Assembly (NCBI RefSeq): GCF_004341685.1
Contig: NZ_SMAA01000007.1
Span: 62,001-126,000 of the forward strand
Direction of reading: 5' to 3'
Length of the DNA stretch: 64,000 bases
DNA from: Pectinatus cerevisiiphilus
GTDB lineage: Bacteria > Bacillota > Negativicutes > Selenomonadales > Selenomonadaceae
Shown: one piece after another, positions 1 through 64,000 of the stretch
How positions within the stretch are numbered: the stretch's first letter is position 1
Layout of the letters: every line of letters starts with the position of its first letter
Program-made: the position numbers and the translations under genes
The notes under the pieces: model-generated
Seen by the model: the letters and a program-made list of their open reading frames with translations, nothing else
Database searches by the model: none
Told to the model about the DNA's origin: nothing

Positions 1-227
1 TTTGCTGCCGCACAGATACTACATGGATTAACATCACTTAAATTAAAACAGGTATTGCAAAAACCTATCTTTTCTTTTGCATCAATTATAGCCTTAGCCA
101 AAGCTTTTGCCTTTGATGGTTCCATATCCAATATGTGGTAAGCCAGCCGCGCTGCCGTTTTAGAACCAATTCCCGGCAACGCACGCAAATTCTCAATCAA
201 TTTTGCCAGAGGTTCAATGTACTGCAT
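1..227 (-). CDS. recR: Recombination protein RecR, N-terminal part (cut by window edge)
   Basis: Recombination mediator that acts with RecF/RecO in loading RecA at gaps. The translation starts MQYIEPLAKLIENLRALPG, a helix-hairpin-helix start typical of RecR. A four-cysteine zinc finger follows (CNTC, then CSIC) in the last visible residues. The Toprim domain lies beyond the edge. The ATG overlaps the TAA stop of ybaB by one base (TAATG), so the two are translationally coupled, as in most bacteria. Confidence 0.93.
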   Translation of the reverse strand, partial: MQYIEPLAKLIENLRALPGIGSKTAARLAYHILDMEPSKAKALAKAIIDAKEKIGFCNTCFNLSDVNPCSICAAA

Positions 228-559
228 TAAAACATCCCTGGTGGAAGATTAAGACCGCCTGTAAGTTTTCCCATTTCTGATGCCATCATATCATCCACTT
301 TTTTCACAGATTCATTGATTGCTGCAGAAATAAGGTCTTGAAGCATTTCCACATCCTGCGGATCAACTGCTGAAGGATCAATTGTCAGGGAAACCACTTG
401 CTTTTCCCCATTCATAACAACCTTGATCACACCGCCACCGCTTGATACTTCTACTGTTTTCTGTTTTAAATCATCCTGCATCCTTGCCATTTGCTGCTGT
501 AATTTCTGAACTTTTTTCATCATGCCGGCCATATTGCCGCCGCCCATAGGATTGAACAT
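227..559 (-). CDS. ybaB: YbaB/EbfC family nucleoid-associated protein
   Basis: Small DNA-binding protein of 110 residues, the usual family length, forming tweezer-like dimers on DNA. It has the Gly/Met-rich start (FNPMGGGNMAGMMKKVQ), an amphipathic first helix rich in Gln and Met (residues 14-35), the central strands (VVSLTIDPSAVDP) and a C-terminal helix ending in LPPGMF. A strong AGGAGGAAT ribosome site precedes the ATG. It is coupled to recR downstream. The usual partner dnaX is not upstream: 187 bases without a clear gene and then an amidase gene come first. Confidence 0.95.
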   Translation of the reverse strand: MFNPMGGGNMAGMMKKVQKLQQQMARMQDDLKQKTVEVSSGGGVIKVVMNGEKQVVSLTIDPSAVDPQDVEMLQDLISAAINESVKKVDDMMASEMGKLTGGLNLPPGMF

Positions 560-746
560 TAAATTATTCCTCCTGTGAATTTACTTGAACCCGCGGTAAA
601 TAAAAACTAATAATGCTGTTCCTATTACCACCATTAGAGCAATTACCTGCTACATATTTATTAAGTATATAATATAGCAGTCTTACTTGCAAGTCTAAGC
701 CTTTTATCGCTATTACCACAGCGAACAGTCCGCTTTTTATATACTC

Positions 747-1343
747 CTATAATTTTGCAAAAACCGCTTGCTTAAAATCTTCTAGCTGATTGTACAAATT
801 CTCTCCCGGACACAACGTATCATTAAGGTCACGGTGCCCAAAAATAATATTATCAGTTGCATTCAATCTATAAAGTTGGCATAGATATGCCGTCAACTGT
901 TCACCTGAAGCCAGCTGCGCTTCAGTTGGATATGCTTCTTCAAAATTACCAACCAAATTGATACCAATAGATGTTTTATTATATCCGTAACAATGTGCAC
1001 CGATCACATCGCGCGGCCTGCCGCGTTCAATAGTCCCGTCTTTTCGTATAACATAATGGTAGCCTATGCCAGCCCAACCATTAGCTAAATGCCATTGATG
1101 TATTTCAGCAGCAGATACATCTCTATTTGTCCCACCCACATGATGGATTATAATCATATCGGTTTGCTGACGATTTTCTAATGGCATAACGAAGTTCAAA
1201 TATGTTTCCTTTACGGAAGGAGAAAGTAATGGACGTCCCACTGAAGCTGCTTGTGCAATTTTCATAAAAGTATTTTTAGGTGACAGCAAAACACTGCCCA
1301 TAGTACCCAATGCATATAATAAAAATTTTCTACGATTTATCAA
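747..1343 (-). CDS. Exported N-acetylmuramoyl-L-alanine amidase (amidase_2/PGRP fold)
   Basis: Probably cleaves the amide bond between N-acetylmuramic acid and L-alanine in peptidoglycan. The start has a twin-arginine motif (NRRKFLLY, residues 3-10) and a hydrophobic stretch, consistent with Tat export. The domain from about residue 60 shows zinc ligands: His67 in IIIHHVGG, and His170 and Cys178 in GHRDLNDTLCPG; the catalytic Tyr lies in GYHYVIR. The start is TTG at 1343, six bases after GGGAG. At 198 residues it is a single catalytic domain with no cell-wall-binding repeats, so its target (own wall turnover or other) is open. Confidence 0.85.
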   Translation of the reverse strand: MINRRKFLLYALGTMGSVLLSPKNTFMKIAQAASVGRPLLSPSVKETYLNFVMPLENRQQTDMIIIHHVGGTNRDVSAAEIHQWHLANGWAGIGYHYVIRKDGTIERGRPRDVIGAHCYGYNKTSIGINLVGNFEEAYPTEAQLASGEQLTAYLCQLYRLNATDNIIFGHRDLNDTLCPGENLYNQLEDFKQAVFAKL

Positions 1344-1748
1344 TATAAACTCCCTTTGCCATAAAAGTAATCAGCATCTGCATATCATCTTATATATGTA
1401 AACGCTTGAGTTTTTAGATGTACAAAAAGCAACCATATATTTTCTGCATGGCAATTATTGATACATTAATCACAAAAATCAACTTTCCCTGTCCGCCGCC
1501 AGTACAGAATTCCCTATTTATTTCCATTCCTGTATTTTATACCAAAACATAAAAAATACATCGGCTAATATTTTAGCTGATTTAATATGTTTATAATTGT
1601 CAATATAACAAGTACTGAACAAATATCCTATGCATTTATTGATCTTATGAAACAGAAAGTCCGCCATACAACCTGACTGCAATAGTCGGCTGCATAGCGG
1701 ACAAAGGACATAGTGTAGTTTAAGTTTATACACGTAAAAGACAAACAA
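1344..1748. other. Intergenic stretch without a supported gene
   Basis: About 400 bases between the amidase start and the aldolase end. A 76-codon open frame on the minus strand (1518-1748) has no ribosome site, no recognisable similarity and unusual composition, and I do not call it. The only structure I see is the hairpin at 1659-1702. Confidence 0.5.
1659..1702 (-). terminator. Hairpin downstream of the aldolase gene, likely terminator
   Basis: GTCCGC pairs with GCGGAC around an inner GACT/AGTC stem. Reading on the minus strand the stem is followed by TTTCTGTTT, a weak U-tract. It lies about 45 bases past the stop of the aldolase gene. Confidence 0.5.
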
Positions 1749-2648
1749 TCAGGTGATAGATGCCTTATATATATCCTTTATGCTTGCTGCCAAAACAGCA
1801 TCAAAATCGGCATCACTCTGCTGTGCACTAAGCCCTTCAGCCAACGCACGCGAGAAACTGGCTATCAGGCCTTTATTACGAGCCAGTTTGTCATTTGCTT
1901 CCTTCCGGGAAAAACCGCCCGATAAGGCTACCACGCGAACAACATTTGGCTGTCCATTTATCAGATCACTATAAAAATTATCAACTACAGGAATGGATAC
2001 TTTAAACATAAATTTAACATCGGCTGGTAATACAGCAAGTTCTTTAAGAATTTCAGCCTTTAATATCTTTTCTGATTCAGCACGATTTTCACTATGGATA
2101 TCTACTTCAGGTTCAAGAATAGGAACAAGCCCTGCTGCAGCTATTTGTCTGCCTAGTTCAAACTGTTGTTTAACAATAGCTTTTATTCCCGTCGGACTTG
2201 TCTGCTTTATTACTGAACGCATCTTCGTACCAAAAATATTTCGTTTTGAAGCGCGTTTTAAAAGACCATCCAAATTAGGTATAGGCTTCATGAGTTGGAC
2301 GCCATCATTTACAGCGGCCAAACCTTTATCGACTTTCAAAAAAGGAACGATTCCCTTTTTATTCCACAGGTAATCTGCTGTCAATTCCCCATCAATTTCT
2401 CTATCCATCGTATTTTCAAACAATATAGCTGCCAAAATATACTTAGAACTGAATGCCGGACTCTTTATGATTCTTGTACGCATTTCATGTACTTTGGCAA
2501 ACATTTCATCGTCGCCATTATACTCATTTTCTTTGATCCCGTAAGCTGCTAGAGCTCTAGGCGTACTTCCTCCACTTTGGTCCAAAGCCGCAATAAATGC
2601 TTTATCATGGCTTATTCTCTGGAATTGTTTTTCATTCATCCATTTCAT
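1749..2648 (-). CDS. fda: Fructose-bisphosphate aldolase, class I
   Basis: Cleaves fructose 1,6-bisphosphate into dihydroxyacetone phosphate and glyceraldehyde 3-phosphate through a Schiff-base lysine, without metal. The 299-residue protein resembles the staphylococcal Fda type: FIAALDQSGGSTPRAL near the N-terminus, IVPFLKVDKG around residues 100-110, and VALSGGFSRKEAN near residue 240. The lysine in FMFKVSIP is a candidate Schiff-base residue. Two in-frame ATGs (MKWMNEKQ) share one GAAAGG site with awkward spacing to either, so the true N-terminus may be three residues shorter. It stands alone, away from the gap-pgk-tpiA-gpmI genes in this window. Confidence 0.92.
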   Translation of the reverse strand: MKWMNEKQFQRISHDKAFIAALDQSGGSTPRALAAYGIKENEYNGDDEMFAKVHEMRTRIIKSPAFSSKYILAAILFENTMDREIDGELTADYLWNKKGIVPFLKVDKGLAAVNDGVQLMKPIPNLDGLLKRASKRNIFGTKMRSVIKQTSPTGIKAIVKQQFELGRQIAAAGLVPILEPEVDIHSENRAESEKILKAEILKELAVLPADVKFMFKVSIPVVDNFYSDLINGQPNVVRVVALSGGFSRKEANDKLARNKGLIASFSRALAEGLSAQQSDADFDAVLAASIKDIYKASIT

Positions 2649-2808
2649 CTGCCTTTCAGAAACTATGACCGATCAATCATCCATACAACAAAATAATTTT
2701 TTCAATCAACAGTTTCTCAATATTTTTATTTCAAATTCCGGTTCATTGGATTTATCATAATACTTTTTTTATTCTTTTGCAAGCTATAGGAAAATGTCAG
2801 ATATACAC

Positions 2809-2850
2809 AAATATTACTGTAATAATGTAACAATTATTACGGTAATATTT
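2809..2850 (+). promoter_or_regulatory. Double palindromic operator upstream of the cupin gene
   Basis: Two copies of the 13-bp palindrome TATTAC-N-GTAATA (2812-2824 and 2835-2847), with centres 23 bp apart, form a larger near-perfect inverted repeat. The second copy covers the position of the -35 element for the -10 TATACT at 2863-2868, so a bound protein would be expected to block transcription. The regulator is not identified. Confidence 0.6.
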
Positions 2851-2896
2851 ACAAAATTAAATTATACTAAAGACAAATACAAGGGAGGTTAAAAAA

Positions 2897-3259
2897 ATGC
2901 AAACCATTTTAAAAAATATCAAAGAATCAGAAGTATTAGCTTTAAAAGACCTTGTCGCCTACCAAGATGGCCAGGTAATCAGCAAAACTCTTATCCAAAA
3001 CGATGCGGTAGGTATTACCTTGTTTTCCTTTTCTGCCGGTGAAGGTCTTAGTACCCATGAATCAAAAGGTGATGCTTTCGTAACCTGCCTTGACGGCAGT
3101 GGTGAAATGACAATAGACGGTGTTTCCCATAAAATAACCGCTGGTGAATCCATTGTTATGCCAGCACAGCATCCGCATGCAGTATATGCTGAAACTAACT
3201 TTAAGATGATATTGGTAGTGATCTTTCCCGAAAAAGATAAACAACCCTCTGAACGCTAA
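2897..3259 (+). CDS. Small cupin-domain protein
   Basis: A single-domain beta-barrel cupin of 120 residues. Cupin motif 1 is visible as HESKGDAFVTCLDGSGEMTI (residues 55-74), with metal-ligand candidates His55 and Asp61 or nearby, and motif 2 as the MPAQHPHAVYAE segment near residue 90. No catalytic assignment is possible: proteins of this size may be sugar- or metal-binding proteins or small isomerases. It has a strong ribosome site (AAGGGAGG), its own promoter with a double palindromic operator, and a shared convergent terminator, so it is a single-gene unit and one of the few plus-strand genes here. Confidence 0.8.
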   Translation: MQTILKNIKESEVLALKDLVAYQDGQVISKTLIQNDAVGITLFSFSAGEGLSTHESKGDAFVTCLDGSGEMTIDGVSHKITAGESIVMPAQHPHAVYAETNFKMILVVIFPEKDKQPSER

Positions 3260-3270
3260 ATACGGACGCT

Positions 3271-3328
3271 AAGGACAAAGTAAAGGCATGGAAAAGCAGA
3301 TGTTTTTCCATGCCTTTACTTTATCCTT
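3271..3328. terminator. Bidirectional terminator between cupin and tlpA-like genes
   Basis: A long stem of about 23 pairs (arms built on AAAGTAAAGGCATGGAAA and its complement) lies between two convergent genes. It touches the stop codon of the thioredoxin-like gene. Confidence 0.85.
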
Positions 3329-3911
3329 ATTTTATCATTTCTATACCTTTGCGCAAAGCTGACGCATCAATTGCTCCCTGCGCACTCGTTACAATATAAC
3401 CATCCCGATCAATAAAAAAAGTGGAAGGAATAGCTGCTATACCATATTTATCCATACCCTCGCGCTTAATATCAAAATAAACCGGGAAAGAAAACCCTTG
3501 CTCTTTTATATAGGCACTGCCTTTTTCCTGTGTTTCTCTCTGCCCATCCACAAGGTCAACCATCATAAAAAGGACGTCCTTACCTTCTTGCTTATATACA
3601 TTATCAAATTCTGGCATTTCTTTTTTACAAGGCGGACACCAACTTGCCCAAAAATTAAGGACAATAGGTTTACCCCGCAGTGAAGACAACTTTACCTGCT
3701 TTCCCGCACTGTCTACTACTGTAAAATCCGGTGCCGGCATTTTTTTGGCAGTACCAACATCCCCCTGCCTACTCAGCGTATTGTCATCGCCAACGGCAAC
3801 ACTGTCCCGCATATAAGCTGTTTTTCCCAACAAATTATAGGCAAAAGATGCCACAACTATGAGCAATACAAACGAAGCAACAAAAATAACAATCCCTGTT
3901 TTTTTATTCAT
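3327..3911 (-). CDS. TlpA/ResA-like membrane-anchored thiol-disulfide oxidoreductase
   Basis: A thioredoxin-fold protein of 194 residues that probably keeps extracytoplasmic cysteines reduced. Residues 8-27 form an N-terminal membrane anchor. The AhpC/TSA-type domain starts near PDFTVVDSAG (residue 61), and the active site is WCPPC with Cys92 and Cys95. The cis-Pro loop is IAAIPSTFF. It follows ccdA by 12 bases, so CcdA would pass electrons from cytoplasmic thioredoxin to it. The client is unknown here because no cytochrome c maturation gene is nearby. Confidence 0.9.
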   Translation of the reverse strand: MNKKTGIVIFVASFVLLIVVASFAYNLLGKTAYMRDSVAVGDDNTLSRQGDVGTAKKMPAPDFTVVDSAGKQVKLSSLRGKPIVLNFWASWCPPCKKEMPEFDNVYKQEGKDVLFMMVDLVDGQRETQEKGSAYIKEQGFSFPVYFDIKREGMDKYGIAAIPSTFFIDRDGYIVTSAQGAIDASALRKGIEMIK

Positions 3912-3923
3912 ACCGTACCCTCT

Positions 3924-4589
3924 TCAAAAAGTCAAAAGTGAAAGAAAATCGCCCATATATCCTGTTGCCATTAACAGTCCAACAATAACCAGCAAACCGC
4001 CCGCTGCCATATTAACAGACCGATAGTTCCTTTTTATAAAAGAAAAAGCGTCCTTCATTTGGTCTAGCAAAACGGCACTGGCAATAAAAGGGATACCCAA
4101 TCCCAGGGAATACGCGAGCAGCATCGTAATTCCCTGTACTAACGAAGCCTTTACAGATGCCGTCAATAAAGCCGAACCTAAGAAAAAACCCACACAAGGT
4201 GTCCAGCTTATTGCAAATACAATGCCTAAAAGCACTGAAGAAAAAAAGCCAAGGTTTTTAACATCAGCTTTTCTAGCATAAATTCTATTCAAAAAAGAAA
4301 AATTAAACACGCCCATGAAATTCAAACCAAAAACAATGACGACCAGTCCCGTTATAAGGTTCAATACCATTGCATATTCACGCAACAATCTGCCAAAGAT
4401 GCCCATAAACGCACCCATTATGACAAAAATAAACGTAAAACCGCAGACAAAACCTATCGAATTTAAAAATGCCCTTCTTTTATTCGCCTTTCCCGCGGAA
4501 AAATACGATATGTAAATTGGCAGCATTGGCAACAGACACGGTGAAATAAATGTAATAATGCCTTCCAGAAATAATAAAATATACTGCAT
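3924..4589 (-). CDS. ccdA: Cytochrome c biogenesis protein CcdA-like transmembrane electron carrier
   Basis: A DsbD/CcdA-family membrane protein with six predicted helices that moves reducing equivalents across the membrane. The redox cysteines are visible in FISPCLLPMLP near the N-terminus and in ISWTPCVGFFLG in the middle. The ribosome site GGAG lies seven bases before the ATG at 4589 and overlaps an upstream in-frame ATG at 4601, so I prefer the downstream start (221 residues, MQYILLFLEG). It is co-transcribed with the TlpA-like partner. Confidence 0.92.
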   Translation of the reverse strand: MQYILLFLEGIITFISPCLLPMLPIYISYFSAGKANKRRAFLNSIGFVCGFTFIFVIMGAFMGIFGRLLREYAMVLNLITGLVVIVFGLNFMGVFNFSFLNRIYARKADVKNLGFFSSVLLGIVFAISWTPCVGFFLGSALLTASVKASLVQGITMLLAYSLGLGIPFIASAVLLDQMKDAFSFIKRNYRSVNMAAGGLLVIVGLLMATGYMGDFLSLLTF

Positions 4590-4644
4590 AATTATCTCCA
4601 TACTGCCATAATAAAACTAAATTAACGTCCCCTAAAAAATGCAA

Positions 4645-4704
4645 CAAAACCTTTAGGCATAAGTATTTTTACTGTTTTCAATATACTTATACCCAAAGGT
4701 TTTG
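4645..4704 (-). terminator. Terminator of the HlyD/ABC-2 permease operon
   Basis: CAAAACCTTT and AAAGGTTTTG arms with an inner AAGTAT/ATACTT stem. On the minus strand it is followed by a T-rich stretch ending in TTTTTT, about 40 bases past the last permease gene. Confidence 0.75.
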
Positions 4705-4741
4705 TCAAGTAAAAAAAGATATGCTTTTATATAAAATAGGA

Positions 4742-5890
4742 CTATTGCCATTTACGTAGTCTTCGCCTAAACATAAACCTACAGACAACAAGGAAAAAGA
4801 TTCCCATGCAAGCCAGGATTGACAAAGTCTGCCACATGTCAGTCAAAGTCCCGGTAAAAAACAACCTTCTGATACTGTTGCCCATATACGTAAAGGGAGA
4901 AAATTTTGCCAGTGTACCTGAATATAGATCCATGGATTCGAGCGGCCATGTATATCCAGACAATATAAACGCCGGCACAACATAAATAAGCGCTGCTCTT
5001 ACAAAATATATTTCTCTGGAAAAAATAGCTGACAAACACATGCCCAGTGAAACTGCCGTGAAAAAGAAAGTCCCGCTTAGCAGTAGGGTAGAAGACAGAG
5101 ATCCTTTATTAGTTATGTAAAAAATATTTCTTGCTAATAAAGTAATGACACCAAACGCCAGCATTGACATCACCCAATAAATTAAAAATTTTACTACTAA
5201 CAGTTTATCAAAATTAATCTTCTTTGTTAGCAGCTTAAATTTTGCCAATGTATATTCTTTCTGGATGGATGCCCCAACAGAAAAAAACAACCCTTGCTGC
5301 ATAGCAATCATTGCCAACCCTAAAACAAAAAATTGTAGATAGCTTTGTGTCGGATTCCCCAAGACACGCAGATTACACTCTACCGGTTCAACTTTCTTTT
5401 TTGCATCTTCATAACTGAGTCCTGCTTTCAAAGAAACATTTTCTATTGCTACCTTGTTCGAAAGATCCTGGATGCTATCCATCATCGCTATGCTGGAAGC
5501 ACTTGTAGTGACCAGATTACTCCCATCTACCATACACAGTATTGTCGCATAGGACCCCGTCCTAACCTTCTTAGAAAGATCAGCCGGTATATCAACAGCA
5601 GCATATACTACTTTTTCATTGATTAGACGCTGCATTTCTTCTTCAGATGTCACCTCAGCAACTATTTTAAATCTTTCATCATAATCAAGATTGCGTACTA
5701 ATTGCCGGCTAAGGCTCGACTGCGCTTCATCACAAATGACGAGAGGGATATGTGTAACAGTACTATTGTAATACAAACCACCGAACAAAAGCAGATATGC
5801 TATCCCTGCACCAAACAAAAATGTTACCCGTCTAGAATCCTCTATGAAAATCTGATGAAGCTCTCGTTTTATTATTTGCCAAAATGTCAT
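4742..5890 (-). CDS. ABC-2 type permease (YhiI/YbhR-like), second of a pair
   Basis: Integral membrane subunit of an exporter, 382 residues. It has one N-terminal helix (about residues 22-41), a large extracytoplasmic region to about residue 180 (IPLVICDEAQSSLSRQLVRN is typical of this family) and five helices in the C-terminal half, the ABC2_membrane_3 layout. It shares this layout with its 381-residue neighbour, so the two presumably form a heterodimer. It starts four bases after that gene. No ATP-binding subunit is encoded in the operon. Confidence 0.85.
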   Translation of the reverse strand: MTFWQIIKRELHQIFIEDSRRVTFLFGAGIAYLLLFGGLYYNSTVTHIPLVICDEAQSSLSRQLVRNLDYDERFKIVAEVTSEEEMQRLINEKVVYAAVDIPADLSKKVRTGSYATILCMVDGSNLVTTSASSIAMMDSIQDLSNKVAIENVSLKAGLSYEDAKKKVEPVECNLRVLGNPTQSYLQFFVLGLAMIAMQQGLFFSVGASIQKEYTLAKFKLLTKKINFDKLLVVKFLIYWVMSMLAFGVITLLARNIFYITNKGSLSSTLLLSGTFFFTAVSLGMCLSAIFSREIYFVRAALIYVVPAFILSGYTWPLESMDLYSGTLAKFSPFTYMGNSIRRLFFTGTLTDMWQTLSILACMGIFFLVVCRFMFRRRLRKWQ

Positions 5891-5894
5891 CTTT

Positions 5895-7040
5895 TCATCC
5901 CTTCACATAAGACTTTTTTCTTCTAAAAGAAAATATCTTTAGCGTCACTGCTGCTGCCAATAAACCAAACAAAAGCATATAGGATACATCACGCCACAAA
6001 AACGGATCAGATTCCGAAAATAACACACTTCTTAAATTAACTGCGGCATAACTTATTGGTAACAAACTGGAAAAAAACTTCCCAAATGAAGTCATCAAAA
6101 AATCTGGCCATGTCAGACCACTGAAAAGTAATCCAGGCATCAAATAAACAAGTGGAACCTGTAATGAAAAAACCTCATCCACACTGATAGACGAAAAAAA
6201 GAACATTGCCTGAATGACAAAAAAACTGAACGCTACACCTATAGCAAGTAACTCAATTACTTTATGTGCTATTTGTAAATCCATAATAAAAAACAATACC
6301 GTCATAGAAACTACATAAGACAGCACAGCTAAAATCCAGGATGGAATAGTTTTTCCTATCAATAAAGACAACGATGAATATTCTTTCCCATATTTTTTAG
6401 ACTTATATTCCCGCACCAGCAACGGTCCTACTGCCAGTAAAATGCCTATCTGCAAACCATTCAGCATCAATCCTGGCAGCATAAATGGTTTATACCCTGT
6501 GACAGGATTATTCAATACGCGTAAACCCATGTGTATTGGATAGACCAGATTCATTGATTGGCTAGGCAATATTCCGCCCGCTTCAAACAGTTTCTGCGAT
6601 ATGGCAATAGAAAAGGTCTGATTCATTTGCTTACTGTACATGAGAGCAACATTACCAAATAAATTATTAGTAGAATTAACTACCAATAACAGATTACTTG
6701 CATCCCCCAATTCTACTTTTTTCGTAAAATCAGGTGGGATAGAAAGTCCGACTAATGCCTTATTTGTTGCTAAATCTTCCTCAAAAGATTCTTGGTCTGG
6801 CACATAATCAACAATCGTAAATTTTTCCGAATCATTATATATCTGAACTAATTGCCTACTGATAGAGCTATTTTCTTGGTCAAAAATAACTAAAGGAATA
6901 TGCTTTACACTATTTTGGGCATAAACCATACTAAACAATACAGAAAAAAGAATCGGTACAATAAAAAAATACAATGCGATAGGAAATTTGCCCTTAAAAA
7001 GGAGGGCAAATTCGTCGCGAATTATTTTTTTTAACTTCAT
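5895..7040 (-). CDS. ABC-2 type permease (YbhS-like), first of a pair
   Basis: A 381-residue membrane protein with the same architecture as the next gene: one N-terminal helix, an extracytoplasmic domain with HIPLVIFDQENSSISRQLVQ, then five C-terminal helices. Its ATG overlaps the stop of the HlyD-like gene (ATGA), indicating translational coupling. Paired permeases of this kind work with a HlyD-type fusion protein in drug or envelope-component export in Gram-negative-type cells. The missing ATPase is discussed as a finding. Confidence 0.85.
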   Translation of the reverse strand: MKLKKIIRDEFALLFKGKFPIALYFFIVPILFSVLFSMVYAQNSVKHIPLVIFDQENSSISRQLVQIYNDSEKFTIVDYVPDQESFEEDLATNKALVGLSIPPDFTKKVELGDASNLLLVVNSTNNLFGNVALMYSKQMNQTFSIAISQKLFEAGGILPSQSMNLVYPIHMGLRVLNNPVTGYKPFMLPGLMLNGLQIGILLAVGPLLVREYKSKKYGKEYSSLSLLIGKTIPSWILAVLSYVVSMTVLFFIMDLQIAHKVIELLAIGVAFSFFVIQAMFFFSSISVDEVFSLQVPLVYLMPGLLFSGLTWPDFLMTSFGKFFSSLLPISYAAVNLRSVLFSESDPFLWRDVSYMLLFGLLAAAVTLKIFSFRRKKSYVKG

Positions 7041-8056
7041 GATGCAGCGCCACCATTTAACTTGAACCTCATCCCAGGGCGCAGTTTATCCGAGTTTACC
7101 TGAACTTTTACATTAAAGCTTATTATATCAGTACTGTCACCGCGTTCACTAGTTGCACGCTGTGTGGCAAAGTCAGCTTTTTTACTGATATCTGATACTG
7201 TCCCGCTCACTTGGGTAGTATTGTCACGGGCAATTAAATTAAGATCCTGATTCACATAGAATTTGGAAAGCTCTGTTTCTGGTATCTTGAAATCAACCCA
7301 GTTATCAGTTGGATCTTGGACAGCAACAAGTGGCGTACCTAATGATATCATTGACCCTTCTTCTATGTATTTTTCTGTTATGACACCATCAAAAGGCGCT
7401 CTTATAGTTGTTTCATCTAATTGGACATCCAATTGCTGCAATGCAGCTTTAGCTTGATCGATCTTTTTATCTACAACATTTTCATTTGCTTTATCAACGC
7501 CGGTCTGCAATAAACCTGCATTTGCTTTATCTACCGCAGATGAAGCTTGCATATAAGTAGCTTGCGCCGCTTCATATTTAGTCTTGTATTCATCAAACAT
7601 CTGTTGGGAAATAGCACCAGATTCAACCAGATTGGAAAAACGGTCATAATCGCTCTTAGCAAGATCCAGTTCCGTTTTAGCCTGTTTGAGCCCTGCTTGT
7701 GCCATATCCAAGGAAGAATATACTGTTCCCCCATTTAACGAGCTTTGGGCAGAAGCTTGTTCTTCTTGTTCCTGCAACGACTGTATATTTGCCACAAGTT
7801 GTTCCCGCTGCGCTACCAAATCTCTCTTATCTATATAAGCCAATACTTGTCCTTCTTTTACTGTATCGCCTTCCTTGACCAAGAGTTGCACTACTCTGCC
7901 TGCCACTTTAGAATTGACATCAATTTCTTTGGCATCTGCTCTTCCCCATATTTCATTTTCAGCGGTTTCCTGTGATCCGCAACCGCATATATTTAACAAA
8001 ATAATTACTAATACTGCTATACATATAACTTTCTTATCTTGTATTTTATTTTTCAC
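7037..8056 (-). CDS. HlyD-family periplasmic adaptor lipoprotein
   Basis: Membrane-fusion component bridging the permeases to the outer envelope. A lipoprotein signal ends at LLNICGCG. The biotinyl-lipoyl half motif follows (VAGRVVQLLVKEGDTVKEGQ), then a long alpha-helical hairpin rich in Ala/Gln/Glu (about residues 80-190) and the second lipoyl half (APFDGVITEKYIEEGSMI). I place the start at a GTG at 8056, eight bases after AAGGGG. An upstream ATG at 8131 would put the operator and promoter inside the gene and is rejected. The product is about 339 residues. Confidence 0.88.
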   Translation of the reverse strand: MKNKIQDKKVICIAVLVIILLNICGCGSQETAENEIWGRADAKEIDVNSKVAGRVVQLLVKEGDTVKEGQVLAYIDKRDLVAQREQLVANIQSLQEQEEQASAQSSLNGGTVYSSLDMAQAGLKQAKTELDLAKSDYDRFSNLVESGAISQQMFDEYKTKYEAAQATYMQASSAVDKANAGLLQTGVDKANENVVDKKIDQAKAALQQLDVQLDETTIRAPFDGVITEKYIEEGSMISLGTPLVAVQDPTDNWVDFKIPETELSKFYVNQDLNLIARDNTTQVSGTVSDISKKADFATQRATSERGDSTDIISFNVKVQVNSDKLRPGMRFKLNGGAAS

Positions 8057-8072
8057 TGCTCTTTCCCCTTTT

Positions 8073-8086
8073 TTGAACATGTTCAA
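8073..8086. promoter_or_regulatory. Palindromic operator TTGAACATGTTCAA at the exporter promoter
   Basis: A perfect 14-bp palindrome just downstream of a TATAAT at 8091-8096 (minus strand) and upstream of the HlyD ribosome site. The same 14 bases lie at the promoter of the adjacent TetR gene (8877-8890). It is very probably the TetR operator. Confidence 0.8.
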
Positions 8087-8191
8087 CAAAATTATATATA
8101 AATACACTCTACCAAGTATTAATAATTTCATAAAGTAACCTGATTACCAATACTGTAGAGTGCGTATCTACATGCCTATTATTTTAGCATA

Positions 8192-8860
8192 TTATAGCTT
8201 AACTGAATCCCTGATCAATTGATGGGCAATACTCGTTAGACGCCCATCTAATTGTTCCAGACGTTTTAATACAGTCCTTATTTCATCTTTACTATATTCA
8301 AATAATGATAAAGACATCTCCACTAACATATCAGAACATTTTTTAGATGATACTTCATCATTTTTAAAATAAAGTTTTGCCGCACAGCTACGTAGCGCTC
8401 CTCTGATAAGTAGATTTCTGACATAATAATCTTGTCTACTATAATGAAGCTGGCGTTCCTTAAACATTGTTTCTGTTGTATCCGTCACATGCTCAACAAT
8501 CTGCTCAAAAATTGCATTCGATGTATATCCTTCATAATAAGACTCTCTGATAAATTCATTGACATCAGCAGCTTTTATACTTATCACATTCATAGCTGCA
8601 TATTTAAAAGCAGGCGATTCATCAGCAAAATATTTATTAATAAGTACTGTGTTCTGCTTCACTACTAAAAGTACTATTTCTCGAAAAATAGCTTCTTTAT
8701 TTTTATAAAAATGATATATACTGCCTGTTAAGATACCCGATTTTTCCACAATCTGCCGAATCGTTGTCTTTTTATAGCCCTGCTCAACAAAAAGGGCTTT
8801 AGCCATTGCCAAAATCCTTGCGGATACATTGCCTGTCTGATTATTAGCAGATTTTTCCAA
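8192..8860 (-). CDS. TetR-family transcriptional repressor of the exporter operon
   Basis: About 222 residues. The N-terminal helix-turn-helix reads KTTIRQIVEKSGILTGSIYH, preceded by ILAMAKALFVEQGY as expected for TetR. The C-terminal ligand domain is helical and diverse. I place the start at TTG 8860, five bases after AGGGGAAGTT; the ATG at 8890 would start inside the operator. The gene lies directly upstream of the exporter on the same strand, and both promoters carry the same palindrome, so it probably represses itself and the operon until an export substrate binds. Confidence 0.88.
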   Translation of the reverse strand: MEKSANNQTGNVSARILAMAKALFVEQGYKKTTIRQIVEKSGILTGSIYHFYKNKEAIFREIVLLVVKQNTVLINKYFADESPAFKYAAMNVISIKAADVNEFIRESYYEGYTSNAIFEQIVEHVTDTTETMFKERQLHYSRQDYYVRNLLIRGALRSCAAKLYFKNDEVSSKKCSDMLVEMSLSLFEYSKDEIRTVLKRLEQLDGRLTSIAHQLIRDSVKL

Positions 8861-8876
8861 AACTTCCCCTCCCTCC

Positions 8877-8918
8877 TTGAACATGTTCAAATATATTACA
8901 TATTCAAATATTTGTCAA
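8877..8918 (-). promoter_or_regulatory. Promoter and operator of the TetR gene
   Basis: TTGACA (8913-8918), 17 bases, TATATT (8890-8895), with the perfect palindrome TTGAACATGTTCAA (8877-8890) starting at the -10 element and covering the expected transcription start. Confidence 0.85.
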
Positions 8919-8967
8919 TGCTAATTTTTAATAAGCTTTTTCTTTTTTCCTCCATTTCCAATAATAG

Positions 8968-9014
8968 AAAACCAGCTGCTATTATATTTTTAACATACAA
9001 TAACAACTGGTTTT
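8968..9014 (-). terminator. Terminator of the hut operon
   Basis: AAAACCAG and CTGGTTTT arms with a long AT-rich loop that can pair partly. It lies about 30 bases past the hutU stop. T-runs flank it on both strands. Confidence 0.6.
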
Positions 9015-9043
9015 TTATATATTATCTTCTATATTATACAAAA

Positions 9044-11059
9044 TCACTTCTCAATAAACATCTTATCTACTAATTTTGTTATTAAATCCTCATCAGCAAT
9101 AAAAGGAATTGTTATATGCCCTTTACCGGCGTACTTTTTATTAAACTCTACAGAAGTCTCTATTGCGTGCGGATTACGTGCCCAGCTGCGACGGGCAACG
9201 CCCCCCATCACATCCCAAAGTATAGCCGATTTTATAATCTTATCAACACGTTCACTACCATCAAGTACCAGCCCAAAACCACCATTTATAGCTTTGCCGA
9301 TACCTGTACCTCCACCATTGTGGAGAGAAATAAGGCTCATACCGCGAGCCGCATTGCCCGCATAACACTGTACTGCCATATCAGCCATCACATTACTGCC
9401 ATCCTTAATATTGGAAGTTTCCCGAAACGGTGAGTCAGTGCCACTGACATCATGATGGTCGCGTCCCAACATTATCGGTCCGGTTTTACCCTCGCGAACC
9501 AGCTCATTAAACTTGAGCGCAATCTTAATACGGCCTTCAGCATCTTGGTAAAGAATGCGTGCCTGTGTTCCTACCACCATTTTGTTTTTTTCTGCATCAC
9601 GGATCCAGTTGTAATTATCTCTATCCTGGTATCTGCGCTTTGGATCTATACACTCCATCGCTGCTTTATCTGTCTGTACTAGATCTTCATGTCTGCCACT
9701 TAGACATACCCAGCGAAATGGGCCATATCCATAATCAAAAAGATGCGGTCCCATTATATCTTCTACATAAGACGGTAAAATAAAACCATCTTTTTCATCA
9801 ATGCCATTCTTTGATAATTCCTTCACACCCGCATCATAAACTGCTTTAAGAAAAGAATTCCCATAATCAAAAAAATATGTTCCTTTTTTGACACATGCCA
9901 TTATCAATTCATAATGACGGCGCAGGCTTTTATCGACAAGCTTGCTAAACGTTTCTCTGTCTTCCGCCAGCATACGGGTACGCTCTTCAAAGCTTATCCC
10001 CTGCGGACAGTAGCCACCTTCATAAGCTACATGGCATGAAGTCTGGTCACTCATCAAATCAACCTTGATATCATTTTTCACCACATATTCTAAAAGATCA
10101 ACAATGTTACCATTATACGCTATAGAAATAGTTGTTTTATCCCGTAAATGCTTATTAGCCGCTGCAAAAACTTTATTAAGATCATCATAACATTCACCGA
10201 CCCAGCCCTGCTCAAGACGTGTCTTTATACGTGAATAATCTACTTCGGCAATTATGCCAACACCATTAGCTATTTCTACAGCTTTTGGTTGAGCACCGCT
10301 CATTCCGCCTAAGCCAGAGCTTACAAATAAATGCCCGCGCAAATCTCCATCATTAGAAATACCCAGATGCATACGTCCTGCATTTAACAATGTGTTATAA
10401 GTACCATGAACGATTCCCTGCGGTCCTATATACATCCAACCACCAGCCGTCATTTGCCCATAGTTTGCAACACCCATTTCTTCGGCTATTTCCCAATCTT
10501 TTTCATTATCAAACATCCCTATCATCAAAGCATTAGTGTTTATAACACGCGGTGCATCCGGTTTTGAAGGGAAAAGACCAAGTGGCATTCCAGATTCTAT
10601 TACCAGTGTCTGTTCATTAGTCAATATTTCCAAATATTTTTTAATAAGCCTATAACCAAGCCAATCATGGCATACACTGCCTGTTTCACCATAAGTAACT
10701 AATTCATAAGGATATAATGCTACCTCAAAATCAAGATTATTATCTATCATGACCTGAAAAGCTTTTCCTTCTATACAGTTACCTTTATATTCATCTATTG
10801 GTTTCCCATATATCCGCCCCTGCGGCCTCCACCGATAAGCGTATATACGGCCATATGTTTTTAATTCCTGTAAAAATTCTGGAGCTGCTTTTGCATGCAG
10901 CTCTGCCGGCAAATAACGCAAAGCATTTTTTAAGGCAACTTTTGTCTGCTCTTGCGTCAAGTGAAATCCTCTGCTTGGTGCCCTGCGTATTCCTTCTATA
11001 AATACTGGTTTATCAGGAAAAATATTATCCAATTTTATTTCCGTCATTGCCTGTACCAT
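9044..11059 (-). CDS. hutU: Urocanate hydratase (large form)
   Basis: Adds water to urocanate to give 4-imidazolone-5-propionate, using tightly bound NAD+. At 671 residues it is the long form, near the eukaryotic length and about 110 residues longer than the Pseudomonas/Bacillus enzyme. Recognisable segments are SGLGGMSGAQPKA (NAD-binding loop, about residue 250), DQTSCHVAYEGGYCPQG, DYGNSFLKA, GRDHHDVSG and SLHNGGGTGIGKA near the C-terminus. It is last in the operon, 26 bases after hutI, with GGAG ten bases before the ATG. Confidence 0.95.
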   Translation of the reverse strand: MVQAMTEIKLDNIFPDKPVFIEGIRRAPSRGFHLTQEQTKVALKNALRYLPAELHAKAAPEFLQELKTYGRIYAYRWRPQGRIYGKPIDEYKGNCIEGKAFQVMIDNNLDFEVALYPYELVTYGETGSVCHDWLGYRLIKKYLEILTNEQTLVIESGMPLGLFPSKPDAPRVINTNALMIGMFDNEKDWEIAEEMGVANYGQMTAGGWMYIGPQGIVHGTYNTLLNAGRMHLGISNDGDLRGHLFVSSGLGGMSGAQPKAVEIANGVGIIAEVDYSRIKTRLEQGWVGECYDDLNKVFAAANKHLRDKTTISIAYNGNIVDLLEYVVKNDIKVDLMSDQTSCHVAYEGGYCPQGISFEERTRMLAEDRETFSKLVDKSLRRHYELIMACVKKGTYFFDYGNSFLKAVYDAGVKELSKNGIDEKDGFILPSYVEDIMGPHLFDYGYGPFRWVCLSGRHEDLVQTDKAAMECIDPKRRYQDRDNYNWIRDAEKNKMVVGTQARILYQDAEGRIKIALKFNELVREGKTGPIMLGRDHHDVSGTDSPFRETSNIKDGSNVMADMAVQCYAGNAARGMSLISLHNGGGTGIGKAINGGFGLVLDGSERVDKIIKSAILWDVMGGVARRSWARNPHAIETSVEFNKKYAGKGHITIPFIADEDLITKLVDKMFIEK

Positions 11060-11085
11060 TTTATTTTTGCTCCTTTATTTTTACT

Positions 11086-12330
11086 CTAAAATATAATTTT
11101 GCCATCTTTTATCACATGCTCAACTATATTTATTCCCGTTAAATAAACCAAAAATCGGTAATCTGGTTTGCTTAAAAGTAAAATATCCGCCTTTTTACCA
11201 CTTTCTATGCTGCCAATAACATCAGCAGCATCCACCGCCGCTGCTGCGTTTAATGTAATAGCCGTGAGTGCTTCATTAATCGTCATATGCATACTGATCA
11301 CAGCAAGTGCAAGCATAAAAGGCGCTGCATATGAATAACAACTGCCCGGATTGAAATCACTCGCCAAAGCTACTATACAGCCTTTATCTATCATTTTGCG
11401 AGCTGGAGCAAATTCTTTACGCATACAAAATGCTGTCATGGGCAATAATACCGCTGTCGTATCACTCACTGCCAATTTTTCTATATCCGCATCTGTAACA
11501 GACAATAAATGGTCGGCACTTATTGCACCTATTTCTACAGCCAAACTGCCTCCGCCCGTTGACACTATTTCATCGGCATGAATTTTAAGTTTCATACCTG
11601 CTTTTTTTGCCGCTAAAAGCAATTTTTTTGCTTCATCTATTGTAAATACATTTTTTTCACAAAATACATCACAAAATTCCGCAAGATTTTCCTCTTTTAT
11701 TATCGGCAGTACCTGTTCTATTATAAAATCTATATAATCAGTTGACCTATCCGCAAATTCTGGTGGTACGGCATGTGCTCCTAAAAAAGTTGTTTTCAAG
11801 GTAACTGGCATATCTTTGCGTAATTTTTTCATTGTCCGCAGCATTTTAAGCTCCGTATTTCTATCAAGCCCATAACCACTCTTACCCTCTATTGTCGTAA
11901 ATCCTTGCCTTAGCATATTTTCAAGAGTTTTTTTACCAGTATTGTACAGCTCCGTTTCTGTCATAAGCCGTGTCTGTCGCATAGTACTAACTATACCGCC
12001 GCCTCTTTTTAACAGCTCCATATAGGGGATACCCTCAAGCCGTGAAATAAATTCATCAGCACGGGTACCGCCAAACAAAAAATGGGTATGTGGATCTATA
12101 AATCCTGGTACTGCACATTTCCCCTGCGCATCCAGTACTTGTATATCTGTTATACCATCTAACTTTGACAATACTTGCTCATCTATTCCAACCAGTTTTA
12201 TTATTCCATTTTCACAATAAACAGCCGCATTTTTATAAACCTTGACATCCTGCATTGCTTTTCCTCTCAATGCGGTTTTACCAAGTGGAGTAACAATTTC
12301 AGCCAAATTTTTTACAAGCAGGCGATTCAT
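11086..12330 (-). CDS. hutI: Imidazolonepropionase
   Basis: Hydrolyses 4-imidazolone-5-propionate to N-formimino-L-glutamate. It is an amidohydrolase-fold metalloenzyme with the HxH motif in DPHTHFLFGGTRADEF, LKIHADE in the middle (metal His) and SDFNPGS (metal Asp) near residue 320. The GAGG site is eight bases before the ATG at 12330 (414 residues); a GTG at 12339 overlaps that site and is less likely. It follows the small aconitase X gene by about 30 bases. Confidence 0.95.
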   Translation of the reverse strand: MNRLLVKNLAEIVTPLGKTALRGKAMQDVKVYKNAAVYCENGIIKLVGIDEQVLSKLDGITDIQVLDAQGKCAVPGFIDPHTHFLFGGTRADEFISRLEGIPYMELLKRGGGIVSTMRQTRLMTETELYNTGKKTLENMLRQGFTTIEGKSGYGLDRNTELKMLRTMKKLRKDMPVTLKTTFLGAHAVPPEFADRSTDYIDFIIEQVLPIIKEENLAEFCDVFCEKNVFTIDEAKKLLLAAKKAGMKLKIHADEIVSTGGGSLAVEIGAISADHLLSVTDADIEKLAVSDTTAVLLPMTAFCMRKEFAPARKMIDKGCIVALASDFNPGSCYSYAAPFMLALAVISMHMTINEALTAITLNAAAAVDAADVIGSIESGKKADILLLSKPDYRFLVYLTGINIVEHVIKDGKIIF

Positions 12331-12362
12331 TAGCTTCACCTCATCTTCTATGCAATTTTTGC

Positions 12363-12767
12363 CTATAGTTTTCTTAAAATACCATTTTCAGCATCTAATT
12401 CCACCATATCACCATCGTGCAAATCTTTATAAAAGTTTTCTTCCATCTTATTCACCATTGGTGCATCTAAAATAATTGCACTTGCCGCCAAGGTTGTATC
12501 AGCATTTACGACAATCATGCCCGCGGGATTCATACCTGTCATTTTCAACTGGTACATGCCATCTGCTTGTACTACAGAACTGCCTTTACCATAAGGAAAT
12601 ACTAAAATCTTACCAGCAATTGACTGTCCGTATAAGCAGTGTTCTTTTTCTATAATCTTACCATTTTTAGGTTCAATAAGATAAAAACACATTCCATCTT
12701 TCGAAAAAAGCAACTCTCCACTCACCTTACCACCTGATATTTTATGGCACTTATATTGTTTTTCCAT
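12363..12767 (-). CDS. Aconitase X swivel (small) subunit, DUF126 type
   Basis: 134 residues matching the swivelling domain that completes the active site of aconitase X. Family-like segments are PYGKGSSVVQADGMYQLKMT (about residues 55-75), AGMIVVNADTTLAASAIILD and DGDMVELDAENGILRKL at the C-terminus. It starts one base after the catalytic subunit ends, so the two are certainly co-expressed. Characterised relatives dehydrate cis-3-hydroxy-L-proline (bacteria) or phosphomevalonate (archaea). The substrate in a histidine operon is not known. Confidence 0.85.
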   Translation of the reverse strand: MEKQYKCHKISGGKVSGELLFSKDGMCFYLIEPKNGKIIEKEHCLYGQSIAGKILVFPYGKGSSVVQADGMYQLKMTGMNPAGMIVVNADTTLAASAIILDAPMVNKMEENFYKDLHDGDMVELDAENGILRKL

Positions 12768-12768
12768 T

Positions 12769-13968
12769 TTAATATTCCCCTTTCAATGCTGCGAGCACGC
12801 TATCTTTAAGCGGTGCTATAACAAACTGCATATCCCGTCTTTTGGTATAATAAGCACATTTGGGAGAATCTGTTATTCCTTTTTTGCCATATAAAAATTT
12901 CCAGCATGGCTGATCCATACAAGTATCTTCTACTATTTCACCACCTGCTGCCCTTATTGTGTCCATATATCCCATTTTTTTTGCCAAATTGCGCGTCAAG
13001 GCAGAGGTCATGATAAACAAAGGAACCGCCAGTTTTTTTCCATCCACCAGTTCAGCAATAGCACATACCTGATCAATCGTAAAATGAGGACACCCATACA
13101 AAGCAAAATCTATCTTACCGCTTTTATCAGATATTTCTTCGCGCATAGATTTTAGATCAGCATTTGTGATAGTTACTTCACGTTGTGGTTTTTTCCCTTG
13201 GAATGCATCCTCCATAGTTTGAGCTTCCGGTGTAAAACCCAATATGTGGTAAAGAGCTACATTACCACCTGTATTAAGCTGCGCACCTAAATTCATTAAA
13301 GCCTCCTTGCTGGGATTTTTTAATCCGGCAAATACTGGTATAGCAAAACCAATTTTTTTTGGTGCAAAATAACCAAGCATCTGATAAGCAAAATCATCTT
13401 CCATATCAGCTTCTACATGCACTAACACCTGTCCCGCCCGATTTTCTTTTAATAAAAAACCATAATATGGTGTTACGCCTGTAACAGCACTGCACAATGC
13501 ACTCTGTGCTGATTCTCTGTTAGAGCGGGCACCATAAACAGAATTTACAAAGGGTGTAGCACTTGACTCGGAAAATGAAATGATTTCACCAAACCGTGGT
13601 ACATTCCTTTCTAAATAAGGCGTACAGTCATAAGTCATTATTGCCCCTAGTTTTACATAAGCGGCATGCGTGCGCTTGACTATTTTTTCATCCTCGCTGT
13701 CTATATTAGTTATTGCCTGAAACTGTTCCAAATTAAAACTCGGATTCACTGTTGGCCGTACACGGCATTTTGCTCCGCCATCCGCTAATTTTTCAGCAAA
13801 CCAAAGATCGGCCTCCTGGTTACTAAGCGCTACATGAGTACGCGTTACAGGCACCATTTTAGGAGCATCATAAGCTTCCCCTATAGCGACCAATATTTTC
13901 ATAGCCAGTTGTGTTCCTTTTCCATAAACACCATCCAGCATTTTTTCCTCTTCTTTTGTCAAATACAT
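12769..13968 (-). CDS. Aconitase X catalytic (large) subunit, DUF521 type
   Basis: A hydro-lyase subunit of 399 residues, usual for an unfused AcnX large subunit. Candidate iron-sulfur or active-site cysteines are Cys115 (MTYDCTPYL), Cys293 (YGCPHFT), Cys350 (VEDTCMDQP) and Cys371 (DSPKCAYYT). FSESSATPFVNSVYGARSNR (129-148) is the family's substrate-loop type segment. It has a strong GGGGAGG site. It lies between a HutF-like gene and hutI on one strand, so it belongs to the hut transcript. Which molecule it dehydrates or hydrates is unresolved. Confidence 0.88.
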   Translation of the reverse strand: MYLTKEEEKMLDGVYGKGTQLAMKILVAIGEAYDAPKMVPVTRTHVALSNQEADLWFAEKLADGGAKCRVRPTVNPSFNLEQFQAITNIDSEDEKIVKRTHAAYVKLGAIMTYDCTPYLERNVPRFGEIISFSESSATPFVNSVYGARSNRESAQSALCSAVTGVTPYYGFLLKENRAGQVLVHVEADMEDDFAYQMLGYFAPKKIGFAIPVFAGLKNPSKEALMNLGAQLNTGGNVALYHILGFTPEAQTMEDAFQGKKPQREVTITNADLKSMREEISDKSGKIDFALYGCPHFTIDQVCAIAELVDGKKLAVPLFIMTSALTRNLAKKMGYMDTIRAAGGEIVEDTCMDQPCWKFLYGKKGITDSPKCAYYTKRRDMQFVIAPLKDSVLAALKGEY

Positions 13969-14053
13969 ATGTAAACCTCCCCAATTAATTATTTATTTGA
14001 TAATGAATTACCCTTTTGCATAATCAACGACTGCATAAAATTTTAGCAATACT

Positions 14054-15394
14054 TTATACTGCCTCAAGATGCTCCATTGTTTTTCCTATTTCTTCCAGTA
14101 TACGTTCTTCTGCTATATTTACTAATTTCCCCTGCATAACAGTTGTTTTTCCATTTACAGCAACGCGCTTGATTGCTGTTGGTTGCATAGAATAGACGAG
14201 ATTTGGCAGGAATTGTTGTCCCTTTTTAGTCAATGGTTGCATAGAAAAATCCTGCACAGATATGCCAACAAAATCGGCTTTACAACCTACTGTAATTTTA
14301 CCGACAGGTAAATCCAATACAGTACCACCATTTTCTGTTCCCATTTTAAATGCATCATGAAAATTGACACAAAGCGCATTACACGTTTCAGCTTTTTGCA
14401 GAATTGATACCATGCGCATTTCTTCAAATACACTAATGCGATTATTGCCACAGGCTCCATCACTACCCAATGCTATAGGTACAGCAGCTGCCATATACGC
14501 TGGAATATTTGTGATACCATCGGCAAGAAACATATTACTTGATGGACAGTAAATAAGATGTGCTCCTTTTTGTCCCATTATCTTCACTTCGTCTTCATTA
14601 AGCCACACTCCGTGGATTATTGACATATGTGCATCAACTACACCTAAATAATCAAGATAACGTAATGGCGTCATACCATTGTGTTCTTTTTTTACTTGTT
14701 CTACTTCAAACATTTCTTCTGCTACATGAATATGATATGGTGAATTATACTTCTGGGCGAGATGATACCCAGCTTTAATCATTTCTGGTGAAGCAGCATG
14801 AAGACTATGTGGTGCAGGTAAAACTTTCACCATTCCCCCCGTATATTTTTTCATGAGGGATTCCGTCCGATTAACCGCTGTCTGCACATCTTCCACATAA
14901 CCAGAAGGTGCACCCTGCCAATCATACATTGTCCTGGCAAGAACCAATCTAATCCCACAATCTTTTGCTGCCTGAATAACTGCTTCATCACTTTCGCTGC
15001 CAAATTGATGCAGATAAAAAAAATCAGCTACAGTTGTTGCTCCACATTTCAGCATCTCCGTAAAAGCAAATAGTGCCCCTGTATAAATATCCTGTAATCG
15101 CATACGCGGTGAAAATTTATACAGTGAATTATCTCGCCATTCCAGAAAAGGCCGATCTGCTGCTATGCCGCGCAACAAACTTTGAAAACTATGATTATGT
15201 GCGTTTATACTGCCTGGAACAATAACAAGCCCGCCCCAATCCTCCTTTAGCGCATCGTTATATTCTTTACCTAATTTTTCTTCAGCATCTATTTTTTCGA
15301 TGTTACCAGTATGCATATTTACTGCTATCGCCAAATTTTTTACAAGTTTTCCTTCAAGAAAGATAGCTGCTGCTTTTATTATTTTTATCGACAT
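14054..15394 (-). CDS. Amidohydrolase, probable formiminoglutamate deiminase (HutF-like)
   Basis: A 446-residue amidohydrolase of the TRZ/ATZ-HutF group. Metal-site segments are NAHNHSFQS (His66, His68), YHIHVAEE near residue 218, IIHGVWL, and ALGSDGACGNNRISVFEEMR. FLEWRDNSLYKF and VADFFYLH recall HutF, while the GNNRISVFEEMR end is closer to SsnA/guanine-deaminase-like enzymes. From context it would deiminate N-formimino-glutamate to N-formyl-glutamate and ammonia. The ATG overlaps the stop of the M20 gene (TAATG). An alternative is another imidazole- or formimino-compound hydrolase. Confidence 0.72.
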   Translation of the reverse strand: MSIKIIKAAAIFLEGKLVKNLAIAVNMHTGNIEKIDAEEKLGKEYNDALKEDWGGLVIVPGSINAHNHSFQSLLRGIAADRPFLEWRDNSLYKFSPRMRLQDIYTGALFAFTEMLKCGATTVADFFYLHQFGSESDEAVIQAAKDCGIRLVLARTMYDWQGAPSGYVEDVQTAVNRTESLMKKYTGGMVKVLPAPHSLHAASPEMIKAGYHLAQKYNSPYHIHVAEEMFEVEQVKKEHNGMTPLRYLDYLGVVDAHMSIIHGVWLNEDEVKIMGQKGAHLIYCPSSNMFLADGITNIPAYMAAAVPIALGSDGACGNNRISVFEEMRMVSILQKAETCNALCVNFHDAFKMGTENGGTVLDLPVGKITVGCKADFVGISVQDFSMQPLTKKGQQFLPNLVYSMQPTAIKRVAVNGKTTVMQGKLVNIAEERILEEIGKTMEHLEAV

Positions 15395-16665
15395 TATTCA
15401 AACTCCTTATCTAAAATCAATAATGTATCAAGATAAACCTGCGCTGCTATAATCACCTCTCTCGGTGCAGTATACTCTTGCGGACAATGACTGTAACCAC
15501 CAACGCTCTGTGCAAAGAGCATAGCGGCTTTAGTCAATCTAGCCATATTGGCTGCATCATGTCCAGCCATGCTTACAAGTTTTACCGGTGGTTGCCCTTC
15601 TTCTTGCATAGCTTTTACCACAGCGTCGATTACAGTTTCGTTCATTGGCATTTCCGGTTGGTCAAGATTTAACTTACGAATTATCTGCACGTTTCGTTTT
15701 TTCATTATTTCATTTACTTTTTCTGTCAATAACAATAATGCTTCTTCTCGTTCTGCTGGAAAAGCTGTACGCAAATCTATAGTAAAATACACTTCACCGG
15801 GTATAATATTTGAAGCATTCGGCTTTATCTGCATATGCCCTACTGTTACCGAAAGTGCGTTAAACTTCGCCATTAACTGCTCAATTGATAAACACAATTC
15901 TGACGCTGCGCATAATGCATCGTGCCTATCTTGCAGCTGCGTTGTACCTGCATGATTTGCTTCACCCTTTATTGTTATACTCTCTCTATAAATACCAGTA
16001 ATGCAAGTTACCGCTGCCACTGCCAATTTTTTACGGTATAAATTCTGTCCTTGTTCGATATGAAATTCCAAGAACGCCGTCATCATTCCCTTTTTCAATC
16101 TGGCCTCATTGATTCGCCTGCTATCCCCTCCCAGCCAATCAATTGCCTCTGTTAAAGGTCGTCCCGTATCTCGGTCACTGAATATATTTATATCTTTTTG
16201 AGTTACCCGCCCGCATAAAATTTTACTGCCTAATGTAGAAACAGAAAAACTATTTGGTTCTTCACCAGTAAAAGAAATTATTTCAAGGGGATGTCGTGTT
16301 TTTATTTTTCTTTCTCTTATCGACTGCATCGCTTCCATTGCCATCAATACACCAAGTGCTCCATCAAACTTCCCACCGTTCGGCACACTATCATGATGTG
16401 AACCAAAAACAATAGGCCTGTCACTAAGGTGCTTACCATAACTTCCCCACATATTAGCAGCAGCATCAATTGTAACCTTTAACCCTATATCCTTTTCCCA
16501 AATAGTTTTCAACCACTCACGTGTATCTTTATCAGCCTGACTACCCAGCTGCCTGTTTATCCCACCTGTTTTCTCATCCAATCCAAATTGTGACATTTCT
16601 TCAATTCTAGCCAATAAACGTTCACTATTTATTAAAATTTTCTTTTCGTCAACTTTTTCAACCAC
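15394..16665 (-). CDS. M20-family Zn-dependent amidohydrolase (N-carbamoyl/formyl amino acid hydrolase-like)
   Basis: 423 residues of the allantoate amidohydrolase / N-carbamoyl-L-amino-acid hydrolase group. Metal and catalytic segments are FGSHHDSVPNGGKFDGALGV (about residues 90-110), SFTGEEPNSF, FLEFHIEQG (about residue 210) and AGHDAANMA. It opens the hut operon, with a GTG start at 16665 ten bases after GGGG. No HutG homologue is present, so it may deformylate N-formyl-glutamate; decarbamoylation of N-carbamoyl-glutamate is the alternative. The function is inferred from context only. Confidence 0.8.
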   Translation of the reverse strand: MVEKVDEKKILINSERLLARIEEMSQFGLDEKTGGINRQLGSQADKDTREWLKTIWEKDIGLKVTIDAAANMWGSYGKHLSDRPIVFGSHHDSVPNGGKFDGALGVLMAMEAMQSIRERKIKTRHPLEIISFTGEEPNSFSVSTLGSKILCGRVTQKDINIFSDRDTGRPLTEAIDWLGGDSRRINEARLKKGMMTAFLEFHIEQGQNLYRKKLAVAAVTCITGIYRESITIKGEANHAGTTQLQDRHDALCAASELCLSIEQLMAKFNALSVTVGHMQIKPNASNIIPGEVYFTIDLRTAFPAEREEALLLLTEKVNEIMKKRNVQIIRKLNLDQPEMPMNETVIDAVVKAMQEEGQPPVKLVSMAGHDAANMARLTKAAMLFAQSVGGYSHCPQEYTAPREVIIAAQVYLDTLLILDKEFE

Positions 16666-16754
16666 ACAGCATCATCCCCTATTAAGCTACTTGTTGAATT
16701 ATTTCATTTATATTTTAATATAATAAATAAATCATTCAGTTGATAATAAAAAAA

Positions 16755-16781
16755 ATGCCTTATTCAAAATGAATAAAGCAT
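16755..16781 (-). terminator. Terminator of the rpiR-type gene
   Basis: ATGCTTTATTC and GAATAAGGCAT arms around ATTTT, followed by eight T on the minus strand. It separates the regulator from the hut operon. The operon promoter should lie in the AT-rich 16670-16750 segment. Confidence 0.85.
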
Positions 16782-16830
16782 CTTTGCTTCTAATCTAATG
16801 TAATTATTATAAAATTTCATTTTCTAATTG

Positions 16831-17691
16831 TCAATAGTAAACTTTATTTTCCAGTTCAATCTTTTCTATATCTTCCATTCGTTTTGATATTCCCGGAATT
16901 TCCTTAGCAGCATCACGCAAAAGTATATTGAAAAAAATCATAGGTGTACTATAAATATCAAAAATTGACGATACGGTAAGCGGTACACATACAGCGGCAT
17001 CACTACATTCCATCAGTGGTGAAAATTCACTGTCAGTAACACCGTATATATGGAATTTTTTTTCTTTTAACCTTTGACACTTTTCCACAAGAACACGCGG
17101 ATACCGTGGCATCATTACAGCTAATATGTTCACATTTTCCGGATCAGCAAGCTCTATTGTATCCCATTGCGGTGACGACGGTGTATATTTATAAACCATC
17201 CCTCTCATTTTATTCAAAATATACTGTACATAGGGGACTATGGTTGACGACATCCGTGCTGATAATAAAATTAAAGGTTTACTGGAAGCAAGCATACTTA
17301 CTATTTTCTTATATTCATCAGTTTCCATTATACTACCGAGTTTTTCCATATTTGCCAATTCATTATCAAATATAGAATGCATATATTTATCTTTAATCCC
17401 ATGCTTTTCTGTAAATTGCAGCCTTTTCGGTGCCGTTAATTCCTTACTTACTATATTCTGCAAGTTTTGCAAAAAATCATTATATCCCCTGTAGCCGAGT
17501 GCCATAAAAAACCTTGATATACTTCCCTGACTAACACCCACCTGTTCGGCCAATTCATTAGTTGTCATAAAAACGATCTGTAAGTAATTATCATTTATAT
17601 ATATGGCAATTTTCTTATACGTAGGTGATGTATCCGCAATAAATTTCAACATGACTGTCAATTGTTCAAAAGTCTCAATATTCTTTCCCAT
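16831..17691 (-). CDS. RpiR/MurR-family regulator, probable hut regulator
   Basis: 286 residues with an N-terminal helix-turn-helix (ELAEQVGVSQGSISRFFMAL, about residues 42-61) and a C-terminal SIS (sugar isomerase) domain from about residue 120 (KPLILLSARMSSTIVPYVQY). It is encoded directly upstream of the hut operon with its own terminator. SIS domains usually bind phosphosugars, but RpiR members next to catabolic operons generally control those operons; control of hut is an inference. The ribosome site is GAGAGG, seven bases from the ATG. Confidence 0.85.
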   Translation of the reverse strand: MGKNIETFEQLTVMLKFIADTSPTYKKIAIYINDNYLQIVFMTTNELAEQVGVSQGSISRFFMALGYRGYNDFLQNLQNIVSKELTAPKRLQFTEKHGIKDKYMHSIFDNELANMEKLGSIMETDEYKKIVSMLASSKPLILLSARMSSTIVPYVQYILNKMRGMVYKYTPSSPQWDTIELADPENVNILAVMMPRYPRVLVEKCQRLKEKKFHIYGVTDSEFSPLMECSDAAVCVPLTVSSIFDIYSTPMIFFNILLRDAAKEIPGISKRMEDIEKIELENKVYY

Positions 17692-17814
17692 ATATTATCC
17701 TCTCTTTTATTAATATAATAATTCATATATTAATATTAATACTTAATATATTTATTATACAGCAAAGATAGTGCGCTTTCTAATATATTTTAGAATAAAA
17801 TATCTAAAATATAT

Positions 17815-18381
17815 TTACCACTCAATTTTGCAAATAACAATTTTTGCCGACTCCACGGTACTTATTACTGTGCTTGCCGAATGACCATCCAAGTGCAGTA
17901 ATTTCCCCGCACACAAAGTAAGTTCTTTACACCCATCTACAATTTTATACTTTCCTGCTACTACATATATAAAATAATCACAATCTGTCTCCAAAACAAA
18001 ATTTTTGCTGTCATCAGTAAAGAGTTCAGCATTTTTATAAGCTCCATGTTTGAGCATAACATTAAAATCAGTACAACACCCATAACTGATTGTTTTATCT
18101 GCACCATCAAAAAAATGAGCTGTAAAGGGCATCAATTTAATTGTTTCCTGACCATTATGGATAAGTGTAATTACATTATCCAAACTCATCAAAATGCGGT
18201 CTATCCCTGTCAATTCCGTGAATTGGGATACATTTGTGGTCACTGTAGCTGAACTCAGACGCAATTTAAAACTTCTATCTTTATACTGTGAATTATGCGG
18301 CCAAATATATAACTGTGTAGTGGTTCCGCCACCCCACTCAGCAACTGGACATTCTGCCGCTGAAATTATTTTTGCAGACAT
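17815..18381 (-). CDS. hutD: HutD-family protein
   Basis: 188 residues of the HutD/Ves double-cupin fold. The HutD start pattern AEWGGGTTTQLYIWPHNS (residues 14-31) is clear, followed by RLSSATVT and the FTELTGIDRILMSLDN segment typical of the family. HutD proteins are found in hut clusters and are thought to restrain or tune histidine breakdown, with no enzyme activity established. The GGAGG site is well placed. Its presence supports the reading of this whole cluster as histidine utilisation. Confidence 0.9.
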   Translation of the reverse strand: MSAKIISAAECPVAEWGGGTTTQLYIWPHNSQYKDRSFKLRLSSATVTTNVSQFTELTGIDRILMSLDNVITLIHNGQETIKLMPFTAHFFDGADKTISYGCCTDFNVMLKHGAYKNAELFTDDSKNFVLETDCDYFIYVVAGKYKIVDGCKELTLCAGKLLHLDGHSASTVISTVESAKIVICKIEW

Positions 18382-18489
18382 ATTTTTCCTCCATGCTATT
18401 ATTTAAAGACAATAATTAAACTCAGACATCCAGACTACATAAAACAACATCTTTCCATTATTTTACTTTTAAATTATTATGCAATAAAA

Positions 18490-18521
18490 AAAGGCACCTA
18501 TCACTCATGATAAGCACCTTT
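18490..18521 (-). terminator. Terminator downstream of mnmA
   Basis: AAAGGTGCTTATCA pairs imperfectly with TGATAGGTGCCTTT, followed by a T-run on the minus strand. Confidence 0.75.
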
Positions 18522-18593
18522 GCCTGTTTCCAGTATAAAAGTAAAAAATTAAAATGTCAAGCTGCCTTTCAAGCTGTCAACGGTAAATAAATC

Positions 18594-19679
18594 TTATTTC
18601 AAAGGTTCTGTTATTATACCGCCGCCCAGAAGGATATCTCCATCGTAGAAAACTACTGATTGCCCTGGTGTAACAGCTCTCTGCGGTTTTTCAAAAATAA
18701 CCTTTGCAGTATTATTTGCCAATGGATACACTGTTACTTTGCACACATTTTTTCCATACCGAATCTGGGCATTCGTTTCCAACGGCCCTTCCAAACTATC
18801 AAAAGGAATCCAATGCAAATTTTTTGCCATAAGGCCCAATGAGAAAACATCTTTATTGCCACCGACTATTACTTGGTTTTTATCACTGTCAAGCCTTACT
18901 ACATATAAAGGTTCAGCTGCTGCAATCCCCAATCCCTTCCGTTGGCCTATCGTATAGAGAGGTAACCCATCATGCCTGCCTAATACATTACCGTGCACAT
19001 CGACAATATCGCCCGGTTCAAAATGCATTTTTGCATGATTTCGTAAGTATGCTTTATAATCATCATTTGGTATAAAGCATATTTCCTGGCTTTCTTTTTT
19101 ATTTGCCACTGGTAAATTATATGATCGCGCCATTTCGCGCGTCTGTGTCTTAGTAAACTTACTCAACGGAAAAACTATATGGCTAAGTACATCCTGCTCT
19201 AAATGATACATCACATAAGACTGATCTTTATGTGTATCAGCAGCACGCCTGATCAAATATCTTCCCGCTTCATTTTTTTCTATTGTAACATAGTGGCCGG
19301 TAGCCATATAATCAGCGCCCAGCTTCAGGCATTCACTGAGCAACCGACCAAACTTTATGTAATGATTGCAACGCACGCAAGGATTAGGTGTATGTGCTGA
19401 CATATATTCATCCACAAAATAATTTGTTACTTCTTTGGCAAATACATCTTTAAGATCCATGACGTAATGCTTGATATCCAGCATATTGCAAACTTTACGC
19501 GCATCCTTGACTGAGCTCAATTCATCATAGCTATCCTCTTTAGTAAAACCTCTCCCTTCATCACTTAATACCATCGTAACACCAAATACATCATATCCCT
19601 TGTCCAATAATATGGCAGCCGTTGTTGAGCTGTCCACCCCGCCGCTCATAGCAACGGCTATTTTCTTCTTTTCCACCAA
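18594..19679 (-). CDS. mnmA: tRNA-specific 2-thiouridylase MnmA
   Basis: Adds sulfur to U34 of tRNA-Lys, -Glu and -Gln. The PP-loop SGGVDSS lies at the N-terminus. The two catalytic cysteines are in HTPNPCVRCNHYIKFG and SQEICFIPNDDY, and TGHYVTIE and TIGQRKGLG are further family signatures. The AGGTGA site overlaps a GTG at 19688, so I choose the TTG at 19679 (eight-base spacing; 361 residues); a GTG at 19676 is also possible. The usual neighbouring cysteine desulfurase gene is absent. Confidence 0.95.
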   Translation of the reverse strand: MVEKKKIAVAMSGGVDSSTTAAILLDKGYDVFGVTMVLSDEGRGFTKEDSYDELSSVKDARKVCNMLDIKHYVMDLKDVFAKEVTNYFVDEYMSAHTPNPCVRCNHYIKFGRLLSECLKLGADYMATGHYVTIEKNEAGRYLIRRAADTHKDQSYVMYHLEQDVLSHIVFPLSKFTKTQTREMARSYNLPVANKKESQEICFIPNDDYKAYLRNHAKMHFEPGDIVDVHGNVLGRHDGLPLYTIGQRKGLGIAAAEPLYVVRLDSDKNQVIVGGNKDVFSLGLMAKNLHWIPFDSLEGPLETNAQIRYGKNVCKVTVYPLANNTAKVIFEKPQRAVTPGQSVVFYDGDILLGGGIITEPLK

Positions 19680-19706
19680 TTCTCTCACCTGCTATAAAAT
19701 TAATAA

Positions 19707-19740
19707 GGGATGGATAACAGGAAATCCCTGTATCCATCCC
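19707..19740 (-). terminator. Strong hairpin between the Rrf2 gene and mnmA
   Basis: GGGATGGATA and TATCCATCCC arms with an inner CAGG/CCTG stem, followed by TTATTAATTTT on the minus strand. It can end the Rrf2 transcript or attenuate mnmA: the stem finishes 16 bases before the mnmA ribosome site. Confidence 0.7.
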
Positions 19741-19766
19741 GATAACGCACAATAAATTAAGAAAAT

Positions 19767-20225
19767 CTATGCTTCAACTATACTATTCTCCAAAATAGCT
19801 GTTTTTCTACTGTTTTCACATAAATCGGCCAGCGTAATCGAGTTTAAAACCTCACTGATGCTTTGGCATACCCGCTCCCATACACCACGGGTAACGCATT
19901 TTTCTGCTTTTTTACAAATCTGATTGCTGGAATCTGCCTCATTAAGCAAACAATCCACCAGTGCAATAGGCCCCTCCATTATAGTTATTATATCACCGAT
20001 AGTAATCTCAGCTGGATCCCTTGTTAGTACATATCCGCCCTGTGCTCCCCGTGTACTTTTAACAAGACCAGCATTCCTGAGCGCGCAGATAAGCTGCTCC
20101 AAATAATTATCGGAAATATCCTGTTTAGCAGCAATAGTCCGCAATGACAAAGGCCCTTTGCCATAGTTTAGTGCCAATTCATACATAGCGGTAACACCAT
20201 AGCGTCCTCTCGTCGACAATTTCAT
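19767..20225 (-). CDS. Rrf2-family regulator with IscR-like cysteines
   Basis: A 152-residue winged-helix regulator from the ATG at 20225 (GGAGGAAG site). STRGRYGVTAMYELALNYG and NYLEQLICALRNAGLVKSTRG give the Rrf2 fold. Three cysteines (92, 104, 110) sit in the loop that binds [2Fe-2S] in IscR, here with a longer first gap (11 residues rather than 5). CymR-type members lack these cysteines, so iron-sulfur or redox sensing is likely. Its neighbour mnmA normally comes after iscS/nifU genes, which are missing here. Confidence 0.88.
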   Translation of the reverse strand: MKLSTRGRYGVTAMYELALNYGKGPLSLRTIAAKQDISDNYLEQLICALRNAGLVKSTRGAQGGYVLTRDPAEITIGDIITIMEGPIALVDCLLNEADSSNQICKKAEKCVTRGVWERVCQSISEVLNSITLADLCENSRKTAILENSIVEA

Positions 20226-20310
20226 ATATATCTTCCTCCATTCACACCTTATTAAAACCAAATGCCCTAAGCAAAACGAAAACTCTACTAATATTATATG
20301 TTTACTATAT

Positions 20311-20340
20311 ATTATAACAGTTAGCACATTATTTGTGCAA
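20311..20340 (-). promoter_or_regulatory. Promoter of the Rrf2 gene
   Basis: TTGCAC (20335-20340), 18 bases, TATAAT (20311-20316). The -35 element overlaps the end of rarA, so the regulator can be transcribed apart from rarA, with a leader of about 80 bases. Confidence 0.7.
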
Positions 20341-21669
20341 AGAATTTTGATGTTCCCGCAAATATTCTTTTATATTTTTCTCCTTGCCATTGTCGCTAGG
20401 ATTATAATATTTCCTACCAGCAAGTGCCGAAGGCATATATTGCTGTTTTACAAAATGTCCTTCATAATCATGTGGATATCTATAACCGATACCATGTCCT
20501 AATTTTTGTGCTCCTTTATAATGCGCATCTTTTAAATGGGCGGGGATACTGCCGCATTGTGCACTACGCACATCCGCAAGAGCTTTATCTATAGCCATAT
20601 AAGAAGCATTGCTCTTTGGTGCGGAAGCTATATATGTTACAGCCTGCGCCAAGGGCAGACGGGCTTCTGGCATTCCCACGAACTGTACAGCCTGCACGGC
20701 AGCCATTGCTACAACCAGCGCCATCGGTTCAGCATTGCCGACGTCTTCAGCTGCGCAAATAGCAATTCGCCGGGCAATAAAATTAGCATCTTCACCCGCT
20801 TCCAGCATCCTCGCCAAATAATGAATGGCTGCATCTGGATCACTGCCGCGCATACTTTTTATAAAAGCGGACACTGTATCATAATGATTATCCCCATTTT
20901 TATCATAAGACTGTATCTTTTCACCGACTATTTCTTGCAAAATCTTTTCTGTGATGTTGGTCTTCTCTGCATCCGCTATTATTGCAGCCTGTTCTAAAAG
21001 GTTTAATGCCACACGCGCATCACCTGAAGAAACAGCGACTATTATCTGCAATTCCTTATCTGTACAAGTGACTTGCAAGCTGCCAAGGCCACGCTCTTTA
21101 TCTGCCAATGCTTGTCTCATGATTTTGATCATCTGCGCATCCGTCAAAGAATGCAGTCTGATTACACGTACACGTGACAATAATGCATGATTGACTTCAA
21201 AATAAGGATTTTCCGTAGTAGCACCAATCAGGATCAGTCTGCCATCTTCGACATAAGGCAGCAAAACATCCTGTTGTCCCTTATTGAACCGATGTATTTC
21301 ATCAATAAAAATTATTGTCCGTTTCTGATAAAATTTTCGCTGTTGATCAGCTTCCTCTACAATTTTGCGTATATCCGCAATACCAGAAGAAACTGCGTTA
21401 AGCTGTTTAAAATCACTTTTTGTCATCGAAGCTATCATTTGCGCCAATGTAGTTTTTCCTGTACCAGGCGGACCAAACAAAATCAAAGAAGGAATATTAT
21501 CATTTTCAATCATCACACGTAGAAAATGCCCTTTACCGACAGACTCCTCTTGCCCGATAAATTCAGCAAAATTTTTAGGACGCATTCTCACTGCCAATGG
21601 CCTATTATTTTTTTTGCTGCCATTTTCAGCCTTTTGAGCAGCATAAGAAAAAAGATCTAAATCTTCCAT
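20329..21669 (-). CDS. rarA: Replication-associated recombination protein A (RarA/MgsA)
   Basis: An AAA+ ATPase of the clamp-loader group that acts at stalled forks. The 446 residues are the normal length. Motifs are RPKNFAEFIGQE, Walker A LFGPPGTGKTTLAQ (about residues 63-76), Walker B IIFIDEIHRFNKGQQD and sensor 1 IGATTENPYFEV, then the MgsA_C tetramerisation region ending in YRYPHDYEGHFVKQQYMP. It starts two bases after the dut stop with GGAG seven bases before the ATG, so dut-rarA form an operon. Confidence 0.95.
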   Translation of the reverse strand: MEDLDLFSYAAQKAENGSKKNNRPLAVRMRPKNFAEFIGQEESVGKGHFLRVMIENDNIPSLILFGPPGTGKTTLAQMIASMTKSDFKQLNAVSSGIADIRKIVEEADQQRKFYQKRTIIFIDEIHRFNKGQQDVLLPYVEDGRLILIGATTENPYFEVNHALLSRVRVIRLHSLTDAQMIKIMRQALADKERGLGSLQVTCTDKELQIIVAVSSGDARVALNLLEQAAIIADAEKTNITEKILQEIVGEKIQSYDKNGDNHYDTVSAFIKSMRGSDPDAAIHYLARMLEAGEDANFIARRIAICAAEDVGNAEPMALVVAMAAVQAVQFVGMPEARLPLAQAVTYIASAPKSNASYMAIDKALADVRSAQCGSIPAHLKDAHYKGAQKLGHGIGYRYPHDYEGHFVKQQYMPSALAGRKYYNPSDNGKEKNIKEYLREHQNSLHK

Positions 21670-21671
21670 TA

Positions 21672-22124
21672 CTAAACTCCCGTAGAACCTATACCGCCTT
21701 GACGGACAAGGCCCTTATTTCTATTGTCTCCATCAATCATAAGATATTTATAAAAAATACCCTGCGCCAACCGTGTTCCTTTTTTTACCGCTAAATCCGT
21801 AGCGGCATGGTTAAAAATTGCCAGCATAATATGTCCTTCATTATTGGTGTTATTATAATAATCAGCATCGATTATTCCCTGCCCATTAATAAATGACAAC
21901 GAATTTTTTAAAGCCATACTCGATCTGATATGAATACCCAGATATTCATCTTCTTGCATATATGCTTTAAGCCCCGTAGGAACAATGGTCACTTTTCCCG
22001 CCTTTAAGACAACATCCTGTGCACAAGCTATATCATAACCTGCACTCTTATCTGTTTTTCGCTCAGGCAGAATAATTTTTTTTTCTTTATAAGCAGTCAC
22101 GACTTCAAAGCCACGTATTTTCAT
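21672..22124 (-). CDS. dut: Deoxyuridine 5'-triphosphate nucleotidohydrolase (dUTPase)
   Basis: Hydrolyses dUTP to dUMP and pyrophosphate; trimeric type. All five motifs are visible: SAGYDI (1), IRSSMAL (2), GQGIIDADYYNN (3), KGTRLAQGIF (4) and the Gly-rich C-terminal arm RQGGIGSTG (5). The usual aromatic residue of motif 5 (GFGSTG) is Ile here. The GGGGG site is five bases from the ATG at 22124, so this start (150 residues) is preferred over an ATG 24 bases upstream. Confidence 0.93.
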   Translation of the reverse strand: MKIRGFEVVTAYKEKKIILPERKTDKSAGYDIACAQDVVLKAGKVTIVPTGLKAYMQEDEYLGIHIRSSMALKNSLSFINGQGIIDADYYNNTNNEGHIMLAIFNHAATDLAVKKGTRLAQGIFYKYLMIDGDNRNKGLVRQGGIGSTGV

Positions 22125-22173
22125 ATTATCCCCCTGTATATAGACCAACTGATTTCTAAGCGATAAAACAAAT

Positions 22174-22253
22174 AGGGTTTTTTATTCAAATCCGTCTAAA
22201 TACAACGGCACAGCCGAATTTAGAAAATATATTCAGCTGGAATAAAAAACCTT
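22174..22253. repeat. Compound inverted repeat of about 80 bases
   Basis: The outer arms (GGTTTTTTATTC and GAATAAAAAACC) enclose TCTAAAT/ATTTAGA and an apical CGGC-ACA-GCCG hairpin. It could be a double-sided terminator, a dut leader structure or a small non-autonomous element. I see no flanking target duplication. Confidence 0.55.
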
Positions 22254-22469
22254 CTCATCAGTCATTATTCAAATATAAGTAAATTCATATACATTATAAT
22301 TGAATTCTTCTATAATGGCAAATACATAATAGCATTATTCTTCCCAAATTATACAAATACAACCTGCCCTTCCTTAATATCATATAAAACTACAATAAAA
22401 AATAAAACCGATTTACCTATCACAACACTCGTATTTATATGTTAGATATAATGAACTTTTCCTAAAGTA

Positions 22470-22498
22470 TTGATTTTTTTCTTAAAGCGTTGTATAGT
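22470..22498 (+). promoter_or_regulatory. Housekeeping promoter of htpG
   Basis: TTGATT (22470-22475), exactly 17 bases, TATAGT (22493-22498), placed just upstream of the CIRCE element. The groES promoter has the same layout. Confidence 0.8.
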
Positions 22499-22509
22499 AA
22501 AAGTAATTC

Positions 22510-22536
22510 TTAGCACTCACTGTTAATGAGTGCTAA
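22510..22536. promoter_or_regulatory. CIRCE element upstream of htpG (HrcA operator)
   Basis: TTAGCACTC-N9-GAGTGCTAA, a perfect consensus CIRCE, placed at the expected transcription start. HrcA binds it and releases it on heat stress. Confidence 0.95.
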
Positions 22537-22567
22537 CAAAGTAATAATTAATGAAGGGGTTTGAATT

Positions 22568-24526
22568 ATGTCGAAAGAAACACATGAATTTCAAGCAGAA
22601 ACTAAACAATTACTTGATTTGATGATCCATTCAATCTATACAAATCGTGAAATATTTTTACGTGAATTAACATCTAACGCTTCCGATGCCATTGATAAAA
22701 TCCATTTTGAAAGCCTTACTAATAAAGACTTATTAGAAGGCGATGACGATTATGAAATTTTTCTTGTTCCAGATGAAAAATCACATACGTTATCTATCTC
22801 TGATAACGGCATTGGCATGACTAAGGAAGAACTTATTGAAAATATCGGTACAATAGCTAAATCCGGTACCAAGGCTTTCTTAAAGAAAATGATGGACGCG
22901 AAGGAAAGTAATGCCGCTGTTTCTGGAAAAGAACTTATCGGCCAATTTGGTGTAGGTTTTTATTCTGCCTTCATGGTAGCTGAAAAAATCACAGTGGTAA
23001 CCCGCAAAGCAGGACAAAATCAAGCTTATAAATGGGAATCGACCGGTGACGGATCGTATACAATTGAAGAATGTGATAAAAAAAGACGTGGCACCACCAT
23101 TACCCTGACATTATTGCCTGAATTCTATGGTGATAAAGCAGAAGAAAATTTCACTGACACTAACAAAATAGAAAGTCTCGTTAAAAAATATTCAGATTAT
23201 GTACGTTATCCTATAAAAATGAAATTTGTCGTAGAAGAAACACCAAAAGATAAAGACGGCAAAGAAATAAAAGATGCAGAAAAAATCAAACGCGATGAAA
23301 TCCGTACTTTAAATTCAATGCAGCCGCTATGGGCCAAAAATAAATCAGAAATAAAACCTGAAGAATATAACGAATTCTATAAAAATCTTTTCCACGATTG
23401 GGAAGATCCTATGGAAGTTCTACACAATAAAGCTGAAGGTACTATCGAATATACTTCACTGCTTTTCTTCCCTGCACATGCTCCATTTAATCTTTATCAT
23501 ACAGATTACCAACCAGGTCTGCAATTATATTCACGCCATGTCTTTATCATGGATAATTGCAAAGATTTGTTACCGGAATATCTGCGTTTCGTCAAGGGAC
23601 TTGTTGATTCTCCGGATTTCTCTTTAAATATTTCCCGTGAACTATTGCAGCAGAGCCGTGAACTAAAAACAATTGGCCGCAATCTAGAAAACAGCATTTT
23701 AAAAACATTAGAACGCATGCTTAAAAATGATCGTGAAAAGTATGAAAAGTTCTGGGCCGAATATGGTAAATCACTTAAAATAGGCGTATACGGCAGCATG
23801 TACAGCGGTAACGACACGATAAATAAATTGAAAAATTTACTGCTTTTTGCCACATCAGATGAAAGCAAAGGTCTGAGCTCACTTAAAGAATATCTGGAAC
23901 GTATGCCGGAAAGCCAAAAGAAAATATATTATGCCACCGGTAAAGATCGCAAGGCTATTGACAGCCTTCTACAGATGGAACTTCTGCGCGACAAAAATAT
24001 AGAAGTTCTCTATCTGCTTGACAATGTTGATGAATTTGCTATTGAAGCACTCCGTGAATATGAAGGAAAACAATTCCATTCAATAAGCCGCGGCGATCTC
24101 GGTCTTGATGATGTTGAATCCCAGCAGGCGAAAAAGGAAAACGAAGATATTGCCAAAAAGAACGAAAATCTTATCAAGGACATCAAAGAAAGCCTTGGCG
24201 AAAGAGTTGCTGACGTTAAAATCAGCAATCGCTTAAAATCCAGTGCAGTCTGCCTTGTTGCTGATGAACAAGGTCCTAGTTTTTCAATGGAACAAGCTTT
24301 CGCTGAAGCCAATAACCCTATGTTCAAAGCTAAACGTATTTTAGAAATAAATCCACATCATAAACTATTCACCCGTCTGCAAGCAGTACACGATCTTGGT
24401 AAAGACAATACTGAGTTCAAGAACTACTGTGAATTATTATATACCCAGGCTCTTTTGATCGAAGGCATACTGCCTGATAATCCAGCTGAAATGGCCAATA
24501 AAATTGCTGCTTTAATGGCAAAATAA
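22568..24526 (+). CDS. htpG: Molecular chaperone HtpG (Hsp90)
   Basis: An ATP-dependent Hsp90 chaperone of 652 residues. The N-terminal GHKL ATPase is seen in FLRELTSNASDAIDKI (Asn/Asp of the ATP site), SDNGIGMTKEEL and GQFGVGFYSAFMV. The middle domain carries FFPAHAPFNLY and NISRELLQQSREL, and the C-terminal dimerisation domain follows. The ribosome site is GAAGGGG. It is controlled by HrcA through a CIRCE element, like groESL in this window. A strong terminator follows. Confidence 0.97.
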   Translation: MSKETHEFQAETKQLLDLMIHSIYTNREIFLRELTSNASDAIDKIHFESLTNKDLLEGDDDYEIFLVPDEKSHTLSISDNGIGMTKEELIENIGTIAKSGTKAFLKKMMDAKESNAAVSGKELIGQFGVGFYSAFMVAEKITVVTRKAGQNQAYKWESTGDGSYTIEECDKKRRGTTITLTLLPEFYGDKAEENFTDTNKIESLVKKYSDYVRYPIKMKFVVEETPKDKDGKEIKDAEKIKRDEIRTLNSMQPLWAKNKSEIKPEEYNEFYKNLFHDWEDPMEVLHNKAEGTIEYTSLLFFPAHAPFNLYHTDYQPGLQLYSRHVFIMDNCKDLLPEYLRFVKGLVDSPDFSLNISRELLQQSRELKTIGRNLENSILKTLERMLKNDREKYEKFWAEYGKSLKIGVYGSMYSGNDTINKLKNLLLFATSDESKGLSSLKEYLERMPESQKKIYYATGKDRKAIDSLLQMELLRDKNIEVLYLLDNVDEFAIEALREYEGKQFHSISRGDLGLDDVESQQAKKENEDIAKKNENLIKDIKESLGERVADVKISNRLKSSAVCLVADEQGPSFSMEQAFAEANNPMFKAKRILEINPHHKLFTRLQAVHDLGKDNTEFKNYCELLYTQALLIEGILPDNPAEMANKIAALMAK

Positions 24527-24540
24527 AAACATCCAAAAAT

Positions 24541-24629
24541 AAAACTATCATCGTTTCAAACTGTCCCTGCTAATTACCCATAAAGGCTAATTAGCAGGGA
24601 CAGTTTAATTTATAGCGATGGTAGTTTTT
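24541..24629. terminator. Strong bidirectional terminator after htpG
   Basis: Nested stems: AAAACTATCATCG with CGATGGTAGTTTT outside, and AAACTGTCCCTGCTAATTA with its complement inside, followed by TTTTTATTTTT on the plus strand. Confidence 0.9.
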
Positions 24630-24651
24630 ATTTTTCCTGCATGAATAACAA

Positions 24652-24681
24652 AACGCTGAGATATAATAATATCTCAGCGTT
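24652..24681 (-). terminator. Terminator of pyk
   Basis: Perfect 13-bp arms AACGCTGAGATAT / ATATCTCAGCGTT, followed on the minus strand by TTTTGTTATT. Confidence 0.85.
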
Positions 24682-24723
24682 AATGCACACCTTATGCTTA
24701 TTATCCCAAGTAAATACGGATAA

Positions 24724-26139
24724 TCAAACTGTACGAATACGAATGGTGCTTGTATTGCCTTCAGCGAATTTCACACCAGAGGTAATAATTGTCTTATCTC
24801 CGTGTTTAATTATTCCCTTTTCAATAGCAGCAGTAGAGGCAGTAGTGATCATTTCTTCTACATCATCCCAATCCGAACCAGCGATAGGGATTACACCCCA
24901 GCGGAGATTCAGATGACGAGCTACTTTTTCATTTGGTGTGTAAGCTATAATAGTTGCTTCCGGACGGTATTTAGATACAATCTGAGCTGTATAACCGCTT
25001 TCGGTAGGTGCAATAATAGCTGCAGCGCCAAGTTCATAAGACATTTGAACTGTAGCATGTGCAATGACATCTGTAGTTGTTGAATGACGGGTAAAACCTT
25101 TATTTATAAAGATATGTTTATATTCAAGAGCTGATTCAACGCGCTTAGAAATAGAATCCATAACTTTAACGGCTTCTACTGGATAATCACCATTAGCAGA
25201 TTCACCGCTAAGCATTATCGCATCAGTACCATCAAAAATAGCATTAGCTACATCGGATGCTTCAGCACGTGTTGGGCGAGGATTCGTTGTCATTGTTTCA
25301 AGCATCTGGGTTGCAACAATAACCGGTTTTCCTACTTTATTACATTTTTTAATGATTTCCTTCTGAATAAGAGGAACATCTTCAGCCGGTATTTCTACAC
25401 CAAGGTCACCGCGGGCAACCATGATTCCGTTAGCTGCTGCAATGATTGAATCAATATTTTTAACGCCTTCGGCACATTCGATTTTAGGGATAATTTCCAT
25501 ATGCCCGTTATTTTCTTCGATAAGACTGCGTATTTCTTCTACATCATCAGCACGTTGTATAAAAGAAGCAGCAACAAAATCCATATCATGTTTGATACCA
25601 AAGATGATATCATTCTTATCTTGTTCGGAAACAGCTGGTAAACCAAGTGATACACCAGGTGCAGCTACACGTTTACGTGTGCTCATCGGTCCATCATTAA
25701 GAATTGTTGTAACGATATTATTACCAGAAATTTCATCAACACGAAGTGCTACTAAGCCATCGGACAGCAACAAAATATTGCCAGGTTTAACTTCTGTGTA
25801 CAAATTCTTATGATTTACTGATACGTGTGTTTCATCACCAATTTTATCATCGTTAGTAATAGTAAATTTATTACCTTTTTTCAAAAATACTTTACCACCG
25901 GCAAACTCACCTAAACGCATTTCTGGTCCTTTTGTATCCAGCACTAAAGAAATCGTTTTGCCTAATTTACGAGCAGTCTGTTTCACCAAATTGATACGTT
26001 TGTCATGTTCTGCATAATCACCATGTGAGAAATTAAAACGAGCAACATTCATCCCGTTTTTGATCATGTCTTCGAGAATTGTTGGATCTTTGTCAACATT
26101 AGGACCCATAGTACAGATAATTTTAGTTTTTTTCAACAT
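24724..26139 (-). CDS. pyk: Pyruvate kinase
   Basis: Converts phosphoenolpyruvate and ADP to pyruvate and ATP. At 471 residues it is the short form, without the extra C-terminal PEP-utiliser-like domain found in Bacillus. Signatures are KIICTMGPNV, NVARFNFSHGD, the active-site IPKIECAEGVKNID, MVARGDLGVEIP, and TRAEASDVANAIFDGTDAIMLSGE. A well-placed GGTGGGGG ribosome site precedes it. It is a single-gene unit with its own terminator. Confidence 0.97.
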   Translation of the reverse strand: MLKKTKIICTMGPNVDKDPTILEDMIKNGMNVARFNFSHGDYAEHDKRINLVKQTARKLGKTISLVLDTKGPEMRLGEFAGGKVFLKKGNKFTITNDDKIGDETHVSVNHKNLYTEVKPGNILLLSDGLVALRVDEISGNNIVTTILNDGPMSTRKRVAAPGVSLGLPAVSEQDKNDIIFGIKHDMDFVAASFIQRADDVEEIRSLIEENNGHMEIIPKIECAEGVKNIDSIIAAANGIMVARGDLGVEIPAEDVPLIQKEIIKKCNKVGKPVIVATQMLETMTTNPRPTRAEASDVANAIFDGTDAIMLSGESANGDYPVEAVKVMDSISKRVESALEYKHIFINKGFTRHSTTTDVIAHATVQMSYELGAAAIIAPTESGYTAQIVSKYRPEATIIAYTPNEKVARHLNLRWGVIPIAGSDWDDVEEMITTASTAAIEKGIIKHGDKTIITSGVKFAEGNTSTIRIRTV

Positions 26140-26244
26140 AAAACCCCCACCTAATTAAAATATTTCTTCCCATTTTTATAATACTGCACGTATATTGTAT
26201 CATAAATTGTCATACATATAAAGTGCTATGCCAACTTAAAAAGA

Positions 26245-26272
26245 TGTATAGGAGGTATTACCTCCTACACAC
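26245..26272 (-). terminator. Terminator of the GGGtGRT gene
   Basis: TGTA-AGGAGGTA arms pairing with TACCTCCT-ACA, with a T-run (CTTTTT) downstream on the minus strand. Confidence 0.75.
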
Positions 26273-26289
26273 CTTTACCACTCTTATTC

Positions 26290-27288
26290 CTATTTCGAAT
26301 GTTCTTCAACTGCTACTGCTACTGCTACACTCGCACCAACCATAGGATTATTCCCCATACCGATCAAGCCCATCATTTCAACATGTGCTGGAACAGAGGA
26401 GGAACCTGCGAATTGTGCATCAGAATGCATACGACCCATTGTATCAGTCATACCGTATGAAGCAGGACCCGCTCCCATATTATCAGGATGTAAAGTACGG
26501 CCTGTGCCGCCGCCAGATGCAACAGAAAAATATTTTTTACCTTTTTCGATGCATTCTTTTTTATAACAACCTGCTACAGGATGCTGGAATCTTGTCGGAT
26601 TTGTCGAATTCCCTGTAATGGAAATATCTACATCTTCTTTATGCATAACAGCAACGCCTTCCTGTACGCTGTCAGCACCATAGCATTTAATCTTGCTGCG
26701 AACACCATCAGAATAAGCTATTTCTTTTACAACGTTCAGTTTACCAGTAGCATAATCATACTGTGTCTGCACATAAGTAAAACCGTTAATACGAGAAATA
26801 ATCTGCGCTGCGTCTTTACCAAGACCATTTAAAATAACACGCAACGGTTGTTTTCTGACACGGTTGGCTTTACCAGCAATACCAATAGCACCTTCAGCTG
26901 CAGCAAAGGATTCATGTCCTGCTAAAAAAGCAAAGCAATGGGCATCTTCTGATAAAAGCATTGATGCCAGATTACCATGTCCCAGTCCGACTTTTCTATG
27001 ATCGGCAACAGAACCCGGTATACAAAAAGCCTGCAGGCCTTCGCCGATGGCTTTTGCTGCATCAGCAGCTTTAGTACAGCCCTTCTTTATTGCAATAGCA
27101 GCACCTAAAGTATATGCCCAACAAGCATTGTCAAAACAAATAGGCTGAATGCTTTTTACTATTTCAGCAGCATTAATACCTTTTTCATCGCAAATCTTTT
27201 TTGTTTCTTCTATAGAGGAAATACCATACTCACTCAATACCTTATTGATCTTATCTATACGACGTTCATAACTTTCAAATAATGCCAT
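26290..27288 (-). CDS. GGGtGRT protein (conserved, function unknown)
   Basis: 332 residues with the diagnostic VASGGGTGRTLHPDNMGAGP at about residue 255, in a long Gly- and His-rich protein with no known catalytic assignment. Other striking segments are RKVGLGHGNLASMLLSEDAH, the Cys pair FDNACWAYTLG/AFCIPGS, and the C-terminal GMGNNPMVGASVAVAVAVEE. It has no signal peptide, so it is cytoplasmic. It follows a NifU-like scaffold gene by 29 bases, an arrangement I know as recurrent in anaerobes. A role in iron-sulfur or metal handling is an inference from this partner. Confidence 0.85.
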   Translation of the reverse strand: MALFESYERRIDKINKVLSEYGISSIEETKKICDEKGINAAEIVKSIQPICFDNACWAYTLGAAIAIKKGCTKAADAAKAIGEGLQAFCIPGSVADHRKVGLGHGNLASMLLSEDAHCFAFLAGHESFAAAEGAIGIAGKANRVRKQPLRVILNGLGKDAAQIISRINGFTYVQTQYDYATGKLNVVKEIAYSDGVRSKIKCYGADSVQEGVAVMHKEDVDISITGNSTNPTRFQHPVAGCYKKECIEKGKKYFSVASGGGTGRTLHPDNMGAGPASYGMTDTMGRMHSDAQFAGSSSVPAHVEMMGLIGMGNNPMVGASVAVAVAVEEHSK

Positions 27289-27317
27289 ACTCGCTCATTC
27301 CTTCCCGTTCCCTTATA

Positions 27318-28013
27318 TTATTCTCTACGCGGATCCACATATTTTGCGGCTTCAGCAAATCTACCATAGGAACCCTTGGCTTTATCCATAGCTTCCTGGG
27401 CAGGTACACCATCATGAATCATTTCCATCATTTTGCCAAGATTAACAAATTCATAGCCAATGATAGCATTATTTTTATCTAAAGCTATTCTTGTTACATA
27501 GCCTTCAGTCATTTCCAAATAACGAGAACCTTTTTTAAGTGTACCATACATTGTACCTATCTGGCTTCTAAGGCCTTTACCTAAATCTTCAAGACCTGCG
27601 CCAACAGGAAGACCGCCTTCAGAAAATGCTGTCTGTGTTCTGCCGTAAGCAATTTGCAGGAACAGTTCACGCATAGCAGTATTTATCGCATCGCAAACAA
27701 GGTCAGTATTGAGTGCTTCCAGGATTGTTTTACCTGGTAAAATTTCAGAAGCCATTGCTGCCGAATGGGTCATCCCTGAACAGCCTACTGTTTCTATCAA
27801 AGCTTCCTGGATGATGCCATCCTTTACATTTAGTGTCAATTTGCAGGCACCCTGCTGAGGTGCGCACCAGCCAACACCATGGGTCAAACCACTTATATCT
27901 TTTATTTCTTTGGACTGTACCCATTTCCCTTCTTCAGGAATCGGCGCAGGACCGTGATTTTCAACACCTTTGGCAACACATGTCATGTTGCTGACTTCTT
28001 CTGAATAAATCAT
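27318..28013 (-). CDS. NifU/IscU-like iron-sulfur scaffold paired with GGGtGRT
   Basis: 231 residues. A NifU N-terminal-like core carries cysteines in GVGWCAPQQGACK (about residues 48-60), ETVGCSGMTHSAAM (about residue 82) and TDLVCDAINTAM. The C-terminal part (from about residue 150: GSRYLEMTEGYVTRIALDKN) is not in ordinary IscU. No cysteine desulfurase is adjacent. The GAGAGG site supports the ATG at 28013. It is first of a two-gene unit. No clear terminator separates it from gpmI upstream, so some transcription may run in from the glycolytic genes. Confidence 0.82.
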   Translation of the reverse strand: MIYSEEVSNMTCVAKGVENHGPAPIPEEGKWVQSKEIKDISGLTHGVGWCAPQQGACKLTLNVKDGIIQEALIETVGCSGMTHSAAMASEILPGKTILEALNTDLVCDAINTAMRELFLQIAYGRTQTAFSEGGLPVGAGLEDLGKGLRSQIGTMYGTLKKGSRYLEMTEGYVTRIALDKNNAIIGYEFVNLGKMMEMIHDGVPAQEAMDKAKGSYGRFAEAAKYVDPRRE

Positions 28014-28096
28014 ATCTATATTCCTCTCTTTACTATAATATCTCCACTAAACAATAATATATATCCGCCTTATATGTCCAGCCTATCCGCCATCAA

Positions 28097-29620
28097 TTAA
28101 CTAATGAGTGGTTTCCCTGTCATTTCCGGCGGTATAGGAATACCAGCAAGCTTGAGCAATGTTGGTGCAATATCACATAAAGCACCATCATGAACTGCTT
28201 TTACTTTATCGTTAACGACAATAAAAGGAACTGGGTTTGTGGTATGTGCTGTAAAAGGTTCATTAGTTTTTGCATCAAGCATTTTTTCAGCATTACCATG
28301 ATCTGCTGTAATGCAAACCGTACCGCCAACTGACTTGATAGCATCGACAAAACGTCCTACACACGTATCAACAGTTTCCACAGCTTTTACCGCAGCCGGT
28401 AAAATTCCTGTATGCCCAACCATATCACCGTTAGCATAATTTAAGATAATAAAATCATATTCTTGTGATTTTATTGCGGCCACTACTTTATCTGTAACTT
28501 CGATAGCACTCATTTCTGGCTGCATATCATATGTTGCCACTTTAGGAGATGGTACCAAAATCCGGTCTTCTCCCTGCAAAGGTTGTTCGACACCGCCATT
28601 AAAGAAAAACGTCACATGTGCATATTTTTCAGTTTCGGCAATACGCAGCTGCTTACATCCATTCTTACAAATAACTTCACCTAAAGTATTAGTAAGCTTT
28701 TCCGGTTTATAAGCTATTTGGGCATTCATCCCTTTTTCATACTGCGTCATCATTGCAAATACTAACTTGATAGCATCACCGCGGGTAAATCCACTAAAAG
28801 TTTTATCTGTAAACGCATGTGTGAGTTCTCTCGCCCGGTCAGGCCTAAAGTTGAAGAAAATTGCTCCATCACCATCTTGCATTCCCTTATATGCAACAAT
28901 AACTGTTGGCACAACAAATTCATCTGTTTTACCGGCATCATAAGATGCCTTTATCGCTTCTGAAGCATTTGGGGCTTGGTTTCCTTGTGCCTTTGCAATA
29001 GCATTATAGGCTTTTTCAACTCTATCCCATCTTTTGTCACGATCCATTGCGTAGTAACGGCCTGCTACAGTAGCAATAGTTCCTATACCTATTTCTTTTA
29101 TCTTATCTTCCAACTTAGCAATATAACCTGCTGCACTGGAAGGAGGTACGTCACGTCCGTCCAAAAATGCATGCACATATACTTTTTTGAGACCACTCTT
29201 TTTAGCAAGTTCAAGAAGTGCATATAGGTGCTGCTGGTGGCTATGTACTCCTCCATCTGATAAGAGCCCCATCAAATGCAATGCCCCACCAGATTTTTTG
29301 ACTTGATTTATAACATCTAAAAACACAGGATTAGTAAAAAAAGTTTTTTCACGTATAGCTTTAGTAATACGGGTTAATTCTTGGTATACTATTCTTCCTG
29401 CGCCCATATTCATGTGCCCTACTTCTGAATTACCCATCTGCCCATCAGGAAGACCCACTGCTTCACCAGAACATGCCAGTTTAGCATGCGGGTAATTTTT
29501 AAAGAGTTTATCTATAACAGGCGTTTGGCCTTGGATCACGGCATTATTCGGATCATCGGCAGCACCGATTCCCCATCCGTCCATTATAATAAGAGCAACC
29601 GGATTTTTCAGTTTTGACAT
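28097..29620 (-). CDS. gpmI: 2,3-bisphosphoglycerate-independent phosphoglycerate mutase
   Basis: Interconverts 3- and 2-phosphoglycerate; Mn-dependent alkaline-phosphatase-fold enzyme of 507 residues. IIMDGWGIG at the N-terminus, the phosphoserine loop [57 protein letters not shown] and [12 protein letters not shown] are all present. It is the last of gap-pgk-tpiA-gpmI, 29 bases after tpiA, with an AGAGG site. Confidence 0.97.
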
Positions 29621-29649
29621 GTGTAAATAACCTCTTGCTTATTGATTTA

Positions 29650-30402
29650 TTAATTAAAATTTACAATACGTGCGAAGTCAGGTGCCTTCAATGAAGCTCC
29701 ACCGACTAAAGCACCGTCAACATTAGGTTTCTGCATAAGTCCATCAATTGTATTCGGTTTTACGCTTCCGCCGTATTGGATACGTACCTTATCAGCAGTT
29801 GCTTGGTCAAATTTTGCTGCAACAGTTTTACGGATAACGGCGCATACTTCTTCTGCCTGTTCAAAAGTAGCTGTTTTACCAGTACCAATAGCCCAGATAG
29901 GTTCATAAGCAATAACAACTTTAGCAACATCATTAGTTGTCATTTCGTTAAGTGCTGCTTCAATCTGGCCTTTAACAAAGCTATTTGTTGTACCTGCTTC
30001 ACGTGTCTTTAATGTTTCACCACAACAGATAATAGGTGTAAGTCCTGCTGCCAAAGCTGCTTTCGAGCGTTTATTTACGCCTTCATCCGTTTCTCCAAAA
30101 TATTCACGGCGTTCGGAATGTCCAATAATAACATATTCGACACCGATTTCTTTCAACATATCTGTAGAAATTTCACCAGTGAACGCACCATTTTTTGCCC
30201 AATGCACATTTTGTGCGCCTACATGGACATTAGTACCTTTAGCAGCTTCAGCTACAGCTGCCAAAGCAGTGTATGTAGGGCATACCACTATATCCACTTT
30301 GTTGTTTTCTTTTACAAGCGGAGCCAGATCTTTGATCAACTGTGTTCCTGCAGCAATAGTGTTATTCATTTTCCAGTTGCCAGCAATTATTGGTTTACGC
30401 AT
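29650..30402 (-). CDS. tpiA: Triosephosphate isomerase
   Basis: Interconverts dihydroxyacetone phosphate and glyceraldehyde 3-phosphate; 250 residues, TIM barrel. The active-site Lys is in AGNWKMNNT, the catalytic His in YVIIGHSERREYFGE, and the catalytic Glu in VVIAYEPIWAIGTGKTA. GALVGGASLK closes the phosphate site. An AAAGGTGG ribosome site precedes the ATG. A short AAGCCT/AGGCTT hairpin (30428-30443) lies between pgk and this gene. Confidence 0.97.
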   Translation of the reverse strand: MRKPIIAGNWKMNNTIAAGTQLIKDLAPLVKENNKVDIVVCPTYTALAAVAEAAKGTNVHVGAQNVHWAKNGAFTGEISTDMLKEIGVEYVIIGHSERREYFGETDEGVNKRSKAALAAGLTPIICCGETLKTREAGTTNSFVKGQIEAALNEMTTNDVAKVVIAYEPIWAIGTGKTATFEQAEEVCAVIRKTVAAKFDQATADKVRIQYGGSVKPNTIDGLMQKPNVDGALVGGASLKAPDFARIVNFN

Positions 30403-30538
30403 AATAAAGCCACCTTTTCAATTTAATAAGCCTCTTCAGGCTTTCCCCTAAGTCACAAGTTTATAAGGCACAACAAATCACCAAAACAGTCCAAATTGCT
30501 TTAGTAACTGTCATGCCTATTAATTTTAATATATTGTA

Positions 30539-31723
30539 TCAAAGGTCTTCAATTGCTTCTATTCCCGGCATTGGTTTTCCTTCGAGGAATTCCAGAGTAG
30601 CACCGCCACCAGTAGAAATATGGGTAATCTTATCAGAAAGACCTGTTTTCTTCAAAGCAGCGATGGAATCTCCTCCACCGACAATACTTATTGCACCAGA
30701 TTCAGCAACTGCCTTAGCAACGGCTTCCGTCCCCTTAGCGAATGCATCGAATTCAAATACACCCATAGGTCCGTTCCAAACAACAGTTTTTGCATTTTTT
30801 AATACCTGGGCATTTTCTTCGCAGCTTTTCGGTCCGCAATCCAGACCCATCCATTCCGGATCAATCTTATCTACAGGTACAATCTTTGTAGCAGCATCAG
30901 CAGCAAATTTATCGGCAATAACAACATCTACCGGCAATACTACTTTTACGCCATTTTTAGCAGCCTTAGCCAAAAGTTCTTTTGCCAAAGCAATTTTATC
31001 TTTTTCACAAATTGACTTACCAACATTATAGCCTTGGGATGCAAGGAAAGTATAAGCCATCCCGCCACCGATAATAATAGCGTCAACTTTTTCAAGCATG
31101 TTAGAAATAACACCAATTTTATCTGAAACTTTAGCTCCACCAATAATAGCCACGAATGGTTTTTTAGGTGCAGTAAGCGCCTGTCCTATAAATTTTATTT
31201 CCTTTTCAATAAGGAAACCGCTGACAACTTCGATATATTTGGCAATGCCCACATTTGATGCATGTGCTCTATGGGAAACACCAAATGCATCATCTACTGC
31301 GACATCAGCCAATGATGCGAGTTGCTTTGCAAATTCCGGATCATTTTTTGTTTCTTCATTGTGATAACGAAGATTTTCCAGTAAAAGCACTTCACCCGGT
31401 TTTAGCGCAGCAGCAGCTTTTTGGGCTGGTTCGCCAACACAGTCTTCAGCGTATTTGACTTCTTTTCCCAAAAGTTCAGAAAGTCTTTTTACTATCGGCT
31501 TAACAGATAATTCGGGAACTCTTTGGCCTTTCGGTCTGCCAACATGACATGCAAGAATGAGTGCTGCATTTTTTTCCAACAAATAATTTAATGTTGGCAG
31601 TGTAGCTCTTATTCTTTCATCGTTTGTAATATTTTGATTTTCATCCATAGGGACATTAAAATCCACACGGACAAATACTTTTTTACCATTTACATCAATA
31701 TCTCTGATCGTCTTTTTCTTCAT
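30539..31723 (-). CDS. pgk: Phosphoglycerate kinase
   Basis: Transfers the acyl phosphate of 1,3-bisphosphoglycerate to ADP. The 394 residues are the normal length. RVDFNVPMDENQNI, LACHVGRPKG, LLLENLRYHNEE, FVAIIGGAKVSDKIGV, NGPMGVFEF and IVGGGDSIAAL mark the two domains and nucleotide site. Its ribosome site is GGGGG, eight bases from ATG. It is second in the glycolytic run, separated from gap by tandem hairpins. Confidence 0.97.
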   Translation of the reverse strand: MKKKTIRDIDVNGKKVFVRVDFNVPMDENQNITNDERIRATLPTLNYLLEKNAALILACHVGRPKGQRVPELSVKPIVKRLSELLGKEVKYAEDCVGEPAQKAAAALKPGEVLLLENLRYHNEETKNDPEFAKQLASLADVAVDDAFGVSHRAHASNVGIAKYIEVVSGFLIEKEIKFIGQALTAPKKPFVAIIGGAKVSDKIGVISNMLEKVDAIIIGGGMAYTFLASQGYNVGKSICEKDKIALAKELLAKAAKNGVKVVLPVDVVIADKFAADAATKIVPVDKIDPEWMGLDCGPKSCEENAQVLKNAKTVVWNGPMGVFEFDAFAKGTEAVAKAVAESGAISIVGGGDSIAALKKTGLSDKITHISTGGGATLEFLEGKPMPGIEAIEDL

Positions 31724-31750
31724 TGCAGTCCCCCGCTAATCATAAAATAA

Positions 31751-31772
31751 GTCCGGCCTATTAAGGCCGGAC
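31751..31772 (-). terminator. Hairpin between gap and pgk, probable partial terminator
   Basis: GTCCGGCCT and AGGCCGGAC arms, followed by TTATTTTATG on the minus strand, with a second small CCTTAT/ATAAGG hairpin directly before it. It is placed to lower transcription of pgk-tpiA-gpmI relative to gap, or to stabilise the gap message. Confidence 0.65.
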
Positions 31773-31798
31773 CTTATTAGGCATAAGGCCGAACAATA

Positions 31799-32812
31799 TT
31801 ACTTCAGTTCAGCAAAATATTTGATTGTGCGAACCATCTGGCTGGTAAAGCTGTTTTCATTATCATACCAAGAAACAACCTGCACATGAGTATTGCCATC
31901 ATCCATCTGAGCAGCCATTGTCTGAGTTGAATCAAACAAAGAACCGTATCTCATACCAACAATATCGCTAGATACGATTGGATCTTCTGTATAACCGAAG
32001 GATTCTGTTTTTGCAGCTTTCATTGCTTTATTGATATCTTCAATAGATACTTTACCTTTTACAACTGCTACCAAAATAGTAGTTGAACCAGTAGGTGTAG
32101 GAACACGTTGTGCAGAACCAATCAACTTGCCATTCAATTCAGGAATAACAAGACCAATTGCTTTTGCAGCACCTGTGCTGTTAGGAACGATATTGATAGC
32201 AGCAGCACGTGAACGACGAAGATCACCTTTGCGCTGAGGACCATCCAAAATCATCTGATCGCCAGTGTAAGCATGAACAGTTGTCATGATACCGCTTTGA
32301 ATAGGTGCTAATTTGTTTAATGCATCAGCCATAGGGGCTAAGCAGTTTGTGGTACAAGAAGCTGCGGAGATAACAGTATCACTTGCTTTTAAAGCCTTAT
32401 GATTTACGTTGTAAACAATAGTAGGAAGATCAGTGCCAGCCGGAGCGGAAATAACAACTTTCTTAGCGCCTGCTTTGATATGTGCAGCAGCTTTGTCTTT
32501 TGAAGCAAAGAAACCTGTACATTCAAGTACTATATCAACATCAAGTTTTCCCCAAGGTAATTCTTCAGGATTAGGTTTTTTGTAAATAGTGATTTTCTTA
32601 CCATTTACTGTAATGGAATCTTCGCCTGCTTCTACAGAATCAGCGTATTTATATCTGCCCTGTGTAGAATCATATTTCAGGAGATGTGCAAGCATTTTCG
32701 GACTTGTCAAATCATTAAGTGCAACAACATCATATCCTTCTGCGTCGAACATCTGTCTGAATGCGAGACGGCCAATACGACCGAAACCATTAATAGCAAC
32801 TTTAACTGCCAT
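31799..32812 (-). CDS. gap: Glyceraldehyde-3-phosphate dehydrogenase
   Basis: Oxidises glyceraldehyde 3-phosphate with NAD+ and phosphate. 337 residues, with the Rossmann start [16 protein letters not shown], the catalytic Cys in [14 protein letters not shown] (about residues 147-160), the anion site TVHAYTGDQ and the C-terminal [14 protein letters not shown]. It is first of the glycolytic genes, behind a good promoter. No CggR-type regulator gene is next to it, unlike Bacillus. Confidence 0.97.
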
Positions 32813-32971
32813 TCTAAAAATACCCCCTAAAATTTTAAAAAAAGTTTTCTGAAAAAGCTTTCAGAATATGTTGACTGAATAATCCCACTGCTAAAAGGCA
32901 ATCAGCAGCCTTACCCAGGCAATTTACAAAATATAAACTGCCGGAAAAGTCTAACAGTCTTTCCACTGTTT

Positions 32972-33001
32972 ATGATACAATAGAATCCCATTATTTGTCA
33001 A
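32972..33001 (-). promoter_or_regulatory. Promoter of gap
   Basis: TTGACA (32996-33001), 18 bases, TATCAT (32972-32977) on the minus strand, giving an untranslated leader of roughly 150 bases. Confidence 0.75.
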
Positions 33002-33285
33002 CGTTTTTGCTTGTAATATAAATCAGTTCGAACCAACCGAAAATTATGAATAAAACTTATTGTCTGGCTTAGTGTTTTTAACGGTATTTGCTATACCTTC
33101 TTTATTATCTGAATATTATCTTTAATTTATAAAGTTTATAAAAATAAAGTCTACAAATTTCGTCTGAAATTTGTAGACTTTATTCCGTAAGTCCTCTTCT
33201 TATTCTTTACTATGAAAACACTTATGAGAAAATTTTACAGAAGATTTTAATAAAGTCCCCTATAAAGTTGATTAAATCTCATTTC
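33002..33285. other. Region between gap promoter and scfB
   Basis: No gene seen. It contains the scfB terminator at 33143-33184. Confidence 0.6.
33143..33184 (-). terminator. Terminator of scfB
   Basis: Perfect 19-bp arms, AATAAAGTCTACAAATTTC and its complement, around GTCT, followed by TTTTATAA on the minus strand. It lies about 100 bases past the scfB stop. Confidence 0.8.
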
Positions 33286-34644
33286 TCAAAATTTTTCCAT
33301 CTTCATTAAAGCTTGTACTGCAATAGCACATTCCAATCTCTTTTTTTGCAATTCGCAACCGACTTCATACGGTTTATATATATCATCATTAAATAAATCC
33401 GCATTAGCATGGCAGCCACCGCTGCAAAAATATCTAGCCCAGCAATCACGACATTTAGGTTTATTAAGAACATGGCAGTTTCTAAAATACTGGGGCAGCT
33501 TTTCATTTTGCACCCCATCAAAAATATTGCCTAATAAATATTTTTCACGCCCGACAAATTGATGGCATGGATACAAATCGCCATTTGCGGCTACTGCATA
33601 ATATTCATGTCCTGCGCCACAGCCACTGAGCCGTTTTGCCACACACGGTCCATTATTGAGATCCATATTAAAATGAAAAAAGAAAAAGCCTTTTCCTTCA
33701 CGGCGGTACTGCAAATATACATCAACAAGTTTATCATATTCATCAAATATTTGTGGTAAATCACTTTCTAATATGGCATAATCTGCATCTTTAGCAATAA
33801 CAGGTTCAATAGATAAAATATCAAAACCTTCATCAGCCATCGAAATTACATCTTTTGTAAAATCAAGATTATACTTTGTATAGGTACCACGCATATAGTA
33901 ATTTTCATCATTTCTTGATTTGACTAATTTTTTAAAATTAGCCACTACTTTATCATAGGTAGCATGTCCACCAGCATCAGGCCGCATCCGGTCATGGACT
34001 TCTTTTCTTCCGTCCAGACTTATAACCACGCTTATATTATTATCATTTAAAAATTTAATATTTTTATCATTTAACAGCATCCCATTAGTAGTAAGGGTAA
34101 GCTTAAAAATTTTTCCTGTTTCTTTTTCCCGTTTACGAACATATGCTGTTATATGTTCTACCAACGGCATGTTCACAAGTGGTTCTCCCCCGAAAAAATC
34201 TATTTCACAATGCTTACGGCTGCCGCTGTGCTTGATTACATATTCTATAGCCGCTTCACCAACTGGCTTGCTCATGAGCTGCCTAGCTGCCCCAAAATCA
34301 CCTGTATCAGCAAAACAATATTTGCAGCGCAAATTGCAGTCATGTGCTACTAAAAGACACATTGACTTCACAATTCCTTTTTCTGAAAATACCGGTGGCA
34401 CATCGATATCTGGTGCAAATAACTGTTCTTTTTTAATTAGCTCGTGTAATTCAGACAAGGCTTCTTGCATTTCTTCGGGTTTATATATTCCTTTATACTT
34501 CTCTAGTACTGCCTCATCATTTTCACCATCAAATACATCCATCATATCTGCAACCATCTTATCAACAGCATGGACTGCTCCACTGTTTACATCAAGTATA
34601 AAATAAACATCTTTATAGTGAAACTTATGGATATTCTTATTCAT
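33286..34644 (-). CDS. scfB: Radical SAM/SPASM thioether maturase of SCIFF peptide
   Basis: 452 residues, expected to install thioether cross-links in the SCIFF precursor encoded just upstream. An N-terminal peptide-binding region (FHYKDVYFILDVNSGAVH) precedes the radical SAM cluster motif DCNLRCKYCF (Cys103, 107, 110). The GGEPL motif follows (FFGGEPLVN). The C-terminal SPASM domain has CGAGHEYYAVAANGDLYPCH and CRDCWARYFCSGGCHAN for two auxiliary clusters. It follows scfA by about 80 bases with a hairpin between. The family is well defined; the final product's role is unknown. Confidence 0.93.
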   Translation of the reverse strand: MNKNIHKFHYKDVYFILDVNSGAVHAVDKMVADMMDVFDGENDEAVLEKYKGIYKPEEMQEALSELHELIKKEQLFAPDIDVPPVFSEKGIVKSMCLLVAHDCNLRCKYCFADTGDFGAARQLMSKPVGEAAIEYVIKHSGSRKHCEIDFFGGEPLVNMPLVEHITAYVRKREKETGKIFKLTLTTNGMLLNDKNIKFLNDNNISVVISLDGRKEVHDRMRPDAGGHATYDKVVANFKKLVKSRNDENYYMRGTYTKYNLDFTKDVISMADEGFDILSIEPVIAKDADYAILESDLPQIFDEYDKLVDVYLQYRREGKGFFFFHFNMDLNNGPCVAKRLSGCGAGHEYYAVAANGDLYPCHQFVGREKYLLGNIFDGVQNEKLPQYFRNCHVLNKPKCRDCWARYFCSGGCHANADLFNDDIYKPYEVGCELQKKRLECAIAVQALMKMEKF

Positions 34645-34682
34645 TGACCGATAAATCCTCTCTTAATCCTCTCTAACATTAA

Positions 34683-34708
34683 AAAAAGGCTGCATACACA
34701 GCCTTTTT
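34683..34708 (-). terminator. Hairpin terminator between scfA and scfB
   Basis: AAAAAGGCTG and CAGCCTTTTT arms around a six-base loop, ending in seven T on the minus strand. A partial terminator here would give much more precursor peptide than maturase. Confidence 0.85.
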
Positions 34709-34722
34709 AGACTAAATAAACA

Positions 34723-34866
34723 CTATTGCTTTTTTTCACAAACCTGATTACCAACAGTACAGGATGTTTTACAAGCAGACTGGCACGAAGCCTGGCATTC
34801 ACCACAGCCGCCAGTTTTCAAAGTGCTTTGCAGATAGGGCTTATTGATTGTTTTAATATGTTTCAC
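34723..34866 (-). CDS. scfA: SCIFF precursor peptide (six cysteines in forty-five)
   Basis: A 47-residue ribosomal peptide starting at GTG 34866, seven bases after AAGGAGG. It begins VKHIKTINKPYLQ and contains the core KTGGCGECQASCQSACKTSC followed by TVGNQVCEKKQ. The six cysteines lie at 21, 24, 28, 32, 36 and 43. This matches the SCIFF pattern found across Clostridia. ScfB should form thioethers from these cysteines to nearby residues. It is short enough to be missed by length-filtered gene finders. Confidence 0.95.
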   Translation of the reverse strand: MKHIKTINKPYLQSTLKTGGCGECQASCQSACKTSCTVGNQVCEKKQ

Positions 34867-34903
34867 GAAAAAGCCTCCTTATTATATCAATAATCAATAA
34901 CAT

Positions 34904-34933
34904 AGTATATTGTATAATTTTTTTACAGTGCAA
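34904..34933 (-). promoter_or_regulatory. Promoter of scfA-scfB
   Basis: TTGCAC (34928-34933), 18 bases, TATACT (34904-34909), about 40 bases upstream of the scfA start. Confidence 0.7.
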
Positions 34934-34957
34934 GCAACATATATACCAAAAATATAT

Positions 34958-36139
34958 TTATCGTTCTGGTGACAATATAATCTTAACAGGGAGATTAGAA
35001 GCTCCTGGTGGTGAATATTTGAATAAAAGACTGTCCCTTGCTCCGTATACACCTAGATCCGCATAATAATCCTCTCGGAGATTTTCACCAAAGAAGGCTC
35101 TTTCTGAAGGAGTGGGCAGCACATTGAAATTTATTGCGTCATTTATCTGTACAGACATTGCCCCAGCATAAACTCCACCTAATGGTTGGAGATAATAATG
35201 TACTTTTCCCATTCCACTCATTGGTATATCCAAATAATATAAAATTCCATAGTTCCCATAGTTTTTGACAGAACTGCCATCTGTGGCATCAACGCCTGTC
35301 AAATACGCATCGTCTCGATCATCCGCAATAGTGAAATATACAGTGCCATCATTTTCCGGATTATATCTTTTTTCCCCTTGTAAAACGCGATCCATATTTT
35401 TAAAAGTACCACGTAGTCTGCTGTCATCCTTCAATAACACCGAAGCTGTCTTCATAAATGTATATGGATCCTCATTTAGCGGCAGCATCATCACTGTAAT
35501 TTTTACCGGACTTTTCGTTTCAAAATCGTATATGCCGCATACCAACTCATCTTTTTTAACCAGGATGTTGTTTGTCCTGCCATCTAATATCCGTGCACTA
35601 TCCTTGTCAATAAAAATATCTTGCGGGATTTGATAGCCAAAATAACGTAATTGGGAAGTCTTGCCAACATATAAATAATCTGCACTAGGGCCAGCCTCCG
35701 CTGAACGGGTAATATGGAAATTAACACTTTTTTCCTTATTTGTATTTGTCAGCATAACGACAACTTTTTTATCCTCTTCAGTCCCATTTACGTGATAATA
35801 ATAGAGCCGCCCCTTTCCACTGATAGTGTCCTCATAAAGAATACCATCCTGATATACAGTTTCAGGACTATCAGAAAAAAGCAGCGTTCCCCCTTTATCA
35901 ATACGTTTAACTGGCCAGTTTGTCATCTTATTTATCTGTGTTTTAAAACTTCCTGCCAAATGCTTCCTCCCTGCACCAATTGCCTGTGCATTCACTTTAC
36001 TTTTATCATTCTTGACCTCTTCTGTTACTGTATTTTGCGGTTTTTCCCGATGACGTGCCTGCACAGTGCTGCAAAATAAAGTACTGCTAATTATAATTGC
36101 AGCAAAAATAAATAATAATACATGTTTTAAAAAATCCAT
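34958..36139 (-). CDS. Secreted protein of unknown function
   Basis: I do not recognise this family. A signal peptide (about residues 5-28, VLLFIFAAIIISSTLFCSTVQA) is followed by a charged linker and about 330 residues of predicted beta-rich sequence: TLLFSDSPETVYQDGILYED, GKGRLYYYHVNG and GMGKVHYYLQPLGGVYAGAM. The pattern of GRLYYYH / KVHYYLQP resembles repeated beta-sandwich modules. AGGA lies close to the ATG at 36139 (393 residues), and a TTG 12 bases upstream overlaps that site. It sits 16 bases after a polysaccharide deacetylase gene, suggesting an envelope or surface-glycan role. Confidence 0.7.
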   Translation of the reverse strand: MDFLKHVLLFIFAAIIISSTLFCSTVQARHREKPQNTVTEEVKNDKSKVNAQAIGAGRKHLAGSFKTQINKMTNWPVKRIDKGGTLLFSDSPETVYQDGILYEDTISGKGRLYYYHVNGTEEDKKVVVMLTNTNKEKSVNFHITRSAEAGPSADYLYVGKTSQLRYFGYQIPQDIFIDKDSARILDGRTNNILVKKDELVCGIYDFETKSPVKITVMMLPLNEDPYTFMKTASVLLKDDSRLRGTFKNMDRVLQGEKRYNPENDGTVYFTIADDRDDAYLTGVDATDGSSVKNYGNYGILYYLDIPMSGMGKVHYYLQPLGGVYAGAMSVQINDAINFNVLPTPSERAFFGENLREDYYADLGVYGARDSLLFKYSPPGASNLPVKIILSPER

Positions 36140-36155
36140 TTTTCCTCGCAAGATT

Positions 36156-36944
36156 CTATATTATATTTTGCCTTATATTAAATTTTGTATAAAGTCTGCT
36201 TTTCAGCAATCTCAGCTTAAAGTCCAACAATCCTAATTTTGATCGGGGAATGTATGTTCTTTGCAAACGATAAGGATCAGTTGCAAAAGTATTTACCCCA
36301 GGGGTGCCTGTAACAGCAGTTAAATATCCATTTTTCCGCAGATCTTTTATTACTGTATCATTATACGAACCATTCGGATAAGAAAAGAAATATATTGTTT
36401 GCAAGCCATTCCATTCCATCAGCAATTTTGACAATCTGAGTTCATCATCTATCTTCTGAGGTGGCAGTGACGCCAAAGGCAAATGGTTTGCAGTGTGACC
36501 GCCAAGTTCTATATTCGCGGTTTGCATCTCTTTCAGCTGTTCCCATGTCAGGTAACCTTCTAACCCCACCCGGTTACTTATAATAAACACTGTCCCCTTC
36601 ATACCATATCCCGCTAAAATAGGCATAACTTCTGTATAATTATCTTCATATCCATCATCAAAGGTCAAAATCACCGATTTCTCCGGCAATTTTTCACCAT
36701 ATTTTTTAGCCCGTACAAAATCCATAAAGGAAATTGTTTTATATCCCTGTTCCCGCAAATATTCCATCTGTTCTTTAAATTCTTTTGTTGTTATTGTATA
36801 TTCATCATCATCCTGGTCATTTATCCGATGATATTCCAAGATGAAAACACCCTTTTCCTCTGTTTGGGAAAAATATATAATGAATGCTCCACCTAAAAAC
36901 AAAAAAAATATACCTACAATTATAAAACTACGCATATTTCTCAT
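36156..36944 (-). CDS. Membrane-anchored polysaccharide deacetylase (NodB fold, CE4)
   Basis: 262 residues with an N-terminal anchor (residues 6-25). The CE4 motifs are visible: ILTFDDGYEDN (catalytic Asp, metal Asp) and LGGHTANHLPL (metal His pair, HxxxH), then FFSYPNGSYNDTV and RTYIPRS. It probably removes N- or O-acetyl groups from an envelope polysaccharide or peptidoglycan. The ATG overlaps the whiA stop (ATGA). Confidence 0.88.
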   Translation of the reverse strand: MRNMRSFIIVGIFFLFLGGAFIIYFSQTEEKGVFILEYHRINDQDDDEYTITTKEFKEQMEYLREQGYKTISFMDFVRAKKYGEKLPEKSVILTFDDGYEDNYTEVMPILAGYGMKGTVFIISNRVGLEGYLTWEQLKEMQTANIELGGHTANHLPLASLPPQKIDDELRLSKLLMEWNGLQTIYFFSYPNGSYNDTVIKDLRKNGYLTAVTGTPGVNTFATDPYRLQRTYIPRSKLGLLDFKLRLLKSRLYTKFNIRQNII

Positions 36945-37888
36945 TTATTCTCACATCTTCTCAATTGGAGTGCCATAGCTTCTAATTTCCGCAAACGATG
37001 ATTGACGCCTGACTTGCCTATGCCAAGGATCTGCGCCAGTTCACTTAATGAAACATCCGGATTATTGATCCTTGCCCATGCTGTCTTTTTTAAAGCATCA
37101 GGTAAATTTTTTGCCTTTGCATCCTTCAACAGCTTCTTCATGTTTTGTACCTGGCGCAGTGAAGCCTCCACTGTTTTCTGCAAATTTGCAGTCTCACAAT
37201 TAACCAGCCTATTCACCTGGTTGCGCACTTCTTTTAAGTTACGTGTGCTCTCAAATTCTTCTAATACCTGTTCTGCCCCAATCATGCGCAGAAAACTTAT
37301 AATTGCTTCACTTTCCTTAAGATATAAAACATAATAATCCTTCCGTGTAGTTTTACCGACAGGAAACTTAAACTGGTTTAGAAGCGTTAAAAGTTGCCGC
37401 GAAAATTCATAATTGCTGGTAGATAACTCCAAATGATAACCTCTGTCCGGCTTGTTTACTGATCCTCCACCCAAAAAAGCGCCTCGCAGGTAAGATTCCT
37501 TACAGCAGTATTTACTCAATAAACTGCTGTCTTTTCCCATATTAAATCCATCGGCATTAATAATCCCCATATTTTTAAGTAATTCATCGACTAAGCTAGA
37601 TGGCATCACCCTAATAATGTAATAATTATTCTTTTGCAAACGCCGCGACCGTTTCACAACAAGCTCTGTATTAATTTCACCAATGCACAGCCCTTTTAAA
37701 AAAGCAAGTGCACGCCGAGCTACTGCTGCATTTTCCGTCGAAAAATTAATTCCTAAATGGTGTTTCGCACTCAAAACAAAGGTGCCATCCATCCGTAAAA
37801 GGGCAGCTAATTCCGCATAAAGACAACAAAGGTTTGTCTCATTAAAATGAGACAATTCATTTTTCACTTCCATGGAAAAAGAAGGCAT
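36941..37888 (-). CDS. whiA: WhiA-family DNA-binding protein
   Basis: 315 residues. Two LAGLIDADG-like homing-endonuclease-derived segments (CLYAELAALLRMDGTF, SYLRGAFLGGGSVNKP) and a C-terminal helix-turn-helix (SELAQILGIGKSGVNHRLRK) are the WhiA layout. In Bacillus it influences cell division and chromosome segregation; in actinomycetes it controls sporulation. The rapZ-yvcK-whiA order is conserved across Firmicutes. AAGGGGG precedes the ATG. Confidence 0.95.
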   Translation of the reverse strand: MPSFSMEVKNELSHFNETNLCCLYAELAALLRMDGTFVLSAKHHLGINFSTENAAVARRALAFLKGLCIGEINTELVVKRSRRLQKNNYYIIRVMPSSLVDELLKNMGIINADGFNMGKDSSLLSKYCCKESYLRGAFLGGGSVNKPDRGYHLELSTSNYEFSRQLLTLLNQFKFPVGKTTRKDYYVLYLKESEAIISFLRMIGAEQVLEEFESTRNLKEVRNQVNRLVNCETANLQKTVEASLRQVQNMKKLLKDAKAKNLPDALKKTAWARINNPDVSLSELAQILGIGKSGVNHRLRKLEAMALQLRRCENK

Positions 37889-37900
37889 GGTCGCACCCCC

Positions 37901-39220
37901 TTAACGAGATCTCTTTTTACGCCTTTTGGTATCTGTTTTTAATCCATATACCATCTGCATTATATTATGTGCAAGCTTTTCCGAATCATGATGAATGACG
38001 TTCGTTTCGTTTATAATATCCGCTTTTACAAAACCCACGCCCAGCGCATGTATTTCATCTTCATCTATTACAACCGGATATTGTCCTTTTTTCGCATAAA
38101 AATCCTGTAGGGGTGGTGAAATCGGTTTATTATTGGCAAGGACATAATCGACACTGCCAATACCGGCATGTTCCAAAATAGCTTTCACATGCATAGACAC
38201 AGTATACCCGTCTGTCTCTCCCGGCTGCGTCATTACGTTGCATATGTATATTTTGACAGCTTTACTTCTTTTTATTGTTTCGGCTACTCCATTTACAAGC
38301 AAATTGGGCATAATACTGGTGTATAAACTGCCTGGCCCCAAAATTATAGCTTCAGCATCTTTTATCGCATTTATTGCAGAAGGTACGGGTTCAACCACCC
38401 TTGGAAAAATATGGACGCGTTTAATTTTTTTATGCACAAGCGGTATCTGTGATTCCCCTTGCACAACAGTGCCATCCTGCATAGTAGCATCAAGCCTTAT
38501 CTTAGCTGTACTTGCCGGAAAAACCCGCCCTTTAACAGCCAAAACTTTACTCGATTCCATCAAAGCTTTTTCCACATCGCCCGTTACCTGAGTCATCGCT
38601 GCTATAAATAAATTACCAAAGCTGTGTCCGGCAAGCTCACTTTTTCCGGCAAAACGATACTGGAACAACTTTTCCATAAGCGGTTCTGTATCTGCTAAAG
38701 CGACAAGACAATTTCTAAGGTCTCCCGGTGGTATTATCCCAAACTCGCTGCGCAATCTACCAGAAGAGCCACCATCATCGGCAACGGTAACTACCGCTGT
38801 TACGTTATTAGTAACTTCTTTTAAGCCGCGCAACAAGACAGAAAGGCCTGTGCCGCCGCCAATAACGGTTATCGCTGGCCCTCTGTCCAATTTTCTTTTT
38901 TCATAAATAAGATCAACCAATTTTTCAGAACTGTCTGGCAGCAGCACCGTAATAATAGACCTTATAGTCATCCGCATAGCTATAAGCATTATCATAAGGC
39001 CAATAAAGGAAACAAAAAAACCGACAATATTGGTCACCATGTAATTATACGTTCCTGTAGCAGTATAAACTATGCGGAAGATAAATTCCTCCACTCCATC
39101 GATGTACTTATAATTAAAAACAATGGTCAGGCCGATACTCGTTAAAAGCACGCCCGCTGCAAATAAAAGCAGCCATCGTTTGAAGCGCATACCAGGATAA
39201 AGCCATTTCAAAAGATGCAT
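37901..39220 (-). CDS. yvcK: YvcK/CofD-like gluconeogenesis factor, membrane-anchored form
   Basis: 439 residues. The YvcK domain begins at AITVIGGGTGLSVLLRGLKE (about residue 115) and includes VADDGGSSGRLR, PPGDLRNCLVAL and GPGSLYTSIMPNL, typical of UDP-sugar binders. About 110 extra N-terminal residues hold two membrane helices (about 17-36 and 62-85), absent from the Bacillus protein. YvcK supports growth on gluconeogenic carbon and localises wall-synthesis enzymes. It lies 24 bases after rapZ. Confidence 0.93.
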   Translation of the reverse strand: MHLLKWLYPGMRFKRWLLLFAAGVLLTSIGLTIVFNYKYIDGVEEFIFRIVYTATGTYNYMVTNIVGFFVSFIGLMIMLIAMRMTIRSIITVLLPDSSEKLVDLIYEKRKLDRGPAITVIGGGTGLSVLLRGLKEVTNNVTAVVTVADDGGSSGRLRSEFGIIPPGDLRNCLVALADTEPLMEKLFQYRFAGKSELAGHSFGNLFIAAMTQVTGDVEKALMESSKVLAVKGRVFPASTAKIRLDATMQDGTVVQGESQIPLVHKKIKRVHIFPRVVEPVPSAINAIKDAEAIILGPGSLYTSIMPNLLVNGVAETIKRSKAVKIYICNVMTQPGETDGYTVSMHVKAILEHAGIGSVDYVLANNKPISPPLQDFYAKKGQYPVVIDEDEIHALGVGFVKADIINETNVIHHDSEKLAHNIMQMVYGLKTDTKRRKKRSR

Positions 39221-39244
39221 AAATGCATTGCCTCCATAATAGTG

Positions 39245-40144
39245 CTATTGCAAATGCTCATAAACGTCATTTTTCATCAAATCACGATGTTCCAAATTTG
39301 CCAAATAGCCTCTGTTTTTTAGTAAGTCAAACAAATGCCGGGCAATGAATACCGACCTGTGCATCCCGCCAGTACAGCCAATAGCAATTACCAGCTGACT
39401 TTTTCCTTCTTTTATATACTGTGGTATTAAAAAGTTCACTAAATCATCAAGTTTTTCCATAAACTGCTGCGTAACAGGCCACTTAGCTATATATTCAGCT
39501 ACCTCTGGCACAGCTCCGCTTTTATGGCGCATTTTTTCTATATAAAACGGATTTGGTAAAAATCTGACATCTATGACCATATCAGCATCAAGCGGCATTC
39601 CAAATTTAAATCCAAACGAAAGTATGTTTATACTCATTTGTTCAACATAAGCATCACCGAACAATCTGACAATCTTTTGCTTGAGTTCCGTTTTGCGCAG
39701 CGTTGACGTATCAATAATATAGGTGGCCTCGTTGCGAACACCAGCCAACCGTTCCCGTTCCATATTGATTCCTTCACTGATACGTGAATTTGGTGCCATA
39801 GGATGACGCCGCCGTGTTTCTTTATAGCGTCTTATAATCGCTTCATCTGAAGCTTCCATAAACAAAAGTTCAAACGGTTTATTTTCTTCATACATTTGTT
39901 TTAAAACATGGACAAAGGTATCAAAAAACTCACGGCTTCTCGTATCTACCACCAGGACAACCCTGTTCACATGCCCAGCTGAATGCACACATAGTTCAGC
40001 AAATTTGGGAATAAATACCGGCGGAAGATTATCAACACAGAAATATCCCAAGTCTTCTAAATTGCGGCAAGCCTGTGTTTTACCACTGCCAGACATTCCT
40101 GTAACAATAATGAGCCGAAAATCATCTTTCTTCTGCAACCTCAT
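39245..40144 (-). CDS. rapZ: RapZ/YvcJ nucleotide-binding protein
   Basis: 299 residues from the ATG at 40144; a GTG one codon upstream is possible. Walker A VTGMSGSGKTQACRNLED near the N-terminus, VLVVDTRSRE, ETRRRHPM, and the C-terminal domain (SFGFKFGMPLDADMVIDVRF, IAIGCTGGMHRSV). In E. coli RapZ guides RNase E to the sRNA GlmZ; in Firmicutes YvcJ hydrolyses GTP and affects competence. No GlmY/Z-like RNA is recognised here. Confidence 0.95.
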   Translation of the reverse strand: MRLQKKDDFRLIIVTGMSGSGKTQACRNLEDLGYFCVDNLPPVFIPKFAELCVHSAGHVNRVVLVVDTRSREFFDTFVHVLKQMYEENKPFELLFMEASDEAIIRRYKETRRRHPMAPNSRISEGINMERERLAGVRNEATYIIDTSTLRKTELKQKIVRLFGDAYVEQMSINILSFGFKFGMPLDADMVIDVRFLPNPFYIEKMRHKSGAVPEVAEYIAKWPVTQQFMEKLDDLVNFLIPQYIKEGKSQLVIAIGCTGGMHRSVFIARHLFDLLKNRGYLANLEHRDLMKNDVYEHLQ

Positions 40145-40181
40145 CACTTCCCTTCAACATTTAGACCCTAGCTTGCACAAA

Positions 40182-41012
40182 TTATTTATTCAATACATAT
40201 TTATATATGGCTTCAGCCACACCATCATCGTCATTTGTGCCAACTACATAATCACATGCTGCTTTAATATTAGCCGCAGCATTTCCCATTGCTACACTTT
40301 TCCCTGCAGCTTCAAGCATTGGTAGATCATTATCGGCATCGCCTATAGCCATTACTTCTTCAATGCTAAAACCGAACCGCCCGGCAAGTATATGCAAAGC
40401 ATTGGCTTTACTTACTTCAGGATTAACTATTTCGATCAATCCTTTTTTTGACTTTACCAACATTACTTTGCCCGCAAATTTTTGTGTCAGTTCATAAAGC
40501 ATTTCATTTTCTTCTTGAATTTTTTCTGTTCCATCTTTTTTCCCGTAATCTTCAGTAACTAGGAGCATTTTTGCCACATTTTCATTTTTCTGGCCTAATC
40601 CCTGCCAACCGACAGTTTCGCCTTTAATTCCTGTACTCTTTTCATAAGCCGCAGATCTTTCCAGATAAACAGGAAAATATAAAGCATCATTGCTGTTCAC
40701 TTGCAAATACCATTGCTTTTGCGCACAATAAGCAACAATTTCCTTTACAACTGACTGCTTAATATACTTTTCGTTATATACCCTGCCTGATGTAGCCTTT
40801 ATCAGTGCTCCATTATAAGTTATCAGTGGTACATCTATATCTATCTGCCGCGCATACTGCACCGCAGACGAATACATTCTACCCGTAGCTAAAGTCACCA
40901 TGATTCCTGCATTTACAGCGTCACGCATAGCCTGAATGTTTTTGGAAGAAATTTTATCGTCACTGGTCAACAAGGTTCCGTCCAAATCAGTAGCAAATAA
41001 TTTTATTTTCAT
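40182..41012 (-). CDS. Cof-type HAD hydrolase
   Basis: HAD-superfamily phosphatase of 276 residues from the ATG at 41012 (GAGAGG, nine bases upstream). Motif I is LFATDLDGTLLTSD, motif II VTLATGRMYSSA, motif III a lysine near VSKANALHIL, and motif IV GDADNDLPML. The inserted C2 cap suggests a sugar-phosphate or cofactor phosphatase; the substrate cannot be told. It is the first gene of the rapZ-yvcK-whiA unit, 37 bases before rapZ. Confidence 0.9.
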   Translation of the reverse strand: MKIKLFATDLDGTLLTSDDKISSKNIQAMRDAVNAGIMVTLATGRMYSSAVQYARQIDIDVPLITYNGALIKATSGRVYNEKYIKQSVVKEIVAYCAQKQWYLQVNSNDALYFPVYLERSAAYEKSTGIKGETVGWQGLGQKNENVAKMLLVTEDYGKKDGTEKIQEENEMLYELTQKFAGKVMLVKSKKGLIEIVNPEVSKANALHILAGRFGFSIEEVMAIGDADNDLPMLEAAGKSVAMGNAAANIKAACDYVVGTNDDDGVAEAIYKYVLNK

Positions 41013-41244
41013 CGTCATCCGCCTCTCAACAGTAAATAGCCTTATATAAAATATAGGGCGTGCAACAAACACACCCTTAACAAAATAAATATCACGACGA
41101 TCAAATTTATAACACGCATCAATGCAGGACATTAAAAATTTTTCTTTAACATGACATAAAAAGAATGCCAACAACTACCATTCTCTATTTTCTGCTAAGC
41201 AAAGACACCTCTCGCCCATCGCTAATCTATATACTTCCTTAGAA

Positions 41245-41273
41245 ATTATAACAAACCGCTTTTTAAAAATCAA
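41245..41273 (-). promoter_or_regulatory. Promoter of the HAD-rapZ-yvcK-whiA unit or of a leader RNA
   Basis: TTGATT (41268-41273), exactly 17 bases, TATAAT (41245-41250) on the minus strand, more than 220 bases upstream of the first start codon. Confidence 0.75.
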
Positions 41274-41415
41274 ACCTATATAAATTAGAAATCAGATAAC
41301 TACAGCTGTTGGCCTTGCAGCTCGCAAATAATCAATGGGCAAGTATTTTTCTAGCATTTAGCAGGTTTCCATGCCCTGTCGATAAGAAATTTTTACATAT
41401 TTTTTTTAAAAACAC

Positions 41416-41444
41416 TTGATTTTTTCCCAAAATTTATTTATTAT
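41416..41444 (+). promoter_or_regulatory. Promoter of groESL
   Basis: TTGATT (41416-41421), 17 bases, TATTAT (41439-41444), directly upstream of the CIRCE element. Confidence 0.78.
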
Positions 41445-41455
41445 AAGAACTGTAG

Positions 41456-41482
41456 TTAGCACTCAGCTAAAGTGAGTGCTAA
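41456..41482. promoter_or_regulatory. CIRCE element upstream of groES
   Basis: TTAGCACTC-N9-GAGTGCTAA, identical in both arms to the element at htpG. HrcA operator. Confidence 0.97.
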
Positions 41483-41526
41483 CAAAAATATAAATGTAAT
41501 TAAGTTTTTATAAGGAGGAACATACA

Positions 41527-41808
41527 ATGATTAAGCCACTAGGCGACAGAGTTGTAATCAAAGTTTCTGAAGGAGATATGAAAACCGCTAGCGGTATCGT
41601 ACTGCCGGACACAGCCAAGGAAAAACCGCAAAAAGGTGAAGTCGTAGCTGTCGGCAGCGGTAAAGTTCTCGACAACGGACAAAAAGTTGCTCCAGAAGTA
41701 AAAGTAGGAGATAAAATTATTTTCTCAAAATATGCTGGTACAGACATCAAAGTTGACGGTACAGACTATTTAATTGTTCGTGAAAGCGATATATTGGCAA
41801 TAGCCTAA
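41527..41808 (+). CDS. groES: Co-chaperonin GroES
   Basis: 10-kDa lid of the GroEL chamber, 93 residues. [14 protein letters not shown] start, mobile loop around [16 protein letters not shown] (residues 19-34), roof-loop region and C-terminal [14 protein letters not shown]. It has a TAAGGAGG site, heat-inducible HrcA control, and is 43 bases before groEL. Confidence 0.97.
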
Positions 41809-41824
41809 TTCAACTTGTTTATAA

Positions 41825-43486
<1,662 letters not shown>

Positions 43487-43523
43487 GAGGCAAGTACCCT
43501 TATATATAAATAAAGTTTACGTA

Positions 43524-43569
43524 AAAAAAGAACGGCTGTATGTTTTATAACATACGGCCGTTCTTTTTT
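43524..43569. terminator. Bidirectional terminator between groEL and the pilus operon
   Basis: AAAAAAGAACGGC-GTATGTT arms with complement and T-runs on both strands, between convergent genes. Confidence 0.92.
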
Positions 43570-43621
43570 GCTGCCAAAAATAATTTTAATGCTATGTACA
43601 AAACAATTATCGGTATTATAT

Positions 43622-44152
43622 CTATTCATGCAGAGAAAAAATTTTTATCGCCATATCAGCCTTTAATAAATTATTTTGGGAAATTATGTTTATTTTATCG
43701 ACTATATTATATCTTTGAGCTTCATTTAATTGAGTCAAAAAAGCCAATAATTGAAAATAATTGCCTTCTATTTTTATCTTTATAATTATTTCTTCGTATG
43801 TACTACTTTTAGTCAATGGAAAAATTGGCTCAATAGAACTGATCTCTGTACCACTATGCTTTGCAGCTTCCTGTAAAAAGGAAATAAAAACCGTTTCATC
43901 ATTCTGCTCGGGTAGTTTATTTTCCCAATATAAATTGTCCATTGCCATTTTATTTATAAAACTCTCATCTTTTTCCCGTTGAACAGCAAAAGTTTTCAGC
44001 ATTCTCAGCTTCTGCTCGTCATCCCTTATAACATTTTTTATATTCTGCATTTCAGCATTATAAGGAATATAATACAAGATATAAACAGCTGTAACACATA
44101 TGCCGAGAATCAATAAAATCCCTGTTAAATAATATTTATCTTTTTTTACCAT
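43622..44152 (-). CDS. PilO/GspM-like pilus assembly protein
   Basis: 176 residues: one N-terminal membrane helix (about 9-28), a coiled-coil stretch (NAEMQNIKNVIRDDEQKLRMLK) and a small ferredoxin-like periplasmic domain ending in ADMAIKIFSLHE. This is the PilO/GspM layout. The sequence is divergent, and the call rests on layout plus its place after the PilM/PilN-like gene. Last gene of the pilus run. Confidence 0.72.
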   Translation of the reverse strand: MVKKDKYYLTGILLILGICVTAVYILYYIPYNAEMQNIKNVIRDDEQKLRMLKTFAVQREKDESFINKMAMDNLYWENKLPEQNDETVFISFLQEAAKHSGTEISSIEPIFPLTKSSTYEEIIIKIKIEGNYFQLLAFLTQLNEAQRYNIVDKINIISQNNLLKADMAIKIFSLHE

Positions 44153-44156
44153 AGTT

Positions 44157-45314
44157 TCACCTGTTGCTAGGTATTTTTAAATTAAATTTTATATATTCTG
44201 CATCTTTTTCATTTTCTCCAGACAATAAATAAATACTGGGGAAATAATATTTTTTTAAAGCTTCTGTATACTCTTCCAATGTTTCGTAGCTTAAACTTGT
44301 CCCTGTAATGATGATATCATTGTTTTCATCTGTTTTAACAGCATCGAGCCATACTGAATCAATATATACAGATCCTAAATTACTTAAGACAGCATGTGCA
44401 GACATTCTTTTTGGATTTAATGCCAATAATACATCTTTTCTATGCTGTATATCAGCTTGCTGTTCTTCAACTAAATTTTTTTCATCAATTACAGCCTGCA
44501 TATTATTAATTGCCACTTTTTGCTGTGCTAACTCTTCCCTCGCCTCCAGTACTGTAAAATGGGAAAAAAGAATAAAAATAATACAAGGAAGCATAATTAG
44601 TCCCATACCTAATGGCATTATATGTCGCCAATTCAAGATTGGTGGTTTTTCGTTTTCTGGTAGCAAATTAAGCTGACCATTTCTGAGTAAAATATTTTGC
44701 ACTAACGCCACTACGTAAGGAGGAACATCCTGTCCTTCTATTGATACTCTACATATTATTTTTTGCTCATGCCAAGAAAACCAAAACATATCATCACCTG
44801 CTTGTCCATATTGGCTATCTTGCTGCGGAAAAATTCCCGCGGGACAAAGCTGCGCTGCTATACTGGTCTGACAAAGTTTTTTGATAAAATCTTTTTCGAC
44901 TGTATATATTTCAACATGGTTTGCTTCCGGAAAGATCTCGTAATCATAGGAATAGTAACAGGTCTTGCTTATCGCACTGTTGCCACGTACTTCCCAATAA
45001 ACAGCCTTTTCCAGTTCTTTAACAGCTATTGCCGGGAAATTACAAGGAAAAGTGTCAAACCACTCAGCAGACAAGCCTATATATACAGGTAAATCTTTAC
45101 AACCAATTTTTAAAACTGCATTTCTCAATATATCGTATGAATCAGCTGCTAAAAACTCTTCTAGTGAATAATGCTCAATATTTTTTATATGCCATAAATC
45201 GCCAGTAAGGTTCAACTTGGCCATATATACATTATTGCCCAACACCGCCAAGGATACTACGTCTGTATAGTTATTGTAAAAAATTTTCTTAAAATCATTA
45301 AAGTTTTTGTTCAT
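44157..45314 (-). CDS. PilM/PilN-like (GspL-type) pilus assembly protein
   Basis: 385 residues from the ATG at 45314, after GGTGGG. The N-terminal 215 residues are a reduced cytoplasmic domain (VVSLAVLGNNVYMAKLNLTG, LEKAVYWEVRG) like PilM/GspL but without a visible ATP-binding motif. A membrane helix follows (about 228-250), a coiled coil (AREELAQQKVAINNMQAVID) and a PilN-like periplasmic domain. It therefore joins in one chain what PilM and PilN do separately. It overlaps the upstream minor pilin gene by 17 bases. Confidence 0.75.
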   Translation of the reverse strand: MNKNFNDFKKIFYNNYTDVVSLAVLGNNVYMAKLNLTGDLWHIKNIEHYSLEEFLAADSYDILRNAVLKIGCKDLPVYIGLSAEWFDTFPCNFPAIAVKELEKAVYWEVRGNSAISKTCYYSYDYEIFPEANHVEIYTVEKDFIKKLCQTSIAAQLCPAGIFPQQDSQYGQAGDDMFWFSWHEQKIICRVSIEGQDVPPYVVALVQNILLRNGQLNLLPENEKPPILNWRHIMPLGMGLIMLPCIIFILFSHFTVLEAREELAQQKVAINNMQAVIDEKNLVEEQQADIQHRKDVLLALNPKRMSAHAVLSNLGSVYIDSVWLDAVKTDENNDIIITGTSLSYETLEEYTEALKKYYFPSIYLLSGENEKDAEYIKFNLKIPSNR

Positions 45315-45753
45315 GATAATCCCACCACAGTATAGAAAATTTATGTTCATTTTCCTTGATATACACCGTAACCCGTTTCGAAGCATTGGCAAACTTTCCT
45401 ACCGCAGTGAGAGTAAAGCAAGAATCCCTATAATTAAAAAAATGCAGATAAACATTTGCTTTTACCTGTTGCCCATTTTCTTGCCTGCTTTCAGTCAAAA
45501 GTTCCTTCTCGTAAGTTATAAAACCACTGCTAGCTTTCTGCCTAATATCATCATAAAGTGATACATCTGCACACAGTAAATCAAATGTTTTTGCCAGCGC
45601 ACTTTCGGCAATATATTGAGCATTAACCCCGTTAGTAGACAATAATTCTGTTTTTTGCTCATTGGTAGATAAAAGGAAAAAAGTTGTCGCAATAAATATC
45701 ATTGGTATTACATAGCACAATCCCACTAAAGTAGAAAATCCCTTATTATTCAT
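45298..45753 (-). CDS. Minor pilin, PilX/GspK-like
   Basis: 151 residues. Type III leader MNNKG followed by FSTLVGLCYVIPMIFIATTF, a hydrophobic stalk without Glu at position 5 of the mature protein, as in GspK/PilX tip subunits. The next segment TNGVNAQYIAESALAKTFD resembles the PilX motif. It overlaps the PilM/N-like gene. Confidence 0.7.
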   Translation of the reverse strand: MNNKGFSTLVGLCYVIPMIFIATTFFLLSTNEQKTELLSTNGVNAQYIAESALAKTFDLLCADVSLYDDIRQKASSGFITYEKELLTESRQENGQQVKANVYLHFFNYRDSCFTLTAVGKFANASKRVTVYIKENEHKFSILWWDYHEQKL

Positions 45754-45763
45754 TCCTCACCTC

Positions 45764-46297
45764 TCAATTTAAAGGACGGCTGCCCAGCCTGACAACAGCT
45801 GTTTCTAAATAAAAATATTGGGAAGAAAACTGATGAGTTCCTTTCAGTTCAAGTATATAGACACGATTATCCTGATCCTGTGATAAGGGGCGGCAGAAAA
45901 ACCGCACATAAGTATAACAAAAGTCATTATCGCCTGTTAACGGCTGCCCTTTTTTTATTATACGTGGGAAAAAAGCCAGATCATCCTGTCTGTATTTGAT
46001 AAATTCTGGTGTCGCATTACCACCACTTACAGCATGTGTAGTGATGGCCAGCGCATCATGCCCATCTTCTTGGTAAACTGTAACAGAATCAGCATATTTT
46101 ATGTCCTGTACCATACATTCAATCGCAAATCTCATTTGGGAGCGAAGTTCCATCTGATAAAGATTTTGTAAATACATATGCAGCATTGACAAAAAAACAA
46201 TAGAAATACTTATTAAGATGACTACATAAAGATTTAAAGACAATAAAGTTTCAAGCAGCAAACTGCCCGCTGTGTTTTTATTTATCTGCCTACTCAT
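45764..46297 (-). CDS. Minor pilin, PilW/ComGF-like
   Basis: 177 residues. The prepilin cleavage region reads NTAGSLLLETLLSLNLYVV, with Glu at mature position 5, then a stalk helix and a beta-rich head. The FAIECMVQDIKYADSVTVYQ segment is typical of PilW/GspJ-like subunits. It overlaps the preceding pilin gene by eight bases. Confidence 0.72.
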   Translation of the reverse strand: MSRQINKNTAGSLLLETLLSLNLYVVILISISIVFLSMLHMYLQNLYQMELRSQMRFAIECMVQDIKYADSVTVYQEDGHDALAITTHAVSGGNATPEFIKYRQDDLAFFPRIIKKGQPLTGDNDFCYTYVRFFCRPLSQDQDNRVYILELKGTHQFSSQYFYLETAVVRLGSRPLN

Positions 46298-46664
46298 TTA
46301 CGTACACCGTCTTAGTCAAGGTATAATCGGCTTCTCTATTGTTTATTAACCAATTTATTTTTGCCGTAATAATTTTTAATTTACCATTGACCGCTAAAGA
46401 CATTTGCATATGGAAAAGTATATTATTTTTACTTATGTCAGTCTCTTTTACAATACCAGTGTAGTAAGCACCTTCTGCTGACAGTAATTGGCCTTCAAAC
46501 ATTGCCACTTCTTTTTGTATAAGGTAAACAGCAGTTAAGCGGGCATCCTCTGCCACCTGATTTTTAGCGTAGATGTTGAATACGCTGAAAAGTGTTGCTG
46601 CCGCCAGTAACAATAGACTCAGTGCCAATACCTGGGCAAGCATAAAAAAACCTTTATTATTCAT
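46290..46664 (-). CDS. Minor pilin, PilV/GspI-like
   Basis: 124 residues. Leader MNNKG then FFMLAQVLALSLLLLAAATL; mature position 5 is Ala instead of Glu. AVYLIQKEVAMFEGQLL follows as in PilV/GspI-type subunits. The TAATG junction with the upstream gene shows coupling. Confidence 0.68.
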   Translation of the reverse strand: MNNKGFFMLAQVLALSLLLLAAATLFSVFNIYAKNQVAEDARLTAVYLIQKEVAMFEGQLLSAEGAYYTGIVKETDISKNNILFHMQMSLAVNGKLKIITAKINWLINNREADYTLTKTVYVNE

Positions 46665-47104
46665 TATTCTGCCATCCTTATCCGTCCATATGAATGAATA
46701 ACAACTTTGGCCTTATATGTTTTTCCTGTAATATTTATTGTGGCAGCGTTAGCTGTAGATTTATCACCACGGTTAAACGAAAACACGTCACCATTATTGG
46801 AAGTCAAAACAATATCATCTGGCATATTTGCAATAACAGGCGGTTTCGCAGGATCTAAATAGACTTCGTAAGAAGATCTATTGATAACTATATATGGCGT
46901 AGGCTCTCTCCATGCTTGGTGAGGCAATGAAAAATTGGCCTGTTGAATAAGGCGTAAATTACTTATAAGGTACTGTGCCTGAAAATCAACTCTCATTTTT
47001 TCCGTTAACAACATTTTTGGCACAGCCACAAGGAAAAATATAGCCGCTATAGCAAGAGAAAGAATCAACTCTATACTCATAAATCCCTTTTGCGCTTTTT
47101 TCAT
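46664..47104 (-). CDS. Pseudopilin, GspH/FimT-like
   Basis: 146 residues from ATG 47104 (GGAG, six bases upstream; a TTG 12 bases further upstream is less likely). Prepilin motif QKGFMSIELILSLAIAAIFF with Glu5. The head domain has the GspH pattern ending in TYKAKVVIHSYGRIRMAE. It is the fourth pseudopilin of the cluster. Confidence 0.75.
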   Translation of the reverse strand: MKKAQKGFMSIELILSLAIAAIFFLVAVPKMLLTEKMRVDFQAQYLISNLRLIQQANFSLPHQAWREPTPYIVINRSSYEVYLDPAKPPVIANMPDDIVLTSNNGDVFSFNRGDKSTANAATINITGKTYKAKVVIHSYGRIRMAE

Positions 47105-47176
47105 GACATGCTCCAATCGAAAATGTTCTTTACTCCAACTGATTTATTTTTTTAACGCATAATGACATGTAAAAAA

Positions 47177-47677
47177 CTAATTAGAAAATATAAAAACCAG
47201 CAAAGTACCCAAAGCAATAAAAGGACCGAAAGGAATGGCAGAATTAAATGCACATTTATCTTTAAGCAACAAATAAATTCCTACAAAAGAAGCTGCCAAT
47301 ACTGCCAAAAAAATTGCCTCAGCTATAAACGGATAGGGGAGCCATAAGCATAAAGCATAACTTAGTTTAATATCACCACCGCCTATAGAATCTGTAAAAA
47401 AATAAATTGGTAAAAATACTATGCTTATGAATAACACTGCAAAAAAAATATCGTAAAATAGGAAAAACTCATTTTTCAAATAATGATGTATTAATCCCCC
47501 CAATGTAATAAAAATCAGCATTTTATCGGGAATTATATATGTTTTATAATCAATATAAGAAATTTTGAGCAAGAAAAATAACAAAAATATTACACCAGCA
47601 AATTTTGCTGATATTCCAGCATAAAAATAATATATTGGCAAAGTACCTATTTCTATCAATAACGGTATTTGCTTCAT
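47177..47677 (-). CDS. Prepilin peptidase, short form (A24 aspartyl protease)
   Basis: 166 residues from the ATG at 47677, which overlaps the stop of the major pilin gene (ATGA). Catalytic aspartates are in SYIDYKTYIIPD and SIGGGDIKLSYAL, with about six membrane helices. It lacks the N-terminal cytoplasmic Cys-rich methylase-type domain of PilD/ComC, so it may cleave but not N-methylate pilins, or the methylase activity is elsewhere. Confidence 0.85.
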   Translation of the reverse strand: MKQIPLLIEIGTLPIYYFYAGISAKFAGVIFLLFFLLKISYIDYKTYIIPDKMLIFITLGGLIHHYLKNEFFLFYDIFFAVLFISIVFLPIYFFTDSIGGGDIKLSYALCLWLPYPFIAEAIFLAVLAASFVGIYLLLKDKCAFNSAIPFGPFIALGTLLVFIFSN

Positions 47678-48072
47678 TTCTGGGACGCTCCGAACTCTTT
47701 TAAAGCATGTCCTTGGCAAAGTGCTGCTGCATTGACACTGTCCAACTCATAAGCTGTCGCTGTTATTGCTAACTTTTCACCCGTACGTAGGTAGCTCTCA
47801 CCTTGAGGCGGTTTAAGATTTTCTATATTATCTATGTATTCTGCAAGATCTGTCTTAATATTTTGCGGCTTTTTTCCATGTGCTGCTACATGCATGGCTA
47901 TTGCTGTATTTAAGGTTTGGAGATCAGCCTGTATTTTCGTCGTATTAGCCAAAGCGACAGAATTACTAAACTTAGGGATAGCCAAGGTTGCTAAGATTCC
48001 CAAGATGACTATGACTATCATCATTTCTAAAAGAGTGAAACCACGTTGGTCCTTCAATAAATTCCTTTGCAT
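47674..48072 (-). CDS. Major pilin/pseudopilin (GspG/ComGC-like)
   Basis: 132 residues. Prepilin motif DQRGFTLLEMMIVIVILGIL with Glu5, then the long N-terminal helix (ATLAIPKFSNSVALANTTKI) and a short head. The C-terminal half (PPQGESYLRTGEKLAITATA) fits the small GspG/ComGC class. AGGA is eight bases from the ATG. Gene order (ATPases, PilC, pilin, peptidase, minor pilins, assembly proteins) supports the major-subunit role. Confidence 0.85.
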   Translation of the reverse strand: MQRNLLKDQRGFTLLEMMIVIVILGILATLAIPKFSNSVALANTTKIQADLQTLNTAIAMHVAAHGKKPQNIKTDLAEYIDNIENLKPPQGESYLRTGEKLAITATAYELDSVNAAALCQGHALKEFGASQK

Positions 48073-48086
48073 AAATTCAATCCTTT

Positions 48087-49301
48087 CTATGACGGCACAT
48101 AAGATACTGCTTCAAACATTGGCATTGCAACAGCAGCCACAAAAATACCAATAAATATTGAAATAATTACAATCATGCATGGTTCAACAAAAGCAATGCT
48201 GCGTTTATAAAGTAAGTCAACGTCATTTTGATAAAATACGGCAGTCAATTCCATCATAGGTGCCAAATTACCGCTCTTTTCTCCTGTCATAAGCATTTGC
48301 ATAAACAATGGCGGAAAAAACGATTCACCCGACAATGATGCTGACAATGCACAGCCTTTTTTTATATCAGCCCGTGTGCGCTGCAAGATTTTTCTGATCA
48401 ATATATTCGGCGCATTATCAACTACGATGACAATACTTTTGTCTATAGTAAGTCCAGCTGAAAGCATCACCGCCAATTCATTACAAAATTGCAATAATAG
48501 CAGTTCAGACAATAAACGTCCAAACAATGGTATTTTCAAAAAAAATTTATATGCTGCAACTTGATATTTCTCTTGCTGCCAGAATAATCTAAAAATTATT
48601 ATTAAAAATACGAAACTGCCACCTGTTAAAATACTATATTCTTTTAAAATATTTCCCACAAAAAGGACTACTCTTGTCAAAAAGGGCAATTCTATCTGCA
48701 AGTTTTTTAATAAATCGGCAAATATAGGCAATACTACCATAAACATAATACAGGCTGTACTAAGAAAAATAAGAATTAATATAAGCGGATATATAGCTGC
48801 TGTTTTTAATTTTTCTTTTGCAGTATAGTCGCGTTCAAGGTACTCTGCCGCTTTCTTCAAAACATCTTCAAGCCTGCCACTTGCTTCACCTACCGTAACA
48901 AGTGCTAGAAAACTTTGTGGGAAAAAATTCCTATACATAATCAGGCTATCCGAAAAATTTTTACCAGTCTGAATCTGTAGCGAAATTTCATATAAGATAT
49001 TTTTAAATTTTTTATTTTTCATCTGCGTATTTATTACATCAAGGGATTCTTTTAAAGTTATACCAGACTGCAGCATAATACTGAGTTGTCTACAAAATAT
49101 CGCAATATCATTTTGTTTTATTTTATAAAGAAAATATCTTTGGAAATACTGTTGAAAATACTTTTTTTCCCTTTTTAATTCGAGTAAAAAATACTTTTGC
49201 GAGCGCAGTATTTCAGCTGCTTCATCAGAAGATTCGGCAAATATATTCCCTTTAAATGTTTTTCCTGAATAATCTTTGGCACAGTAAAAATACTTTTTCA
49301 C
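48087..49301 (-). CDS. pilC: Inner-membrane platform protein PilC/GspF
   Basis: 404 residues from a GTG at 49301, eight bases after GGAG; an upstream GTG overlaps that site. Two GspF domains: CRQLSIMLQSGITLKESLDV and FCNELAVMLSAGLTIDKSIV, three membrane helices, and the conserved VTVGEASGRLEDVL and LMTGEKSGNLAPMM repeats. It connects the cytoplasmic motor ATPases to the pilin assembly site. Confidence 0.92.
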   Translation of the reverse strand: MKKYFYCAKDYSGKTFKGNIFAESSDEAAEILRSQKYFLLELKREKKYFQQYFQRYFLYKIKQNDIAIFCRQLSIMLQSGITLKESLDVINTQMKNKKFKNILYEISLQIQTGKNFSDSLIMYRNFFPQSFLALVTVGEASGRLEDVLKKAAEYLERDYTAKEKLKTAAIYPLILILIFLSTACIMFMVVLPIFADLLKNLQIELPFLTRVVLFVGNILKEYSILTGGSFVFLIIIFRLFWQQEKYQVAAYKFFLKIPLFGRLLSELLLLQFCNELAVMLSAGLTIDKSIVIVVDNAPNILIRKILQRTRADIKKGCALSASLSGESFFPPLFMQMLMTGEKSGNLAPMMELTAVFYQNDVDLLYKRSIAFVEPCMIVIISIFIGIFVAAVAMPMFEAVSYVPS

Positions 49302-49324
49302 AATAGGCACTCCGTTGTCATAAA

Positions 49325-50335
49325 TCAGTCGATAAGTTTTTTCTGCCGCAATTGACTCAAGGCAGTTTCCATCGTCTGCATTCCTTCATTTTTCCCTGTC
49401 TGCATAACCGACACCACCTGCTGTGGACGGCCTGCTGCAATTAGTGAACGAACAGCATCTGTCGCTGTTAATATTTCCATGGCACAAATTCTACCACCTG
49501 TTTTTTTCTGCAATAACTGCTGACTTATTATTGCTTGCAATACCATAGAAAGTTCGACGCGGATAAATGCAGCTTCTTCTTTAAAAAGGCTCTCTATGCG
49601 GATGAGGGATTCTGCCGCACTGGCAGTATGCAGTGTGGAAAGCACTAAATGTCCTGTCTGGGCAGCCGAAAGGGCAGCACGCATAGTCTGCTGGTCACGT
49701 ATTTCTCCCAGAAAAATGATATCAGGATCTTGTCGTAATGCACTTTTCATTGCTTCCGCGAAAGAAAAGAAATCACTGCCATATTCTCTTTGGTGTATAA
49801 GACTTTTGGTTGATGAAAATATATATTCAATCGGATCTTCTAATGTTATTATGTGGCAGGGGCTATGCTCCGCCCGATAAGCGAGCATTGCTGAAAGAGT
49901 CGTAGATTTACCCGACCCTGCCGGCCCCGTGAGTAAAATCAATCCGCTATGCTTTAAAACAAGTTTTTTTATAATTTCAGGATAGATACCATCATCTATT
50001 GACGGTATCTCTTTGTTGATAAACCGTATTGCAAAAGCATATTGATTTGACTGCCTGTATATGCTTATCCGCAACCGCCTGCCACAAGCAGTATACGCAG
50101 TATCAATGGCATTTTTCCGCAAATATTCCCTCCTTTCCTTTTCCGGTAAAAAAACATGGACAAGCTGTTGTATTTCCACGTCACTGAATAATGCAGCTGG
50201 TAGAACTTTCAAAATGCCATCAACACGGTAGAAACATTCCCTGCCTGCTGTTATATGCAGGTCAGAACATGATTTCCCCACTGCCAATATAAGGTCATTA
50301 AATTTATCATCAATACTGCTATCCATCGTCATCAT
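49325..50335 (-). CDS. pilT: Twitching-type retraction ATPase PilT
   Basis: 336 residues, hexameric ATPase. N-terminal PAS-like segment (SDLHITAGRECFYRVDG), Walker A GPAGSGKST (about 137-145), Asp box HIITLEDPIEYIF, Walker B DPDIIFLGEIRDQQT, His box STLHTASAAE. The C-terminal AVRSLIAAGRPQQV segment matches the PilT AIRNLIREGK-type motif, which separates PilT from PilB. It overlaps the pilB end by 17 bases. Presence of PilT suggests retractable pili rather than a plain type II secretion system. Confidence 0.92.
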   Translation of the reverse strand: MMTMDSSIDDKFNDLILAVGKSCSDLHITAGRECFYRVDGILKVLPAALFSDVEIQQLVHVFLPEKERREYLRKNAIDTAYTACGRRLRISIYRQSNQYAFAIRFINKEIPSIDDGIYPEIIKKLVLKHSGLILLTGPAGSGKSTTLSAMLAYRAEHSPCHIITLEDPIEYIFSSTKSLIHQREYGSDFFSFAEAMKSALRQDPDIIFLGEIRDQQTMRAALSAAQTGHLVLSTLHTASAAESLIRIESLFKEEAAFIRVELSMVLQAIISQQLLQKKTGGRICAMEILTATDAVRSLIAAGRPQQVVSVMQTGKNEGMQTMETALSQLRQKKLID

Positions 50336-51587
50336 TAATTACCCTCATAATTTCACTTATTGTTGTTTTTCCCTCTAAAACTTTTTCAATAGCATCATTT
50401 AACAAAGGCTTCATTTCATTTTTCATGGCAATTTCTTTCAATATACTGCTGTCTTCCCGCCTACAAATAGATTTTCGCATTGCTGAGCGAACAATAAAAA
50501 TCTCCTGAACAGCCATCCTTCCCAGATATCCGCTATTTTCACAAAAATCACACCCTTGTCCATAAAAAGAATATTTTAAGGAATATTTCTTCATAAATGC
50601 ATCCTCCAAAGAATTTTCAACTGGTTTATAAACAGTTTTACAATGGGGACAAATACAACGCAGTAATCTTTGCGACAGACATCCAGCAAGTGCTTCAGAA
50701 AGTAAATATGGCTCTACTCGCATATCAAGCATTCGTAAAATAGCATTAACAGCACTGCCCGTATGTAATGTGGACAATACTAAATGACCTGTCAAAGCAG
50801 CGCGCACAGCAATGGCTGCCGTTTGCTCGTCGCGTATCTCACCGATTAAAATAATGTCAGGATCCTGTCGTAAAGTGGCTCGCAAAGCTTCCTCAAAAGT
50901 CAGACCAATTCCTTCATTAATCTGTATCTGTGTGATATTGTCAAGTTTATACTCAACAGGATCTTCAATCGTCACAATATTTTTTTCTGGTGCATTCAGT
51001 TCATTTAAGGCGGCATACAATGTTGCTGTTTTCCCAGAATTAACCGGGCCTGTATTTAAAATCAAGCCACTTGAGCGATGGAATAATTTACAAAACATAT
51101 TTTCATTTGCCGGACTCAGCGCTAACTCATTAATCGTAAAACATCGTCCTAGGATATTTAGGAGTCGCATCACCAATTTTTCTCCGTGTATGGAGGGAAT
51201 GGTTGAAATTCTTATATCAATTATCCTATCTGAATATTTATAAGACATGCTGCCATCTTGTGGCTTGCGTTTTTCTACAGTATTCATATTGCTGATTATC
51301 TTTATACGGGAAATAAGCAGTGGATGCAGTTCTCGCTGGAAAACGGCATAATTCTTTAAAATACCATCTACACGCATACGTATGCACATATTTTTTTCTC
51401 TTGGTTCAAAATGAATATCACTTGCTTTTTGCAAAATTGCGTTATTTATGATTTTATCGACTAATTCGACTATTGGTGCTCCAGTTATATTCAGATCTGT
51501 TGAATTCAAATTATTATTATTTCGCTTAAATGAGCGCAGAGTTTTTTCTGCGAGCTCATTCAAGGAATTATTTTCCATAGTTGTCAT
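50319..51587 (-). CDS. pilB: Pilus assembly/secretion ATPase PilB/GspE
   Basis: 422 residues, short form without the long N-terminal domain. SDIHFEPREKNMCIRMRVDG, Walker A GPVNSGKTAT (180-189; the usual TG is VN here), Walker B DPDIILIGEIRDEQT, and a zinc site CICPHCKTV ... CDFCENSGYLGR. It powers pilin polymerisation. The ATG overlaps the aroE stop (ATGA), so pilus genes are coupled to an aromatic-biosynthesis gene. Confidence 0.92.
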   Translation of the reverse strand: MTTMENNSLNELAEKTLRSFKRNNNNLNSTDLNITGAPIVELVDKIINNAILQKASDIHFEPREKNMCIRMRVDGILKNYAVFQRELHPLLISRIKIISNMNTVEKRKPQDGSMSYKYSDRIIDIRISTIPSIHGEKLVMRLLNILGRCFTINELALSPANENMFCKLFHRSSGLILNTGPVNSGKTATLYAALNELNAPEKNIVTIEDPVEYKLDNITQIQINEGIGLTFEEALRATLRQDPDIILIGEIRDEQTAAIAVRAALTGHLVLSTLHTGSAVNAILRMLDMRVEPYLLSEALAGCLSQRLLRCICPHCKTVYKPVENSLEDAFMKKYSLKYSFYGQGCDFCENSGYLGRMAVQEIFIVRSAMRKSICRREDSSILKEIAMKNEMKPLLNDAIEKVLEGKTTISEIMRVINDDDG

Positions 51588-52453
51588 ATCTTTTTTATCA
51601 AAGCCTCATGTAACGCAATACGCATGAGATCAATATCAACATCCTTGCAGCCAATCCATTTCTTTAAAGCGGCCGCCCCTTGTCCTGCCAGCATATATTC
51701 ACCGTTTAAAACAACATGTCCGTATTTTTCAGCTTCAATAAGAAATTTCGTTTTCTCCGGTGTATAAATTACATCATAAACAATTGCTTTTGAAGAAAGT
51801 ATAGACATATCTACCGGAGGCATCTTATCTACATTGGGATACATCCCTAATGGCGTTGTATTCACCAATAAATCTGCCTTTTGCAAAATTTCATTAACAG
51901 AAACATCTGCCCAATCGCATGCCTTAATATTACCCATTTTCTTAAAATCATCAACTAATTTTTGTGCCTTAACTACATTCCGCGCTGCAATACAAAGTGA
52001 ACCAACGCCAACCTTAAGTAATCCATAAACAACAGCTCGTGCAGCGCCGCCTGCCCCTAAAATAAGGCCGTTTATATTTTTAAGTGAGAATTTTTTGGCC
52101 TGAAAAGCGCTTAGAAAGCCTTCATAATCTGTATTGTAGCCATAAAGTCTGTCATTTTTTATGAGCACTGTATTTACCGCCCCAATAAGACTAGCGGCAC
52201 CGTCTATTTCATCAAGATATTTTATAATATTTATTTTATGGGGAATTGTAACATTGAAGCCACTAAAATTTAATGCTTTTAACCCCTTTACCGCACTTTC
52301 TAATTCATTTTCTTTTACAGGCATGGCAATATACGCATAATCCAACTCCATGCTTTGCAATACAGTATTTTGGATAACTGGAGAAAGTGAATGATGGATA
52401 GGATAACCTATAACCCCTAGATTTTTTGTTTTTCCTGTATAGATAATGGACAA
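51584..52453 (-). CDS. aroE: Shikimate dehydrogenase
   Basis: NADP-dependent reduction of 3-dehydroshikimate in aromatic amino-acid synthesis. About 289 residues from a TTG at 52453 just after GAAGGTGG; an upstream TTG at 52483 is possible. GYPIHHSLSPVIQNTVL (shikimate site), FNVTIPHKINII (catalytic Lys), GLILGAGGAARAVVYGL (NADP site), VNTTPLGMYP and LNGEYMLAGQGAAALKKW are all present. Confidence 0.95.
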   Translation of the reverse strand: MSIIYTGKTKNLGVIGYPIHHSLSPVIQNTVLQSMELDYAYIAMPVKENELESAVKGLKALNFSGFNVTIPHKINIIKYLDEIDGAASLIGAVNTVLIKNDRLYGYNTDYEGFLSAFQAKKFSLKNINGLILGAGGAARAVVYGLLKVGVGSLCIAARNVVKAQKLVDDFKKMGNIKACDWADVSVNEILQKADLLVNTTPLGMYPNVDKMPPVDMSILSSKAIVYDVIYTPEKTKFLIEAEKYGHVVLNGEYMLAGQGAAALKKWIGCKDVDIDLMRIALHEALIKKI

Positions 52454-52485
52454 GTTGCCACCTTCTTTCGATAATTTAGCCAATA

Positions 52486-54018
52486 TTATAGTTCCCTAAG
52501 TTCTGTATTATTTTTAAACTGCAATGCTTCTGCAATATGTCGGTCTGTGACTGTAGACGAACTCTCCAGATCAGCAATAGTTCTGCTGACCTTAATAAGC
52601 CTATCATACGAACGGGCACTAAGCTTAAGTTGGTCAAATATCGTCCTAAGCATATCCTGTGCGCCTTTTGTCAAAAAACAAAGCTCCTTTATAAGTGCAT
52701 GATTCATCTGTGCATTACAGTAAAGGGAATATGGTGCTAATCGCGCAGTCTGAATTTTTCTAGCCTTCTCCACACGTTCCCTAATGCATGCTGAACTTTC
52801 CGTCTTTTCAGTAGTTATCATTTCCTTATAGGCAAGGCGTGGTACTTGAATATGAATGTCAATTCTATCCAAAAGCGGCCCTGATATTTTCTTCGTATAG
52901 CGTTTGATCTCGGTCGGTGTACAAGAACAAGGCCTGTCCTTATCGCCGAGAAATCCACATGGACACGGATTCATGCTGGCTATAAGAATAAAATTAGAAG
53001 GAAAGGTATATGCGCCATTTATGCGGACAATTGAAATCTGCCTGTCCTCAAGCGGCTGTCTCAATACTTCAAGTGTTGTCTTATTAAACTCCGGCAATTC
53101 ATCAAGGAACAATACACCATTATGGCTAAGTGTAACTTCACCAGGTTTGGGAATACGGCCGCCACCAATCATCCCGGCGTTTGATATCGTATGGTGCGGA
53201 CTGCGAAAAGGACGGTGCCGAATAAGTCCCGCTCCGTTTTTCAAAAGACCAGCTATACTGTAAATCTTGGTTATCTCCAATGCTTCCTGCCTAGTCATGG
53301 ATGGTAATATAGAAGGCATTCTTCTAGCAAGCATAGTCTTCCCCGTACCAGGCGCACCACACATAAGAACATTATGGCCACCAGCCGCAGCGATTTCCAA
53401 TGCCCGTTTAGCAATAAATTGCCCTTGTACATCAGAAAAATCATCTAATACAGGTCTTTCATTTTCTTCTGTACTGCTTGCTGCTTTTACGGCAGGAAAA
53501 AGTTGCTTTTTCCCATTGAAAAAATCTATTATATCGATCAATTTTACTATAGGATAAACCTGCAAGCCATCAACCAAGAGTGCTTCCTGCTCATTGCCAA
53601 CAGGCAGGAACAATTCTTGCAGTCCTTGTTCACGGCACTGAATAGCAATAGGTAAAATACCGCTAATACTACGAAGATTTCCCTCTAAAGAAAGTTCACC
53701 AGCAAACATCGCTCTTTCACAACGTGCCTGTGGTAGTAATCCATACGCTGCTAAAACAGCTGCCGCGATAGGTAAATCTAATCCGCAACCATCTTTTTTC
53801 AAATTTGCAGGAGCTAGGTTAATCGTTATTTTCTTAGGGGGTAATTTTATACCGGAATTTTTAATAGCCGTACGTACACGTTCTTTTGATTCTTTTATCG
53901 CCACATCAGGCAAACCGACTATATCAAAAGCAGGTAGTCCATTTGCTACATCAGTTTCTACCTCAATGAGAATCCCATCTATCCCTGCAGTTGTCGCACC
54001 AAAAATTTTGGCAAACAA
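52486..54018 (-). CDS. comM: ComM/YifB-family Mg-chelatase-like AAA+ protein
   Basis: 510 residues. N-terminal Lon-like domain (VEVDVANG-type start, FAKIFGATTAGIDGILIEVE), AAA+ core with Walker A MCGAPGTGKTMLARRMPS, Walker B VLFLDELPEF, and the Mg-chelatase C-terminal part. A Cys4-type insertion CPCGFLGDKDRPCSC is typical of the family. In Gram-negative bacteria ComM is a branch-migration helicase in natural transformation, which fits the pilus genes downstream. Start is TTG at 54018, eight bases after GGAG. Confidence 0.93.
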   Translation of the reverse strand: MFAKIFGATTAGIDGILIEVETDVANGLPAFDIVGLPDVAIKESKERVRTAIKNSGIKLPPKKITINLAPANLKKDGCGLDLPIAAAVLAAYGLLPQARCERAMFAGELSLEGNLRSISGILPIAIQCREQGLQELFLPVGNEQEALLVDGLQVYPIVKLIDIIDFFNGKKQLFPAVKAASSTEENERPVLDDFSDVQGQFIAKRALEIAAAGGHNVLMCGAPGTGKTMLARRMPSILPSMTRQEALEITKIYSIAGLLKNGAGLIRHRPFRSPHHTISNAGMIGGGRIPKPGEVTLSHNGVLFLDELPEFNKTTLEVLRQPLEDRQISIVRINGAYTFPSNFILIASMNPCPCGFLGDKDRPCSCTPTEIKRYTKKISGPLLDRIDIHIQVPRLAYKEMITTEKTESSACIRERVEKARKIQTARLAPYSLYCNAQMNHALIKELCFLTKGAQDMLRTIFDQLKLSARSYDRLIKVSRTIADLESSSTVTDRHIAEALQFKNNTELREL

Positions 54019-54043
54019 TATAACCGCTCCTTGCTGTTATAAT

Positions 54044-54622
54044 TTATTCAGCATGACCAGACCAACGTTTAAATAATTTATGTTCAATATGAAGTTGGTC
54101 GCATACTTTTCCCACCATTATTTTTACCAAATCATCAATACTTTGAGGATTATGGTAAAAACCCGGACATGCCGGTAATATTCTTACCCCTATCCGGGAT
54201 AATTTCAACATATTTTCCAAATGAATTGGGCTGAACGGTGTTTCACGAGGCACCATAACCAAGGTGCGCCCTTCCTTTATAGTAACATCAGCGGCACGGG
54301 TCAAAAGATTATCAGCGATACCGCTGGCGACAGCTCCCACTGTCCTCATCGAACACGGAATTACCACCATTGCTTCATACAAAAAGGATCCACTAGCAAT
54401 AGCGGCTCCTATATCATCCACATTATAGAGTGTATGTGCATATTGCAAAAGCTCCTTGGGTACTATTCTACATTCATGTTGTAAAACGGTTTCGGCAGAA
54501 TGAGTAACTACCAAATGCGCTTCGATACCAGTGTCTTGTAATACCTGCAAAAATTTCAACGCGTAGACAGACCCACTTGCCCCTGTTATACCGACAACGA
54601 TACGTCTTTTTCTATTTTCCAT
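54044..54622 (-). CDS. ubiX: Flavin prenyltransferase UbiX
   Basis: 192 residues. Makes prenylated FMN for UbiD-type decarboxylases. RIVVGITGASGSVYALKFLQ (FMN site), VVIPCSMRTVGAVASGIADN (family signature), VPRETPFSPIHLENMLKLS and PACPGFYHNP are diagnostic. No UbiD partner lies in this window. It lies three bases after yraN. Confidence 0.94.
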   Translation of the reverse strand: MENRKRRIVVGITGASGSVYALKFLQVLQDTGIEAHLVVTHSAETVLQHECRIVPKELLQYAHTLYNVDDIGAAIASGSFLYEAMVVIPCSMRTVGAVASGIADNLLTRAADVTIKEGRTLVMVPRETPFSPIHLENMLKLSRIGVRILPACPGFYHNPQSIDDLVKIMVGKVCDQLHIEHKLFKRWSGHAE

Positions 54623-54625
54623 ATA

Positions 54626-54982
54626 CTAAACTTCAAAAGCTCCTTCTATATGATTCAATTTATATTGTCCGAAAAAATTATAATATATTTCTATAACATC
54701 AAACCGATAGGAAACATCGTACTGCTGGAGTGTAATATATAGATATGCTGTACGTATTATTTTTTTCTGTTTTCTGTAATCAACAGCTTGGGCAGCCGTT
54801 CCATAAAGTGAATTTTTTCTTGTTTTCACTTCAACAAAAACAATCAGGTCTTCATGTTTAGCTATAATATCTATCTCACCGCATTTTGCGGTATAATTCA
54901 TAGCCAATATCTGATAACCACAGTCTCTTAAATAATCCGCCGCAATATTTTCTCCCAAACGGCCTATATTTCTTTTCTTCAT
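54626..54982 (-). CDS. yraN: YraN-family endonuclease-like protein
   Basis: 118 residues of the UPF0102 family with a restriction-nuclease-like fold: LGENIAADYLRDCGYQILAMN, the GEIDIIA and FVEVKTRKN motif (D/ExK site) and RFDVIEIY. Cellular role unsettled. The ATG overlaps the stop of the FlhB-like gene (ATGA). Confidence 0.9.
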   Translation of the reverse strand: MKKRNIGRLGENIAADYLRDCGYQILAMNYTAKCGEIDIIAKHEDLIVFVEVKTRKNSLYGTAAQAVDYRKQKKIIRTAYLYITLQQYDVSYRFDVIEIYYNFFGQYKLNHIEGAFEV

Positions 54983-55284
54983 AATTTTATATCTGGCTTT
55001 TTACGCTTATCAAGCCGATATACATAAGCGAGTATTTCGGCGACGACAGCATAGAGCTCAGGAGGAATCTCCCTATCAAGTTCCAGTGCCATAAGCATAC
55101 TGACCAGTGTCTTATCCTGATACACAGGCACAGCACTCCGCTGCGCTGCCTGTAATATGCTCTCAGCAGTATAGCCTCTTCCCTTGGCAACTATTTTAGG
55201 TGCTTTACCCTCTTTTTCCCTATAGCGTAGAGCAACTGCCTTCTTATCGGGAACCGAGTTTTGTCCATTATTGTGGTCTTCCAT
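54979..55284 (-). CDS. FlhB/EscU cytoplasmic-domain-like protein (FlhX type)
   Basis: 101 residues matching only the cytoplasmic C-terminal domain of FlhB: AVALRYREKEGKAPKIVAKG, VPVYQDKTLVSMLMALELDR and IPPELYAVVAEILAYVYRLD. The NPTH autocleavage motif is absent, as expected for a protein equivalent to the cleaved C-terminal part. It follows a FliK-like protein, the natural partner of that domain in substrate switching of flagellar export. Confidence 0.88.
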   Translation of the reverse strand: MEDHNNGQNSVPDKKAVALRYREKEGKAPKIVAKGRGYTAESILQAAQRSAVPVYQDKTLVSMLMALELDREIPPELYAVVAEILAYVYRLDKRKKPDIKL

Positions 55285-55308
55285 GATCTCTTACTCCTGC
55301 TGCTTTAT

Positions 55309-57123
55309 TTAATCAATAGTGCCAATTTTTAGTTCAGTAAGGTTCAACTTTGTACTGTGTAGATAAGAACGTAATTTAGGTAAATAATCTTCAAAAGATA
55401 CAGCTGTGTCCTTTGAAGAAAAAGATAACCGAACATTTAGCTGTTGCTTATTATATAAGCGCAGAACAATTTCTACAGCCCCTACATTTTCAGTAAGACA
55501 GCAAACCCGGAACCAAGTTTCATACTGTTCTTCGCCAGTTTCTTGATTATGGTGTCCTTCATTATAAATATTTACATAAGCAGGATAACTTTTTTGCTCA
55601 TCTAAAAATACGGGAAGAATAAAATCAAGTGATTTTTGTGATAATGCCGCAGACGAATCAGTAGGAAATGAATTATTCATCATTTTAGTAAAACTACTGA
55701 CATTGTCACCAGCTTGCTTTAAAGAAGCAGCCTTATCATCAATTGTGCTAATATCGCTCAATTGTACAAATGCCCATAATTTAGCAAGATTAGGCATATT
55801 GTGTTTAGCTGCTGCCTGTAACACTATTCCGGGAATATTATTTTCTACTACCTGCATTACCTTTTGCAACTGTGCTGCATCCTTAGGTGATAACAACTGC
55901 TGGTTATCATTTACAAAATTCCTTAAAAGCAGCTTGTCTTGCGCACTCAGTTCCACATTCTGTAAAAGCAGTTGCCCTAAATCACGCAACGAACCAACTG
56001 ACTTTGCTGTGTTATTTATAAAATCTGGCAGTTGTGCTTCTAACATACTGCTACTCGCCATAGGCTCGCCTGTGCCAGTTCCCACTCCGGATGGTTGACC
56101 CTGCTGTACAATATTTGGGGCAGTTTTAGCAGCATTTGCAGGCAAAATTACTTCATTCCCAACCGCCTTTTTTTGTGCAGCAACAATATTAGTTGTTGAC
56201 TCTGTACTCTCTGGGACACTTCCCTTAGCGGTAACAGCAACAGATTTTTCTTCCGCACCAGCAGCTCCCTGCTGCGCCGCAGTATCAGCACCAGCGTTTG
56301 TATTTGGTTTTAAGGAAACAGTTTGTTCCCCACTTTTGTTTTCAACAGTAAGCGGCGGTGTCGAAACAGTGGTTTGCGAAGATGGTTCTGTACTGGCAGG
56401 CGTTGCTTGTCTGCCTATTACATTTTTATTATCGTACGCACGTGCTGTATCATCAGTAAAAAAAGTATTTAAAATATTTTTTAGTACCTGTATGTTATTA
56501 TTTTGGTTGCCCTGCATCCCGTTTGTAGTATCCACTTTAGCGGTTGCAAAAGCATCATTATTTGGTAAATATATATTTGCCAGCTTTTGGAGCGGTTCTG
56601 GAAGGTCAGCTACGGCTTTGTCATTGAGTAGATTAAAGGCTGTTTTTAGTAGATCAACTGTGCTTGGATACTGATTATCCTGTGTCAAAACTGACCGAAA
56701 ATTATTTAACAATGTTTTGACATTATCCGGCAAGCCTGTATAACTCCCATTCTCTGCCAATTCGCCAAGCTGCGACAGCATTTTCCCCAATGAAGCCAGT
56801 TGGTCAAAAGCATATCGTCTTGCCTGTAGTGTATCGCCAAGGCTTTGGGCCAACGTTTTGTCAACAGAAAAAGAGTCCTGTAAAATTTGTTGTACCAGTT
56901 TTTGTATCTCTGGAGACATATCCTCAATATTACCATTTTGGGTACTGGTAATTTCCGAAAGGATTCCTGCAAGATCACCAACCGCGTTTTTTATGGCAAC
57001 ATCAGTCTGCGGAAGAGCGCCAGACACATCTGTGGTCTGCGCAGAAACATTTCTTTTATCAATCGGACCGGTTGGCTGCTGACTGGCTGCATTAGCTGGA
57101 TTTATCCCTGGCTGTATAGGCAT
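55309..57123 (-). CDS. Large FliK/YlqG-like protein
   Basis: About 604 residues from the ATG at 57123 (GGAGG, seven bases upstream). The middle (about 220-360) is low-complexity, rich in Gln, Thr, Ala and Pro. The C-terminal 150 residues form a compact domain with LRLYNKQQLNVRLSFSSKDT and LRSYLHSTKLNLTELKIGTI, like the FliK hook-length control C-terminal domain that contacts FlhB. It precedes the FlhB-like gene by about 25 bases, the order of Bacillus ylqG-ylqH. Role in flagellar export is an inference. Confidence 0.7.
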   Translation of the reverse strand: MPIQPGINPANAASQQPTGPIDKRNVSAQTTDVSGALPQTDVAIKNAVGDLAGILSEITSTQNGNIEDMSPEIQKLVQQILQDSFSVDKTLAQSLGDTLQARRYAFDQLASLGKMLSQLGELAENGSYTGLPDNVKTLLNNFRSVLTQDNQYPSTVDLLKTAFNLLNDKAVADLPEPLQKLANIYLPNNDAFATAKVDTTNGMQGNQNNNIQVLKNILNTFFTDDTARAYDNKNVIGRQATPASTEPSSQTTVSTPPLTVENKSGEQTVSLKPNTNAGADTAAQQGAAGAEEKSVAVTAKGSVPESTESTTNIVAAQKKAVGNEVILPANAAKTAPNIVQQGQPSGVGTGTGEPMASSSMLEAQLPDFINNTAKSVGSLRDLGQLLLQNVELSAQDKLLLRNFVNDNQQLLSPKDAAQLQKVMQVVENNIPGIVLQAAAKHNMPNLAKLWAFVQLSDISTIDDKAASLKQAGDNVSSFTKMMNNSFPTDSSAALSQKSLDFILPVFLDEQKSYPAYVNIYNEGHHNQETGEEQYETWFRVCCLTENVGAVEIVLRLYNKQQLNVRLSFSSKDTAVSFEDYLPKLRSYLHSTKLNLTELKIGTID

Positions 57124-57141
57124 AGACACTCCTCCATCAGA

Positions 57142-57909
57142 TTAACTTATCATCGATTTTACTGGTTCAAAAGAACGCCGGTGCAACGGGCATGGTCCAT
57201 ATTTGCGCAATGCTTCAATATGCTTTTTAGTACCATATCCTTTATGGCTGGAAAAATCATACTCAGGATATTGCTTAGCATATTCATCCATCAGATGATC
57301 CCTCTCTACTTTTGCCACTATAGATGCCGCAGCTATAGAAGCACTCTTCGCATCCCCTTTTATAATTGACAGATGGGGAATATCAAGCGCATTGAGCGGC
57401 ATTGCATCTATCAATACTTGCTGCGGTTTCACATCTAGTTTATAAATAGCTTCATACATGGCATTCATTGAAGCTTGGTAGATATTTATGCGGTCAATTG
57501 TCTTCTCATCTATTATTGCTCTGCTTACGGAAATTGCTTTTGCTAAAATCTGCCCGTAAATCTTTTCACGGGCAGATGCGGACAATTTTTTAGAATCATT
57601 CAGGCGCGGGATATAACAGCCAATCGGTAAAATGACAGCTGCAGCGACAACGGGACCCGCTAAGGGACCACGGCCAGCTTCATCTGTACCAGCTATATAT
57701 TTAAAACCCTTTTGCTCAAATGCATATTCATATTTGTATAACTCATGCAACCGTTCCTTTTCCTTTAATTCCTTATCGTAGCGAACAAGGAGATGGTGAA
57801 CAGCTTTACGTTCATCATGCTGCAACAGTTCCATAAAATCTGTGTCTGCTCCAGAATGAAAAAGTTTATCAGCAATTTCTTTTACTGATAATTTTATTTT
57901 ATTATCCAT
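57142..57909 (-). CDS. rnhB: Ribonuclease HII
   Basis: Removes RNA from RNA-DNA hybrids, including single ribonucleotides. About 255 residues from the ATG at 57909 (AGGTGA site; a GTG upstream overlaps it). An N-terminal helical extension of about 70 residues precedes the catalytic domain. Active-site segments YIAGTDEAGRGPLAGPVVAA, ILPIGC, LNDSKKLSAS and VLIDAMPLN are clear, and the C-terminal HKGYGTKKHIEALRKYGPC matches the substrate-binding loop. Confidence 0.96.
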   Translation of the reverse strand: MDNKIKLSVKEIADKLFHSGADTDFMELLQHDERKAVHHLLVRYDKELKEKERLHELYKYEYAFEQKGFKYIAGTDEAGRGPLAGPVVAAAVILPIGCYIPRLNDSKKLSASAREKIYGQILAKAISVSRAIIDEKTIDRINIYQASMNAMYEAIYKLDVKPQQVLIDAMPLNALDIPHLSIIKGDAKSASIAAASIVAKVERDHLMDEYAKQYPEYDFSSHKGYGTKKHIEALRKYGPCPLHRRSFEPVKSMIS

Positions 57910-57923
57910 AATTTTCACCTATA

Positions 57924-57965
57924 AAAAATACACCTTATTACCAATTCGGTATAAGATGTATTTTT
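57924..57965 (-). terminator. Terminator between rbgA and rnhB
   Basis: AAAAATACA-CTTAT arms with an inner ACC/GGT stem and a T-run on the minus strand. It ends about 15 bases before the rnhB start, so rnhB and the genes after it depend on read-through or on a promoter inside this short stretch. Confidence 0.75.
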
Positions 57966-57989
57966 CCTTTGTTATGTTTATATTTTTTA

Positions 57990-58862
57990 TTATACTGATG
58001 GAGCTTCGAGAGAAATTTTTCCCAACCGCCCGTTGCGGAAATCCGTAAAGATAACAGTTATAATTTTTTCCTCATCTACTCTTCCACCCTTGATTATGCA
58101 GCCGCGTTTTCTTCCTATCAATTCAAACAATTCGGTTGTATCTTCCGGCAATGCATCAATTTTATAACGTTCTTCCAAAAGTTTTGGATAATGTTCTTTC
58201 AAATAGTCCAACAACAACAATGACACTTTTTCCTTATCATAGGTATCATCATTGACAGCTCCCGTAAATGCAAGGTTAAGCCCTACTATAGGATCATCAA
58301 ATTTAGGCCACAATAAACCAGGCATATCCAGCAAATCTATATTTTTACCTATACGTATCCATTGCTTAGCCCGCGTTACCCCCGGGCGATTTTCTGTTTT
58401 AGTGGCAGCAGAACCAGCCAAACGGTTTATAAGGGAAGATTTGCCAACATTAGGAATTCCGGCGATCATTGCTCTGGCATTACGCGGTCTAGCTCCCTGT
58501 GCTGCAAATTTTGACGTTTGCCGCTGCGTCAAAGTGTTGATCATATTTATTAATTCTTTGATATTTTTTCCCTGTACAGAATTAACGGCTAAGGCTGACT
58601 TCCCCATACGTTTATAAAATTCCACCCATTCACGTGTTATCCCAGGGTCTGCTAGATCAGCCTTATTCAAAACAATAGCATGTGTCTTGCTGCCTATCAA
58701 CCCTTTTAACATAGGATTGGAACTTGAAAGAGGAATTCTCGCATCCAAAAGTTCAACTACAATATCGACTAGCTTTAAATTTTCTTCAATAAGGCGGCGG
58801 GCTTTTGCCATATGTCCGGGGAACCACTGAACTAATGGCACATCATGGTTTCGTTTTTCCAT
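57990..58862 (-). CDS. rbgA: Ribosome biogenesis GTPase RbgA (YlqF)
   Basis: 290 residues, circularly permuted GTPase needed for late 50S assembly. WFPGHMAKARR at the N-terminus, then G4 VLNKADLAD, G1 GIPNVGKSSLINRL (about residue 130), G2 in the RPGVT loop and G3 DMPGLLWPKF in permuted order. GGAGG is well placed before the ATG. Confidence 0.95.
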   Translation of the reverse strand: MEKRNHDVPLVQWFPGHMAKARRLIEENLKLVDIVVELLDARIPLSSSNPMLKGLIGSKTHAIVLNKADLADPGITREWVEFYKRMGKSALAVNSVQGKNIKELINMINTLTQRQTSKFAAQGARPRNARAMIAGIPNVGKSSLINRLAGSAATKTENRPGVTRAKQWIRIGKNIDLLDMPGLLWPKFDDPIVGLNLAFTGAVNDDTYDKEKVSLLLLDYLKEHYPKLLEERYKIDALPEDTTELFELIGRKRGCIIKGGRVDEEKIITVIFTDFRNGRLGKISLEAPSV

Positions 58863-58935
58863 TTAGACCTCCAATAAATAAATCATTAGCTGTAAAGCTT
58901 TACCAAATATATCAACCTCGCAGCGGATAAAAAAA

Positions 58936-58955
58936 CGCCGGTTCTTTTACCGGCG
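58936..58955 (-). terminator. Terminator of lepB
   Basis: GC-rich CGCCGGT / ACCGGCG stem with seven T downstream on the minus strand, 20 bases past the lepB stop. Confidence 0.88.
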
Positions 58956-58975
58956 CCGGAACAAATTTATTAAAA

Positions 58976-59518
58976 TCATTTATCCTGAACATTCATAGCC
59001 AATGTATGTAATTCACTCAATGGCCAAAATACCAGAACAGCCTTTCCTTTTATCAAATTGAACGGCACAAAACCAACATCTGGAAAACGACTGTCTTCAG
59101 AATTGTTACGATTATCGCCCATCACAAAAATATGTCCGTCAGGAATAGTGGTAAGCGGATAGTCGCCCCTTGTTTGGCTAAGGATAAAAGGTTCATTTTG
59201 TAATTCATTATTGACAAAAACATGTCCATCTTTGATCTCGATAGTATCACCTGGAACGGCAATTACTCTTTTAATAAAATCACGGCTGGTATCACGTGGA
59301 TACTGGAATACCAATATTTCTCCCCGCTTTGGTTCACGCAGACGATAAATAAATTTATTCACTACTAGGCGTTCATGGTTCATCAACGTTGGCTGCATAG
59401 ACGGACCGTCAACGAGATACAATTCAACAATAAAATGGCGTATAATTAAAGCCAAGACCACTGCGATAGCTATTGATACGATCCAATCCTTTATTTCTGC
59501 GCCTAACGATTTATTCAT
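58976..59518 (-). CDS. lepB: Signal peptidase I
   Basis: 180 residues. One N-terminal membrane helix (about 11-31), catalytic Ser in VDGPSMQPTLMNHERLVVNK and catalytic Lys in RDFIKRVIAVPGDTIE, then GHIFVMGDNRNNSEDSR. Cleaves signal peptides of exported proteins on the outer face of the membrane. Lies downstream of rplS, an order common in this phylum. Confidence 0.95.
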   Translation of the reverse strand: MNKSLGAEIKDWIVSIAIAVVLALIIRHFIVELYLVDGPSMQPTLMNHERLVVNKFIYRLREPKRGEILVFQYPRDTSRDFIKRVIAVPGDTIEIKDGHVFVNNELQNEPFILSQTRGDYPLTTIPDGHIFVMGDNRNNSEDSRFPDVGFVPFNLIKGKAVLVFWPLSELHTLAMNVQDK

Positions 59519-59632
59519 ATTTAGCCTCCAATGGATAAATTTTTCGATAAATATTACAGTTTTATAGGAAATGTATATTCCTCAACATAAAAATTATTTT
59601 CGCGCTCACTTACTAAACAAATAAAACAAAAA

Positions 59633-59655
59633 GGACTGCTGTAAAGCCGCAGTCC
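59633..59655 (-). terminator. Terminator of rplS
   Basis: GGACTGC / GCAGTCC stem with TTTTTGTTTT downstream on the minus strand, 15 bases past the rplS stop. Confidence 0.88.
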
Positions 59656-59670
59656 CCGATAATAAAACTA

Positions 59671-60012
59671 TCAACGTCTTTCTTTAATGCGGGCAGCTTT
59701 ACCTGTAAGATTACGTAAATAGTAAAGTTTTGCTCTGCGCACAACGCCTTTGCGTATAACATCGATTTTTTCTAAACGCGGAGAATGCACGGGGAAAGTA
59801 CGTTCTACCCCAATACCATAAGAAACACGTCTTACAGTGAACATTTCACGTACACCGCTGCCTTGACGGGCAATTACCACGCCTTCAAACATCTGAATAC
59901 GTTCATGGGTGCCTTCAACTACTTTTACATGTACACGTACGGTATCTCCAGGCTGAAATTGGGGAATATCCTTTTTCAGCTGTTCTTGTTCTAAAACTTG
60001 GATAATATTCAT
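59671..60012 (-). CDS. rplS: 50S ribosomal protein L19
   Basis: 113 residues, normal length. [60 protein letters not shown] and [16 protein letters not shown] cover the whole family pattern. The 5' region (60030-60080) can fold CAGTCG/CGGCTG and might be an autoregulatory L19 leader. Confidence 0.98.
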
Positions 60013-60093
60013 TATTTTTCCTCCTTAATATCAGCCGTTCGTGGCAATGAAGACCAGAGGACCGACTGCAATACTTTCTAAGTTTAGCATAAT

Positions 60094-60843
60094 TTAAATT
60101 AGGGTGCAATCATTTTTTATTTTTTTGAGCAAAGCTAATTCATCTTCGCTCAAAGGATAGTTCTCAAGCAGATCGGGACGTTTCAACAGCGTCAGTTCAA
60201 GAGCCTTACGCTTACGCCAAAGCCGTATCTTAGCATGGTCACCTGAAAATAAAACATCTGGGACTTGCATTTTTTTATATTCCCGCGGCCTTGTATATTG
60301 TGGATGTTCCAAAATTCCATTATAAAAAGAATCGGTAACCGCCGACTCCTCAGAACCGAGAACTTCAGGCAACATACGGGAAACCGCATCGACAACTACC
60401 ATGCAAGCAAGTTCTCCACCGGTCAAAACATAATCACCAATGGAAATAGCTTCATCTGCTAAATTCTCCGTTATACGATTATCAAAGCCTTCATAATGGC
60501 CGCAAATGAATAGCAGTGAATCATATTGCGCCAATTGCCTAGCCTTCTGCTGTGAAAAAGGCTGGCCACTAGGACACATCAGCAGTATCCGTGACTTACT
60601 TTCCGGTGCCAGCGTTTTTTTTATGTTTGCTACTGCACGAAAAAAAGGTTCAGGTTTTAAAACCATCCCAGCTCCACCGCCAAAAGGAACATCATCAACC
60701 TGATGATGTTTATCATAAGTAAAATCGCGCGGATTAGTAAAAGCTATATCAAGGATATGCTTATCAGCAGCTCTGCCAATAATACTGTTGTTAAAAGGCC
60801 CATTAAACATTTCGGGGAATAATGTGACTATATCTATTTTCAT
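60094..60843 (-). CDS. trmD: tRNA (guanine-N1)-methyltransferase TrmD
   Basis: Methylates G37 of tRNA. About 249 residues from the ATG at 60843 (MKIDIVTLFPEMF, the usual start; an ATG 12 bases upstream overlaps rimM). Knot-fold segments DDVPFGGGAGMVLKPEP, LLFICGHYEGFDNRI, ISIGDYVLTGGELA and VLFSGDHAKIRLWRKRKALE are present. It follows rimM by one base. Confidence 0.96.
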   Translation of the reverse strand: MKIDIVTLFPEMFNGPFNNSIIGRAADKHILDIAFTNPRDFTYDKHHQVDDVPFGGGAGMVLKPEPFFRAVANIKKTLAPESKSRILLMCPSGQPFSQQKARQLAQYDSLLFICGHYEGFDNRITENLADEAISIGDYVLTGGELACMVVVDAVSRMLPEVLGSEESAVTDSFYNGILEHPQYTRPREYKKMQVPDVLFSGDHAKIRLWRKRKALELTLLKRPDLLENYPLSEDELALLKKIKNDCTLI

Positions 60844-60844
60844 T

Positions 60845-61372
60845 CTATTGCTCATCTGTCCATATGACGTCCATCCGCTTGTTTTTTATATCGATTTTGG
60901 TAACTACCTTTTTTAAGGCTGGCAGTAAAATCGTTCCGCCATCTTCTGGTTTTTCAACAACGTAGACATCATTACTGCCTGTCTTTAATACATTGGTCAC
61001 TGTTCCCAGCTTTGTATTTTTTTCATCATAAACAGCAAGCCCGATTATATCAAATGTATAATATTCACCCGCCGAAAGAGGTGCTGCTTCTGCACGTGGT
61101 ACCTGCAAAAACTTTCCTGTTAAGGCAGCTGATTTTTCACGACTGTCAAAATTTTGTATATGCATAATGAGCACACCATTATGGTTCTGAACAAACTCTA
61201 TTTTTACAGGCAGCTCATCTATATACGCAGTAGTGAGTTTCGCAAACCTGTCGGGAAAATCCGTAAGCGGATAAACACGTATATCTCCCTTGATGCCATG
61301 TGGTTTACCTATTTTGCCGATGATTATGAAATTTTTATCAGTCACGCATTTCGATAATTTTTCCATCTTCAA
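60845..61372 (-). CDS. rimM: Ribosome maturation factor RimM
   Basis: 175 residues or slightly fewer. IIIGKIGKPHGIKGDIRVYP opens the first beta-barrel, and the PRC-barrel follows with YYTFDIIGLAVYDEKNTKLG and ILLPALKKVVTKID. Helps 30S head assembly. Starts at a TTG (61372) with GGAG seven bases upstream, inside the end of ylqD; a GTG at 61345 is the alternative. Confidence 0.93.
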   Translation of the reverse strand: MKMEKLSKCVTDKNFIIIGKIGKPHGIKGDIRVYPLTDFPDRFAKLTTAYIDELPVKIEFVQNHNGVLIMHIQNFDSREKSAALTGKFLQVPRAEAAPLSAGEYYTFDIIGLAVYDEKNTKLGTVTNVLKTGSNDVYVVEKPEDGGTILLPALKKVVTKIDIKNKRMDVIWTDEQ

Positions 61373-61745
61373 CCAAAAGCTCCGTATTCATTATTTCCGG
61401 CATGGTATCACCTATTTTTATTTCTACCAAACGTTGTAATGTGCCTTGCACAATTTCCGCGCCGATTTCTAATTCTTCAGTATCAGTGATTTTATTTTTA
61501 AGGTTTTCTTTAAAAGATAATCTTTTTTGTTTTTCTTCTTCCATACGTTGTAAAAGCATGGAAACACGCTGAACATCACCTGTGTTTTGTTCAGTCAAAA
61601 CTTTTTTCATATCTTTTTCTATACGAGAAATTTCAGCATCAATCTTCTCTATCTGCCGATTAAGACTATGCATCATGTCCGTTTTAAATTTTTCAGTAAC
61701 CTTTGCTTTCACCGTTATAGGGCATTGCAGAGTTATCGATTCCAT
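61338..61745 (-). CDS. ylqD: YlqD-family protein
   Basis: 135 residues from the ATG at 61745 (AGGAGG, eight bases). ITLQCPITVKAKVTEKFK opening, a long charged coiled coil (about residues 20-85, NRQIEKIDAEISRIEKDMKK) and a small C-terminal domain. Function unknown; found between khpA and rimM in many Firmicutes. It overlaps rimM. Confidence 0.85.
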   Translation of the reverse strand: MESITLQCPITVKAKVTEKFKTDMMHSLNRQIEKIDAEISRIEKDMKKVLTEQNTGDVQRVSMLLQRMEEEKQKRLSFKENLKNKITDTEELEIGAEIVQGTLQRLVEIKIGDTMPEIMNTELLVEDGKIIEMRD

Positions 61746-61780
61746 TTTAGAAACCTCCTGATTTTTATTAATATATGACA

Positions 61781-61818
61781 ACAGCGGCAAGACTTTTTAC
61801 AAAGTTTTTTGCCGCTGT
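61781..61818 (-). other. Hairpin between khpA and ylqD
   Basis: ACAGCGGCAA / TTGCCGCTGT arms with an inner ACTTT/AAAGT stem, four bases past the khpA stop. It has no U-tract directly after the stem, so it is more likely a processing or attenuation structure than a full terminator. Confidence 0.5.
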
Positions 61819-61821
61819 GTG

Positions 61822-62049
61822 TTAGATGATTTCAACTATGACTTTTTTATATTCACGAGCTGCCGCGGCTTTTACGACAGTCCGCATTGCCTTAGCAATA
61901 CGGCCTTGTTTGCCAATCACTTTTCCCATATCATCGTCAGCAACGGAAAGTTCATAAATAACAGTTTTCCCGTCATCTTTTTCATTAACGATTACCATGT
62001 CTGGATTGTCTACTAAAGACTTTGCTATAAGCTCAATAAGCTGTTTCAT
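61822..62049 (-). CDS. khpA: KH-domain RNA-binding protein KhpA (YlqC)
   Basis: 75 residues, a single KH domain. IAKSLVDNPDMVIVNEK, then the RNA-binding GxxG loop in DDMGKVIGKQGRIAKAMRTV. In other Firmicutes it pairs with KhpB and affects cell elongation and RNA metabolism. Lies 15 bases after rpsP. Confidence 0.94.
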   Translation of the reverse strand: MKQLIELIAKSLVDNPDMVIVNEKDDGKTVIYELSVADDDMGKVIGKQGRIAKAMRTVVKAAAAREYKKVIVEII

Positions 62050-62064
62050 ATCATAGCCTCTTTC

Positions 62065-62340
62065 TTACTTGTTCGCTTTTTTAAATTCAGCGAATTTAGC
62101 TATTATACCTTTTTTGGCTAATAATGTCTTTACAGTATCGGTCGGTTGTGCACCTTTACTCATCCAATTGATGACTTTTTCTTCATCTATATTTACAACA
62201 GCCGGTTCTTTTGTTACATCATAGCTGCCTACAATTTCGATAAAACGTCCATCGCGCGGAGCGCGGGAATCAGCTACAACGATACGGTAAAACGGATTTT
62301 TTTTAGCACCCATTCTGTTTAAACGAATTTTTACTGCCAT
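62065..62340 (-). CDS. rpsP: 30S ribosomal protein S16
   Basis: 91 residues. [39 protein letters not shown] is the classic S16 start, and [17 protein letters not shown] the C-terminal part. It lies 15 bases after ffh in the conserved SRP/ribosome operon. Confidence 0.98.
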
Positions 62341-62355
62341 TTGAGATTCACCTCC

Positions 62356-63726
62356 TTAAAATGGAAACTTCATATTCTGCATGCCTTTAGGAAACCCCTT
62401 CAGTCCCTTTTTCCCTTTGGCTCCGGTCATTTTCTTCATCATTTTTTTCATTTCAGCAAACTGCTTCAAAAGCTTATTAATATCCTGCACCCTGGTTCCA
62501 CTGCCTGCTGCTATACGCTTACGGCGGCTGCCATTTATGATATTAGTATTACTTCTTTCCGCAGGAGTCATCGCTTTTATAATTGCCTCAATATGGGCAA
62601 GTTCCTTATTATTTTTTAAATCCATATCAACATCGCCGAGCTTCTTTTTGAGTCCGCCCATTCCCGGCAGCATACCCAAAATTTTATCAAGAGAACCCAG
62701 TTTTTTTACTTGTTGCATCTGATTTAAAAAATCATCCAGAGTAAATTGATTCTTGCGTAATGCCTTTTCCATCTTTTTGGCTTCATCGGCATCAAAGGTT
62801 TCCTGCGCTTTTTCGATAAGAGAAAGAACATCGCCCATGTCGAGAATACGGGAAGCCATACGGTCAGGATAAAAAGGTTCCAACGCGTCAAGTTTTTCGC
62901 CTGTCCCAACGAATTTTATAGGACAACCGGTGACCGCTTTAACAGAAAGTGCTGCGCCGCCTCTGGCATCTCCATCCATCTTTGTCAAAACCACACCGTC
63001 AAGGCCAAGGTCAGCATTAAAGCTTTCCGCAACGTTGACTGCATCCTGCCCCGTCATCGCATCCACTACCAACAGAATTTCATGCGGATGGACATTATCC
63101 TTGATAAACTTCAATTCCTGCATAAGCTCTTCATTTATATGCAGGCGCCCAGCAGTATCGATAATGACAACATCATTAGCATGTGAATGTGCATGTTCCA
63201 GAGATTTTTCTGCGATCGTAACTGGATTAGATCCTTCCGCCATGGAAAAAACAGGAATATCCAGTTGTTTACCGATAACCTGCAATTGCTTTACGGCAGC
63301 AGGACGATAGACATCAGCTGCAACAAATAAAGGATGCTTACCCTGTTTTTTAAGCATGGTGCCAAGCTTGCCAACCGAAGTGGTCTTTCCTGCGCCTTGC
63401 AGGCCGACCATCATTATTATAGTAGGCGGGTTCGCCGCAATATTTATACGGCTGACAGTTCCACCCATTAATTCAGTAAGCTCTTCATTAACTATCTTTA
63501 TTACAGCCTGGGCTGGTGTAAGACTTTCTAGTATATTCGCGCCGATAGCACGTTCTTTTATCTTTGCTACAAAACTTTTTACTACTTTGAAATTAACATC
63601 AGCCTCAAGCAATGCCATCCGAATATCACGCATCGCCGCATTGACATCTTCTGCCGAAAGCCGTCCATGCCCACGCAGCTTTTTAAAAGTATTCTGCAAT
63701 TTCTCAGCCAGAGACTCAAAAATCAA
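62356..63726 (-). CDS. ffh: Signal recognition particle protein Ffh
   Basis: SRP54 GTPase, 456 residues. N domain, then G domain with G1 GLQGAGKTTSVGKL, DVYRPAAVKQL, DTAGRLHINEELM, TKMDGDARGGAALS, and a Met-rich M domain (about 300-456) ending in LKGFPKGMQNMKFPF that binds SRP RNA and signal peptides. TTG start at 63726 with GGAGGAG upstream. It follows ylxM by about 20 bases. Confidence 0.97.
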   Translation of the reverse strand: MIFESLAEKLQNTFKKLRGHGRLSAEDVNAAMRDIRMALLEADVNFKVVKSFVAKIKERAIGANILESLTPAQAVIKIVNEELTELMGGTVSRINIAANPPTIIMMVGLQGAGKTTSVGKLGTMLKKQGKHPLFVAADVYRPAAVKQLQVIGKQLDIPVFSMAEGSNPVTIAEKSLEHAHSHANDVVIIDTAGRLHINEELMQELKFIKDNVHPHEILLVVDAMTGQDAVNVAESFNADLGLDGVVLTKMDGDARGGAALSVKAVTGCPIKFVGTGEKLDALEPFYPDRMASRILDMGDVLSLIEKAQETFDADEAKKMEKALRKNQFTLDDFLNQMQQVKKLGSLDKILGMLPGMGGLKKKLGDVDMDLKNNKELAHIEAIIKAMTPAERSNTNIINGSRRKRIAAGSGTRVQDINKLLKQFAEMKKMMKKMTGAKGKKGLKGFPKGMQNMKFPF

Positions 63727-63746
63727 TTAAGCTCCTCCTTTCAAAA

Positions 63747-64000
63747 TCAACAATTTAACATTTTTTTTATTTTCGTTTCTACATTGTCAAGTTTTTCCAC
63801 CTGAAAATTCTCCCTTAGCGATTCCACATCTGTTAGAATTTTTTTCAGCGATTCTCTAAACAATTTATTTTTTTCTACTGCGTTTAATCTCATCTCATAA
63901 TTTTCTAGAATAATTTCACAACGGTGAAGCGTATCATAAGCAGCCTGCCTAGAAATATTCATCAGTGATGCTATTTCTGAAAGGGATAGATCCTGATATA
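63747..64000 (-). CDS. ylxM: YlxM/UPF0122 family SRP-operon helix-turn-helix protein (5' end cut by window edge)
   Basis: The frame stays open to the edge and reads YQDLSLSEIASLMNISRQAA, a sigma-70-region-4-like helix-turn-helix, followed by YDTLHRCEIILENYEMRLNA and a coiled-coil tail to KKMLNC. The family is about 110 residues, so roughly 30 are missing. An internal ATG at 63962 is not the real start because the helix-turn-helix begins before it. It is the usual first gene of the ffh operon. Confidence 0.9.
   Translation of the reverse strand, partial: YQDLSLSEIASLMNISRQAAYDTLHRCEIILENYEMRLNAVEKNKLFRESLKKILTDVESLRENFQVEKLDNVETKIKKMLNC

Follow-up and report, generated by a model that had tools for sequence, protein, structure and literature searches.

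Why should both subunits of an aconitase X (AcnX) be encoded in the midst of the histidine-utilization (hut) genes of Pectinatus cerevisiiphilus, and what reaction could such an enzyme contribute there? In the window, that is, the whole stretch of 64,000 nucleotides (64 kb) that was analyzed, the AcnX large subunit (AcnX-L; 12769-13968, 399 aa; PF04412, 441 bits against a cut-off of 31.5) and the small, swivel-domain subunit (AcnX-S; 12363-12767, 134 aa; PF01989, 88.9 bits against a cut-off of 27) are separated by a single base, and both domains score over their cut-offs, as expected of the aconitase X family. The pair is flanked by a gene for a HutF-like amidohydrolase (14054-15394) and by hutI, encoding imidazolonepropionase (11086-12339; TIGR01224, 452.7 bits, cut-off 298), followed by hutU, encoding the long form of urocanate hydratase, or urocanase (9044-11059; TIGR01228, 429.3, cut-off 375). 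Upstream of the HutF-like gene are those for an M20 amidase of the hydantoinase/carbamoylase family (15394-16665), an RpiR-family regulator (HTH_6 and SIS domains; 16831-17691), relatives of which adjoin AcnX in most of the loci described below, and HutD (17815-18381; PF05962, 88 bits), all eight genes being on the minus strand. The location of the AcnX pair between the HutF-like gene and hutI, on one strand with the RpiR gene and hutD upstream, as given in the first-pass annotation, is confirmed by these coordinates and profile scores; the M20 gene and the absence of histidine ammonia-lyase discussed below are additional to it.

The HutF-like protein falls below the cut-offs of the HutF models (187 bits versus 413 and 208 versus 362) and, from its family-level match, is probably a formiminoglutamate deiminase. 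The M20 protein, which is above the TIGR01879 cut-off and has an N-carbamoyl-L-amino acid hydrolase as its best PDB relative, can likewise be assigned at the family level and probably frees glutamate from N-formyl- or N-carbamoyl-glutamate. Its similarity to ErtE (358 of 520 bits on the ErtE model) prompted us to consider the breakdown of ergothioneine via thiourocanate, which we reject given the low scores of hutU on the two thiourocanate hydratase models (293.7 bits versus a cut-off of 930 and 326.9 versus 880); among the matches listed for open-licence PubMed Central, none provides a link to ergothioneine or thiourocanate.

The pathway encoded in this operon seems to lack a beginning. The P. 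cerevisiiphilus genome (2.63 Mb, 100% complete) contains no match to PF00221, the family of histidine ammonia-lyase (HAL, HutH), and hence the urocanase of the operon is without any known supply of histidine-derived urocanate. This is not an isolated case: HAL is absent from 14 of the 25 genomes with the AcnX variety found here (hereinafter, hut-type AcnX) versus 6 of 128 genomes that have hutU without hut-type AcnX (p = 4.5e-9), in a pooled contrast that involves related genomes, among them incomplete MAGs, and a non-random set of 25. The 25 include 12 from the family of P. cerevisiiphilus and 13 others, the genome of locus L064 being outside the HAL count; the 128 controls consist of five family genomes and the 123 genomes without hut-type AcnX among the 127 urocanase-positive ones found in 398 genomes of the phylum. 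Within the family alone, HAL is absent from 6 of 12 genomes versus 0 of 5, a difference that is not significant (p = 0.10). Among the six HAL-negative controls, one (G174) shows a fragment of HAL that scores below the cut-off (24.1 bits), and in three (G297, G327 and G379), the urocanase gene lies less than 1 kb from a contig end, so that 6 of 128 may be an overestimate. Because HAL and hut-type AcnX occur together in 11 of the 25 genomes, a simple substitution of AcnX for HAL is ruled out, and a second entry into the pathway, rather than a mere replacement, is suggested.

AcnX is no chance neighbor of the hut genes. The first-pass annotation had proposed a search for the same arrangement in other genomes, and the linkage indeed proves to be conserved over several families. 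Among 101 sampled genomes of the P. cerevisiiphilus family, AcnX scores over the cut-off in 12, urocanase is found in 17 and HAL in 11; urocanase is present in all 12 AcnX-positive genomes versus 5 of the 89 AcnX-negative ones (Fisher p = 5e-12, ignoring kinship), and no AcnX reaches the cut-off in any of the 84 genomes that lack urocanase. All five hutU-positive genomes without AcnX carry HAL, and all six hutU-positive genomes without HAL carry AcnX. A one-genome-per-species scan yielded 23 AcnX loci, from Pectinatus, Propionispira, Megamonas, Selenomonadales MAGs, one Lachnospiraceae MAG, one Clostridia MAG, Sporolactobacillus (with 7 of the loci), Heyndrickxia acidiproducens, Ca. Dichloromethanomonas, a distant Chloroflexi MAG and a Propionibacterium MAG, the last of these loci being cut off and therefore dropped. 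The AcnX-hut operon recurs in the first three of these genera, in Selenomonadales and Lachnospiraceae MAGs, in Sporolactobacillus and Heyndrickxia and, partly, in Ca. Dichloromethanomonas. The usual gene order, with many local variants, is RpiR, M20, HutF-like, AcnX-L, AcnX-S, a 2-hydroxyacid dehydrogenase or LarA, an ABC binding protein, hutU, hutI, ABC permease and ATPase, and HutD.

Among the 25 hut-type sequences used for tree construction, hutU and/or hutI lie within the stretch read in 23, the two exceptions (L054 and L130) being limited by contig ends, with L054 retaining the M20 and HutF-like genes; each of the 25 searched genomes that encode hut-type AcnX also contains hutU. The phylum search gave 35 AcnX matches, of which, besides P. 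cerevisiiphilus, 29 were read in context, 26 proving to be of other types and 3 hut-type, and five (G159, G189, G454, G465 and G470) were classed as other types by score alone (280-333 bits). BLAST searches (1e-6) of the 26 stretches (9-18.5 kb) around AcnX of other types detected no hutU, hutI, HutF-like, M20 or HutH and no 2-hydroxyacid dehydrogenase or LarA, although LarA of other groups may escape such a search, the LarA of locus L070 having been detected by Pfam only. Urocanase occurs in 10 of 29 genomes with non-hut AcnX, in line with the background of 127 of 398. In one Megamonas genome (G015), a separate hutU-hutI-FtcD-FchA-HutH cluster exists besides the AcnX cluster with its own hutU and hutI, implying that the latter is self-contained and more than a histidine pathway to which one gene was added.

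Phylogenetic analysis of 54 AcnX-L sequences places the 25 hut-type ones in a single clade (support 100/100), apart from both AtAcnX, the type I hydroxyproline dehydratase (7CNP; represented in the tree by the 7D2R mutant sequence), which clusters with five sequences carrying a type I-like DGC loop, and TkAcnX, an archaeal phosphomevalonate dehydratase of type IIb (7CNR/7CNS; ApPMDh is another). Locus L130, the contig of which begins at AcnX, was assigned to the hut group by sequence, and L065 (73% identity to the query), in which AcnX is truncated by a contig end and the 6.2 kb available contain no hut gene, was excluded from the tree and the counts. AcnX types IIc-IIf are listed as being of unknown function in PMC8184944 and PMC10040528, and the hut clade may correspond to one of them.

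The features common to the hut-type and the characterized enzymes are those of the catalytic core. Alignment to 7CNR identifies C115, C293 and C350 of AcnX-L, the counterparts of C110, C283 and C342 of TkAcnX, as the three-cysteine site of type IIb, which would hold a [4Fe-4S] cluster, along with the further catalytic residues E134, S135, K370 and Y374; all these residues are kept in the 25 hut-type sequences, except for the replacement of Ser135 by Thr in L115. In AcnX-S, the putative base, Ser63, is kept as well (alignment to 7CNR_B). As in TkAcnX, there are two subunits with the same fold and shared Glu, Lys, Tyr and Ser base; with AtAcnX, the family, the fold and the base and carboxylate residues are shared, whereas the third cluster cysteine is at site 1 (C293) and Asp352 of AcnX-L occupies the site of AtAcnX Cys510. 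An AlphaFold2 model of AcnX-L alone (pLDDT 87.9, but less reliable at 117-121 and 131-134, where part of the active site lies) adopts the aconitase X fold, with the best match to 7cnr_A (Z 45.6, 2.1 Å over 380 residues, 39% identity), compared with Z up to 34.9 for the type I chains and 20.5 or less for other chains of the aconitase superfamily.

The substrate-binding part is different. The substrate-tail loop of AcnX-L, R43-D54 (RTHVALSNQEAD), has been rebuilt in the hut-type clade, with the consensus R[TAV]HVA[LST]SNQ[ED]AD in 25 of 25 sequences, and is 4 residues shorter than in TkAcnX and 2 shorter than in AtAcnX; according to PMC8184944, the equivalent loop of AtAcnX serves to bind the proline nitrogen, and that of TkAcnX to bind the phosphate. 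Gly48-Val49-Ser50 and Asn53 of the TkAcnX phosphate-binding loop (residues 47-53) are not conserved in any of the 25 sequences, which have gaps or different residues there, and both AtAcnX Asp203/Ile206 and TkAcnX Ala47-Ser50 align to gaps. In AcnX-S, Tyr29 occupies the Trp35/Leu27 site, where AtAcnX has Trp35, and an insertion, SSVVQADG or a close variant, lies beside Ser63. The active-site comparison with cis-3-hydroxyproline dehydratase called for in the first-pass annotation thus bears out the kinship for the catalytic residues and fails for those that bind the substrate. With the catalytic residues kept and the substrate loop changed, it appears that the shared part of the reaction was retained and the substrate is a different one.

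These comparisons also give no support to the suggestion that the operon joins histidine and hydroxyproline catabolism: the substrate residues are missing, there is no hydroxyproline gene or other proline-type partner among the scanned neighbors, and, instead of falling inside the proven cis-3-hydroxyproline dehydratases with no hut linkage in relatives, as the first-pass annotation had framed the contrary case, this AcnX belongs to a clade of its own with the linkage kept across families. The score on NF051439 (229.9 of 700 bits) points in the same direction, although this is a weak test because a split enzyme could hardly reach the cut-off. A hydroxyproline or mevalonate role, despite the shared family and fold, is therefore extremely improbable, and we reject it on the basis of residues, clade and context.

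The neighbors of hut-type AcnX offer a hint of what the substrate could be. Across 26 hut-type loci (the 25 in the tree and L034), the AcnX cluster of 21 includes a 2-hydroxyacid enzyme: 15 encode a D-2-hydroxyacid dehydrogenase (reference L032, PF00389/PF02826; the rest by BLAST at 47-100% identity) and 6 more a LarA-family protein. The remaining five, with neither, are P. cerevisiiphilus, L056 (on a short contig), L057, L115 and L130. Three of the LarA proteins (those of L054, of L058 and of L035, which is the genome of L071) belong to the NCBIfam 'NPN isomerase group 22' (NF052515), for which no substrate is named, and that of L070 is closest to the malate racemase group, below the cut-off of that group. 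That LarA proteins of two groups and dehydrogenases of one family accompany a single AcnX clade points to a 2-hydroxyacid substrate. LarC, a gene for the Ni-pincer cofactor, is found in 23 of 25 genomes whether or not LarA adjoins AcnX and, being nearly universal, does not discriminate with regard to a role of LarA. Among the other neighbors, those in Sporolactobacillus L059 comprise an SDR, a Zn-alcohol dehydrogenase and, near AcnX-S, a HisD-like protein with PDB relatives that are histidinol dehydrogenases and sulfopropanediol dehydrogenases, which convert a diol to sulfolactate, a 2-hydroxyacid. A HisD-like gene adjoins AcnX-S in L130, and a similar sequence is present in L064; ORFs of a size similar to that of this gene were noticed in L061 and L066. 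Locus L115 has a HisC-type transaminase, and the rumen cluster L069 encodes, besides a second relative of the dehydrogenase, proteins resembling an acyl-CoA ligase and an indolepyruvate-ferredoxin oxidoreductase (554 of 651 bits for the latter). All these neighbors are compatible with a hub at imidazolepyruvate and imidazolelactate.

The frequent absence of HAL, combined with neighbors acting on 2-hydroxy and 2-oxo acids, places AcnX most likely before urocanate, which speaks against the proposal in the first-pass annotation that it handles a product of urocanate or imidazolone breakdown. The genomic context gives good support to a role of the hut-type clade in supplying urocanate; which compound exactly it acts on is a matter of reasoned prediction. 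Imidazolelactate, 2-hydroxy-3-(imidazol-4-yl)propanoate, is the 2-hydroxy-acid analogue of histidine, and it seems probable, judging from the sequences and their context, that the AcnX pair is a [4Fe-4S] hydro-lyase converting imidazolelactate to urocanate and water, a HAL-free entry into the hut pathway. On balance, we also favor the broader proposition that this AcnX branch is a CoA-free, radical-free imidazolelactate dehydratase with reversed regiochemistry, which provides anaerobes with a HAL-independent route from histidine-derived hydroxy and oxo acids; perhaps, imidazolepropanediol also enters the hut pathway via the HisD-like enzyme. The dedicated hydro-lyase step envisaged in the first-pass annotation accordingly stands as the best explanation, its linkage being conserved, whereas "histidine fermentation" does not suit P. 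cerevisiiphilus, with its genome devoid of HAL.

In the proposed reaction, the vacant iron of the cluster would take the alpha-hydroxyl and the base would take the beta-hydrogen, with the protonated imidazole as the electron sink; the imidazolium could acidify the beta-hydrogen sufficiently, which could explain why neither CoA nor radical chemistry would be needed. Urocanate would then be degraded to glutamate by the successive action of HutU and HutI, the HutF-like deiminase and the M20 amidase, and LarA, as a racemase, or the 2-hydroxyacid dehydrogenase, where present, would feed in the other enantiomer or imidazolepyruvate. In P. cerevisiiphilus and P. haikarae, neither of these enzymes is encoded beside AcnX, and the best relatives of the dehydrogenase elsewhere in the genome are 34% and 42% identical, respectively; given that both are missing from the P. 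cerevisiiphilus operon, imidazolelactate would have to come from outside, and the two species would take it up from the medium, plausibly in fermented drinks or foods. The degradation of imidazolyl-lactate by Pseudomonas was reportedly the subject of older work by Coote and Hassall, and EC 1.1.1.111 belongs to the same background.

The product, urocanate, and the downstream enzymes would be the same as for HutH, which is an MIO enzyme that acts on histidine and belongs to another family, PF00221. A closer chemical parallel is the phenyllactate dehydratase (FldBC) of Stickland fermentation, which converts an aryl 2-hydroxyacid to an acrylate by CoA-dependent radical chemistry; AcnX would dehydrate a substrate of the same kind and would require neither. 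As described in PMC8184944, the characterized AcnX enzymes remove the alpha-hydrogen and the beta-hydroxyl relative to the carboxylate. The regiochemistry is the weak point of our proposal because imidazolelactate has an alpha-hydroxyl and a beta-hydrogen, the reverse arrangement. Isocitrate, for its part, presents an alpha-hydroxyl and a beta-hydrogen to aconitase, just as imidazolelactate would to AcnX.

This difficulty would vanish if AcnX dehydrated 3-hydroxy-3-(imidazol-4-yl)propanoate to urocanate with the usual regiochemistry, in accord with carboxylate-, base- and iron-binding residues like those of the AcnX enzymes that act on beta-hydroxy acids, and the linkage to hutU and hutI and the absence of HAL would be accounted for equally. 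However, the 2-hydroxyacid dehydrogenase, LarA, HisC-like and 2-oxoacid oxidoreductase-like neighbors are then left unexplained, and we are not aware that this compound occurs in nature; we deem it an unlikely substrate. An analogue modified on the ring, such as an N-methylated or otherwise substituted imidazolelactate, would explain why the HutF-like and M20 proteins replace FtcD and FchA, and Megamonas G015 does have FtcD and FchA in the HAL cluster but the HutF-like and M20 genes in the AcnX cluster. Nevertheless, hutU and hutI exceed the ordinary equivalog cut-offs, with hutU far under those for thiourocanate hydratase, FchA is found alongside hut-type AcnX in L070, and HutF action followed by deformylation is a normal variant of the hut pathway, so that such a substrate is quite improbable.

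Dehydrations being reversible, AcnX might also run from urocanate to imidazolelactate, as an electron sink or a side branch to imidazolepyruvate and imidazoleacetate. The indolepyruvate-oxidoreductase-like and acyl-CoA ligase-like genes of L069 would suit such a branch, and HAL could supply the urocanate in 11 of the 25 genomes; in the other 14, urocanate would have no known source, and the operon carries the downstream enzymes to glutamate, which makes this direction very unlikely. The dehydration of imidazolelactate to urocanate thus remains the reading that we prefer.

The genes involved probably form a single transcript in P. cerevisiiphilus. A sigma-70 consensus promoter (12 of 12 positions; 16806-16834, minus strand) precedes the M20-HutF-AcnX-hutI-hutU unit, and a terminator-like hairpin of 20 pairs (8968-9014, minus strand) follows hutU, which is suggestive of cotranscription; sigma-70-like matches as such are about as frequent as in shuffled sequence (40 found versus 38.4 expected), this one being the sole perfect match in 8800-18800. 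A leader hairpin followed by a U-run (16750-16787, minus strand) ahead of the AcnX unit is a candidate attenuator, and a second copy (18487-18523, minus strand) lies ahead of hutD. The pattern GCAAnGRYGCTT...GYnYTTTTT, drawn up after its copies had been seen, occurs twice in the window and never in 100 shuffles. Among 137 loci, it is found in 13, from 7 genomes of Pectinatus, Propionispira and Megamonas, with no match in the loci of Sporolactobacillus or rumen Selenomonadales; double changes affect 3 of the 8 predicted pairs. Rfam has nothing for this hairpin, either in the whole window at gathering scores or in 16660-18700 by E-value.

The association between AcnX and the hut genes is real, conserved and undescribed among the literature matches listed. 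Among those from open-licence PubMed Central, none joins AcnX with urocanate or imidazolelactate in title, opening of the abstract or term counts, although an unlisted or subscription paper might, and the available parts of the LarA papers PMC12611868, PMC11796402, PMC7583248 and PMC11770544 include nothing on imidazole compounds or aconitase that bears on the AcnX route. If correct, the imidazolelactate route would provide a function for an AcnX group beyond those characterized, explain the source of urocanate in bacteria that have urocanase and lack HAL, and suggest a likely substrate for LarAH group 22 (NF052515). Surveys of histidine and imidazole-propionate metabolism based on hutH, such as PMC13320830, would overlook a source of urocanate that depends on AcnX. 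Finally, these bacteria would have found a simple, Lewis-acid answer to a dehydration. For the corresponding step, Stickland fermenters are thought to employ CoA and radicals.

The AcnX unit and hutD share a conserved leader hairpin with a U-run, located at 16787-16750 and 18523-18487 of the window, respectively, both on the minus strand, and the same hairpin is found in loci of Pectinatus, Propionispira, and Megamonas. No Rfam family matches this element, either across the whole window at gathering scores or within 16660-18700 by E-value, and we consider it a candidate attenuator or RNA regulator. HutD itself is intact in the window, whereas in Pectinatus brassicae it looks split into two ORFs of 104 and 75 aa (locus L032, 14356-14938). 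The window hut operon also adjoins minus-strand genes (4742-8890) that, by eye and from the ORFs alone, were assigned to a TetR-like regulator, a membrane fusion protein resembling HlyD, and a pair of ABC-2-type permeases, and that probably encode an exporter.

In other genomes, the neighbors of hut-type AcnX, the proposed imidazolelactate dehydratase, repeatedly include LarAH group 22 (NF052515; L035 11589-12836, L054 8729-9994, L058 16253-17491), a family without a named substrate and a candidate imidazolelactate racemase. In some Sporolactobacillus, a cassette of SDR, Zn-alcohol dehydrogenase, and HisD-like genes (L059 11625-14691, L064 5957-9029) is inserted between AcnX-S and a 2-hydroxyacid dehydrogenase. 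The cassette resembles in its logic HpsOPN, which converts a diol to a 2-hydroxyacid, and its substrate is, perhaps, imidazolepropanediol.

A single Megamonas genome (G015) carries two hut clusters (L122 6180-14167 and L042 4548-17595), one with HAL, FtcD, and FchA, the other with AcnX, HutF-like, and M20 genes. In Ca. Dichloromethanomonas elyunquensis, where a genome search for HAL found none, one cluster (L070 1003-19053) combines hutI, hutU, LarA, AcnX, an OYE-type flavoenzyme, and FchA with putative glutamate mutase and methylaspartate ammonia-lyase genes, the latter two recognized solely by visual reading of the sequences; this cluster may support fermentation of urocanate to methylaspartate.
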